DNA of 64,000 nt from Apostichopus japonicus (lineage: Eukaryota > Echinodermata > Holothuroidea > Aspidochirotida > Stichopodidae): contig NC_092568.1 of NCBI RefSeq assembly GCF_037975245.1, forward strand, positions 19,933,001 to 19,997,000. The letters run 5' to 3'. Below are positions 1-64,000 of this stretch, in pieces. The translations under genes were made by a program, and so were the position numbers. Numbering within the stretch: position 1 is the stretch's first letter; each line of letters starts with the position of its first letter. The notes beneath the pieces were generated by a model. The model worked only from the letters and a program-made list of their open reading frames with translations, was not told the origin of the DNA and made no database searches.

Positions 1-75
1 AAGGATGATTGTCTAATTTTGATTGATTAATTAGACACAATATATTAAACTTTAGTCATACATACATACACACAC

Positions 76-134
<59 letters not shown>

Positions 135-135
<1 letters not shown>

Positions 136-318
136 CTCAATTCAGCAGAAATCAGTAAGTCGCTTTGCCTTTACAACCATGCCGACATCTTCTCTATAAA
201 ATAGTTTCAATTCCTGCTACTCCTGGTCACTTTCGGTGATCATGCACTGAAGAAGAGCTAGTTTTGCTCGAAAGCTCTGCAAAAACCAAACATTGGCTGT
301 TTTACTTCCAATCACTTA
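135..318 (+). mobile_element. Probable Penelope-like element 3'-end remnant
   Basis: A short non-coding stretch lies between two AT microsatellites. Its only diagnostic feature is a core of the form CTGAAGAAG - short stem - CGAAA at 247-277, the same layout as the 3' end of the Penelope-like element at 52990-53935. No coding sequence remains. Assignment to this class is inference from the shared motif, and the boundaries are approximate. Confidence 0.4.
243..281 (+). ncRNA. Hammerhead ribozyme-like motif, copy A
   Basis: The conserved core CTGAAGA lies at 247-253. Helix II is GAGC (255-258) with GCTC (266-269), followed by GAAA at 270-273. A loopless helix III could form only A-U and G-C pairs, ending at a putative UC cleavage site (276-277). 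Helix I is TGCA (243-246) with TGCA (278-281). One extra A sits between the core and helix II. Hammerhead motifs are known from Penelope-like retroelements. Self-cleavage here is untested, and the loopless helix III suggests it would need a dimer. Confidence 0.45.
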
Positions 319-416
319 CCTATATATATATATATATATAGATATATATAGATATATATATATAGATAGATATATATATAGATATATATAGATATATATA
401 TACAATGTGAGTTTAA

Positions 417-2444
417 TTAAATACTTATTGCGTTAGGAACTTCCGAAGGATGAAGATAAATGTAAGGTGTTCTCCTTGTTAGGTTACGCTTATCAATTAC
501 GGACCCAACTTCAGTCAATTTTGACCGAAATTTGTTTAAGGCATCGCTTCCTTTCTTATCAAACAGATACTGTACTTCGAAATCACCTAGCGCCTTAGTG
601 CCGCGTTCGCTAAGGAGGCGACAGACCAACATAATGTCCAATGTCTTGTCTTTATCTGGCAACAAACTTAAAATATCTCTTTCTGTTTTCGGATCTTTAT
701 CTGTTGGAGGGCTACTAAGCAACATTGATGGATAATTTGGTGGAAATCCATATTCATCGTACTGACAGAAATTTGCTGCTGCGTGATTTACACTACCGAT
801 AAATAACATTGACGTTAACGCATGCTGTAACTCTTCTACTGAACCAAACTTTCCTTCGCCAGGCACACCCAATAAACCACATCCTCCATCGTCGGGAGAT
901 GCAGAAAGCGTATGGGCAAAATCCTGCAATTCATCATCTTGAATAATCATCTCTGAGTTTTCATAATATCCTTGGACTACATCGGAAACATATTTGCTCA
1001 CAGCTTCCCATAAGAGTAGAGCGTCATCGCGGTAGCAATAATTCGGGAGAGCATCCGTGTCCTCCACTCCACGCTCTTCTAAGTCCTTCGGAAGGGTACC
1101 ATTCACGTCCATTCGCCACTTAGTCATTTCCATTTGAATGAGATTGAACAACCCAATCCTACCGACGGTCAAGCATTGATCAACCCATCCACCTTCGGAA
1201 ACGAGAAGTTTCAATGCACGACTGTTGATGGCTAACAAATATATAAAATGAGGCGCCAGTACTTGGAAAATTGGATGCGAGGGACTAAGGCATCGATGCG
1301 CTGCAACAGCTATCGTTTCCATGATGAGATGGGTAAAGGCAAGATGGGTGCATGACTGGTGGTAATTGGCATCGCAATTGTTGAACCACATTTTGGCCAA
1401 CATCCACGTGTATTCTGGATCAGTTGGAAGAAAGACCGGATTTTCTGTCCCAGGATCTGGGAAGAGTTGTATAGCTATTGGCATAAGTTCTTTGTCTTCA
1501 TTTACAAAGAACAATGCCAATGGGGCGGCGGTTTTCCTGCCATCTGTGCACTCTAAGTCCTTCATAAATGTATAGTCAACTATATACAATCGCTTCGCTT
1601 CGATTGCCTCCTCAATCGTTATGCCATCTATCAGAGCGCGAATCATTTCATTAGTTACAGCGAAGTTATCTGGTAATTTTCTACACAAACGAATTTGGGT
1701 TGGGTTGCAACCACTCAGCCTTTGTAGACCGAACTCAATATCGCTTCTCCAGTTATCAAAACCAAGCGGTTTAGGTAAGGCATCGCAGTAAAGTTTGCTG
1801 ATATCATCTAACGTATCCCAGTCACCACTCGTTAGATTTTTTATTTTAGTCGCGAGTAGAAGAGAAGCTTTCATTTTGAGGATATCCCATTTGTAATCGT
1901 TTGAGAAGGTTTCGTCTGCAGGACACTCTTTTACCTGAGGTGGTACTCCCGGTGCGTTTACAATGAACTGGTAATGTTCACGTTTATCTTCCAACTCCGA
2001 TCTACGATTCTCGATGTCATCGTCATATTGTGGGAGGCTACATCCGCCTTCCTTGATTTTCATTTTCTTATTTGCCTTGATCCATCGATTGATTGGGAAT
2101 ATGAACTCCTGACTGTCATCAACTTTTTCCACTCTAATTACTTGGACAAACCAGTCGTCATCGAACATTCGCTCGTCCCTCCATATTTCAATACCCGACA
2201 AAATACCGAAATTCGGTAAATTTACAACTGGGAAACAATCTGTTGATCCGGCTTCGAAATCATTTTTCCATTTGCAATCGAGTGGGATATCTCGGGACTT
2301 AATTCCGTCCCCGTTGATAAAGCACATAAACACATTGGAGTCTGTTTCACTACCTTTCTTATCCCCCGTCTTAATTGTTATCCAGTAGTCCGTACCAGCT
2401 GGTATTCTCGTCTTGTCCTTCGGAGTTACACAACTATTACCCAT
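417..2444 (-). CDS. Lipoxygenase, arachidonate 5/8-LOX type, intronless
   Basis: A 675-aa non-heme iron lipoxygenase that inserts O2 into polyunsaturated fatty acids such as arachidonate. The length matches animal LOX enzymes (human 5-LOX is 674). A PLAT/C2-like domain occupies about residues 15-135 (YWITIKTGDKKGS near the start), then the catalytic domain. Iron ligands are all present: His367 and His372 in THLAFTHL, His554 and Asn558 in NHAAANF, and the C-terminal Ile675. Other family blocks are GCNPTQIR (245-252), NPVFLPTD, W347MLAK and YRDDALLLWE. The whole protein is one open frame, whereas vertebrate LOX genes have about 14 exons, so an old retrocopy is possible (inference). The frame is intact with no sign of decay. 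Residues around 446-452 (DVNGTLP), which align with 5-LOX YASLCFP, are divergent, so regio- and stereospecificity cannot be predicted. Confidence 0.93.
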   Translation of the reverse strand: MGNSCVTPKDKTRIPAGTDYWITIKTGDKKGSETDSNVFMCFINGDGIKSRDIPLDCKWKNDFEAGSTDCFPVVNLPNFGILSGIEIWRDERMFDDDWFVQVIRVEKVDDSQEFIFPINRWIKANKKMKIKEGGCSLPQYDDDIENRRSELEDKREHYQFIVNAPGVPPQVKECPADETFSNDYKWDILKMKASLLLATKIKNLTSGDWDTLDDISKLYCDALPKPLGFDNWRSDIEFGLQRLSGCNPTQIRLCRKLPDNFAVTNEMIRALIDGITIEEAIEAKRLYIVDYTFMKDLECTDGRKTAAPLALFFVNEDKELMPIAIQLFPDPGTENPVFLPTDPEYTWMLAKMWFNNCDANYHQSCTHLAFTHLIMETIAVAAHRCLSPSHPIFQVLAPHFIYLLAINSRALKLLVSEGGWVDQCLTVGRIGLFNLIQMEMTKWRMDVNGTLPKDLEERGVEDTDALPNYCYRDDALLLWEAVSKYVSDVVQGYYENSEMIIQDDELQDFAHTLSASPDDGGCGLLGVPGEGKFGSVEELQHALTSMLFIGSVNHAAANFCQYDEYGFPPNYPSMLLSSPPTDKDPKTERDILSLLPDKDKTLDIMLVCRLLSERGTKALGDFEVQYLFDKKGSDALNKFRSKLTEVGSVIDKRNLTRRTPYIYLHPSEVPNAISI

Positions 2445-5219
2445 TTGACTCGGATTGATACAAATGGACGGAACTGGTGAAAAGTTTTCAACTTTCTTAG
2501 TTTTTCAACTTGAAAACAGGAACGTCAAACTGATGTCATATATAGTAGGCCTATGTTCCTTGATATACGTTTAAATGTGAGATTATTAGGAGCTCACAAC
2601 GTAATGAACTCAAGACGGTTTGTGTACAGGTTGTTAGTTGTAACATCAAACAGACAAAGAACGGTATCTATGGACACACAGCTTGTAGTATTTATCTCAA
2701 GTGTATGCCAACGATTGTGATTTATTGATTTCTCCTCCGTAACCTCGTTAACCTATATTGTGAACGGCTAAGTTGAAACTGATTCAGTATCTGCTGTCAC
2801 GCTGTAGTGGGTACTGCAGGGTATTCAATTAACATATAAGATCTAGGAAAGCCTTAAATACAAATGTACCGTAATTAACATTGATCAGGTCTGATCTTGG
2901 ATGGAAGCGATGTCACCAAGGGGCGGGCTAGTGAAAGGGGGAGCGATGGATTGGGGAGGGTAGGAGGAAGGATACGTTTCGTTAGTTGGGTGTGATTGGG
3001 TAATTGAGGGAAGTGGTTCGTGCATAATCTTGTTATGCTATATATGTAGATAATATTCTAGGGCATTAACCTATGGTTGGATGGGGTTTGAGCGGCACTG
3101 ATTGTGTATATTTACCTTGTACTTATAAATTGGATAAAATAAAAAATAGGTAATATTAATATTATATATATACATATTTATATGAAGGAGTCATACAAAT
3201 ATTTTTTTCTCGTGTACAAGTTGGTCAATTGTAGCTATTTTATATGTATTTTATACCACCTAAAGCACTTCCTAATTGCCGCTCAGTTTGCAAGGTACTA
3301 TTCTTTAACTGGTCGGACGCCGGGAGGGAAGGGTCTGAGTAGGGCAGTTAGGTATCTTATAAAGTTACAATATATATTGCTACTCAGTTTGTGTTACAGT
3401 CCAACTGATAAAGTTTGTAAACGACAAATCAAAATGCTAGATGCTTGCTATTCTGTTTTTGGATGTGCGTTTACATAGCCTGGGGTGATTAACATTTTAT
3501 TAAAATTGTAAACCTCCTACGTTACCGTCGAGAATATGACCACCAATCGGCCGAATACAACTTTTAAAATAGGAATATTATATTTATTTTCAATGTCTTC
3601 ACTGTTCAGTACAGTTCTTAAAATTCTCTCCCGATACCCATCAATATTGGAAATAAAAACGACACCCAGTTTTCAACAGATTAAGCCTGATACTACCATA
3701 TGTAGGCGTCTAGAGTTACCAGAGATGAAAACAATTCTCGACCAAGCCCAAACAGGATAGGACTCTCATTTAGGGTCCCATTGCTATCTCTATGCCTTTG
3801 TATATTTGGTGCCTTCGTTTGTTGTGTAATATTTACAACAATTTATTGTTTTATTAAATTTGTATTTCAAATTCATTATATAACTTGCAAAAATAGAAAT
3901 TTTGAACTAATTAGCAGTGTACCCTATAGTGCAAAGTAATTGCATTACTTTGTTACTCCAATGAAAACAAAGTTTGGTGTAACCGATGAAATATTTGTGC
4001 AGTCGGCCGTCATCATCCTGACAACAGAATTAGGCTGGGAAGATTTTATCATTTTCTGAGAGAGGGGTGGGGGGGGGGGGGGTGGATACGGGATATACTG
4101 CGGTTGTTTTTAAATGCTGGTAAAGAGACTTCTCTTGTGTCCACCACTAAGTTTCTTTAATGTGCGATTGTATTTGATGCTGCCATTAAAGGTATGCTGT
4201 TTTGGCCCCAAATATGCCAGATTTTTAAATATGGTCACCTTTGGTCAGAATACTTAAACCATTTTGGTTATCACCCAAATTTACCTCACTGGGACATTCA
4301 AACATCTTGTGTGTTCATTCAGAATGTCTGAGAACAATTTGGAGAGTAAAGACCCCCAGGAAAGTACTTTTTGAAAACTTCTAGCAATTATAGCATGCTA
4401 TAATTTAGGGCCTATACAGCCTACCTATAATTAGTTGTTTATGGTGCTGCGGCTTGCGTGTCATATGAGATTAATCGAAAGTGAGTTTCATTTAGTGGAA
4501 AATGCCAATTATCATATGTTGCCATCAAGGACAAAATGAGAAAATATTCACATCGAATTCTCAAATCCTGCTTTAATTCTAGAAATGAACTTGCATTTTA
4601 AGTCGTTTTTGAAACAGTACAACCGAATCATTTCATTCATTCAAAAACCTCTGGGAAACATTTAAAATATGTACTCCTTAATTTGTGCAACTTGTGACAA
4701 TGACCTGGTGTTCCAACCATTTCAAAATGAAAAATAAATTAACAAAGCCACGAACAATCTTCTACATCTGAGATTGTGAAATCGAAGCCTCTCGTGGTAG
4801 AAAACGTTCTTTGCGGTTGAGCTAACCATGGAGGTAAAAACAGACTCCATGAGTTCACTAACCTATAGTGACACGTTTTTAGCCTGTTTTCGTTTTTCGA
4901 ATGTCCTTGTCTTTCACTGAAAGTATGGATCCTAAGCTATGTTCAAATTCAAGATGAGGTCTAAACAATTGCGTATACTTAATGCAATGATCTGACAACT
5001 ACTCCTAAAATACAAACAACTCTGTTGTTTCTGACGTTCCGGGTGCTAAGTGTGCTGGTGGTTCTATTACAACAACGATAAAAGGTTATACATTTGGCGC
5101 TCCATAACAACGTTGTAAATGGAAATAAAATATTGCGCACATACTACTACAGTACTGCACGACTCTCGGTTACAACATCAAATCACAATATTCGCAAGTG
5201 TTTGTATGAAAGAAAAGTC
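2445..5219. other. Intergenic spacer between LOX and SDE2
   Basis: Divergent spacer between the minus-strand lipoxygenase and plus-strand SDE2; it should hold both promoters and the SDE2 5' UTR. I see no convincing ORF or RNA gene. A poly-G tract lies at about 4069-4082. I could not assign a TATA box to either gene. Confidence 0.6.
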
Positions 5220-8200
5220 ATGACAATCTATGTCCAAAAATTACTCGGAGATTTAGTCGAGGTTCCTGTCATTTCTTGTGGTCCTAGAGGAAAACATTTA
5301 AAAGAATGGATCAGTAGTACACAGGTAAACATTGTTAGAATTTAAATAACCCTGTTCGTAGCCTAACATGAACCTAACTGTTAGGCCTAATGTTAAGATC
5401 AAAGTACGCTACGTACGTACTGTACTGTAGTCAGACCAGCTCTTCGCATCCACTTCAGATATTAGTAGTGGATTCTTTTAAATAATTAAGGTTACGCATC
5501 CATTTCAAATAAGTTAAAAATAGTAATCTAAGGCTTGGAATATAATGGCAATGGAGTCTAGCCAAAATTGCCATTAGATCTGCCCATTTGAGGTGGAGTG
5601 GTAACTAATGAGTTGAATGGTTATATAGCCTAGAGTAGGCTATGCTACTCTGGATATCAAATTCCCATACATACTAACATAGGCTAATTCTTAGACCTAG
5701 GTCGGCAAATGGAGTAGTAGTAGGAAGAGCACTGAGTTAAGTCTACAGTAAAGCGAAACATACACAGTTACAAGGTCACTGTTAATATTATTGTCACAAA
5801 TACTTTGATACATCCTTCAGGGAAAACTAAAATTAAAAACAAATTTTCAAGGATAGTTTAATTCCAGCCTGGTTGAGTCACAAGTTGAAAAAGTTAGGCA
5901 TTGTTATACAATAGGCTTACTGTAGAAGTAAGTTGACATTACTTAGTGGTCATAACGTTGCCACTGAACAGTGATGAATCTAGCATACTGTAGGTGATAG
6001 CTTTGTCCTATATGCTATATATAGTAAAGGCTTCATAATTGACGCACCCCCGTAATTGACGCACCTTCAATTATTACTAGCAACGATACTTCAGGCCACC
6101 TAAACTTTTTGCAGTCAAGCAGAATGACACATTTCATGAGTTTGAATCCATTTCAGCTATTTGCTGACCAAATTGTGGTATTTTTAAGCTTTTAACACAC
6201 TCCCACCAGTTTTGCACATTTTTTGGTCATTTTAGAAATCTTACTCCCTAAAAATAACCAACAATACCTCAATATGATAACACTGCTCTGTGGAACCTGA
6301 CCAGTCTGAGCTTAGAGGCTCAGAGCATAACAAACAGCATCTAAAGTCAATGGATGTATATATACTAAGGCCTACACTACAGTTAGCTTTTCGACGAATG
6401 TGTCAATTTAGGGGTATGAAAGAACTTGACACGGCAGACATGTTATGGTCAAATTCTGCTCAATTGTACGGTGCATAAGCAAAGAACCTGAAATATTTTG
6501 AGATCATAACATTTCTAAGGAACTACACATATGAAAAACACATACAGTCGAGTGATTTGGATTTCTCCTTGATAGATATCGTTGATCAAATCCTTAAGTG
6601 CGTCAATTATGAGCCCACCATGCTACTGTTATGTAGAGCATTTAACGTTAGATGAACCATAAAGGAAAGGAGGCCTAACCATATACTTTCCAGTCAAATG
6701 TTTCAGAGGAACACTTCTTGTACAACTAGTAATTTACACTACTGTACACTTGTTTTCTTCAATTTCAAATTTGGAATGTACAGTAACATTCAGTAACAAC
6801 CTGATTTTAGGAAATCGCATATGTAGCAATTTAATTTCACTAGGATACTAGAACAAAAGAAATATATATGTAAGTTTACTTGTTCATCAGTCATAACTTA
6901 AAAACAAATTAACCCTGGACTATCCCTTAAGTGTCAGAAATTAAATACAATACTGTGTCATATGTGTACACTGGTGATTTACTTACATCCTGTACTTTAT
7001 ATTGTAACTCAAGTACTGTAGAGTGCCTGGATTTGTGGAAGATGTTGCCTACAACCAGGCATTCAACCTGGTCAAGTCTCCTTTACAATCATGACTTTCC
7101 ACACTTTACCTTTGTTCAGCTCTTGCATGCATACTGTATACATGCAGTATGTTTTATATATGTTTTCCTTTTTTTTTCTTCACTTTGCAGCACTTGCCTC
7201 TTGCAGAGGTGGTTCTATATCATAATGGGCTTCTAGTTCAAGAGGAAGATCAGTTAAAGGCCAATGGAGTCTACCATATATCTCTCAGGTTGAGAGGTGG
7301 AAAAGGGGGTAGGTGTAGTTGTACATAGCACATGGGGATGATAAGAATGTGAAATTTAGAGAAGAGGGGGGGATAAACAGAGTCATGCTACAAGTCGCAT
7401 CTATGAGCATAATAGAATAGCACACTTGCCATAGAGGAAAACTTCAATGAGAATGCATATGTACAATAATGGACATTCTTAAGAAAGTGTGCTTAACTTT
7501 GCACATTTTGTACAAATTAGACCTACGAGTACATGAGAAGAAATGATCCCCAGACACTGAAACTATTCATATTCTACTTTATACAACACCTAATTGTATT
7601 CTGGTCATTTGATTGGTCAATTGCTCGTTGATTACATAATCCGCGTTGATTACATAATCCGAAAGATGTAATTTGTTCCATTCAACGAGGCGCAGCCGCG
7701 TTGAATGGAACAAATTACATCTTTCAACTCATGAAATATTTGCACTATTGCATTCATAACTACTCATTATTTGTATAATAGTGTGCTAAAGTATAGAAAG
7801 GAAAATTGGTTTCAAACTTTGAAATCATACCAAGAATGCTGCCACTTTCTTTTTTTTGATGCATTGACTGTCAGACCCCTGCGGGAATATGTCTGTAAAT
7901 ATTGGGTTTCAGTGACTTAGCCTGGGATTTTCTACGGAAGGAAAGTTTGGTGCACTATGAACAGATCTTTGACTTACCTATGTTTTGACTCATACACAGT
8001 ATGCGAAATTGTACAAGTTAGCAATGTTGAAAAGACCTATTAGCTTGATTGTAGTGTCAAACAATGAACTTTCACAAGTTGCTGACCACAATGTCATATT
8101 TCTTGTATTGTTGCTCTTTTGTACATTAGCTTTTTCCTTTTCTTTGTTCTAAATACAATGAATATTGTTGCACATCCTTCCCAGGATTTCAAGAATTACA

Positions 8201-11200
8201 GTTGTGTGCATAAAAAACTTGTGGGATCTTTGTCTTTGTTTTGTAAATACTCTAATGGACGATCAATATACCAACACTATTGTATTAGTATTCCATTGCA
8301 AAATTTCAATTGTGATTTGTGTTTTTATTGTATGACAGCACATACAATTAGTGAAAGTTAGTGGGGCCTGATGAAGTATGATCACCAGGTCCCCTGAATT
8401 TACTTCAATGGGAAAGAGTTATCAGAAAAATTCCCCGAAAAATTGTTCCAGTCATAGCTTTTTCAAACTATTGGAAAAATTGAGTTTGACATTATCAGAA
8501 TATTAATTGTATTTACAGGATTTGGATCCATGCTTCGTATGATTGGTGCCCAAATCGAGAAAACTACCAACCACGAAGCTTGCAGAGATCTAAGTGGAAG
8601 ACGCATGAGAGATGTAAACAATGAAAAGAAGTAAGTGTAACTACTGTAAATTGGTAGGGTTGTCTGGTGGTTGATAGTGTCCCTCCGCAAGCATTAGGTC
8701 CAAACTCTACCGGCAACATAAGTCTTTTGATAGGTTCAGCATCGTTGCTGCTAGGTGATGACAAGTTGGGTTCTCCGTGGATATGAGAGTTTGTTTCCGT
8801 TATTCATTTAATTCCTTTGTAAACAAATGTTTCATAACCACACTTGTACTTGTGTGGTTGTTGAACAATGCCCTTTACAATTTTAGAAAGAGCTGGCATG
8901 AGATTCTTGTACCTGGTGTACCTTGGTGTACCTTGGTGTACCTGGTGTACCTGATGGGTGATGCTAGTGGCAAATCCATGGAACAAGGAGAGCTGAGCAA
9001 AGTAACTGTTGGAATCCTCCATAATGTTTGTTGAAAAGATAAATGTCATCAGGTACTGTTTTCAGACTGTGGCTACAATACTTTAGAAAACGAGAAGAAA
9101 AAAAATAAAGATTATTTTATCAACAAAGATCGTTATAGAAGTGCAGATATGAAACTTGAACACATTAAAACTAAAGTTAGAATCCAGGGTAAGGGTTGTT
9201 AGAAAGATGCTGGGGATTAAATAGTCCCATTGCCTATGAACTTACAAAGTCAATCCTTCAGACTATATGCATATAATCCAAATTGTGGATTATAGGGTAC
9301 TGACCAAATCATTGTTATGAGCAAGTCAGGATTGTAATCAAGTAAAGTGAAGTCACAAGTATTTTTTTTTCCATCAAGTGAAGTCACAAGTCATTTGATT
9401 GGATCACAAGTTATTATATCAAGTCATAAATTAATGTTTCTCAAGTCAGGTTGTTTGATTTTATTCAAAGTCAAATATTGAAAGTCAAACTACAGGTAAA
9501 TCAATTTAAAGACCAAACAACAAATCAGCAGCAAAGGTCCAATGTTGCATTTTTATGAAGTGATGCGTGTCGGGTGGATGATGTTGCATCCGTAAACTAC
9601 AGAGCAAGTAAATTTAACTACAGTCATAATTTTGTGGATTGGACAGCGACTGAACTTTGTTTGATACAAAAGGCACTTTACCATTCCCATCCCTCTCTCC
9701 ATACAAACGAAAGTATAAATGCGACTGAGAAATAAGGAAACATCAATGTTAAGAATGTTGACCTTGATTGACTATAGCTACAGATTTTACACCCAAAATT
9801 TGTTAACACCATTTATATCTTCAATGAAAAACAGCTATTATAGTTCTAACTACGTGTACAGTATTAGCACAATGCCTGAACACTCTGCATACTTCATGCC
9901 CCAGAACAGAAGAGATAATTGAGGGCGTTGTGGTCAAGTGGGTAAGGTAGTGAACTTGTGATCTAAGGATTACAGGTTCGAGCCCTGGCCAGATCATTGC
10001 ATTGTGTCCTTGGGCAAGGCGCTTTATCTCCATTGCCTCTCTTCACCCAGGTGTATAAATGGGGACTTGCGAGGTAACTTGTAAATATAGTTGCGTGCTC
10101 CGGTTTGTGGCTGCACCCTACCCTATGGGAAGTCCCCCGGGGGACACGAGGTTGTGGTGCACTGTGGTGCTCCAGGAGAGATTGATTGAATTGTGCACAC
10201 TTTGGTGTGTACTGTAGGTGTGACAAGTTTAATACCAATGACCAGGGTTAAGTTGTAAAAGTCGTGTGAAAGGGCCTTGGCCCTGTACAAGACTGTAAAC
10301 CTTAAATAATAATAATAATCAAAAAACTATTAATAATGAGTGATATTTATGATCTGGGGTATATTATATGGCACTTAAAATAACAAACCAGTCCATAAAC
10401 CATCAAGCAGTATCATGCTCCAGATGTATGGAATATCGTAATATTTAAATATTAATCATGCAATATAATTCTCTTTCCTCGTCAACGCTGGTGTCAATGC
10501 ATATTTTTCGGAAGATCAATACTGATTTCGAGGTTGCGATACAGTAGAATATCCTTAAAAGATACTGACGATGCAAAATTGTGCATCTTCCTTTGCAAGT
10601 TGAATGCGAGTGTCAAGACAAAATACACTGAATATTTGTTTCAATCCTGATTTTCACCCCAGTGGAAAAAAAAATAAGAGATATACATGTTTTCTTGCGA
10701 TTGATTTCACAGGCTAGCAGATTGGATTGCAAAGAAAGCAGACAGAGAGAGGGAGAAGGAGGAGAGAAGACAAGCAAAACTTGAGAAGCTGCGATCAGAA
10801 CCGAAGCACTACTTTGTCGATCCAAAATATGACAAACAGAAGAGCAAAGTGGCTGAGAGTCTGGATGAAGCAATCACTCAAGGTATCTCTAAACAGTCAG
10901 CTTGGCTCAAATATAGTCTACTTTTCTTTGCTCCCAAGATTTCTTGTCAACTCTGAGTTTCAAGTTTGCTGTAGGTCATTTGAGCAGGCTTTGCCAGGGC
11001 CAGATTCAGATTTCTATAATGGAGGGGTGTGGCCTTGTGGTCATAGAAGACAACACCCATGTAAGGGTTGGGGGGTCTGGAAGAATCCCCCTCCCCCTTC
11101 CCAATTATTGTCAAATGGTGTTTTCTAAGGAATATTTGGGCTATAAATTAGGGACTATAATTAGGATATAAATTCAATTAGCTTTAGTTAATAACTTTGT

Positions 11201-14200
11201 TTGATGATGATAGAGATAATTCTGAGGGTATCAGCTGCAACTGGTACGGGCACCAAGGGTGCTGCATTACAAAGTAAAAATTTATGGTCATCTTACACAT
11301 TTTGTGACCTATTTGTTCCTTCTGCTGCTATCAGCTGTTGTCATTTGTTTTAGCACATTTACTTAATTCTATCTGCTTCCTTCCTCTGTTTCTATTCTTG
11401 CAAAAAATGTTTGTTGCCGTCGAAATTCATAGATATATATTTTTATTAATTATCCATCGGCAGGAATATATGCCTCTGCATATGTAGATGAGCCATCTTC
11501 ATCAACGGAGAAGAGAAAACTCGAAGGGGATTCCTCTGCTCTGTCTTCAAAGAAGAGCCGTCTCTGGTAAGCTACATATGATTCAGGTCAATTAGTTAGC
11601 TGTTTAATTTCATTAACTCATGGCGAATGTATCAAACTTTATTGCATATGATTAAAATTTGATTAAATATTCAAAATTACCTTTGATCCTTTTTAGCCAT
11701 ATTTTGTGAGACTTGAGCTTTCCAGCATATATTTTCTGCATTGTTATGATATTTTTTAAATTTTAGAAGTATAATATTTTAAGGAAATCACAAAAATACT
11801 GCTTTTTGAACAGACCTCATGCTCTGATGTCACATCTCAGGAATGTAAATTCAGATCCAGTCTTAAATTTGTTTCTAAGTTTTTTGAACCTTTTCAACTC
11901 TGCCACCTGGTATGTCTCATATCCCATTTTGAGGGTCCTTTGAAATCCATTTTGTACCTATTTAGTACCTATCTGTTTTGTAAAATCATTAAAATGTTCT
12001 GCATTAAATGGTTCAATAACCCACTAGCTACATTAGGAGTACTCTAAACATTGTATTTCCACAAATATCTCTTGATTAGATTGAAGGCCTTCCACTGAGG
12101 TATGAATATTTCTTAGCTAACTCCAAATCAAGTATAGTTTCCTAACCAATGCTACGGTTTTGGGGTCCTTTGAAATCCATTTTGTACCTATGTAGTACCT
12201 ATCTGTTATGCAAAATCATTAAAATGTTCTGAATTAAATGGTTCAATAACCCACTAACTATATTAGTAGTACTCTAAACATAATTATTTGTGGAACAACA
12301 ATGTCATTGTATTTCCACAAATATCTCTTGATTAGATCGAAGCCCTTCCACTGAGGTATGAATATATCTTAGCTAAATCCAATTCGAGTATAGTTTCCTA
12401 AACCGATGCTACTAATTTTAAAAGAATCATTATCTTATCATCAAATCATATTTTCTTTGCATTTCTTAAGACTTCAGTCATACTTTCTTTTGGATAACAA
12501 TTCATAATTTATAGGCTTGGAGTTGAAGTCGATAGTGACTCTGATGATTCTGATGAAGAGAAAGAAACATCGCATTATTCAAAGGTCAAAGACGATGATA
12601 GTGACTCCGATGATTCAGATGAAGAGACAGAAGCAACGTTTGATTCAAAGGTCAAAGAGGACAAATGTCCCTCTGAATCGAAGTCTGTGCAATCGCCTCT
12701 CATCAAAGATAAACCACTAATCCCTTCAGAAGGTGCAACACCGGGACACAAAGGGGACCATGAACCTCCAACAAATGTTAGCGGGATGGAGGAGAATCCC
12801 ACACAAGAAGAAGGTGCTGCTCAGAATGCTGAAGATAAATCAAATAAAACCACTAAGGAAAACCCTAACGCAAGCAAACAGGTGAATGAAATGATTGAAA
12901 ATGGATTGGTTTGACCTGAGATTTTTTTATCTTTTTTTATTCTGTTTTACAACCTTTTATCTCACTTTAAATGTATGACAATGTCATTGTTCTTTTTGCA
13001 GCTTGTTTCGCTCATATATAGGCACAGAGACAAGTGATCTACAGAGACCAAAAATAGTGTTCCGGACAACTTTTCTTTGGTTTGCTGGATTTTTCCAGAT
13101 GTTAAAAAAATTTATCTCCAGTTTTTGTAGCTTGATGAGATTGACTAATTTTCTATTTTTAATTTAACATCAATCCCTAACTCTCGTGCATTCTGAGCAT
13201 AGTTTCTGAAGGGGTTAGGATGTGATAGTTTCTAGCACATTCCCCATAGAAGAGCTTGGGTCGTGGTCCTCAAAGTTTGCCAACCTCAGGAACCAGACAT
13301 TCAGCAAGTTGTTTGCAGTACAAGTATACATAGTCTCGATGTTGTTTTTGCGGGCGGGATGGGGTGAAGGAAACGGTGCTTGAGGTATTGCATTTTTGAG
13401 AGAGAGGTCAGGAATAGCTCTGTCCTCATTGTTAATGTAACTTAAGTGAGTCAATATCCACGAGCGTTGAATGTAGACTTGACGACTATCCCTGTTTAAC
13501 AGGCAGATGCAAAATACCAATCGCAACATACATGTAATCAGGTTTGGTGTCTATGTTACTTTTTAGTATTTGCTATCTTTTCTCAAATTGTGGCATTTTG
13601 TCCAACCTAGGGATGCACCGGATCCAAATTTTTGGATCCGGCCAGAACCGGATTTGCCGGATAGTACATGAAATCCGGCCGGAACCGGATTTTTTCATTA
13701 CACAAAAGAAAATCGTTAATAAGAAGTAGAAGTAGGCCTATGAAACAAGGAGCAAATCTTAGGTGAGGTATACGCATATTATAAAGAAGGTGAAATTAAG
13801 ACCCCATAAATGAGATTAAATATGACTTGAAGTGGTGCAATCTACATTCTTTAATAAAGTAACTACAATATAATTGTTGACAAGCTTGATATAGTATGTA
13901 AAATTGTTTGCTGGAAAAATACTGCATACTACCTATGAAGTTTGTTTTTAAACGGGAAGCTACATTTCACAAATCTCATACTTTATACTGAATAAAAAGA
14001 TTATTTAATTGTTGTAGTAACACTACTATTGTTGTAGTAACACTACTAGTGTTAGCTCAGTGGTTAACGCCGGTGCCTTTCAATCATAAGGTCCCCGGTT
14101 CGAGTCACTCCCAGATTAATGTATGTCATCCAGTTACAGAGTTGTTGACAATTAACAATTCATAATCATGGACGTTAAAGATGAATGTAAGAGACTGACT

Positions 14201-15790
14201 TCGGTCAGCTTGCGACCTTGATAAGCCAATGAGGCTTCTTCGCGAGTTCCTGCTTGCAGGAGGATCTAATATATATACATACATACTGTCAGGATTTAGA
14301 ATTGTCTTTTATTATTCATTATTTGGTAACAAATTTTTACACTGCAATATTATCTGTGAAAAAAAAAAAAAGCATTGCATCTTTCCAGAAGTGGAAGAAA
14401 CTTCTTATCTATCTTTTATCTATCCTTTAAAATGGAATTAAATGTTCATTAGAACACTTAATGATTTATGTTTTTCATGAACTTTTAGGAACTTTCATGG
14501 TGACAAGAGATATCTCTTTCTGTGAGAAAATTAGATACTGTTTTTTCTGTGACTGGCACCCCATTTGGTGGAAACTCTTCTAGTCCATTGCTTCATCTAT
14601 TTATAAAAGTGCCACAATTACAATTTGCACATTGCCATGATCACAAACAATGAGTAACAATTGACAGCTTTCTAGACAGGAAATGGACTGTAGTGGTCCA
14701 CAAAAAGATCCATTGTTTTGACTTCTTAAGGTCCTAATGCACATGTTTGGATTTTGGACATTTCATTTCATGCAAGTGTTTCTCTCTGACCATATTTAAG
14801 AGATTGTTTCACACATAAAAATTCAGAGAAAACATGAATGCCAACAATAATGGGAAAGTAAAGATTCAATGGAACAGTATTTTGACTGATAAGTATATGA
14901 ATGGTCTATTTTAACTGCACAATATTAAACTGATGAAGGCTGCAAGAATGATTTCACTGCAAACTGTATTTGTTGTATATAGCTTCATATTATTACAGTA
15001 GTTGTATTATTTTGGTTGATCTTTAGAAACAGTGGGTCAGACCATTGAGAAAATTAAATTAAACATGTTAAACCTAATTTTTCCTGTTTTTATTAATTTT
15101 TGGAAATAGGTTACATTGATTTAAGTTAATACCAACACTATTTAAGGAATAATTCAGGCCAGATTTTGAAAAAGATCCGGGCAGATTTTGAAAAAGATCC
15201 GGCCGGATTTTGAAAAATATCCGACCGGAACCGGATAATTTCTCACTATCCGGCCGGATAGTCCGGCCGGACCGGATATCCGGTGCATCCCTAGTCCAAC
15301 CCTTCCTTTTTCTTTCTTTAACTCTGTATTTTTCGGTGATGGGAACTTGTAAAATATCCATTTTTTTTTTTTTAAATATCCATTTTTTGTGAAAGAAAGG
15401 ATGGCAGGTCTGTGGTTGTTTTCTAAGTCATTAACACAGTCCTTTGTCTAAAAGTTAACAAGGAACTTTCAGTAGCTTGTTCCCCCATATTGTTGTTACC
15501 TTTTGTGTGGGTGTTTGTGTCAGATGCATCTAGATGTTGTTATCGTGTTTACTCATTCATTCACACAGGTAATGACTGCATTAAACCTAGAAGAGGTTGA
15601 AACTGTAGCCGAATTGGAAGCACTTGGTCTAGATCAACTGAAAAAAGAGCTCATTTCAAGAGGTCTGAAATGTGGTGGGACTTTACAACAAAGAGCAGAG
15701 AGGCTGTTTCAAGTCAAGGGACTATTACCAGAGCAAATCGACCCTTCACTAAAGGCAAAGCCTCCCAAAGTGCTCAACAAAAACTTGTAA
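5220..15790 (+). CDS. SDE2: SDE2 (replication stress, telomere and splicing protein), 7 coding exons
   Basis: Coding exons: 5220-5324, 7191-7308, 8519-8630, 10713-10882, 11464-11566, 12515-12881, 15569-15790. They total 1197 nt (398 aa) with compatible phases. Residues 1-72 form a ubiquitin-like fold ending LRLRGG; then K73[18 protein letters not shown], the SDE2 signature. In known SDE2, cleavage after the GG exposes a Lys N-degron and the processed protein acts in PCNA-linked replication-stress control, and in splicing in yeast. A basic helical region ([14 protein letters not shown]) follows, then [10 protein letters not shown], the motif [14 protein letters not shown], and an acidic Ser/Asp linker. 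The last exon is a SAP domain (about 330-380, [20 protein letters not shown]). An upstream in-frame ATG at 5094 would add 42 residues with no similarity to the UBL, so 5220 is preferred. Confidence 0.93.
7661..7725. repeat. Perfect 27-bp inverted repeat (hairpin) in SDE2 intron 2
   Basis: The left arm 7661-7687 (begins GAAAGATGTAATTTGTTCC) and the right arm 7699-7725 are exact reverse complements around an 11-base loop rich in G and C. The short direct repeat GTTGATTACATAATCCG lies just to its left. There is no coding content. It could be a fold-back element relic or a cruciform-forming palindrome. Confidence 0.85.
8906..8952. repeat. Short GGTGTACCT tandem repeat
   Basis: Four to five imperfect units of GGTGTACCT/TGGTGTACC lie in SDE2 intron 3. 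There is no coding meaning. Confidence 0.7.
9921..10320 (+). mobile_element. tRNA-derived SINE with CORE-like body and (AAT)n tail
   Basis: The head resembles a tRNA with pol III promoter boxes: TGGTCAAGTGGGTAAGG (box A region) and GGTTCGAGCCC (box B, near 9974). The body contains CCTTGGGCAAGGCGCTTTATC, like the CORE segment of MIR/CORE-SINEs. The 3' end is AGGGCCTTGGCCCTGTACA followed by (AAT)n. It lies in SDE2 intron 3 in the sense direction. Confidence 0.8.
11933..12414. repeat. Tandem duplication, unit about 230 bp, in SDE2 intron 5
   Basis: Two diverged copies begin with GGGTCCTTTGAAATCCATTT at 11933 and 12163 and end near ATGCTAC. They differ by scattered substitutions and a small insertion in the second copy (near 12280-12305). 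Confidence 0.85.
13608..15293. mobile_element. Non-autonomous hAT-like element in SDE2 intron 6
   Basis: Terminal inverted repeats TAGGGATGCACCGGAT at the left and ATCCGGTGCATCCCTA at the right enclose 1686 bp. They are flanked by an exact 8-bp target duplication, GTCCAACC (13600-13607 and 15294-15301), the size typical of hAT transposons. Many CCGGCCGGAT/AACCGGAT subterminal repeats, possible transposase-binding sites, occur at both ends. No transposase ORF is present. A tRNA-derived SINE (14050-14286) has inserted inside it. Confidence 0.88.
14050..14286 (+). mobile_element. tRNA-derived SINE, family S1, copy 1 (nested in hAT element)
   Basis: The tRNA-like head has TTAGCTCAGTGGTTAACGCC (box A) and GGTTCGAGTCACTCC (box B). 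The body is shared with three other copies in the window and includes CCAATGAGGCTTCTTCGCGA. The 3' end GCAGGAGGATCTAATA runs into a short (TACA)n tail. Confidence 0.88.
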
Positions 15791-16283
15791 GGATGAAGAA
15801 CATTTTCACAGGAACATAGAAACAAAATGGAAATATACTAATATTATCACTGTCTTATTGAAATTGTAAATCTCCTTGTTTGAGGATTGTAATTTTCTTG
15901 CATGTTTTAAGTGATATTTTATTTGTCATAGTGTGAAAAGTTATCTGCATTCTTTCATTCAAACATTTTATAAATGAAACAGGGTCCTAGGATGTTTATC
16001 TCAGGTGCTCCATGTTTTGGGCCTTTTCATTTCTCAATTCTCTCGTAGATATTTTGGTTTTTAAACTAACCAGAAGGCATTGATTTTTAAAAAAACAAAA
16101 CAAATTTATGGTGATATTTGTAACATGTCATCACAAGTTTGCATGATCTCATCTTTCAGTGGAAAAGAAAAAGAACCAAACATATTGCATATTCAAGTAC
16201 AGTTCTTAGTAGATCTTATACAAAGCACTATATGTAAGACTTCCTCGTGTATTTTCATCAGCAAAGAATATGATATTTTGTGA

Positions 16284-16289
16284 AATAAA
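16284..16289 (+). terminator. Candidate poly(A) signal of SDE2
   Basis: A canonical AATAAA about 495 bases after the SDE2 stop codon. No other gene intervenes. Use of this signal is inferred. Confidence 0.5.
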
Positions 16290-19200
16290 GATAGCAGTCT
16301 GTTACATATTTCAAAATGTGATTATATGCAATGAGAAAATATTATATTGGAGAGAAGTGAAACTGGTGTCACTTATGAAATTTTAAGTCATTTTTAAGAG
16401 CTCATAGGAAACAGGGTAACATTTTTAAGTCAGATTTCGTTGAGCGGTTGTCCTTAATTGCAACCCTCCTTGCTCTGTAAATAATTCAATGCCTTTTGTT
16501 TTGTGATTTCTCCTCCCCCCCCCCGCCCCCTCCTCTTTAATTTTTCCCGTATGGTTATCTTGATGTGGCCTTTGTATATCAATTGTGGTTTCACCTGGAT
16601 GGAAAAAAAAGAATCATAAAAGAAGAGAAAAACTTGTGGAGGAAACTTGGATTGTTGGACAACAACCACATGCACCATTCAGTCAACTTAAACCAGTCGA
16701 TGTTATACTCATCTTTTTATGGTTAGGTTATATTTGGTTCTTTCCGAGAGAAATTGTGTACAGCACTTGAGTTTTATAAAACGGTTTCAGACAGTTTAAA
16801 TAATCACGTGGTGAAATGAAGTGCAGGGCCGTAGCCTGTGGGGGGGAGCAGCTGCCCCTCCCCCCCCACACCTGAGATTTCTACTTTCTAAATGAAAGTA
16901 TGCCAACGATAATGTGAAGGCCTGGACAGTATGCTCTATTTTAGTTTTAGCGAAATGTACATATCATTTCTTCTGATTTCATTAGTTAGTAGTGTCCAAC
17001 CTCAAGATTCTAGGCACGTATTGTAGCAGCACAGGGTTTAGTTTAACCCCTCATCACGAATATGCACAATCGCGGATGCGATGACCGTACGTTGTTTTGG
17101 TTTTTCACCAGTTTTTTTAGATTAACAATAAATGTAGAGAGTTAACCTGCATGAACAGTGTAGTAGTCTAATTTGAACTTAAGTTCATAAATATATTTAT
17201 TACATCTATTGGTGTGTTTTATGTAGGCTTATCAGTTTCATTGTTAGCTCATATAATAGTGCCCCAATGATTAAACTAGCGGTATTAAGGCACTGTGAAT
17301 ATAGGACATATTTTAACATACTAATTAGGGGGCCATGGCCCCCAGTCCCCTACATGGCCCACCCACTCAGCTTATTGGCCCCCCCCCCCCCCCACACACA
17401 CACACACACACTCACCAGGTCCGTTTTTGGCATGTAAAACATATGATAACACATACCTAACAATTAATTTACCCTAAATTCCCTATATGGCTTCCCCTCA
17501 GCATATAAAGCTACGGTTACCATCAGTTTCTTCTAGTGTTCTTTGATATCTGCAATTTCCTGTGTAAAATAATGAATAAGCAGAACTTATAAAGTAACGT
17601 AAGGTCCTATTTTCCCCTACAAAGTGAATTGCCGATTGCCACATAGATATTTTCTAATTTACCTTTTTGGATGTGTAAATTTCTATGACATGAGATCTGA
17701 AAAGTAAGGAATGTTTAGATGCAACGTTCAAGGCCTGGGAAGTGCCATTTCCGGCAATCTGGGAGACAAAAATGTTCTTGCTACGCTACGAGCCAACCGA
17801 TGGTAGCACTCCACTTAAATATTGTCATGATAGTCCCATGTGGGATGTGGCCCACCCATTAAAATATTCTTAAAAAGGCCCTGGTATATACTGTATACAC
17901 ACACCAAAAGCATCACTATGTAACATGGACAATACAACCTGGTGTTTAACTGCCCTCCAAGGGATTCTACCCAGGCTCGACCCTGAAGTGTATTGTCAAA
18001 CACCCTTTCATAAGGAAAAGTGCACCAGAAGTACCTGACTAAAGGAGAGTTAACAGGGGCGAGTAAATTGTTCGGTTACTATACCATCAGGAAGGACAAG
18101 TCTCCATTACGAAAATGTGCATGATGGATTCAATAGGGCAATATATTGCTGATCCCATATGTAATAGCAAAGCAGAAGCCATAGTTGCTATAAATTTCTC
18201 TCACAGTTAAATCTCTGCATTAAGCGATGCTTTAAGCAGGTCCTGACAGACAAGTATAATGGTTATGACTAGACAAAGAATGTTTGAAATGAAAAGTAAT
18301 AATACAAAATCACTATGTGAAGGTTTCAAAGCTCATTTTTTATATGATTACACAAAGACTACACAAGTTTTAGTCATTATGATACATTGCCTCCAGGTAA
18401 GGGTTGGTTATAAATAGGTGATTGGCAATTAAAAAATTTAAGATATTTGCAAATGACACAAATTTATTAATTAATAAAGTCATGAGGTTTTTTCTATTCA
18501 TAGACCTCTGACTTGTATTTCATGGTATTATAACTTTCTGTTTGAAAAGAAGTAGTATTTCAGTGCTGCTATGTACACAAAATTACAACCGACAATAAAG
18601 AAAATAAAAAAAAATAACAGGACACTTTGGAACTTCCTCTTTCAAATTTTATTCACCAGATTTCATCATGTGGTGATGATGATAATGGAATAGTCTTTTG
18701 GAATTGCTTATTTTAAGTTTCCTTCTTACATTTCAACAAATAATTTACTTTTTTATTTCACATCTCCCTACTCAAATCATTTAGGGAAGTAAGTTATGAG
18801 GTGAAAATTGCCTTGTGGCCAAAATCAATGAAAGCTCCTGCAAGCACACAAGGTCTGATGTATGTTCTATTTAAATAGCGATGTTATCAATATGATCGTT
18901 GCTGTGCCTAATAACAATATTGTAGTTAATGCTAAATTTTCATGTCTTTGGCAAAAGAAAAAAAAAGAAAGAACACTTGTATATTTAATAATTATGCATA
19001 TATCTTGAATAAAATTGCAATTATAGATATTAATAGTTAATATTGTAGGAATACTGAAGTGAATATTCTTAATATGGTCTATCACTTTGTGAAAATCAGA
19101 GCTGTACATTAAATAAATATTGCAAAATCTGAAAGAAGATAGTGTTCAAATATGTTTGAATATACATACATGCATGTTCGTTTTTGGCAGCCATGTTATG

Positions 19201-20650
19201 AGAAAAGACAATGGTCATAATTAATATGTTAAGTTATGCAAATGACTGTTGTCATACTTCCTTTGCATGTTCATCATCTTCATGAATGATATGCTAATTC
19301 TATCAAATTATTTATCTGAACCAAAGGTGTCTTCCTTATCACACACCTCAAGCTCTTTTGTGAAAGTTTATTTCTGCTGCAGCTGCTTCATTAGCTAAGA
19401 TAATGAAGACAGCTTTGGTTATTTGGTAGAACAAGTGATACCCGGAAACGCCGGTTTTTCCGAGTATAAACCAAGCAAGGGATAACCACGTTGAACTTCT
19501 TAATGGTCACCAGTATTGACCAATATGCTAGAAAGTTAATTAATAGTCCCTCATGCTAAACCTTCAACAAATCGAATTTCATCTTGCAACCTTCAAAGCA
19601 AGTTTCCACACTGAGACATTAATGTATTGAATTAGAAGATTTCCTAATGTCTGGGAATACTTTAGAGAGTAAAAACTCCCTGGAAATTATTTTGAAAACT
19701 TTCAGCATGCTAAAATTTTTGAGGCAAACAAATGATGTTCTTTAACTAGTACAAAAACTACAACTATCTCTGTTAACAATAATGAACACATTCAAAAGGT
19801 ATTTACAAAGGAAAATAATTTCTGAAGTTAAATCTTGTTTAAATAAATGGGATATGAACTATAACCTTTTAAGTTTGCAGAAACAATAACTGTTAAAGTT
19901 ATTATTACTCTACAGTTTGATGAAACAAATATCAATTTCCGATAAGTAGTCAGGTCGTTATTGCTTGAATTTTTTAGAACAGTGTTACAAATTGACGTAT
20001 TATGATACTCTGCCAGTTACGGTGGCACAGTAGCCAGTATATAAAGCCGGGGGAAATTATTTCGTCACTGAACAAATCCACACAGCCTTGTCACAGCATA
20101 TCTTGGGACTCAATGTCTGGAATTGTGGTGAGAATGTCTGTAAAGAGTAATGAGAGAGAGGAGAAGAAGATAAAATTATTTTAAATTAATCTATACCCAT
20201 TTTGCAGCAGATATTTGCAGTTTTCAGTAATTAATGAATTGAGATCCCTTGGAACACACACTCACACACAGTGTAACATGGCAATTGAGTGCAAACCGTT
20301 TGTGCAGGGTGCACAACAAGATACAGCTTAATACTGTACCTTAGTAGACTGCTTATTGAATTAAATTAATAAAATAGTTAAACTGACATATATAGCATGG
20401 AGGAAACATAGGTTTCATCAATAATATTGACAAACATATTACGTAACAAGAAACAGGTTTTCCCGAGGGTTTTTCTTGATAAACTATTCTTAGCTGAACA
20501 GACGAATAATCAACGACTGTAGCCATCAGCAGTATTGGTCAAGCTTTAATGTCCTTGACTACTCCCCCTCGCCCACCTTCATGGCAGGACTACAACCTCA
20601 AGGAAAAGCTCTTTAAACTTTTTCATGCTAAAAGTTGTCCCTCTGCAATG
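16290..20650. other. Gene-free spacer with repeat relics
   Basis: AT-rich sequence with no ORF I can support. It holds C/G-homopolymer tracts (about 16515-16530, 16842-16867, 17379-17393) and a (CA)n run at about 17393-17412. A terminal relic beginning CAGGGCCGTAGCCTG at about 16824 resembles the ends of the hAT-like elements elsewhere in the window. Confidence 0.6.
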
Positions 20651-20656
20651 TTTATT
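20651..20656 (-). terminator. Candidate poly(A) signal of the 21011-35633 gene
   Basis: AATAAA on the minus strand about 355 bases beyond the stop codon. Inferred from position only. Confidence 0.4.
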
Positions 20657-21010
20657 TAACAATCTGAAATCTCTCTGTAGTTTTTGAAAAGAGCTATTAG
20701 AATTTTTCCCCCTTCTTTTGACAGGTGCTAACATTAGCCTCTAATGAATTATTGAAAAAAAACAATGGCTCTTCTTTTTTCTCATTGATTTGGTATCTTT
20801 GCGATATTTTAAAGCATGCCAACAACATTTGGGTCACGAAATGATTGGAACGTTATGACTTAAACAGTCGTCATAATCATCACCGACCAATATACCGCAA
20901 ATCAAAACAGAGCACTGATATAACAAATTTCCAAAACATAAATTTTATGGGTTCATTTTTGAAAGAGCAGCCAAAATAGACATTTGAGGGTACTAAGACA
21001 TTTTTGAATA

Positions 21011-24000
21011 TTAAAAGTCAAACGAGTCGGCCAAACTACTACCTAGAGGGATACCCTTGCAGTAGCTTGAATCCACATGTAATCCAAATGGAATGTTTGG
21101 AGTTGAAAAGTGACCTTTGATGAAAAGGCTGTCTGGTAATGTGGTTATGGTGCACTCATCTAGTCCGACACCTACACTTGTGTATTCCAGTTTCTTCTGT
21201 TTCTGTCTGTTGGTAGTAGACTTGGGATGATCCATCTGTCAATTATGAGAAAAATGTAAGACTTTCAGTCATAAACAATCCATTGTAAACATATTTAAAT
21301 TGGTTCTTGTTTTGTTTTTTTTTCTACAAAAAATGCCTTCAATTTCACAGTTGGCCAAGTAGACAAATATGGTTTCTATATACAATTGTATCTATATATT
21401 TTAGATCCTCCTGCAAGCAGGAACTCGTGAAGCCTCATTGGCTTATCAAAGCCGTAAGATGACCGAGGGCAGTCTCTTACATTCATATTCAACGTCCATG
21501 AATATGAATTGTCAATTGTCAACAACTCTTTAACTGGACGACATACATTAATCTTGGAGTGACTCAAACTCGGGACCTTATGATTGAAAGGCACCGGCGT
21601 TAACCACTGAGCTAACACTCCTAAATTGCTATATTTGATCTTGATGATCAGACAGTGTCAGGGCATTACTCTCCGAGACACAACTAGTTAACTGCCCCAT
21701 AGGTCTCTACGTCACTGAAGTAAGTTAGTCGATCCATATTCCAGCCTGGTATAAGGGTACATGAAGATATTATTTTAACTAGGCTGTATGGGTTCATATG
21801 TTGTTTTGTAAAGCAAAGAAACCACCGAGGCAAAATATTAGGCCTACTGATTAATGAGTATATCCTAGCCAGAAGTGGTATCAGCATGTTAACATCTACC
21901 ATGGAAGATAATTAAGTCAGTGTGGTACGATTTGTTTTCAAAGAAAGGAAAAATAAAATTAATTTAATTTAATCTATTAAGAAATTTGCCTTTGTGAGTA
22001 AATGAAAGAAAAATTGAAGCCTGGTACAGTATCTGTCAAATCTTTAGAAGTTCCTGTAACAGTCAAGGATCAAATAAACACAGGGTCCATGTACTTTCGT
22101 CGTCCCTACAACGGAAGACCATTTAATAAAGATAGACGTCGAGAGAAAAGCTGCAAGAGGCAGGCCTAGGGAATATCTTGGAGAATCAGAATTATCTCTC
22201 CCCACCACCAGTGGCGTAGGAAGGTACTTTTGAGTGGGGGGGCTGAAGACTGATGGCCGGCCTGGGGGAGGGGTCTAAGCAGTGGCGTCACCAGACTTTT
22301 CAGTCTGGGGGCACAGGGGGCACCAGCATTTGATGGGGGGTACTTAGGTGGATACGGATCTCCGTCCTGGGGGAGGGGTCTAAGGGGAGGGGGTGCCCCC
22401 TCCCCTTTGGAAAATTTTCGCATACGGAGGATGGGCTAGATGCAAAATGGTGCCACATTTGATGCTAAATTCGATCTGAAGATATCTCCAGAAATTGCTA
22501 TTTTTGAGGTAATGCTTTTAACAACGCGCAGAATTTTGCAGAGGATATGAACCACATGCTGTCGATATTATGCCTAACCCTATCAATAGAACCTACATTT
22601 GTTGAATTAATGTGTGCATGACCCCCGACTCCTTTCTTGTCCTTCTCGTTTTCTCCCATTATCCGAAAATACGAATTACTGTGCTTCTTTGTCCTTATGA
22701 AAAACCAACTCAGATGATGGGAGTTGAATATAACAAAATATATGTATTTTTTTTTACCAACCCAAATCTCAGATGGGGGGTACTCGGTTGGGGTGTCCCC
22801 CTCCCCTTTGGAATTTTTTTTCATTTCCAGGTGGCCTCAGATGCAATTTGGTGCAATATAGCACATTTCAACACCCAATTCATTTTGTATATAATTTTGC
22901 ATTTTCACCTGGCCTTATAGATGCAATTTGGTGCTCCAAATGAGATATTTTCTCATTTGGAAATGAAAAAGGGGTTTTCTGACTCGCGGAGCGGGGGGCG
23001 GAATGATACTTCCGCCCCCCATATTTTTGACTGGGGGGGCTGGCGCCCCCCCCCCCCCCAGCCCCCCCAGTTCCTACGCCCTTGCCCACCACCCCAACCC
23101 ACCACCCCCACTTGGTACCAAAAATTGCAAGGTAACACCTTTAATGATTTTGATGCTTAAAACATGTTGCTTGCACACTCCAATCATGCTACATGATCAC
23201 ACTGTAAAGATATGCAAGTACCGTATTGTAAACATGATCACACTATAAAGATATGCAAGTACCGCATTGTAAACAGTACCAATTACCTTATTGACGTCTA
23301 CCTCATCGGCAGATGATGGCCATAGTCTCAGGGAACATCTTCTCTTCAATGGTCTGTTTGGAATACTACCTTCAGGACTTGCCCTCTTTAACTGCTGACT
23401 TGGAGTTGAATGGTTAACAGTTGCTGGAGATAATTGTGCGGGGCTCTGAAATAAATTTAATGGGAACAGTAATTCATTATTGATATTCTGCCAGTGATAA
23501 ACTTAAACAATGTATTTAAGTTGATACCAAATACAGTCAACACTTTAAAAGAAAGAAACTTTTATGACTTGATTTGATTCAAGCCTTTATTAAAAGTCAT
23601 GCATATTGTTAATGGTGAATCATCGCTTTATGCAGCATGCTCATGCACATCTACTAAGTCTTGATAGAACATTTTTTTTTTTTTTGTCATGTGTCAAACC
23701 ATCGGTGGGCAAAATAGTTTACATGAAACAGGTTTTGTGAAATTATCCATGATCCTTTACATCTCTCTACCTGATAAACCGAGACATTATCCCATAATAC
23801 AACAATCTGGTTAAATTTAATACAAGGTAACAGACTAACAACAGAAGAAAGATAGCTAGCAGGAAATATAGCTAGTGAAGATATCGAAAGATTGTTTATA
23901 TCAAATGTACTTTATTTTGATGACATCGAAAAGAAACATTTGGTACTTGGTTGAAACTTTAATAAATAGATCAAGATGACTGAAAGAGTTTATCATGCCA

Positions 24001-27000
24001 TCCTTTAAAGTTGTCAGATACAAAAAAACTTGTCTGCTTGAGGTGATTAGGTCAATCGATCTACCGAGTGTGCAGTTGTTGTGAAGAGACAGGTAAGTGA
24101 GGAGAAAAGTAATACACTCAGTTAGACCTCTAATTCTCTTGCTCAAGAACTAAATGTGCTATGTGGACCCACAAAGCACTCAAGAAACTGTAGGTTTTCA
24201 AGAAAAACAACTCATAAAAATGCCTAAATAATTTGACCTCAGCTCTTATTTTAAATACCATGTTTGGACTGGAGTGGTTTTCGTCCCCTAAACATTGGTA
24301 GGCTGTTACCATCAAATCTTTGTCGTTGTAGGAAGGAAGTGGAACTGAAGACAATTCAAACTAAGTAGAAAGCAAAAATATGAAATTACAGAAGCAACTA
24401 GTAATTATCAAACTAACAAATAAATAAAATGTTTGTTCAAAGAAAAGTCCATAAGAGATATGATAACTTATATCAAGATGAAGTACTTTTTTACCTTAAT
24501 TTTTTATCAAAGAGATCAAAAACATGGTAATATGGATACAATTATAAAAAAAAAACCATAGTGTATCAAACATATAATCATTACCCTTGTATGATCCCCG
24601 CACTCTCCAATTGTCATCCCCACCTCCCCCACACACCACAACCCCAACCCCCATATTCTTTCTTCAACTGAAGTTTGGTGTTGTTCTTTCAATTGTCTCT
24701 AATTAACTTGCTTAGTTTAGCTCAAATTAGTGGGTCAACCTACAAGATGTGGCATCACACATACGTCACAGCTGTTTCCTTATTTGAACTTTGAACTATT
24801 TTATTTTTATTTTTATCCATTTAAGCTATTCAAACAAAGCAATATCTGCAATTATCTTGATGTAGATAATCTGGAGTTCCAATGTGACAGTCATGCAGAA
24901 GCAAAAAAACTTGGTGCATTTTTAATACCTTACTCTACTTTACTAATTTATTTTGTATTTTCAAGGTTTATCAAAAACATACCAATTACAATTACATTAT
25001 TCCCAATTTCATGGGTAATATAAATGTGATATTTTATGATAAAGATTTCTTATGGAATACATTTTCTGAGCATAGTTTTATCATTTTTTATGCTAATTGA
25101 ATGTAGCTAAATTTACCGTTATACAATTAATTAGTAAACTAAACTATTTTCAAGTGGGGGGATCAGCTATGTGATCTAGAACTTACTGAAAAATCCATCA
25201 TATTTGGTTTATGACGACTTCTTCTTCTTCTTTTAAATAGAGGTGTACTTGTGGTAGCTTTCGGTTGTTCTTTGTCTTGCTCCTGTGATAATGCAAAATT
25301 TAATGCTAATTGAATTTCATAATTAAAAACAATAAACATTTTGGCACCCAAAATTATACCTTTCCCTCTTTAATGTGCGGTCGTGTATAACGTCAAGCCT
25401 GCGAAATTCACCGAGCATCTCTGCATAACAACACAGAATGTAGCAAGGAAGAAAGAAATTCAAGAGAAATAAGGAATTCCTAATTTTCACATGTACAACA
25501 GTTACGTTAAGTAGACAAATGAAAAATTCTAAGAAAATGCATTCGCACATTGTAAACAATTTTGATTGTCTAGTTTAACTTAAATCTGAAAATGGCTTAC
25601 TTTTGAGTATCAGATGACTATGACTATTAAGGTCAATCATAGCTTTAAATATATATTTTAAACTTCAAATACCTCTTTTCCTCTTCTAAACTTGTTTGGC
25701 ATATTTGTATAAATCATCTGCAGCTTTCTATTAATCTGTTAATCATACCCAACATTTGGTGGAAGCTAACAACAATTCATGTCAATCCAAGACTGATCGA
25801 TACCTAAATTAAATGATCAGTTTCTTACCTCCGGTGGTTCGAGGTTCCAGGTTGACACTGCTTTCTTAAGAATGCTAACAGACGGTGATAGTTTTGGAAA
25901 ATTTGTGGATGCTGGCGATGCCTTTATTCTGCTACCAGGCACATAAATGGATTCCTCATTCTTTTTGTTAAAGCTTACTTGCTTTGTATGTGCTGTATCC
26001 ACCTGTGTATGAAACAAGATTAATTTTATGAGTAAAAGTGGAAAATATGTTTCGATTCTTAACTGTGCCTGATTTGGATGCAAATTTTGGATGTTATGGT
26101 TACTTGATATCTCCTTCATGCTGAATTGACATCTTAATTCCTTAAAAAGTAAGTTGTTAACATCAAGTTCTGAGTAACTGACAAAGCTTCGAGTGAATTG
26201 CTAACATTCTAGCTATATATATATGATGAATTCCAATTCATATATTCATGCACAAATGGTACCATTTTAAAGGTTTGTAGTTACAAATAGCAGTAAATAA
26301 TATTGCATTGTAATGGTTAAAAGAATACATATATCTTATTTCTAAGAGTTGTGCAGCAGTCCAAACTATTTTCTTATCTAAACGGCTCTCTCTAGTTTTT
26401 TTTCTTCCGAAGGACCAACAGTTTATTTGAAGTAAAGGTGCTCAATTATACTTTCCATTATATCTATTAAATATTGGTGGACAAGAAATATTTATCCCAA
26501 AACCTTTCAACTTGTCCAAGCGAAACAGCCAAGTACCTACCACAAACCTAACAAAGTCAAGTTTCTCTTATGATACTTTATGTAATAATTACTTACAAGG
26601 ACAGGTGGTAGTTTCTTCGCAGATGTTCTTTTAATGTTGTGTTTCTTTGGAGTCTTGATGAAACCAGCCTGATTGTCTTCCTTGGCCAACTTAGAAACAG
26701 GGCCGGCTGCCAATAATGACAAATTATTGCATAAACTGATATTAAAAATATCTCTCTGTAGGGAATTTTCTAGGTTAGAGGCACACGTTATGAGACCATA
26801 ATTATAAAATTTGTTAAGATAATTATTAAAATGACTCAATAGTCATGCTAAAGAATATCACACACAAGAAACAAATCAACAATATTTGTAAATACAATTA
26901 CCAATTGTACAGCATAAGTCGGTGATTGAATGTAAATAACATAGCTTACTTTTATAGTCACTAATCTCTTTTGGGAGAATAATCTAAAAGAAAATTATAA

Positions 27001-30000
27001 AAATAAGGATAAATAATGCACCTTAAAGCTACTGTTTGTTTAATACAAGGATTGTTGGGTAAATGATGCACCTTAAATGTGCAAAGCTACTGTTTGTTTA
27101 ATACCAGAATTGCTGGATGATTTATGCACCTTAAAGGAGCAAAGCTATTGTTTGTTAATACAAGGATTGCTGGATAAATAATGCACCTTAAAGGAGCAGA
27201 GCTATTGTTTGTTTTATACAAGGATTGTTGGATAAATGATGCACATTAAAGGAGCAAAGCTATTGTTTGTTAATACAAGGATTGCTGGATAAATAATGCA
27301 CCTTAAAGGAGCAGAGCTACTGTTTTTTTAATACAAGGATTGTTGTGTAAATGATGCACATTAAAGGAGCAAAGCTGCTGTTTGTTTAATACAAGGATTG
27401 TTGTGTAAATGATGCACCTTAAATGTGCAAAGCTACTGTTTGTATAATACCAGAATTGCTGGAAGATTGATGCACCTTAAAGGAGCAAAGCTACTGTTTG
27501 TTTAATACCAGTATTGTTGGATAAATAATGCACCTTAAAGGAGCAAAGCTACTGTTTGTTTAATACGAGGATTGTTGGGTAAATATGGCACATTAAAGGA
27601 GAAAAGTTACTGTTTCTTTAATACAAGTATTGTTGGATAATGATGTACCTTATAGGAGCAAAGCTACTGTTGTTTAATACCAGGATTGTTTACATTTTAC
27701 AAGAGAACCACAGACACAGTTCATTCTTCATTTGGTTATACGATTGTGTTACTATCTCCAGTGTAACTGATTTTACTCTTAAAATTTTTTAATTTAAAGA
27801 AATAGATACACAACCGTCATATGACTATATATTTCTGCATTGTCATGAATATCTATTTACCACTGAAATCAAATGATTTGATTTGATAAGGAACATATAT
27901 GTATATATATCGTGAAGTTGGTTGGTTGGCAATACTTGGCGCAGAGTGCTCTATGTCCGGTGGTCAGAGCAAAATATAGGTTGAGACTAGTGGAACGCTA
28001 ATATTTGCACTCTTCAGTGTTCTACTAGTGTTCCACTAGTCTCAACCTATATATATTTATATATATATATATAGATAGATATATATATGTAAATTTCAAC
28101 AGAGCTGTAACCATGACTGTCAACACTTTAATTCACTTGAGGACAAAGTTAAATTACTAATTACCCTTTTGAATGTTTGTATGTATTTCTTTCAAAGTGC
28201 TGTCATTTGAACCAGTTCTCTTGGAGACTCCTTTTAACGTAGAATAAGCATCCTCCTCAGAAGTAACGCCTCCAGAAGAGGTCAAATTGCTCCCTGAAAA
28301 GGAGTGAATTTACTATAAAAAAAATGTCACATTAACCATGACACATGTAGCAACATCAAATCTTCATACTCCCATGGATGAGAGCCATTTTTTCTCTTTC
28401 TTTGACAGGAACAGTATAGCACAAGAGCAATGGTAAGTACATGGAAATGTGGTCAGGTCAAAAACAGAAATTTGCCCTTGATAATAATCCTTTTGTAGGC
28501 TGTCATTTTATAGGTAATATTAGATCCAGTTTCTTACAACCTCCTACTCCATCAAATATATTTTGACCTTACTTTTCAGACAAGCTACCTCCTCAAATAT
28601 AATGCTGCTCAAACAAAATTAAGAATTCACATGAACTATATTTATGTAAGCCACATAATATTAATTTGACATTCCTGTACATATAAAAAATAATTTATGT
28701 CAAAGTTAATATCTTATTTGTTACTGGGCGTGGTTGATCATGGGGTCGTCGTCACCAACTACGACACAAAGTTTCAATTAGTTTTATCAAACTGAATATA
28801 TTTTCTCAGTCATTTTGCCACTCCAGAATTTGTCATACCTTACCTGATATGTCAGAAATATCTTGAAAGACAGACACATCTTGAATGTGTTTTGCCCAGT
28901 GATTCTCGTCAGTCAATGTAGAATTTTTCTTGCCTTTAGCTCTCCACTTTTTCTTATGAAGATTTGACTTTGAAGCCATATCTACAAAAAGATTGGAAAT
29001 AAATAATTGAAAAAAGCCCTTTAAGTTAACATTTCTAAAAAAGATGAGTAAATTTAATCATGACAATATACACGTGCATAGTTAAACAGGGTAATTTTTC
29101 TTTGGTGAATTAATTAAATCACATGACCCAGACCCAACTTTTTTATATATGCCCACATCTCTCACATATATGCCAAACATGACATGTGTTATGTCAAACA
29201 CTTATAGTGTTGTGAACCCTAATAAATATAAAATATATGCAGATGTATGTAAATACTCTGTTAACTTTTCCCTTAAATGATTTCCAGGAATTAAACATAT
29301 ATAGAGTGTGATTGGCTGCTGCTGTCTTGTGACAGAAACGTTAAGTTATGATTGGATGAGAGTATCATGTCTTTTACCTTGTGTATTGTAGTTTTGTAAG
29401 CCAATTCAGTCTCACTGTATAGCTCTACTGTGTAAGGTCTCCGTGTGTGAAAGGCACGTTAAACATATTATTACCGAATTATATAGGTTTCAACATATTT
29501 AATCTAATCAATCCTGCAAAATAAATAGAACGAAATCATTATAAATATCAGTTGGACTGGTAATGTACGTATTTGTGTCGTCCCTGCAACGAGACCATCG
29601 AAATCTGCCTAACCGTACCGGGACGGACGCGACAACATGTCTCAGCTATTTGTGAGTGTTGTGTGTCATTGTAATGTCTAGTATGTTGTCTACAATGTAC
29701 AGGTCCCTGTTTTAATAAATTAAATTTTCATTCCTTTGTAAGGACTGACCTCGAAGAAAGAGCTTGGCGGGAGAAATTGTCAATGCATCTGAAACAGATT
29801 CACCTCTGTCTTTGGTTCCTTTCCCAACCAATTTGGTAGCTGTTAAAAAACAGAGATAAGTGAACATTGCAAATAAAATAAAAACTGTTACTAGTCTAAC
29901 AAAAATCAAATACAAAAATATGAGATGAGAATTTTACTTCATAGGTTTGCAAAAGAAGCAATGAAAAAACATGGGGAGCAAAACCATAGAGTATCAAACA

Positions 30001-33000
30001 TATAATCCCCTTGTATGATCCCAGCACTCTCCGATTGTCACCCCCACCTCTCCCCACACAAACACCACAACCATTCCCCCCCTCCTCAAACCAATTTGGC
30101 AGCTGTTATAAAGACAGAGATAATTGAACATTACAAATAAAAAACACTGTTTCTAGTCTATCAAAAATCAACTGAGAAAGATGAGATTGGGAATTTACTT
30201 CATAGGTTTGCAACTGAAAAGCAATAAGTTATCGTTACTTTAAATTTGTGAGAGACCAAAAATTTCTTCTCTCTTATGTTAATCGGATGATAACACAAGA
30301 GAAGCCAAAAGGTTATAACCACACAGAACTTTTACTTTTGTAAAAGTTCCGGTGCTGTGGCCGAGTGGATAAAGGCTGTAGCATTTGAAGCAATGAGGCT
30401 TATCAATCGGGAGGTTCTGGGTTCGATACACGTCCGGGTCATAGTAAGGTCAAAGTAAGGTGGGTTTCTTCATCCAAGAGCAACCTAAGGTTTTTCCCAT
30501 CTGAAATGACTTTCTAAATTGAAAAGATTCCAAATTTGAGATAAAATGTGGAATCGGAAGCCACCCGACGTGTTAATTATAATCCATAAGCCCTTGTGGG
30601 TTTCTCCCACATTTGTGGTCCCTTTAGTGTCGTAAACATAACTGCTGATTATTAGTTTGCTGACTGGTCTCCAATTATGTACCAATGGTACATGACTTAC
30701 ACTCAGATTAACATGCTGCAAAGTTAAGAATCAAAATGCAAAAGACACCTTCAAGTATTAAAGGGAGACTTACGTGGTGCATCTCTCATTACTTCAATAT
30801 CATCTGCATCAAGAATATCCTTTCTTGGGCAAAATTTCTGACTCTTGCCAATATCTTGAACTTCACTATCTATCGTTGATTGTCTTGGCAAAGAAGACTC
30901 TCTGACAACTGTTAATTCATCGTCTTCAGTTCCTGTAAGAGTTAAAGGTAACACTTAGACAGACAAACAGTGTGTTGAAGACATACAGAGATAAACGCTA
31001 TCAGTAGCATCATATAGTAAGGAGGAAAACAAAAATGCAGTTGCAGTGAAGATGTGTGAATTGGAGGGATCTCTACTATTATGTTTAACTTGATTTTTTT
31101 CTAGTTAACACATGGCTACCGTTGTCAGGCAACAGAATGAAATCAAGAGGCACATGATAGTGAAAATGAATGGTTGATGGAAGATTCAAGCATGTCCAAA
31201 GGAGAAGTGGGGATGCGGGAGGGACCATAAACGTATACCTCTGCAATGACCTGGCTGGATATGTCTTCAAATTTAAGACCAAAATTATAAATGATAAAGG
31301 ATGTACATAGACTATTGAATACAAGTAATAAGAACTAATTATTAGTTACAGTTCTTATTATTTGTGTTGTATTGAACAAAACTAAGAGTAAGTTAAATTA
31401 CACCATGCAAGTGGCATTTGTAGCTAAAAAGATCCTTGTGTAAATACATATACATGAAACAGGTTAGCCATAGACATATAAGTTTTACATCTCAGTCCTA
31501 CCAATAAAAATCTTGTTGACGCATGAGAAACATTTTCCATTTTTTATCAAATGTTACAAAGTAACTAAGGATGACCGAAATGTGTTAGTAACTAAGGATG
31601 ACCGAAATGTGTTACATAGTAACATAGTAATTGTTTACTTCAAAGAAACTGGTACATTCAGTAAAATTCTTTAAAAATTTGGTCACTCTCAAGTTTTTTT
31701 TCAGTTTGTAATTACCAGGTAAACAGCACATATTCCCGTATTAATTAGGGTATCACATATTAAAGATGCATTCACTAAAGTGTAACACGAATACTACACT
31801 CTGCTATGTACAAACTTGCCATCTTCTATAGAATCAATTGTCATGAAATTTGAATCACTGAAGGAATCTTCGGCATCTTCTGACTCCTGCCTCAGCGAAT
31901 CCTTTGTCAGTTTTGTCGTCCCCTGCATCTTTCTCCCAAAGTTTGTTGTTTTACAAAGTTTTTGCAACTTATTAGCTGTTTGAGAAGATGGAACTGTATT
32001 CCTAAAAGGCAATAAAACGACACATAATTTTGAATAAATATTTCTATATGATGTAGAGTTCAATATCTACTGTAGTAAACAACTCAAGACTCATCTCATG
32101 GGTTGGTTCCTGGAATGAAAACCAGCTTATTTTACAGTAAATGTACTGAATGTTTCCTTCTGTATCTTTCTTGTTGCAAATATTATTTGTTTAATAGTTT
32201 GCTTAAGAATCTGACAAAAATGTTCTCAAATGCAAAGCCAACATATAAACATATGCATTGCAATATTACAGATTCAATTTCAGTGTATTATTTCATTGAG
32301 GAGATTAAAACATCAAATAAGTGATTTAATATTTGCATGTATCACATGCCACTTAAATAACATCTTCAAACAAATAGTTTGCTTAAGAATCTGACAAAAA
32401 TGTTCTCAAATGAAACGCCAACATATAAACATAAGCATTGCAATATTACAGATTCAGTGTATTATTTCATTGAGGAGATTAAAACATCAAATAAGTGATT
32501 TAATATTTGCATGTATCACATGCCACTTAAATAACATCTTCAAACTAATAGTTTGCTTAAGAATCTGACAAAAATGTTCTCAAATGAAAAGCCAACATAT
32601 AAACATAAGCATTGCAATATTAAAGATTCAGTGTATTATTTCATTGAGGAGATGAAAACATCAAATAAGTGATTTAATATTTGCATGTATCACGTGCCAC
32701 GTAAATAACATCTTCAAACTAATAGTTTGCTTAAGAATCTGACAAAAATGTTCTCAAATGAAAAGCCAACATATAAACATAAGCATTGCAATATTACAGA
32801 TTCAGTGTATTATTTCATTGAGGAGATTAAAACGTCAAATAAGTGATTTAATATTTGCATGGTTTCACATGCCACTTTAATAACATCCTCAAACTAAACT
32901 TACTTTTTTGGAGCAGTCGGTCTTCCTGTGTCATCAGATTCCTCTATGATAATTGAATACTGGACCTTCGGTCTTGCCCGAAAAGGAGCTTCAGTAAATA

Positions 33001-35633
33001 ATAAATGAGACTAGAGTATGAACTTATTACAGACCTATGTTAAAGTTGAGTTTACTAATGATCAGCACTGCTGCAAACCAAACACATATTGCATGTCAGC
33101 TGTGCACAGAAAGGCATTAAATGCCAAAACATACTATGAATGCAAAGGCAAAAACAACCAAACAAACAAAGGAGCCTTAGTAAACAATGAAAGAGCATGA
33201 ACTTATTACAGGTATGTTAAAGTTGAGTTTACTAATAATCAGCACTGCTGCAAACTATACACATATTGCATGTCAGCTGTGCAAAGGAGGGCATTAAATG
33301 CCAAAATATACTATGAATGCAATGGCAAAAACAAACAAAAATTTCAACGACAAATAGCAGTTTTTGTACACAAAATACACACTGAAAGAAGAAAATGAAA
33401 CAATGTGAAAGATGCAAACAATAAAGTAATGCCAGACTGAAAAATGCCAACAAGTCCTTTTAAACTACTCTCGTGAAAGTTCTGACAATCCAAATTATTA
33501 TATTTATAATTGACTTGAAACAATACTGCATGTCTCAATATGACAGAAATAATGATATCAGCTTGTTAAATGCTTGAGAAATGAGGGACCATTATTTCAC
33601 GTTCTAGCAGATTTGGAGATAACTGTGATGAATTCTGAGAGGATAAAATACATAATTAAGATAAATATTAACATATTGTAAAAATGGACTAAAAATTCTG
33701 TCATTTGTACCAACTTGTATTCACAAAATAAAGTGGTACATTCTTTAGGAAGCCACATGACCATGGTTTGCTCTGATGTACTTCACATTGTTTTACAGTT
33801 TACATGTTAGATATACCAGATTTATATTCTGCAATAATTATATAAATAGAATAACTGATTAAGATACTTTACCCTTAGGATTTTTCTGAAGGACTTCGTG
33901 CTTACTTCCGTCTGAGGTATCAGTACTGTCATAAAGAGTTGATGTCATAGCTGAACTGCAGTAGGAGTAGCAGTGAAAAAATCCAAGCTATTTTAATTAT
34001 ATGTATTAAATGAAATTATTATTATTATTATTATGATTATGATCATTATTATAACGTATTAATCATTGCTAATTAGGGCAATCATGCATAAAGTGGTAGA
34101 AAGATAATCTTTGAACAATCGGTTCAGAAGCGCATCAATGCCTGTTATTACATACTAATCAACCTGCTAATCTTTCTTGAATGTTGGGGGATTGGACAGA
34201 TTTATAAAATTGGTAGCATTTTTGCAAGGCTTCTAGTATACTTTAATATTTACATTTTGTAGCCTATATTATTTTTAATATGAGAGCTACACGCCCATTT
34301 CAACAATTGCAACTTCTACAGCAAGATTTAGAAATTTTACAATAATTGCTTAGGGGCTACCCCTGTCCTCTTTCATAGACAAAACAAAATAAACTGTATG
34401 ATAGTGATAATTGTTGGCAAGATTATATGCAAGACCAGAGACAATTCATACAATTGGTAGCTGAATTCATGAATAGGCTTTAAGGAAGGTAAAAGGTTCA
34501 GGTAAAAGGAAGGTAAAACGATCTTATGATAGAAGTTGTGAGTTCTGGTACTCAAATCTGAATTGGTGAATACCAATAGCAGTCCTGATGACAACTATAA
34601 TTAAGCAATTAACTAATTAAGTTGTGAGAAGATAGCTAAGTGAGGAATTTCTGTCTATCTCTCTCTCTCTCTTCATTCCCTTTTTTTTGTTAAGTGAAGG
34701 AAATTCCACTTACATCGTGTAAAATAAATATTTGCAAAGACAACCTATAAAGGAGAAAGGCTCAAATTGGCAGGTTTGTAATTGAGAACATCTTTGAAGA
34801 ACAGGAAACATGGAAGACACAACATAAATACCTTTGACGTTCGGTGAATGAAAGAAACTGTGAGTTTTCGCTGTATTGTGAAGAGTTGCTGTCTGAAGAA
34901 AACGAGGAGTCATCAGAAGACACAGGAGATGTAGTCGGTGGTATGTAAGTGTCCACAACTGCATAGAAATACACATCCAAAGGGTCAGTATCATTAACAG
35001 GCATACACAGATCATCAGACATGCCCCCAAAGTTTGCGATGCTACAAGTTGCTAAAGTTTATCAAAAAGTACTTTCCTAGAGGTTGTCTGACCGTCTAAT
35101 TTATTAAGAGGCATTGAAGAATAATATTGCACTAGTGATTAAATGCATTTCACATTGAAGGGAAGTTTGGGAACATTCATCATTGGTAACAGTAAAATTA
35201 TTGAGAGTCTGTCACTTACTGATCACAACCCTTCAACGCTACTGATTTGAGTGTACATATAGCAATTAAAAACCTTCATTCAAATACTTCCCAACTTGAC
35301 TACTCCAGATGCTAAACTGGGCTTAAACTTATCTTTGCACCCTGTAATACACCCCAGATGAACCCAATTTAAGCTTAATTACATACTTGTTGATCCCTTC
35401 AGCACAGTCTAGGCCCTACTTTTATAATTGGCTCAGCTTTTAAGCAAAATTTTCTTCATAGAGCCATTGACTATTCGTTTATGTGAGTTTTGTTTCCATT
35501 TCTTTGTCTTGTACTTACCATTACTGATTAGAGGTAAAGGATTCCGTCTATTGGAGGTCAATGACACCCGAGACCTTCTGTTTCTTGAGTAAGTTATTGG
35601 GAAAACCCGTTTTCTTTTGGACCAGTCTGTCAT
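21011..35633 (-). CDS. Unidentified 654-aa basic Ser-rich protein with PP1-docking-like motifs, 14 coding exons
   Basis: Coding exons in order of transcription: 35633-35519, 35051-34832, 33955-33873, 32988-32904, 32001-31820, 30932-30774, 29839-29750, 28981-28844, 28293-28165, 26706-26597, 26002-25829, 25282-25187, 23445-23287, 21235-21011 (ends in TAA). They total 1965 nt; every junction keeps frame, and one donor is GC (31818-31819). The N-terminus is basic (RKRVFPITYSRNRRSR); a Ser/Asp-rich segment follows (VSSDDSSFSSDSNSS). KQVSF (444-448) fits the RVxF motif and SILK (480-483) the SILK motif, both known protein phosphatase 1 docking sites; basic clusters FKRRRRSRHK and LKRRCSLRL look like nuclear signals. 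Low complexity suggests disorder. I do not recognise the family; a mitotic or chromatin PP1 adaptor is only a guess. RVxF preceding SILK is the reverse of the usual order. Confidence 0.78.
21390..21620 (-). mobile_element. tRNA-derived SINE, family S1, copy 2
   Basis: Reverse-strand copy of the S1 SINE: TTAGATCCTCCTGCAAGCAG (3' end) at about 21401, through box B (GAGTGACTCAAACTCGGGACC on the plus strand) to GAGCTAAC (box A) at 21609-21616. It lies in the last intron of the 21011-35633 gene. Confidence 0.85.
22209..23084. mobile_element. hAT-like non-autonomous element, family H2 (composite)
   Basis: The left end is CAGTGGCGTAGGAAGG and the right end GTTCCTACGCCCTTG, flanked by an 8-bp duplication CCCACCAC (22201-22208 and 23085-23092). 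The right half matches the element at 42216-42582 in inverse orientation, e.g. ATTTTCTCATTTGGAAATGA. A second terminus-like start, CAGTGGCGTCACCAG at about 22281, suggests a related element inserted inside it. No transposase is visible. Confidence 0.8.
24560..24660. repeat. Dispersed repeat, copy 1 (matches 29985-30080)
   Basis: About 100 bp starting CCATAGTGTATCAAACATAT and ending in a CCCCA-rich tail closely matches 29985-30080. Type unknown; both copies are in introns of the same gene. Confidence 0.65.
27006..27690. repeat. Minisatellite, about 12 copies of a 57-58 bp unit
   Basis: The unit contains ATGCACCTTAAAGGAGCAAA and CTACTGTTTGTTTAATAC, repeated from about 27006 with small substitutions. 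It lies wholly inside intron 9 of the 21011-35633 gene. Confidence 0.92.
27974..28052. repeat. Perfect 23-bp inverted repeat (stem-loop)
   Basis: Left arm 27974-27996 (ATATAGGTTGAGACTAGTGG...) and right arm 28030-28052 are exact reverse complements around a 33-base loop. The loop itself contains CACTCTTCAGTG. It is intronic and next to a (TA)n run. Confidence 0.85.
29820..30230. repeat. Segmental duplication spanning an exon boundary, plus dispersed repeat copy 2
   Basis: Sequence 29826-29965 (beginning AACCAATTTGGTAGCTGTTA, which includes the 5' edge and acceptor of exon 7 of the minus-strand gene) recurs, diverged, at 30090-30230 (ACCAATTTGGCAGCTGTTAT). Between them lies the dispersed repeat also present at 24560-24660. 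The second copy keeps an AG acceptor dinucleotide but only a few exon bases. Confidence 0.7.
30349..30722 (+). mobile_element. tRNA-derived SINE-like repeat (Leu/Ser-type head)
   Basis: The head has box A CTGTGGCCGAGTGGATAAAG (about 30354) and box B GGGTTCGATACAC (about 30419), and is long enough for a variable arm as in tRNA-Leu/Ser. It is followed by about 250 bp of unrelated tail. The 3' boundary is uncertain and only one copy is present in the window. Confidence 0.6.
32193..32895. repeat. Tandem repeat, four copies of a 174-180 bp unit
   Basis: Copies start with AATAGTTTGCTTAAGAATCT at 32193, 32373, 32547 and 32721. They share CATTGCAATATTACAGATTC and TCATTGAGGAGATTAAAAC. The array ends about 8 bases from the splice donor of exon 4 (exon edge 32904) of the minus-strand gene. 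Confidence 0.93.
33018..33336. repeat. Tandem duplication, unit about 179 bp (second copy shorter)
   Basis: Copies start with ATGAACTTATTACAG at 33018 and 33197, and both contain CACATATTGCATGTCAGCTG. The second is cut short. Apparent ORFs through it are by chance. Confidence 0.85.
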
Positions 35634-37092
35634 TTTATTAGATCAGTGGAATAGAAAACAGCTCTGCAAAAAAGAAAAGAAAAAGGAAACCAGTTAGAAA
35701 AGTTCATGTAGGTATAAACTGCTGCAGAATGTATTCGACCTCTTTTGGGAGATCTTGGACAGAGATTGGAGTTCTTATTATGGAATTTAATGTGATGAAT
35801 TTCTCTATATTTGTCAAAGTTGTTGATATTTAAAGGAATTTGCATGATTTTTCTTTTCTTTTTCTGGTGGGGGGGGGGGTATGGGGGCAATATCTAACAT
35901 TATATTTGTCTATCGCAAGGCCTAACGTTGGCTATAGCTTAGCCCACATACTCTCCCAATGTATGCCACACACTATTTCATAAAGTAAGAACATCGCAGG
36001 ACCTAGGCTAAAATTACCCTAGGCCTACAGAAATTACAAGCTGGAATTGCAACATGAATGTAGGTCTATCTTTCTTACTTCCAAAATGCTACACTATGTG
36101 CAATGTGGTCCATTACTGATATCAAATAGGCCTGGCGGTAAGGGCTATGGTTTTAGCAATGGGGCAATGACTACAAAAACGTGATTACTTTTCTAGCAGT
36201 CTTACTGTGCAAGTGCTTTTAAAAAAGTGTGTGGCCGATCTTAAACTAGCTTTTGTTCAAACCAATGTATGCAGCCTAACGTACATAAAGCTATAGTTCA
36301 TCAGATTTTACTGTCAAACCAGGCTAGTAATATACAATGTATTAGTTACTAGTATAGTACTAACTTAGCCTATGCCTAACTTGTAGGCCTATCCGTTAAT
36401 GTTACTGTTAGTCCTAATCAATCGAATACTAGTTACTGTTAATAGTGTTAAGCTAAAACTTAGCTTATTAATATTACATTACATGTTTGATTACATGGCT
36501 AATTAGAGAGGCATACTTAAATGGACGCTTTGGAGGCTTTCTTTGGTAAATCTAGTCACCATACATTGTAGATAAAGTACTATTTGGCTCTAGTCTACCT
36601 TTCGGTAAATACGGATTAGGCCTTACGTTAATTAGGCCTAGGCCTAGCCTTAACAACAGTAATTTACGTAGGCTTTGGCCCTAGCCTAGTAGGCCTAGGC
36701 CGCATTTAGCCGATTAAGTACGTCACTAAAATGTATTATTCGTGGTAAGTTTGCTCAAAGTTCATCCATGGATGCATGTAGCGACAGACTATCTCTGCCT
36801 GGCCAAAAAACTCAATTGACGTAGCATAGGCCAAGGTAATATTACCGCTGAAATAAATTCTTCACAAAAACTGTCGTCTGCGAAGTGATTAACGTTAGCA
36901 GACCAGTCCAAAGAGATGTAGGCTACATACACGTACACAAGCATATAGGCTAGGCATATGTTAGTGGCTATCAGTGTTATGTCAGATAACGTCAAAACAA
37001 CCGCGCAAATAAGCTACTTTGCAAACTGAGGGAGCTATATATGTACACTTGCACAGAAAATCATTACGTACATGTGCGAAACTATTTATAAT
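35634..37092. other. Upstream region of the minus-strand gene
   Basis: This is the promoter and 5' UTR side of the 21011-35633 gene. It contains a poly-C/G tract near 35869-35885 and many AGGCCTA/TAGGCC motifs at 36000-36720. No ORF or RNA gene is supported. Confidence 0.6.
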
Positions 37093-37100
37093 ACTAGAAC

Positions 37101-39862
37101 CAGGGGCGTAGCGAAGGGGTTTTTGTTGGGGGGGTGTGGAGAATTTGATTTGCCGACGGATCTGGAAGTGGTTACTGAAATGGGGGAGGGGTCTAAGGGA
37201 AGGAGGTGTCCCCCTCCCCTTTGGCAATTTTTTAGTTTTGAAACGTCCTTCGATGCAATCTGGTGCATATTTTAAGTCAAATTTGATTTGCCGACGGATC
37301 TGGAAGTGGTGACTGAAATGGGAGAGGGGTCTAATTTTTAGTTTTGAAACGCCCTTAAATGCAATCTGATGTATATTTTAAGTCAAATTTGATTTGCCGA
37401 CGGATCTGGAAGTGGTGACTGAAATGGGGGAGGGGTCTAATTTTTAGTTTTGAAACGCCCTTAGATGCAATCTGATGTATATTTTAAGTCAAATTTGATT
37501 TGCCGACGGATCTGGAAGTGGTGACTGAAATGGGGGAGGGGTCTAAGGGTAGGGGGTCTACCCCTCCCCTTTGGAAAATTTTTAGTTTTGAAACGTCCTT
37601 AGATGCAATCTGGTGCATATTTTAAGTCAAATTTGATTTGCCGGCGAATCTGGAAGTGGTGACTGAAATGGGGGAGGGGTCTAAGGAAAGGGGGTGTCCC
37701 CCTTCCCTTTGGCAATTTTTTAGTTTTGAAACGTCCTTAGATGCAATCTGGTGCATATTTTAAGTCAAATTTGATTTGCCGACGGATCTGGAAGTGGTGA
37801 CTGAAATGGGGGAGGGGTCTAAGGAAAGGGGGTGTCCCCCTTCCCTTTGGCAATTTTTTAGTTTTGAAACGTCCTTAGATGCAATCTGGTGCATATTTTA
37901 AGTCAAATTTGATTTGCCGACGGATCTGTAAGTGGTGACTGAAATGGGGGAGGGGTCTAATTTTTAGTTTTGAAACGCCCTTAGATGCAATCTGATGTAT
38001 ATTTTAAGTCAAATTTGATTTGCCGACGGATCTGGAAGTGGTGACTGAAATGGGGGAGGGGTCTAATTTTTAGTTTTGAAACGCCCTTAGATGCAATCTG
38101 ATGTATATTTTAAGTCAAATTTGATTTGCCGACGGATCTGGAAGTGGTGACTGAAATGGGGGAGGGGTCTAATTTTTAGTTTTGAAACGCCCTTAGATGC
38201 AATCTGATGTATATTTTAAGTCAAATTTGATTTGCCGACGGATCTGGAAGTGGTGACTGAAATGGGGGAGGGGTCTAAGGGTAGGGGGTCTACCCCTCCC
38301 CTTTGGAAAATTTTTAGTTTTGAAACGTCCTTAGATGCAATCTGGTGCATATTTTAAGTCAAATTTGATTTGCCGGCGAATCTGGAAGTGGTGACTGAAA
38401 TGGGGGAGGGGTCTAAGGAAAGGGGGTGTCCCCCTTCCCTTTGGCAATTTTTTAGTTTTGAAACGTCCTTAGATGCAATCTGGTGCATATTTTAAGTCAA
38501 ATTTGATTTGCCGACGGATCTGTAAGTGGTGACTGAAATGGGGGAGGGGTCTAATTTTTAGTTTTGAAACGCCCTTAGATGCAATCTGATGTATATTTTA
38601 AGTCAAATTTGATTTGCCGACGGATCTGGAAGTGGTGACTGAAATGGGGGAGGGGTCTAATTTTTAGTTTTGAAACGCCCTTAGATGCAATCTGATGTAT
38701 ATTTTAAGTCAAATTTGATTTGCCGACGGATCTGGAAGTGGTGACTGAAATGGGGGAGGGGTCTAAGGGTAGGGGGTCTACCCCTCCCCTTTGGAAAATT
38801 TTTAGTTTTGAAACGTCCTTAGATGCAATCTGGTGCATATTTTAAGTCAAATTTGATTTGCCGACGAATCTGGAAGTGGTGACTGAAATGGGGGAGGGGT
38901 CTAAGGGAAGGGGGTGTCCCCCTTTCCTTTGGCAATTTTTTAGTTTTGAAACGTCCTTAGATGCAATCTGGTGCATATTTTAAGTCAAATTTGATTTTGC
39001 CGACGGATCTGGAAGTGGTGACTGAAATGGGGGAGGGGTCTAATTTTTAGTTTTGAAACGCCCTTAGATGCAATCTGATGTATATTTTAAGTCAAATTTG
39101 ATTTGCCGACGGATCTGTAAGTGGTGACTGAAATGGGGGAGGGGTCTAATTTTTAGTTTTGAAACGCCCTTAGATGCAATCTGATGTATATTTTAAGTCA
39201 AATTTGATTTGCCGACGGATCTGGAAGTGGTGACTGAAATGGGGGAGGGGTCTAATTTTTAGTTTTGAAACGCCCTTAGATGCAATCTGATGTATATTTT
39301 AAGTCAAATTTGATTTGCCGACGGATCTGGAAGTGGTGACTGAAATGGGGGAGGGGTCTAATTTTTAGTTTTAAAACGCCCTTAGATGCAATCTGATGTA
39401 TATTTTAAGTCAAATTTGATTTGCCGACGAATCTGGAAGTGGTGACTGAAATGGGGGAGGGGTCTAAGGGTAGGGGGTCTACCCCTCCCCTTTGGAAAAT
39501 TTTTAGTTTTGAAACGTCCTTAGATGCAATCTGGTGCATATTTTAAGTCAAATTTGATTTGCCGACGGATCTGGAAGTGGTGACTGAAATGGGGGAGGGG
39601 TCTAAGGGTAGGGGGTCTACCCCTCCCCTTTGGAAAATTTATTTCGAACGTCCTTAGATGCAATCTGGTGCATATTTTAAGTCAAATTTGGCACGGAAGA
39701 AGCTCCCGTTCTCCTTTTTCTATTCAGCTTTCCTTCTTTCTTCCCCTTCCGCTCTCTTCACCTTTTCTCCTTTTGCCGACAGACCCAAAATTTGCCGACA
39801 GCGACCAAATTATTGGGGGGGGGGTGTGACACCCCCCACACCCCCCGCTCGCTACGCCCCTG
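37101..39862. mobile_element. hAT-like element with a 21-copy internal satellite
   Basis: The left terminus CAGGGGCGTAGCG and right terminus CGCTACGCCCCTG are exact inverted repeats. They are flanked by an 8-bp target duplication ACTAGAAC (37093-37100 and 39863-39870). Nearly all 2762 bp are tandem repeats; a short unique right part (about 39690-39862) remains. No transposase is present. Apparent ORFs are by-products of the repeats. Confidence 0.9.
37141..39690. repeat. Satellite array, about 21 units of 106 or 135-140 bp
   Basis: Each unit starts TTTGATTTGCCGACGGATCT and carries GTGACTGAAATGGGGGAGGG. Short units (about 106 bp) go directly from GGGGTCTAA to TTTTTAGTTTTGAAACG. Long units add a 30-35 bp segment that is itself nearly palindromic (AGGGTAGGGGGTCTACCCCT, or a GTGTCCCCC variant). 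Short and long units alternate in recurring blocks, for example near 37909-38505 and 38505-38990, indicating higher-order duplication. Confidence 0.93.
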
Positions 39863-39870
39863 ACTAGAAC

Positions 39871-42207
39871 TGCATGCATTTGTGTCCAAAATAGGTTTTG
39901 TAATGCACAGAAGGGATGATGGGATACGAATTACTGCAGTCTGTTGGCTAATTTATGTAGCATATTATTGTATTTTATGGTACATGTAAATTAATGATAC
40001 TGTGTAAGTGAGGTGCGAATATATGGAACTGATACTAATGATGGAATTGATCCTAATTGATGAAAATACACATTTTTGGTTTAGAGCAGATGATCAGTTA
40101 GGCCCAACTTAGTCCAGACTTACAAACTATGAACATCAAACTTGACAAACTTCTGAGAATGTTTCCTAAAGTTAACATATAAATCCCAAGCCTAGCCTAT
40201 GACTGATAATGCTTTGTTTAGTTCGTTCAGTTTGTCTTCAGATGGGACGTATCAAGGCTCCCGATGGCTATGTGATAGTAAACACCTCTGCATTATGGGG
40301 TGTATTTTGTGATTGCACCAATCAATGCACCAAGGGTAAAAATTGAAAATAATTGCAGTCTTTTTGTTGGACTGCTTTGATATAAATGCCTAAATTATCG
40401 TACTTAAAACCGTTAGATTTATCCCCTATTATATTTGCTTTGATCTAAGTTAATAGTCTTGCCCATGGATTACTGAAATAGCAGATAACTATTAAAGCTG
40501 GGCCTTAACAATTTTAGTTTGTAGTAACAATTCCCTTCAATAAATAAGGTCTCATGAGTCAACTGTCATGGCAAAACAAAGTGTTAAAAACGTGATCAGT
40601 GTATATTACTTCCCTGTGAGACAGGGAGGTTGAGGTGGAGCTCGGGTGTGAGACTTACAGGGGGAACGTAAGTAAAGTATGTATGTATGGAAGCAGGAAC
40701 TCGCAACTCGCAAAGAAGCCATCATTGGCTTAACAAAGCCGCAAACTGACCGAAGTCAGTCTCTAAGATTCATATTTTAACATCCATGATTATGAATTTT
40801 CAACAACTCTGTAATTGGACGACATACATTAATCTTGGAGTGACTCGAACTCAGGACCTTATGATTGAAAGGCACCGGCATTAACCACTGAGCTAACACT
40901 CACTCCAAGTATGGGAGAGTAAGAGGGAAATATCACTATCAGTGTAATAGTCAATCATGTGATTTAGGGCCGGTGGTTGAGGGATATGTGTTACACAGAA
41001 AATGATGTTGAATATCTTCTGAATGAAAAAAATAAATGTCAGATGGAGAGAGTCGAGTAGCGAATAAATCTGGCGACCAGTACAGTATGCATGACGTATA
41101 GATCAGTGATTTTTGTTATCCTTTTAATGCTTTAATGCTTATATGATTCTTTCCTTCTTAATTGATGTCGATGTCGATAATCGGTTGTCGATCATAGCCT
41201 AACTTTCATGTTTGCCTATGTTGATTAAGCTCTCCAAAACAGAGCCCTGGAAAATAAAAAAATAAATTAAAAAAATCACAAGTGAGTGAATTTCTCCTCC
41301 AAATGTTCTAATATTCTAATCACTTCTGATCACCATTCACCACGAAAGGGAACAGATACTACCCATGCTCGCAAGGGAATAAATGCTACACAAGGTATAG
41401 CTAGTGTGATACAGCCGTGTAAACACTGAACCAGATTTCCATTAAAGTCTTCAAGATTCATACACTTTAGAGTCTGTCGCAATAGCCGAGCTTCCTTCTA
41501 GGAATGGCTTCCAAATGTTTGCCCTTTTCGATAACACAATAGGACCATGGACTGCCGACGAACCTCTTCTTTGCCGTTTTACACCTGGATGTACTATCAA
41601 TTAGTCAGGAATGTAAGCAGTCCTATTGATTGTCACCAGAACGGAAGTGATTGCGCAATAAGACCCTATAGTCCTATAGTGTTTTGCATATAATAATCGG
41701 CAAATATATTCCTTATTATCGTCATACACGATAAAGCTATATATAATTGCCAGTTAAACTCAATTGAAGTTAGACGAGAACAATTAACGGCTTCGTGTGA
41801 TTTTTCAAGAATATTTCATTATTACCTTGAGAGTGAATCAGGCGCAATACCAGTGGCATAGCCAGAGGGGGTGGGGTGGGGGAGGGGAAAGTGCTCCCCC
41901 ACAGAAATTTTTGACCGAGAATGAAACGGGGACGGGTGCAAAGAAAAATTGACAAAGGAAAAATAAATAGCTATGATTTATATTATACTGGATAGGCTAC
42001 TTGTTTTTATGTTACGGTGTTACATGTTCCTCAGATTATTCTGAACAAGATAACTTTGATTCAGTAATTGACACTTATAGGCAAAGTTCCGTGCGTCCGA
42101 TATGGAAGTTGATTGTCGTCTTCAATAAAAACACACCATCACCATTTGGGTCAAAATAGAGATATGAGATACCTGAGTAGACCTTCATCCACAAGTATTA
42201 TTATGTA
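39871..42207. other. Intergenic spacer with SINE and element relics
   Basis: No gene supported. It contains the S1 SINE at 40673-40901 and a terminal relic CAGTGGCATAGCCAG at about 41851-41865 next to a G-rich run. Confidence 0.55.
40673..40901 (-). mobile_element. tRNA-derived SINE, family S1, copy 3
   Basis: Reverse-strand copy with a short (TATG)n tail at 40673-40689, GAAGCAGGAACTCGC, the shared body, and box B/box A in reverse (GAGTGACTCGAACTCAGGACC and GAGCTAAC). It lacks part of the usual 3' end. Confidence 0.85.
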
Positions 42208-42215
42208 TTTGTAAA

Positions 42216-42582
42216 CAAGGGCGTAGGAACCGGGAGGCTGGGGGCGCCAGCCCCCCCCAGTGAAAAATATGGGGGGGTGGAAGTATCGTTCCGCCCCCCC
42301 GCTCCGCAAGTCAGAAAACCCCTTTTTCATTTCCAAATGAGAAAAAAATCTCATTTGAAGCACCAAATTGCATCTAAGGCCAGGTGAAAATGCAAAATTC
42401 TTTACAAAATGGAGTGGGTGTTGAAGTGTGCTATATTGCACCAAATTGCATCTGAGGCCACCTGGAAATGCAAAACATTCCAAAGGGGAGGGGGACACCC
42501 CCTCCCCTTAGACCCCTCCACCATGCCGGCCATCAGTCTTCAGCCCCCCCCCCCCACTCAAAAGTACCTTCCTACGCCACTG
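42216..42582. mobile_element. hAT-like non-autonomous element, family H2, 367 bp
   Basis: Left end CAAGGGCGTAGGAAC and right end TTCCTACGCCACTG, with an 8-bp target duplication TTTGTAAA (42208-42215 and 42583-42590). It is the inverse-orientation relative of 22209-23084. G/C homopolymer blocks lie just inside both ends. It is too short to encode a protein. Confidence 0.88.
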
Positions 42583-42590
42583 TTTGTAAA

Positions 42591-44825
42591 TGTAGATATC
42601 GTTAATATATACAGGGCCATAGCCACTGGGAGCATAGGTACACGTGTTTCTTCCCCTCCCCTAAATTTGCTTCCAAATATTATTATTTTATATCATTATG
42701 GTTACCCTAATACCATTGAATACGTCATTAAATCTTGCGTAAATGTAATGTCTGTGTTCCTTTTGTAATATAATTATTGAGGGTTGACCTATGTCGTTTA
42801 CATTTATTTAAAGGACGTTAAGAGTAAATGTTTCCAAATTTATCAACAACTCTATCTTTTTTTGAGTAAATTTAAGTTGTATGCGAACGTTTCATCATAA
42901 AAGAGAAATATTTGCATTACTACACATGCATGTTTACTTGTTTAACTCCCGGCACGGTTTTCAGAAAGCCGAAATCAAAACCATCCAGGCTTCACAAACC
43001 TGCTACTGGTGAAGTACGTGTGTATACTAGTATCATTTCGCATAGTGTCAGGGAATTCCTAAGCAGACTATTTATAGCATTGAATGTAAACAAACAATAC
43101 AGACAAGTTTAGCAACTTCGGTCTTGTGACGTCATATACATTTGTTAATAAGCTTTTGGATAATTAACAGGAAAGAGACACTCGTCAAAGACTCAGCTCC
43201 AACAATTGAAGCCTGAGGGGGATGTTATTATTTCTTCCTCACCCCCTCACCCCCTCCCCCTCCCCCGCCCCACTTCAAATAAAACAACCCGTTACTGTCT
43301 GCACTGTCATAGGTATTAATCTGTAGTGTCGGGCTGACGATGAACCATCTCTTGATGCCACCTCATATCTCGTCCCTACCCAAAACCTTTTCCTACCCCA
43401 AACTCTTCCCTACCCCCAAACCCTTCCCGAGGCCGCGTATTACGTCCTCCCTTTTCCTTCTCCTTCCTAATCCTCGTTGTCAAGGGCGTCTGTAAATCTA
43501 TATCTAACGAAAGGAAGAGTAATAATTGACAACAGAAATGGTATATTTATGAGGTTGTGGATCGTGTATGGTTAATGTGTCCCCAGCTGTACGGGGAAAA
43601 TAGCGGATAATACCTGAAGTTAGTTATTTTGTACAACTGTCACGTGAGAGGTATACATCATTAAGTCAACCCAATGATAGAAGCTTTGTACGAAAACGAA
43701 TCAAAGTGTAATGATTGACATTCGCCATCCCTGCAAACGTCGTACTTGGGCCTGGGTCTAACAAGTATAAATACCCTGGCTTATTCGTGTATGCTATCAC
43801 ACGCAAACGTCACCCGGGTCTCAATAAGTTTATACCGACGAGTGCGGGGGTGTGCAGGAGTCGTAGAGAATAGCTCTAGTCAAACTCAATCATTACATTG
43901 ATGCAAACAAATAAAATTACACACCAAAAAATCCGTAAAGAAATACTCTCACAAACTGACCGGCATAGATGTGTACCTAAACTGTATGCAAATGTGTTCA
44001 ACCAATTCTTAAAAAAAACATGCTGGCCAACTCGCGGTCAACAGTCACGCATTTTAGCCAATTTAAAATTTTATTTTAACACCGTTGTTAAAACAACGGT
44101 GATCACCGTTGTGATCATCCAAGTTTTTAATGTGTGACATCATGGGCAGAATGAGAACGGTGAAACAGTTATGTAAACCTATACACCAGTCGCCCTCCTC
44201 CGCAACCCCCCCCCCACCCACCCTCTTAAAAGGGGCCCACAACCCGCAATACCAACCTAATATGGTAAACTGCAACTTTCATTTCAAGCCAACCCTTCTA
44301 CGAAACTTTCAGACACTTTTCACACCATGTAATTAACAACAAACTTGTCTTTTGAAATTCTTGAAACTTTAAAATATGTAGTATTTACTTTGTTATTTAT
44401 GTGTAATATTGTGCATGCTATACCACTTAGGAAGAATGGAAATTGTTGCTTTGATACTCTGTACCAATCAAACTTATATCTGAATAATTATCAGCCGATG
44501 ACATAATATCACCTAAAATTGATATACATTTAATTACGCATGTTCAATACCGTTGTCCGATGGCTAAGCAACCGTTGTTAGGAATACTTTCAGTTCTCGA
44601 ACATTGAGTCATTGAGACAGGACTTGTTTCGCAATTCATGCATATAGTTCCGATTGATCGTGTCAATATTGTAAACAGTACAGAGAGGTCCTATCCAATT
44701 CCAAGGTTCAAAGTGTTGATACTGTTTAGATCTCTTTGTAGTTGGGTATTTCCCGTTCTAAAAATACAGAAGCCAATTATGAAAGGCACCAATTGCCAGT
44801 GGCGGCAAGTAAAACTTGATTTGGG
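42591..44825. other. Spacer upstream of the galaxin-like gene
   Basis: No gene supported. It contains a C-rich low-complexity stretch at 43235-43445 and a TATA-like GTATAAATACC near 43766 with no clear transcription unit attached. Two small palindromes lie at 44080-44116: CACCGTTGTT/AACAACGGTG and GATCACCGTTGTGATC. The upstream location makes them possible regulatory sites, but this is unproven. Confidence 0.5.
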
Positions 44826-44833
44826 TATAAATA
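44826..44833 (+). promoter_or_regulatory. TATA box of the galaxin-like gene
   Basis: TATAAATA lies 58 bases before the signal-peptide ATG at 44884, which would place transcription start about 30 bases downstream and give a very short 5' UTR. Position and consensus support it; there is no transcript evidence. Confidence 0.6.
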
Positions 44834-44883
44834 TATGCGTGGCTACTTCTCAAAGATATTAGACACGCAATTGAGAAGCAAAG

Positions 44884-47800
44884 ATGTCTAAACTTGTTGC
44901 AGTTCTTACCCTTTTGGGTCACTTTATGAATCACAACGTTGAAGGTAAGGACTTTTTCATTGTATTATTTGTATATATATACCTAAATGATTTTTGTTAT
45001 TGGATTTAAGAATTGATCATTATAATTTGGAACAGAAAGTTAAGTATATATATTTGCTTTTAGTAACTAGAAAATGTTAGCACGGTAAGTTTTCTTTTCA
45101 AATTTCGACTTTATGATTTAGGCCTACATAAATTTTGCTTTGCAAGTGACTCTAAATTTTAAAAAGAAATGTAAGGTTATTGGAACATGTGCAATAAAGG
45201 GGCACTGGCATCGAATATTTTTTAATGGGCACATTTTACAAGATGTTCACTAGTGTCCCACTGCCCGGTCCCAGTCTGGGCACTTTTAATTCATGGATAG
45301 AGGGAATTTCAGTTTTCCATCGGTGACGGCGAGGGGAAGGGGTACCAGTTGTGTCCCTCCCGGGCTACACCGTCACTGCTTTTGATCGTCTATTAATCAT
45401 GTCCACAACACACACAAAATGGACAGATGCAAAAAAGGCTTACAAGCTAACGGGATAGTCAACCGTTAAATAGCCTACATGCTAACATAGATTAAATTAG
45501 CATATGGGATCTAAATTTGTTGTCGCTTTCTCAGTTTCTGGATGTAGAAAAAATGATCATTCCAAGAAAAGAAAATGGTGTTGGCGCGCTATTTCAAGCT
45601 CCTTCGATGCTTCGGGCCGCTTTAATATGAATGACAATAATATAATGTGTTCTTGTATATACCACCTCTAGACTGCAATGATAACATCCGTTTATGACAC
45701 CTTGTAATCATTTTCATTTGTTTCTTCACACATACACTTCCAACTTCTATAATTTACTGCATTAATTTAGCCTAGAAGATATCTTTCACGTAAAATTATT
45801 AATAATAATGATAATTATAGTGATAATTGCATAAGAAGAAGGAAAAGCAGGATTAAATATAAATAACAAGATTGACGGATGTAAGCATACATCAGCGTCA
45901 TCTATCGTAACGTAGCGGGGATCTTGAAGTTTTTTTAAAGTCATATAAATATGGAATAGGCTGAAAGGATATTAACCAGAAAAAGGACATAAAAGAAACA
46001 CCAGAGAGAAAAGTTCTCCGATGGAGTTGTGAGTTGAGTCACTTACTTCAGTTGATTTAATTTTGCTTAACTTTTGGCAAACTACGCTACTCTCGGTCAA
46101 AATCTAGGAGATACTTTTATGGTCAAGATTCAGGAGCTAATTGATCTTCAATACAAAAAAAAACTCTCAGAAACTCTCTATGAGGTAGACGCCTCTAAAA
46201 ATGACTGTAAAGTCTCAAACTTGTCAAAGAGAACTATTAGTATGCTATGAAATGGATAGCTACTGTACCTGTTAGTTACTGGACTTGTTTACGTTTAGTA
46301 ATCCATGATTAGTCACTCGACTATACCATTTGTACGAAATAATCAACTCATATATATGACACTAAAGTACTAAACTATATCACATAAAAGGGACTTCGGC
46401 GAATTGAGATTAAAGGTTGACTATGATATTATTACGCAGCATGTGCTTCACACAGCTGGTCAATTTAGAGAATTGTCGCACAACCCATGTCAGCGAAACC
46501 GGCAATTGCTAGCGACGTTTCGCCAGGGTCCATGCATGGGTACTATAATTTACATTTGAGGTAAAACGGAACTGAAAAGTCAACTGGAAATTCCTGAATA
46601 TGGTAATTTCGGTACATCTGTAGAGTTCTGCTCGGGGGTGTTATTGCGTTGCGGGATATTCTATTATTGCTCCTCTTGTGGAAGTCCAACGTAAGGCCTA
46701 GCTGTTACTGTTACAAACAATATGCCATAACATAGTGACCTAGCCTAGTCAAATACTACAGTACTGTAGTGTAGGCGCAAAGAAGAAGCACAGAACCTCT
46801 CAAGGTTATACATTAATGTTTTGTTAACGGTATAAGAATGGTGTGCAAACAGTGAAAACCCCTACAAATCTGGTATGAGGTTTATTGTAACTTGTTAAGA
46901 CTATACTAGCCTAGGCCTATATGCTACTTTACACTGTAACCTTTTTTTAATGCAATTTGGTCCTTCAAAATAGCTAATCTTAATATTGGCCTAGTGAATG
47001 ATAAAACATCATTGTATACTTTGTGAAACTTTCATGAATTATATCACTCAATAACCAGAATTATCTAATAAATATGCAATATTAGGGATCCATTTTTCCT
47101 TGCCCGCTTTGAAAGTTCTTAACTTTGTAACTCGATCTCATTCTCATTGGAGTGTTAGCTCAGTGGTTAACGCCGGTGCCTTTCAATCATAAGGTCCCCG
47201 GTTCGAGTCACTCCCACATTAAAGTATGTCGTCCAGTTACAGAGTTGTTGACAATTAACAATTCATAATCATGGACGTAAAATATGAATGTAAGAGACTG
47301 ACTTCGGTCAGCTTGCGGCATTGATAAGCCAATGAGGCTTCTTCGCGAGTTCCTGCTTGCAGGAGGATCTAATATACATACATACATACATACATACATA
47401 CATACATACATACATACATACATACATACATACATACATACATACATACATACATACATACATACATACATACATACACCCATACATACATACATACATA
47501 CATACATACATACATACATACATACATACATACATACATACATACATACATACATACATACATACATACATACATACATACATACATACATACATACACA
47601 CATACATACATACACACATACATACATACATTCTGGCACTATCGGATCAAACCATTAATGATGAAATCACTTAATAGTTGAAGGAAAGAATTTGCACTGA
47701 GCAAATTCAGAGAGATGGTTATGATAGTTGCCCTGTAGGCTGGCTTCAGAACTCTGTTTTCCTTTGGTATGCTGTAACTATTGCATGTTATGCATGGCTT

Positions 47801-50800
47801 TTTATGATTTCATTATTAATATTATGTAGCCTTCACTTGTAAGTTGTAGTGTTTCACATGCAGAGAGTAGCCTATACTCAGTAGAGCACAGACTTGCAGA
47901 CTCTATACTGTGTGTCCTCATAACTCTCCCTTTTCAGTTCAGTCCATTAATAGAACATTTGTACAATGTTACCATAGCAAAACCAACCCACAAACCTTAT
48001 ACTGCAGAAGCAATGAATGGCTCTTTTGTACACAATTCTACATATATTATTTAAGAGCTCTTCTTGTCTTCCTGCTTAACTCTCTTTTTCTCCATTCCAG
48101 GTATCTCTGATGATTGTTTTGACAATCTGAACAATAAAACATACAAGATTGATGTATCAAATGAACTCTGCTGCAATGGAAAAGTATTTGACAACTCAAA
48201 TGATGATTACTTATGCGAAAAATGTAAGCTTTTGTTTGTAATTTCTTTTATTTTTGACTTCATACTAGGTAGATCTATATTTAATTGAAGATTCTTAAAA
48301 AAACATTTTATTGACATTTGGAGAGTACAGAAAATGTCAATTTTTCTAATCAAAGCTTTTTCCTTTCAGTTCTTTGACAAAATATGTATGAATGATTATC
48401 TACCATGTTAATTAAACTAGTAGTTTAGTCATTAAACTGGTAGGTGATATCTTAACTTTAAATTTACATTTAAATGACATGGCATTAAAACTAATTCCAC
48501 ATGATATTATTATCAGTCGGCAAAGAATTATCATGTATCCAATATGAAACATATTTAAAGGAAATGTCAAATCTTGTCCATACTTAAAGGTCCACACAGA
48601 AGGTACAGTACAAATGTAATAAAGGTTAAATTAATGTGTGTCCTTAAGTTAGAAATCCCCCTTCGCCTGACCTTTCCCCATCACTATTTTTAAGACACCT
48701 TGTGTTTGTAATTTACTGAAACAACCCTTTTAATACTTTATTTGAGAAAAGTGTTTGGGGGAGGAGACTTGATGGTTTTGTGTACCACAAAACAACTCAG
48801 TTTGCTCATACAGTAGTAACCAATTTTTTTCTTTACATTGTATCTCTCTTTTAGCGAAACTGCAAAATCGTCTCTTCTTGCCAAATGAAGATGTGAAGTG
48901 TAACAGAACAATATACAAATCGATAGATAAAGCATGCTGTGGTGATCACCCATTCCCAAGAAATGACAGTGAGTTGTAGTTTATGGTCTAACATTGATAA
49001 GGGACTGCAAATGCGAAGGGCGGAGGGGAGCTGGGAGTTTATATTATGAAACATGTACATATATACTATACCAGACGACCTATGAAGAGTTTATATGCAA
49101 TTTTCATTTACCTGCTTTGATATAATTATCAGTTTGAAACATAATCAAAATCTTGAGCCCAAGAGGGTCAGTCTAAGACTATTAAATACATTTGTAAGTG
49201 TTTAGATACATTTCACAAGATAAACAAGGTTGGAAGGGGGATGGAGGTGGGGGGATGGGTTGTGCAAGCCCTGAATAGTAGTAGTTCTCATGAATATTTC
49301 CAAACCTGAAAGAATATTGTGTTGATATTTCCAAATGATTCTTCTCGTCAAAAGGCTTACAGTGTTGTGGTGAACACTATATTGATCCCGCTACCGATAC
49401 TTGCTGTAGTGAACAGGTGGTACATGGGGTCGGCGAATGCTGTGGAAGAAATACAATATTCAACTCACTTGAAGAAGCATGCTTTGGCGGAAAACTCTAC
49501 CCAATACCAGTAGGTCATGATGCTTGGCTCTACGACATCTGCGAGTTGACTGATGGAACCATAGGACTTTATTATGCTAAGACCCATATGTGCTGTAATG
49601 GGGTAAGAAACTTGTTTGTTTTCTTACAAATCAAGAGGAATCCTAAAGTGCCTAACAATTACTATTGCAGGGATGAACTGTTTTTAATTTAAATAAAATG
49701 AAATGAAAACAAATGCATTTTTGGTATCTGTCCTTTGAAAGAAAATGTATGCCTGCAGTATTTTTAGCACTTTGGTTTAGGTGTGGTTCAGAAAAATGGA
49801 GGGGGGGGGTGGAGAAGAAGTGGGACTCCAAAGGGTAGTGGGAGGATAGCCATGAATAGTGATTTGAAACAGTAGTTCCTATAAGCAAGGCCAGTGTTTG
49901 TAAAAGTATCGTTTTTCTTTGCCCTCCAATTTAAACCCTGTGTGTTCTCCCGGTGTTTGTGTCAACAGGCCGACATCTACAAAACTACAATTCACTTGAT
50001 TGCTTTAATAAATATCTTGTGTATAATTTTGCCAATCTGCTTCTTTCTCTATTTGTAGTAGTACCCTCAAGTTTAATATTTGTAGGGCAAATTCTTGATT
50101 TTACTGTTAGAACTGGTGTAGTTTTTGATTGTACCAAGACACTTGGGAAGTAATAGTATCGAATTGTGTTTTCTGTCATTCACAGGAGGTTATTAGCAAG
50201 AGCGGTAACTTGAGATGCCATGGCAACGTACAGTACGACATCACAACGGACATCGTGGTCTACGGTGTCGGGGGTCTTCTAGCAGTTCAAATTGAGGATG
50301 GGAGGACCAGCAGGTGTGGTCGTGAGATGCTAAATCCAAACAGAGAAGTCTGCTGCAATGGACAGGTGCATGATGTGGGATCTGGTAAGTGTCATTTTGA
50401 TTCCTTTTACCAAAGTGGATCAGGTCATAATAACCTTCTGCGGTTATAAAAGTAGACAGTAGCCGAACTATCAGCTTTACCCAGAATCTTCCTATCTTTA
50501 TTCTTGATCAAGAATTTACTAGAATCTTTGTGAAGAACAACACCTTCAAACATTACTTTTCATAGCCGTTTGGGGATGGTGTTTGTGACATGCAGTTATC
50601 TCTATCATAATGATGGTTGCATAGGTCTTTGTCTCCTTCAGACTGTTCTCAAATGCCCATTTGTTTTGTTCATACGCAAAGACATTTGTCTCGTTGGACT
50701 CTTCCCAATGTTTCCGTATTAACAGAATGGCCTATTGTTCTTTTGCAGCGGATGGTGCTTGTTGCAACCATAAACCTTACAGTAGGCACAATGCCAGCTG

Positions 50801-53800
50801 CTGTAGAGATGTCATCACAGAAGGAGTGCCAGAGATTGCGGGCATCCAGGAATGCAGTGAGGAACAAAGCTACTGGAACTCAGCCAGCATTTCATGCCAG
50901 CTTGGGATAGTTCTCGATTCCTATGCTGAAGTCCAATGCTGTGGAAATGGTGAGTTTGATCTTTGCACCTCCCCCCCTTCATCCCCTCCAATACACACAC
51001 ACTACCAAAAGAAATATCTCTGGTTACTCTGCATTTCAATTGATGAAAAAATTCCAGGACATAAAAGTTTGGCTATGATTACCAACTCCCAAGTTTCTGG
51101 ATGACACTATCTGTAAATTTGAAATCATGAAATTGTCACGGAATAAGTTTTATTCGTGGAAAACGTTTTGTCAGTGGTTTGCTCTACCAAATGCTCTACC
51201 AGGACATTGGCCTTTAGTAGAAGTAGTACCGTATGTGGTTACCATAGCGACTGGCTCGCCTAAATAATAGACCCGTTAAATTGCAAACGAACCAGGTCAT
51301 TCATTGCCTAGAAAGATGGGCTTATTAATCTGTGATTTCCTTCTTAATTGTCTTTATTCAGAAGTCTTATCTATTACTGACCAAATCTGTTGTGCTGGAA
51401 AGATTCTTACCCGGACAGGGCCAGACGACATTTGCTGTGGTACTGAAATTCTGAAACCGAATGCATTCTGTGTCGAAGGTCGAATTGTGCTTAAAGAGAC
51501 ACACGAAGACTCGTACTGCTTGTTGCGAAATGATACCTTCAGGATTGAGAGGATTATTACTTACGACAGTAATGCATATGTAAGTAGCATTTAAAATGAT
51601 GTATTTACATACATATTTATATGAAGTAAATGAAAAATGAAAAACTGACTGGGGAATTCTAGACAATGGAAAAGAGCAAAGAAATTTATGGCTAGAAAGG
51701 GATTCGAACCAGTGACCTCTGGGTTACAAGCCATGTAATACCAACTGTGCTATACAGCCCTTAGCTGTTTGTGATCCCTATAAAGCAATTTCTTTGCTGG
51801 GGGGTGGGGGGCAGTCAGTAGTACCTTGCAACCACGTAACCAAGGATCATAACTAGGACATGACCCAGAAAGCGTTCAGGAAGGGATTTTGAGACAATCG
51901 GCTTTTGAGTGGTTTTAATGCAGTTAGCAAGATAATTTGGCTCCTGACTGATGACCCCAGCAAAGAATGTTCTAGCCAGCAAATGTATGTCCTCTTTTCC
52001 ACTCATATGCTTACCTAAACATCAAAGCATGCACATTTTTCTCTAATATATTGTTTTACAAGCTCAGCTACTCGTGGTTGCATAAATGACACACACCGGT
52101 ATTTTCTGTACCCTTAAGTGAAGCACATCGTGTGAACTGATGATTTTGTTTGTATCATCTGTACACCATGTCTATTTTAGAATTTGGTATGTATCCAACT
52201 TTGCTGGATCTTCTTTGTCTGTATTTTTACCTTAGATATGCAAAGATGGCGCCCTGGCTGTGAAGAAACCGAACCAGAGATACTGTGAAGGTGCGAAGAC
52301 GATCTACGATGTTCAGACAGAGATATGCTGCGGTCACATCCACGTCCATAAGAATACTAATCCCTGGGGTCTGGAGAGACGTTGCTGTGGTTACGGTGTT
52401 TACCACCCACAGGAACAGAGCTGCTATGGATATCATGTCTTTCAGATACCAGAAAGATTTGCTGAAATGTATGTCATCCCAAAAATTTCGATCGTTATTG
52501 TGTATCGTTAATGTTGTCGTATGCCCGATGTTTTCAATGTTTATACGTAGCACTCGTAGCTTTAATGTTTGTTGTAATAAACCATGAACTGTCCATCTGA
52601 ATGTGAAGCATTTTTATCAATATTTCATCACGTACACTGTGAATGGAATTATATCAGAGTTAACTCACCCATCAAAAGGAGCTGAGTTGTGGAAGAATTG
52701 TTTCTTTCAATAGATGAACAAAAATCAACTAGCAGTCTGTTATCATGTATCTCTATTTCACATCCTGTCTGCATTACATTGCAACTAAAACCCAGAACTC
52801 TGCTATACCAAATTTCTTTGTGTCATTAAGACTTCTGAAATCAGATATTGAAACAGGTCTTTGAATCAACATTTGTGAATTTCCCCCCCCCCTCTTTTCT
52901 GGCAAGTTTCAGTATAGTTGCAGCTGGAACATCCCTTCAAATATTAAATGTATTTATTTTGAATCACCTCTAACAACCACAACATTCTCCTCACTTCAGA
53001 TAGACTCCAACGAGCCATCCCTAAAAAACCCATCATCGCCTACAGACGACCACGCAACCTACGAGACCTTCTTGTACGTGCTGCTGTTCCACCTCTTACT
53101 TCTAACCCCACACCCATTCAGCATGGTACCTTCAAATGTGATCGTACTTCGAGATGCATCGTCTGCAGCCACCACATTGTTGAATCCAATTCCATCACCA
53201 GCCACAGCATGCAACTCACACACAAGACTAAGGGTCACATCACTTGCACTACCACCAATGTCATCTATCTGATCTCTTGTAGAGTTTGCGGCATCCAGTA
53301 TGTTGGCGAAACCAAAACCACCCTCAAGAAGCGTTTCTATGGTCACAGATCCACAGTCAACACCATGAAGACTGAGACCCCAGTTGGAGAACATTTTAAC
53401 CTTCCCAACCATACCATTAACGACATGTCCCTACAGGGGATTGAATCCTTAGGTAGCCGTCCTGACCTAGTACGTATCAGCAGAGAGAGGCTCTGGATGC
53501 AACGCCTTCGTACCATTCAACCTCATGGGCTGAACATTCAGGAAGGACATGACTAACTTTCCTCTGTTCCCTACTCCTTCTCCCCTTTCTCCCTTCCCCC
53601 CCCCCTTTCACTCTTCCTCTTACAGCTCTCTTCCCCTCCATTTTTCTTCACACCTTTCTGTCTTTGTCCCTCTCCAGTTTATTCCTCACCCTGTGCCTTT
53701 AATCCTCTCTTTGTCCCTCCACAGTTTATCTCCTTCCTCTCCTCTTCTCCTGTTGCTTTCTACTTATAATCCCCTTTCATCCATCTCATTGTGTTCACCG

Positions 53801-55315
53801 TGCTCATTAACCTGTCTGTATTCTGTGCGTGTTTTTGTCCCCTCTGTTACTGTAACTTGTCATTTAGCCTCTGAAGAAGATCCTGCTAGGATCGAAACGT
53901 CAGGCCAACTTACTTTTACACATGTATTTATTTTGTTATTTTTTAATGTTTCAGATGCAGTCTGTCTCTTTATGACAGTAGGACAGAAGTCTGCATTAAT
54001 GACCATATATACAGTAGAACCACCACAGAACTCACCGCCGAGATGTGCAGGAAGAGCAACGACCTCGCCGCCGCCTTTGACCAACATTGTTGCCAAGGGA
54101 AACCCATCAGTGACAGAACACACATATGCTGTGATGACCATGTATATTCCATAGAAGGCATGGAAAGTGAGTTTTAAAAGATTAGATTTCCCTGGAAAAT
54201 ATAGATAGTCAGGGGCTGGCTAGGCCTTTGACCTCCACAACAAGTGGTGTAGCTCAACCAACCCTTTAGAAAAGTTTAAATATCTGTTTCTATTCAAAAT
54301 AATCATCGTTGACATTTGTTGTAAATAGTTTAGGAAAAAAGTGACAATCCCATTTCTCTCTCCTCTGTTGTATGTCTTCTTTGTCACGTATCATTGTATC
54401 TGCCTTCAAAACAAAGTCCTATGATAAATAGATAGTTTAGGTATAAGTGATGGCACCTAAACAGTTTTAACACACTCCTGTCGTATATCACTCGCATGTG
54501 ACTGTTAACCTTCGATATTCCTGCCATTGTAAAAATGTTTCCCGACCTTATGTCACTCCTTTTATCCCCCAAAACACTCTAATTTGGACCAAACATCTTT
54601 TTGTCTTCCAACATTATCTCCCACACCACTGTTTCCAGCTGTTCTATTAACGTTACTCATTCCGTTGTGACAACCATTCCCATATAACTCACAAACATTC
54701 AGAGGGCAAAGTTTCAAATTTCCCCCAATTTTTTTTTCCTCATCAATAGATCCACAATGTTGTGGAAGACGGGTTGTCGATTTGAACGCTTTGGAAGCTG
54801 TCTGCTGTGAGGGAAGCTGGCATTTCACAGGTGGAGAAGCAAAATCTTGTATCGGTGCAGTAGCAGTCGCGAAACGTGAACGGTTGTGTGGCGATACCAT
54901 CTACCTGAGAGCCGACGGCCAGTGTTGTGGTAACGGCATTTACAACCCACGCACTCACTTGTGTTGCGATGGTGTCAGGTAAGGCATTTTGTAAAGACAA
55001 AATTAAAATTGACATGAAGAGGTTTATTTGAAGGGCTGTTTATAGCTGCCAACGAATCATATATTAAACCTTTGTTAAAAACTGATATTAAAAATCATAT
55101 ATCCTGCTCAACTAAGTTCTTTATAACTTTCTGGACACTCACATGACTAATGAGTTTTATAAGGAACTTTGCATTAAGATATTTTCAGTTGAAAAATTTC
55201 CCTTCTTTCATACATACTTCTCGAAAGATTTCAACCTCTCCACCTCACCCCCCCCCCCTTGTTACCTTATAACATTGATATCATTGATAACAATTTCTTC
55301 AGGTGTTGATGTCTT

Positions 55316-55348
<33 letters not shown>

Positions 55349-57045
55349 GTTTGTCTATATTTGACTAAGAAGGTCAACTATCTATCCTTATTTTTCAACT
55401 GTTGTCTTTCAGATTACCGAAGAGCCATAGAGACGATGTATGTTGCGGTACCACTAAGTACTGTAGGAGAAACCGCCAGCTGAAATGTTGCCAAGGAACC
55501 CTCCACGAGATGGTCTCCGGCCGAGTATGCTGCGGGTCATCACTTATCAATCCGACTCAGGACGTGTGCCTTGAGGATCGCTACCAAGTGAGCGGGGAAC
55601 AACTCGAAAAGACCTGCGATGCCACCGACTCAGATAATCCACTGGGCACCTGTTGCGGAGGGATCCTGCACTTTGGAAAATTTGGATCTTGCGACGGGTT
55701 TAGATTTGTCGAACCCCACTCTGCGTCGTCGCGGGAAGCTCGCGCGGAAGAGGACGATCTCGACGTGGAGGACTCGGAGAATCTGTACGCGCATGTGACG
55801 TGCGGGGATGCACTGTACAACCCGTTAACTCACGCCTGCTGTGATGCGACGCTGGTGGAAAATGGCAAACAAGTCTGCTGTAACGGCAGAGTCCAGAACG
55901 TGACCGGGGAAAACGAAAACAGCTGCTGCGGCATCGACGCTTACAACAACTCGACAGCCGTCTGTTGCGAAGGAGAGAAAATCAAGCAGTTGAGAGACAT
56001 TCGAAAGGTCCGAGATGCGAAAGGATGTTGTCAAGATGGTCAGTACTTTGACTTGGAAACCTTACGGTGTCAGGAAGGAGAACTCCAACAGGAAGTAGAA
56101 GGTAAGGGACATCTGTTAAAAAACTCTCAGGTATTCTGTAGAGCAAACTTAGCAAATACGATATCTCTAGACACAGACTGGACAAACCTTTAACCACCCA
56201 CTGTATTCAGACTATTTATGCAATGCTTTGGACAAATGCTATTCTAGTTATAGTAATTCTACCATGTTCCATATTTTAGCATTCTGCCTTTTTTATTCAG
56301 TATTCTTCTTCCTGAGTTTCATCAGCTGTTTTAGACCTCCGTAAAGCAAAATGCTTTCATTTCACTAAACAGACTTCACATTTCTTGACGACTCTCGACA
56401 CCAACTTGATAAAACTGTTAACCTTCAACTGGATGCAGAGTATTCATGCAGTTCTCTGGTTACAAATGCTATGTTAATTTTGATTTGATGTACCCATGCT
56501 CTATCAAGGTATCAACTTAGAAGCTGAACGTCTACATTTCCCTTAATAAATATTTGTATAATATTCTACAGATATTTTTTATGATCTGCCTTAGCATTAT
56601 CCTCTCATAGTTTTTCTTCTTCTTCTTTGTCATCACATTGGTTGATATTTCTTCTTTTTTGATCTTTCTCACAGAATGTTCCCTGTGCCAAGACGCCAGC
56701 CTCTCGAAGGGAGATATTACAGATTTGGCCGTCCAGTCGGTGCACCATTTTAACGTCAGAGTCACACGTACGTTCCCCGGCCAGAATAAGTTTGGTGTGA
56801 GAGTGACTCCTCTGTTCAAAAGTTGCCCTGACTGCCCCGCTGTTCTCAGTAGGAAAGAGCTTAAGAAGATCAAAATGATGGTCCTACCTGAGAATTGTGA
56901 CTGTGAGAAGATTCAAAGGCAAGGGAGATATGTCCTTCTGACTTCAGGCTCGCTTAAAGACGATGGACACTTCCATCTGCAGAGTGCTGATGTACTGTTG
57001 CCACCAAAGAATGCCAAGATAGTAAGACAAATCTTTGAAACTTGA
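44884..57045 (+). CDS. Secreted galaxin-like dicysteine-repeat protein with C-terminal NTR domain, 12 exons
   Basis: Exons: 44884-44944, 48101-48223, 48855-48968, 49355-49602, 50186-50384, 50749-50949, 51362-51579, 52236-52468, 53955-54166, 54750-54978, 55413-56101, 56675-57045. They total 2898 nt (965 aa), frame kept at every junction. Exon 1 is a signal peptide (MSKLVAVLTLLGHF). Residues about 30-840 hold 29 Cys-Cys pairs in the style CCGNGIYNPRTHLCCDG; this dicysteine pattern defines galaxin, first described in coral skeleton matrix. Exon 11 alone carries nine pairs plus an acidic insert (REARAEEDDLDVEDSE) that could bind calcium (inference). Exon 12 resembles a netrin/TIMP-like NTR domain: ECSLC, FNVRVTRTFPG, SCPDC, NCDC, GRYVLLTSGSLKDDG. 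Probable role: extracellular matrix or biomineral-associated protein. Galaxin assignment is firm by pattern; the NTR call is moderate; the function is inferred. Confidence 0.88.
47153..47631 (+). mobile_element. tRNA-derived SINE, family S1, copy 4, with expanded (CATA)n tail
   Basis: The best-preserved S1 copy: TGTTAGCTCAGTGGTTAACG (box A), GGTTCGAGTCACTCCC (box B), the body, then CAGGAGGATCTAATA leading straight into about 255 bp of (CATA)n at 47375-47631. It lies in intron 1 of the galaxin-like gene. Long ORFs of Tyr-Ile-His-Thr or Met-Tyr-Val-Cys repeats across the tail are artefacts. Confidence 0.92.
51675..51798 (-). repeat. tRNA-Thr-like sequence inside a 12-bp inverted repeat
   Basis: On the minus strand, 51762-51690 reads as a tRNA-like molecule with box A-like ATAGCACAGTTGGT, anticodon loop CTTGTAA (UGU, Thr) and GGTTCGAATCC. 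The acceptor and T stems pair poorly, so it is a pseudogene or SINE head, not a functional tRNA. It lies between exact 12-bp inverted repeats AGCAAAGAAATT (51675-51686) and AATTTCTTTGCT (51787-51798), in intron 7 of the galaxin-like gene. Confidence 0.6.
52999..53556 (+). pseudogene. Penelope-like element GIY-YIG endonuclease fragment
   Basis: The open frame begins near DRLQRAIPKKPIIAYRRPR, typical of the Penelope linker, and ends at 53556. It includes the Cys cluster FKCDRTSRCIVC, then the endonuclease core NVIYLISCRVCGIQYVGET (GIY-YIG counterpart), LKKRFYGHR, and VGEHFNLPNH. The 3' coding end is intact, but with no reverse transcriptase or start it is a dead fragment. An internal ATG at 53209 would give 115 aa, which is unlikely to be used. 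Confidence 0.85.
53867..53909 (+). ncRNA. Hammerhead ribozyme-like motif, copy B (Penelope 3' end)
   Basis: Core CTGAAGA lies at 53871-53877. Helix II is GATCC (53879-53883) with GGATC (53889-53893), followed by GAAA. Helix III could form only A-U and C-G pairs (no loop). The putative cleavage site follows GTC at 53899-53901. Helix I is GCCT (53867-53870) with AGGC (53902-53905). As in copy A, one extra A precedes helix II. Hammerhead motifs in Penelope-like elements are established; activity of this copy is untested. Confidence 0.6.
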
Positions 57046-57205
57046 TTTGTTCTACTCATGCACACATCCAGGTGCTGCATATTGGTGGTGGTGTTGTAGA
57101 TGGGTTGCTATGCACCCCTTTTTGCTTAATCTCTCTGGCCTTGTTATTTATTTTATATATTAGTTACTTAACTGCATAACACCTGTTTATGGAAGGAAAA
57201 TAAGA

Positions 57206-57211
57206 AATAAA
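57206..57211 (+). terminator. Candidate poly(A) signal of the galaxin-like gene
   Basis: AATAAA 161 bases after the stop codon. Position only. Confidence 0.5.
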
Positions 57212-59687
57212 TGATATTGATATGCAAGTAAATTGAAACCGAAAATATATATATATATATATTTATATTAGAAGGGAAAAAAAGCCACTGAGAGTTAGAG
57301 TATATATGCAAATGCACTATTATTTGTTTGTTTGTTATCATAATACCCAATTAAGTTTTTCATGAATATATTTTAGTTTGTATTAAGTCTTTCACCAATA
57401 TTTTCATACTTGTTAGTGCATAATTATAATACAAGATATATATTTTATTTGATTGACACAGGCATGCCTCTGTGTGATGGCAAACGTTTATAGAGAAATA
57501 TATGCAAATTATATAACATTCTATGCAGTAATTATCGAGGCTCCCTCATTTCTGCACTTTGAAATCATCCGGTTTACATTGACAACTTTTCTCGTCACTT
57601 CTAAATTACTGTACAACCAAACCATTTCTTGTGGAAATATTGCGTTTTTTTTTGGCAATCATTATTTTGATAATGTCTTTCATTGATTCAATCAAAATGT
57701 TTTTTACCTTTATGGATTTGTTCCCACCATGTATTTTAATCTGCTAGTTGTATTCAATGATGTGTAAAAGCATTATACTAGATTTTATTCTTTCTCACAA
57801 ATCAGGGGTATGCACACATATTGTGTGATAAGGTTTTTTATGTCCACGGCCATTGTCTTTAGCTTTAAGTATTCAGCGTTGTATTAAAGCAGTGTGTGGG
57901 ATTGTATTCAACATAACAAATCATGGGCACACACACACACGTATATTATGTGATATGTTAGCCTGAAACCTTCAATTCTTTTAAGTGTTTGTATTCAGTA
58001 GTAAGATATACATTAAAACAGAATTAACCTCAGACATCGTGGGCAGACATTTATGTTGTTGTCGGCTTCGAACGAGAACACACATCATACAGTACTCAGT
58101 TTTATGACCCAGGAAGATAACTGACATATAAAACATTAGCCAAAATGCCTGGGAAATGTTATTTCTTCAAGTTTCTCAGAAGTAAATCTTTGCTAGAGTA
58201 AATTGTTTCCTCCATAAAAGTAATCTTTTATGTTTTAACAATGACAAGAAACAAATCAAAAGGACTGCCATATTCTTCAAAGTCATCCATAACTGTCTTA
58301 GATTAAATAAAAAATATATTTATCACTGGTTTTCATTTATTTTGCATATTAATATACCTATATCTATATATATATATAAACTTTTCTCAGATAAATTATT
58401 AAAGTTTATATTTGTCAAAATGGGAAAAAACAATTTGTTTTTATAAAACAATTTTCAAAGAAACAGTCATTACGGCTCACATTAGTAACTCGTGTTATAA
58501 GAGTAAGTCTCTACATTGGCATTTTTTTTTTACTTTATCTCTAAAATGCATTAGTCTTTAAATATTCACAGTAAATCCTTGTAAAATTTACATTTTAGCT
58601 TAGAAGAGATAAAATAACCTATTTTTTATTTCTATTTTAAGCAAATTGCATTTTAATGTCAAGTCTTTTATATCAGTCATATTTTTTGTATCGTCATTTG
58701 ATATCATTGTGGTGAGAGGAAGAGTATAATACAAGTTTTCATCATGTGAATGATAAAAATGGGGGTGGGGTGGGGTGGGGGGGGCCAAGGAGTGGCTTAA
58801 AAAGTTCATACAAAGACAGCTATTTTCATATTAGTAGTACTTTGGAATTTTTTTGAGAGATTGTTTTATGATTTTTAATTTAGTTTCTTCATATAGCTTC
58901 CCTTTTATACTTTTGTTGCATAAATAAATACACAGAATTATTTTACATGACCTTGAATGAGAGTTCATTGTTCATGTTAGGTCTAATTTAATCCTAAGAT
59001 TATTGCCAGAAGTTTAAAACCGATAGTTTTTTTAAGTTTATTTATTTATCATATGATTTGGATGGGATTACCAGTTCAATTTGGTATCAACATTAATACT
59101 TTATTTTATGTATGTACTTTGCAGCATATATTTTACTGCATATGAAGTATTTTAATGTCTAATTTCTGTCGGTAATTAATTATCATTCATTTTATATTTC
59201 TATATTGCAATAAAAATAATGCCAAACGCCAAACTGTTTTGTCGTGTTGGTTTTCATTAGCTAAGTTAAGAATTGCCCAAGTAAATCCCCCTCCCTTCCG
59301 GGAACCACAACGGTGTTTAATGCAAACTTTACAACAATTGCTAAATCAATTTGTGGTGAAAGTCTTTAATGCGAATTCCCAGAACTATTTTGGTTCCCTT
59401 AGATTTCAATTGTCGTTTATTCACATTAGATAATATTAGGTAGTTAGGTAAACCGAACATGTTTCGAATCGAGATTAACCACGTGTTGAGTATCACGCAT
59501 GTATACACTGTCCCGTAGTATTTGCATAAAACCACAGTGGGAGAGGTTTCAACCACGGTCAAAAGGAGTCAATGAATTGTCAAATACCACATAACACATG
59601 ATCGATGACCTAAGTTCCTTGTTAATTCTATACACGTATTAGTTGTGTAATATAATTAAGTATTTTAGACCTACTTAGAAGACGCCA

Positions 59688-59867
59688 CATTGTGTGTTGA
59701 TTTCGACACAGTCACGTGGTATAAGAATCAAACTACATTAAAACCTGACATGCTACAGTAAAATGACGTCAAATTAAACACGCATTGTGTGTTGAGTTCG
59801 ACACAGGTGGTATAAGCATCAAACTATATTAAAACCTGACATGCTACAGTTAAATGACGTCAAATTA
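59688..59867. repeat. Tandem duplication, unit about 90 bp
   Basis: Two copies start CATTGTGTGTTGA at 59688 and 59783. They share TTAAAACCTGACATGCTACA and AAATGACGTCAAATTA. The second copy lacks a few bases near GTCACGTGG. Confidence 0.85.
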
Positions 59868-60345
59868 CAAATCGAGGCTGAAATGAAAATAATCAATTCC
59901 ATATTTGCCAATAATACAGACATTATGTAGGAATATTTAATAGAAAATTAATTAAATATAGCAAACAAATCTCTTCATTTGAGGGTTTATAAATATATTT
60001 TAAAATAGGGTAGGAGTCTTGACAGAAGCTCGGTTTATCAAAAGGGCCTATTAGTCACCTAAGGTTAAAGAAATAAAAGCGCATACAAGAGCTAATCCCA
60101 TGCCAAAATAGTGTGCTTGTTTCAGCACTAAATCTTCACTGTTTGGTTGTCTACGTTTAGCGTGTTTGTGACCGATTTGTGTGAACAAGTTTGGTGAAAA
60201 AAATGCCAAGTACGAATTAAGTTGATGTTACTTTATGACAAATACAATACAAATTGATTCGCAATTCTTTGCAATTGGAGGTATGTCTAATTAGCTGAAC
60301 ATCAGTGAATGGGAGACATTCCAATGTTATTTATTACCGACATGC

Positions 60346-60708
60346 AGTGGCGGACTGGCCACACGGTCATTAGGGCAATGCCCGGTGGACCGGTGAGCTG
60401 GGGAGCCGGGTAAAAATTACAGCCACTTTTCACAGTTGTTAATAGAATACAGACGGGCTGTGTAGAAATATATTTTAAACTGTGGGAATCAGCTCATGTC
60501 GTAACAAAAGAACGTGCTATTGGCAACCCGTTTTTTTCTGTTGTTTCAAGCACGTCAAGGGCGTAGGAACCGGGGGGCTGGGGGCGCCAGCCCCCCTGTG
60601 AAAAATATGGTGGGGCGGAAGTATCATTCCTCAATATCATTCCTCATCAAGTATCTAGTATCTAGGTGGAAAATGCCCGGGCCGGTTTTAAGACTCAGTC
60701 CGCCGCTG
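60346..60708. mobile_element. hAT-like element, family H3, interrupted by an H2 fragment
   Basis: The left end CAGTGGCGGACTGGCC and right end CAGTCCGCCGCTG are near-perfect inverted repeats, with an 8-bp duplication CCGACATG (60338-60345 and 60709-60716). Inside, from about 60556, a fragment starting CAAGGGCGTAGGAACC matches the left end of the 42216 element. This shows one element inserted into another. No transposase is present. Confidence 0.82.
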
Positions 60709-62395
60709 CCGACATGCAAATGCCTATATGCAACGACTGAACACTGCATGAAATTGTTGAAATCAATGTTCTTTGGGGACTTTAAGAATTTTCATCTACT
60801 GTTTTCTCAAATTGCCGTGGGTCCAAAGCGTTGGTAGAGTACTGGTTGTCTTATTACCTAATTCAATTCCACATATAACCAGGCATGTAACTTGTTTGAT
60901 GTTGTTTGACTAACGCACAGTTACCGCACTATATAGCATGGTGACAACAACAATCACTGAATTGAATTGTATTGCGCAATGTCGATGGATATTGTCAATG
61001 TCTTTAGAGTTAGTATCCCAGTCGCTTTATGTAAATCCGACTAACAGAGGCCTCATTTAATGGCTCGTAATAGTGCACGATAGTTATCGTGAAATTCATA
61101 ACATGTGTGACGAAGTTATAATACAACACCATAATTATCGTTGATCAACATTACCAATATCCACCCTTAGATACCGTGACCAGAACGAGAATCGAGTACA
61201 TTTGATTATCTGCTATTCTCTCTGCTAATCATGCAAAGATCCAGCAGAATGATCTAACACTGAGGTGGGTGCATCTCTATTCTCTAATTACAAAAGTGAG
61301 GAGGCAAGGGGTGGAATATACTCCTATAGGTGTATTCATTCCAGCACTGATTTCATCAGTGTAATCAAGTACTTTTTTGCAAACAATAATCCGTTCTATT
61401 TACTCTTGCGTTCATGGAGGTAAAACCACGGTGAACTCAACTCCGATTTGAGACCGATATGGTATCGAATATATATAGTGACCACGGATCCGTAATATAG
61501 TTTTTTTTTGTTCAGTCTCCCTTGACAAGCATCATTGAACACCACAAATTCATGCAATATTTCAACTGCGTCTTCGAATCTAAGAGAATCGCTACCAATT
61601 CTATACTCTAACAATCTCTCCGGTCATTATGAAAACTTCTATAGTAAAATAACGTAGTCTGAACTCCTCGGTTCCCCATGTCATTATGACATCAGATATA
61701 TAAACCTATAACGGCACATTGCAAATTGAGTGCTTACCCTGTCTGATTGCATTATACATATTAAGCTCAGTTGCCATGCAGGGATCGAGTTGTTATAGTT
61801 CCATAACAACTCCTTGGTTCGGGTTTATGCCAGCGGGTGTCGTACCAAGGTATTCTAGTAACTTGTGAAAACGTAATAATGAGTTCACTTAAAGGTGCCA
61901 AATGACATCAAAAGGAATCTACGCAAAGGTTTCCTTCAATAGTTGCACGTCTTTGTATAGGTAAACATACACAACGCGTTTACATGGACTCTGCCACTCC
62001 TGTTTTAATAGGGAATACTTCCAACTGCCATCCAGAAAACTTATGCAGTTAATCTATGTTTGTTTTGTATTCCCCGGCCCTTGTACCGTATTATCGAATA
62101 TTACAATGTGTACTTTGGTTCTATCTACTTCGTTGCGAAAGACAAATGGTTGAGTGCATGTTCTGTTTGACATTCAGCGGTTACGTTGAAATTATAGTTA
62201 CACTGTAAAGAAATACTATACACTTGCCGGTTATTGCGTAACCACACATATTGAAGTCAGTGTATTTGCCGAGCAGGCTTACTCATTAATATGATTGTGA
62301 GATAATCATGTTTGATGTGTATCTCTTACTGTTATTGGTATATGCGTCGTGCAGGTTATTTTTACAAGTAGATTATGCTGAAAGGGTCCCGATCG

Positions 62396-62449
62396 CCTGG
62401 CTCGCCGGGCTCGCCGGGCTCGCCGGGCTCGCCGGGCTCGCCGGGCTCC
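62396..62449. repeat. GC-rich minisatellite, 9-bp unit
   Basis: About six head-to-tail copies of CTCGCCGGG make a sharp GC island in AT-rich sequence. The minus-strand reading gives Ala-Arg-Arg repeats, which are not a gene. Confidence 0.9.
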
Positions 62450-64000
62450 AAAAGCTAAATCCGGCCATGGCATAGAAGTACTAAACATGAGACGAATGAA
62501 GACAAGCATACAGTACCACAACCATCTTACAAACATTTCACATATTCTTTGTTTTTCTTTGCACATTTAATCAAAATAAGATTACAAACTAATCTTCCAC
62601 CGCCTTAAATTTATCACCAACTAGTTCAAAGCTTAATGAGCTGGTCACGGTTTATGAATGAGGTTTCATGCTATAATCAACAGTTAGTCTTCTAGGTACT
62701 CTTCATATCTGTATTAATCAGATACAAATTGACATGTAAAGAGTCTGTATCGTGTCTCGTGTTTAGATTCTTGTACTCATTCCGAATGGAAATCTACTTG
62801 TACTCGCGTACTCATGTTGTTGTACTCCAACTACAAGTCTACGTGGAAGTATAACATTTTACACAAAACCTCAACCATTTTGCTACAAGTTAACTTTGCC
62901 ATTTCAATTGAAAATGAAAGCTAATGGCCAACATGTAATGTTATATATTGGGACGAAAGTTTCGAATAGTGTTGCAAAATGATGAAAAGACATGAAAAAG
63001 CAAATACGGACGTTCGATATAGCCGAATTGATACCCAATTGGAAATCCCCCCCCCCCCAAAAAAAAAAAAATAACAAACACTAACAAACACAAACTTAAA
63101 ACAAATAAAACAAAACAAAAGATAAAATTCTAAAAAGTTATGACATTTTCTTTCTTATTTCAAATGAAACATGTCTAGTCAAGCTAGAAACGTTCATTAC
63201 GATGAGAGTTTAGTATATATTGATAGAGAGTCCAACGCTGTTTGTAACGTTCATATAATCCAATACACAATCTTGGCGCGGGAAAGCGCAAACACACTTT
63301 ACACCCTCACGGCCAGTCCCCTTACACTGAGACTGTAATCACGTGATCTTGAGACCGTGGGGCGCATTACGAGTACCTTCGCTTGGGAAAAGATTCTATA
63401 CTTGATCTTATTCGTTGCACTGAAATATTAACCATTATTACACCGAACATATTATCCGGCCAGGATTTCATGGGTGCAACCGCATATGCTTTCTGGGGAC
63501 GGGGGTGGGAGGGGTTTATCCCGCCCACTGGCAGACATAATATTAGAAACAGTCCTGTTGTACATAAATAATAACATGTATATGTAGGGAAACCAAAACA
63601 ATTGAGATTTCTTCAACATCGTCTCAAAAGTTGCAAAAATATAATTATCATTTTTGCATCAAAGCACCCTCCATTTTACCAAAACTTCTCAAAGGAGAAG
63701 GGACAGCCCTCTAGTTAGAACCCCGCCCCCTTGCCGACTCAACATTCTACCCACCTCCTCCTTCCCAACCTTCATGACAAAAGTAGGTGGTTGAGCTCCT
63801 GACAGTTTTGCAGTAAACTGGTGACATAACACTGATTAAAAAGGTTAGAGAAATAATTTGGTTGTTTGATTATTTCTTAAGAAACCATGCATATCGATCA
63901 GTTCATACAAGATTTCATATATTTCTATAGACTTCCTTTCACAAAACTTCCCTGGTGATATTATTTATTGAGACATATTCTAATCGCTTTCGTATATTGG

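Follow-up and report, generated by a model that had tools for sequence, protein, structure and literature searches.

Here we describe two short motifs, copies A and B, in a stretch of 64,000 nucleotides of the Apostichopus japonicus genome (the window), which are very probably minimal type I hammerheads placed at the 3' ends, or pseudo-LTRs, of Penelope-like elements (PLEs) and of a kind that would act as dimers. Each motif comes from a PLE family of its own. From published work on other PLEs we infer that such motifs would cleave as dimers and act in RNA processing. Hammerheads of this kind are already known: reviews describe PLEs as carrying tandem minimal type I hammerheads that lack helix III and may cleave as dimers, and cite for this Cervera and de la Pena 2014 and Lunse, Weinberg and Breaker 2017 (PMC6155905, PMC7761336). 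The role of the PLE hammerheads is called unknown in the 2020 review (PMC7761336).

Each motif is 39 nt long and lies on the forward strand, copy A at 243-281 and copy B at 53867-53905. The conserved hammerhead core is numbered C3U4G5A6N7G8A9, G12A13A14, A15.1-U16.1 and H17. All of these positions are present in both copies, in agreement with the shared core claimed for these sites by the original prediction, and the same core recurs in the five rows of the alignment discussed below, where it was partly dictated by the search pattern. In copy B, helix I (GCCU/AGGC) is formed by 53867-53870 and 53902-53905, the core CUGAAGA occupies 53871-53877, helix II pairs 53879-53884 with 53888-53893, GAAA follows at 53894-53897, and the helix III half-site ACGU spans 53897-53900, with a predicted cut after C53901. 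Copy A has helix I UGCA/UGCA, helix II GAGC/GCUC, the half-site AGCU and a predicted cut after C277. Both copies carry an extra A between A9 and G10.1 (at 53878 in copy B and 254 in copy A), and in both helix III consists of 2 bp without a loop. The differences in pairing between the copies had also been read correctly: both partners have changed in 5 of the 11 pairs, and copy A no longer forms the fifth pair of helix II.

Motifs of this form are abundant in the window's own genome (671.6 Mb in 35 contigs). The pattern CTGANGAAG..CGAAANNTH, searched as CTGANGAAGN{4,24}CGAAANNTH, has 3,225 matches as against 54 for the reversed control pattern, a count that rests on a pattern requiring the extra A (the form without it would read CTGANGAG..). 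The first 100 of these 3,225 places gave 86 distinct rows once those with identical 40-base context had been collapsed, and together with the two window copies they make up a set of 88 copies, comprising 56 of family B, 16 of family C, 9 of family A, 2 of family E, 2 of group D and 3 unclassed. In their commonest forms (helix I, helix II, helix III half-site), family B reads GCCU/AGGC, GAUCC/GGAUC, ACGU; family A reads UGCA/UGCA, GAGC/GCUC, AGCU; family C reads AUUG/CAAU, GGUCC/GGACC, AAUU; and family E reads GCAA/UUGU, GAGC/GCUC, AUAU. The inner helix III pair is self-complementary in all four of these half-sites and in 68 of the 88 copies; TG or CA takes the place of CG in 14 of the remaining 20, which we infer to be a mark of CpG decay. 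At some loci (L087/L088, L090, L099 and L137) family B motifs stand head-to-head, inverted and a few dozen bases apart, an arrangement resembling the inverted pseudo-LTRs described for PLEs (PMC3846280).

A tblastn search of the same genome with the copy B endonuclease gave 2,750 candidates, 150 of which were scored, and several of the scored relatives sit in open frames of 923-953 aa. An identical motif lies downstream, on the same strand, of 19 of the 20 next-best relatives (as 400-bp pieces), several of which are neighbours in one array and hence not independent; its first core base falls 305-323 bp after the endonuclease match in those 19, and at 318 bp in copy B. Twelve more diverged endonuclease copies have no fully intact motif within 400 bp: the core is kept with one pair broken in 2, the motif is decayed in 7, and 3 have none. 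Family B also forms direct arrays with a unit of about 3.25 kb, including three copies 3,252 bp apart on contig C20 and three about 3,250 bp apart on contig C11, and all three units of the C20 array contain the identical motif, at 313 bp. Relatives of the endonuclease ORF were found neither in the viral contigs nor in the genome-contig collection that were also searched.

A reverse transcriptase (RT) domain is seen in families A and C. At one family A locus (L163), a frame with both RT and GIY-YIG domains, each recognized by Pfam, lies about 150 bp upstream of the motif and shows 39% identity to B. The family C locus L161 contains an 817-aa ORF with an RT domain (RVT_1, E 9.6e-14), the C-terminal part of which matches the family B endonuclease at 29% identity; for this frame Pfam reported no GIY-YIG domain, and a PDB sequence search gave nothing at E 0.001. 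The ORF is flanked by two identical 196-bp repeats 3,145 bp apart, each with the motif in the same direction, and the locus also has an inverted second copy. The motif thus has the place expected of it in the terminal repeat of an RT/GIY-YIG element, with both domains recognized by Pfam in family A (L163), RT by Pfam and the endonuclease by its similarity to B in family C (L161), and in family B the endonuclease by Pfam together with the motif downstream of its relatives. At the two family E loci there was no PLE ORF in the ORF lists and no endonuclease match.

Copy B itself ends a 5'-truncated PLE insertion of 960 bp (52962-53921, forward strand), delimited by a flanking direct repeat and by the ends of BLAST matches, which terminates 16 nt past the hammerhead and is cut off before the RT, a domain for which families A and C have Pfam RVT_1 matches. 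What is left of the ORF is its 3' part (52963-53556, forward strand), 197 aa up to the stop, with a GIY-YIG endonuclease domain (Pfam PF01541, E 5.9e-5) of the type found in PLEs (PMC1564403; PMC11167929); copy B starts 310 bp downstream of it, and a PDB sequence search with the 197-aa ORF gave a best E of 0.91. The flanking 14-bp repeat ATGTATTTATTTTG, at 52948-52961 and 53922-53935 on the forward strand, is a probable target-site duplication, a repeat of at least 14 bp having occurred by chance in 250 of 20,000 random window pairs with the same tight geometry and in 68 of 2,000 with a wider one. Of 18 other family B loci, 13 have BLAST matches across the motif that stop at 53920-53925, and in the remaining 5 the matches extend to 53934-53953.

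A galaxin-like coding piece (52236-52508, E 1.6e-6) lies on the upstream side of the insertion, on the same strand, and the frame at 53947-54174 downstream matches Galaxin_repeat (E 1.7e-5, 25.2 bits, under the curated cut-off of 28). The latter probably contains the next exon of the same gene, at 53955-54165 on the forward strand, with the acceptor and the approximate 3' end judged by eye; its likely start, 53955, is 50 nt after copy B. Since galaxin-like pieces occur on both sides and on the same strand, the PLE insertion is probably intronic and in the sense orientation, and copy B would be transcribed within the intron of this gene, shortly ahead of the exon.

Copy A lies in a repeat unit between (TA)n tracts (134-322, forward strand) that matches the region 3' of a family A PLE ORF: the unit is 97.9% identical over 189 bp to locus L083, where a GIY-YIG ORF precedes the match. 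A single open frame of 695 aa with PLAT and lipoxygenase domains, on the minus strand at 417-2504, lies about 135 bp away from copy A. Other repeats in the window are a 2.5-kb tandem array at 37142-39690, four dispersed copies of a repeat of about 200-240 bp (14048-14286, 21387-21621, 40705-40901 and 47149-47389) and an inverted pair of about 290 bp (22790-23084 and 42216-42501). Metazoan retrozymes are short tandem repeats, 150-400 bp long, that carry a complete type I hammerhead; the window motifs differ from them, each motif region being present once in the window and helix III being minimal.

The places at which elements begin and end relative to the motif bear on its role. By a rough rule, family B tails are short in 30 and long in 26 of the 56 copies listed. 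Upstream similarity among the 56 family B copies listed, in an analysis that excluded L109, is lost within 30 nt before the core in 18, within the next 70 nt in 7 and further away in 31. A repeat of at least 10 bp with its 3' copy 12-25 nt after the motif accompanies 13 of the 56 family B copies; at a place shifted by 50 nt the count is 5 of 56. Four insertions contain the hammerhead only: L081, L115, L104 and L129, of 61, 59, 113 and 133 bp, are flanked by repeats of 14, 11, 14 and 13 bp, respectively. Three of them start 2-3 nt before helix I and L129 starts 8 nt before it, and their 3' ends recur at two places, one about 17 nt past the motif and the other about 70 nt or more past it. Flanking repeats of at least 11 bp occur in 4 of the 86 rows listed, compared with a mean of 0.32 and a maximum of 2 in 100 swaps; a threshold of 9 bp shows nothing, with 6 of the 86 rows listed against a swap mean of 2.87, because the swap controls reach 9. 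Two rows with 9-bp repeats were set aside as (TA)n. We consider it possible, if doubtful, that the hammerhead with a short tail is itself mobile, with transcription starting about 3 nt before helix I and reverse transcription starting within the element, just after the hammerhead, so as to give insertions of 59-133 bp.

The same observations lend some weight to a tentative alternative, in which the RNA fold is real but its conserved role would be 3'-end recognition or a start signal for reverse transcription, self-cleavage being residual or protein-assisted. Family B copies tend to end at two places after the motif, so that motif and tail look like a 3' module, and the four short insertions hold little besides these two parts; moreover, an anole PLE is reported to cut only with protein and its insertion did not need cleavage (PMC11167929). 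Against such a role, the catalytic-core positions are the same across families with wholly different helix I sequences (part of the core having been required by the pattern), and a simple binding site would have no need of the palindrome that the half-site retains. This alternative is on the whole unlikely, and a dimer-type hammerhead remains our preferred reading of the motif.

The original prediction had also held that the helices covary, and had called for an alignment of further genomic copies. Covariation between copies A and B is weak evidence taken alone, since 17 of 500 shuffles equal it and pairing helped to find the copies. Paired changes are nevertheless found on extension to five chosen rows, one copy each of families B, A and C and two of family E, selected from the families that fold; 2 group D rows and 3 unclassed rows, which fold badly, were left out. 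In these five rows, 50 of 50 cells are paired, 7 of 10 pairs are altered on both sides and none is broken, with compensatory changes in all three helices. The covariation score is 0.960, as against a shuffled mean of 0.247 and values of at most 0.178 with the partner slid, and it is reached by none of 500 shuffles. The search pattern had already set pairs 10.1-11.1 and 15.1-16.1, most of the core and the extra A, which are uninformative in this respect. Paired changes across helices also speak against the motifs being conserved coding sequence with no RNA element. Motif B does lie inside an open frame of 206 codons (53534-54154), which reads EEDPARIETS through it, but in families A, B and C the endonuclease ORF has already ended before the motif, and for these two reasons we reject the coding reading as highly improbable.

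Within the window, copies A and B are the sole matches, on both strands, to a strict descriptor composed after the motifs had been seen (helix I of 4 bp, CTGANGA, 0-1 extra base, helix II of at least 4 bp, GAA, then a 2-bp helix III with a loop of 0-8, U, not G, and helix I), and 300 dinucleotide shuffles gave none. With the loopless descriptor, viral contigs totalling 349,277 bases gave no match, and the window gave none with any of 400 decoy cores. At none of 37 CTGAAGAAG..CGAAACGTC sites in the viral contigs do all four pairs of helix I form, or 4 or more pairs of helix II, so the core letters do not by themselves yield the helices; the exact helix II pattern is missing from the genome-contig collection. 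A model built from copies A and B (R1) scores them at 52-53 bits, with the next window site at 14.5 bits, and reaches 24.5 bits in viral loci chosen for their core letters; 19 further pattern sites from the viral contigs served solely as additional background for this scoring. Chance resemblance within the window, a reading to which the loose pattern CTGANGA..GAAA might appeal (7 matches against 3.77 expected, no enrichment), is rejected as exceedingly improbable given the shuffles of the strict form, the excess over the reversed pattern in the genome and the linkage to PLE ORFs.

Thermodynamic folding is unremarkable, with z of -1.50 for copy B and 0.08 for copy A. The covariance-model search that had been proposed as a check came out negative with the Rfam hammerhead models: cmscan gave nothing at the gathering threshold and no hammerhead around either motif up to E 10, neither copy reaching the Rfam hammerhead model at either threshold. 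Matches to a CRISPR repeat and to other Rfam families, with scores under gathering, were set aside. With the loose pattern unenriched, Rfam silent and folding energy ordinary, the case is made by core, pairing and context.

The extra A before helix II was correctly singled out as a departure from the textbook core, in which no base stands between A9 and helix II, and neither copy conforms to that arrangement. As a sign against the fold it loses its force, for it is common to families A, B and C, and the plus hammerhead of chrysanthemum chlorotic mottle viroid (CChMVd) has a corresponding base, A10, flanked by A9 and G10.1; this base is reported to reduce trans-cleavage moderately (PMC3705267). 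A designed ribozyme with an extra core adenine is also reported to have remained active, though slower (PMC12531169). The extra A of families A, B and C was seen as well with a search pattern that did not require it; family E was found with one that did. The form without it exists in the genome in a hammerhead-like group G (L167-L172), which reads CTGANGA-T-CGC..GCG-T-GAAACTCCGAG.. and is head-to-head in 3 of 6 loci. Helix III is longer and near-palindromic in this group, no similarity to the three PLE proteins was found inside the 3.2-kb pieces of L167-L172, and a U.U mismatch at the foot of helix II, as in this group, is also reported for one axolotl hammerhead (PMC7229834).

How the minimal form might work follows from its helix III. 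Helices I and II are intact, helix III amounting to A15.1-U16.1 plus one self-complementary, loopless pair; with a single inner pair and no loop, helix III has no way of closing inside one RNA molecule, so a single copy should not fold the active core. Where a tandem array is transcribed, copies of one family would pair two by two through the 4-nt palindrome (ACGU or AGCU) and swap helix I strands. The double hammerhead so formed would cleave both copies 3' of position 17, freeing element RNA of unit length. The contention that a loopless helix III makes tandem copies necessary gains support from the genome-wide arrays, the palindromic half-sites and the covariation, cleavage itself being predicted. 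Tandem copies with a self-complementary half-site do occur in the genome arrays, each window copy being single. Copies A and B could not serve as each other's partners, for they come from different families, and an A-B heterodimer was rejected because helices I and III cannot form jointly between them. In families A, B, C and E every pair forms in the homodimer designs, and each heterodimer design loses 5-8 pairs, so that processing should be confined to tandem RNA of the same family.

The double form has no advantage in the computed energies. For copy B the double hammerhead has -21.3 kcal/mol, the single fold -11.5 for each of two copies and another duplex -30.8; the corresponding values for copy A are -16.1, -8.4 and -20.8 kcal/mol, and the family E double hammerhead was computed at only -5.0 kcal/mol. 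The best co-fold of two short copies is this other duplex for A and for B alike. For the active form to prevail, it must be favoured by kinetics, tertiary contacts or protein. The anole PLE hammerhead is reported not to cut without the element's protein, and its mutation left insertion in vitro unaffected (PMC11167929), so more than dimerisation may be needed and the role may be dispensable. As neither window copy has a tandem partner in the window, both are expected to be inert or nearly so.

Among known systems, the published PLE minimal hammerheads resemble copies A and B in core, in their place in PLE repeats, in the absent helix III, in tandem arrangement and in the proposed dimer mode; a possible difference of the families counted here is the extra A after A9, which the main search required. 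The hammerhead of the anole element PAc (PMC11167929) is alike in stems I and II, core and pseudo-LTR place, and the PAc ORF is reported to start at stem II, whereas motif B contains no ATG and the window copy keeps just the 3' part of the ORF. The CChMVd plus hammerhead (PMC3705267) shares the extra A but belongs to a viroid, with an unrelated host and element. Satellite (retrozyme) hammerheads of newt and axolotl also have a weak helix III and are described as cleaving better as dimers, but they differ in their palindromic loop, loop-loop contacts, 330-350-bp tandem repeats and lack of a PLE ORF ahead (PMC7229834).

At least four families thus coexist in one nucleus with no cross-pairing between them by the design computation, and with all four half-sites, arrays with long ORFs and solo copies available in one genome, both the dimer requirement and family specificity are directly testable. 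The presence of the extra A in three or more PLE hammerhead families likewise makes its effect on cutting measurable there. Should the hammerhead with its short tail prove to be mobile, PLE machinery would scatter ribozymes through the genome, copy B standing just before a probable exon, and such a mobile unit would help to explain the abundance of lone minimal hammerheads.
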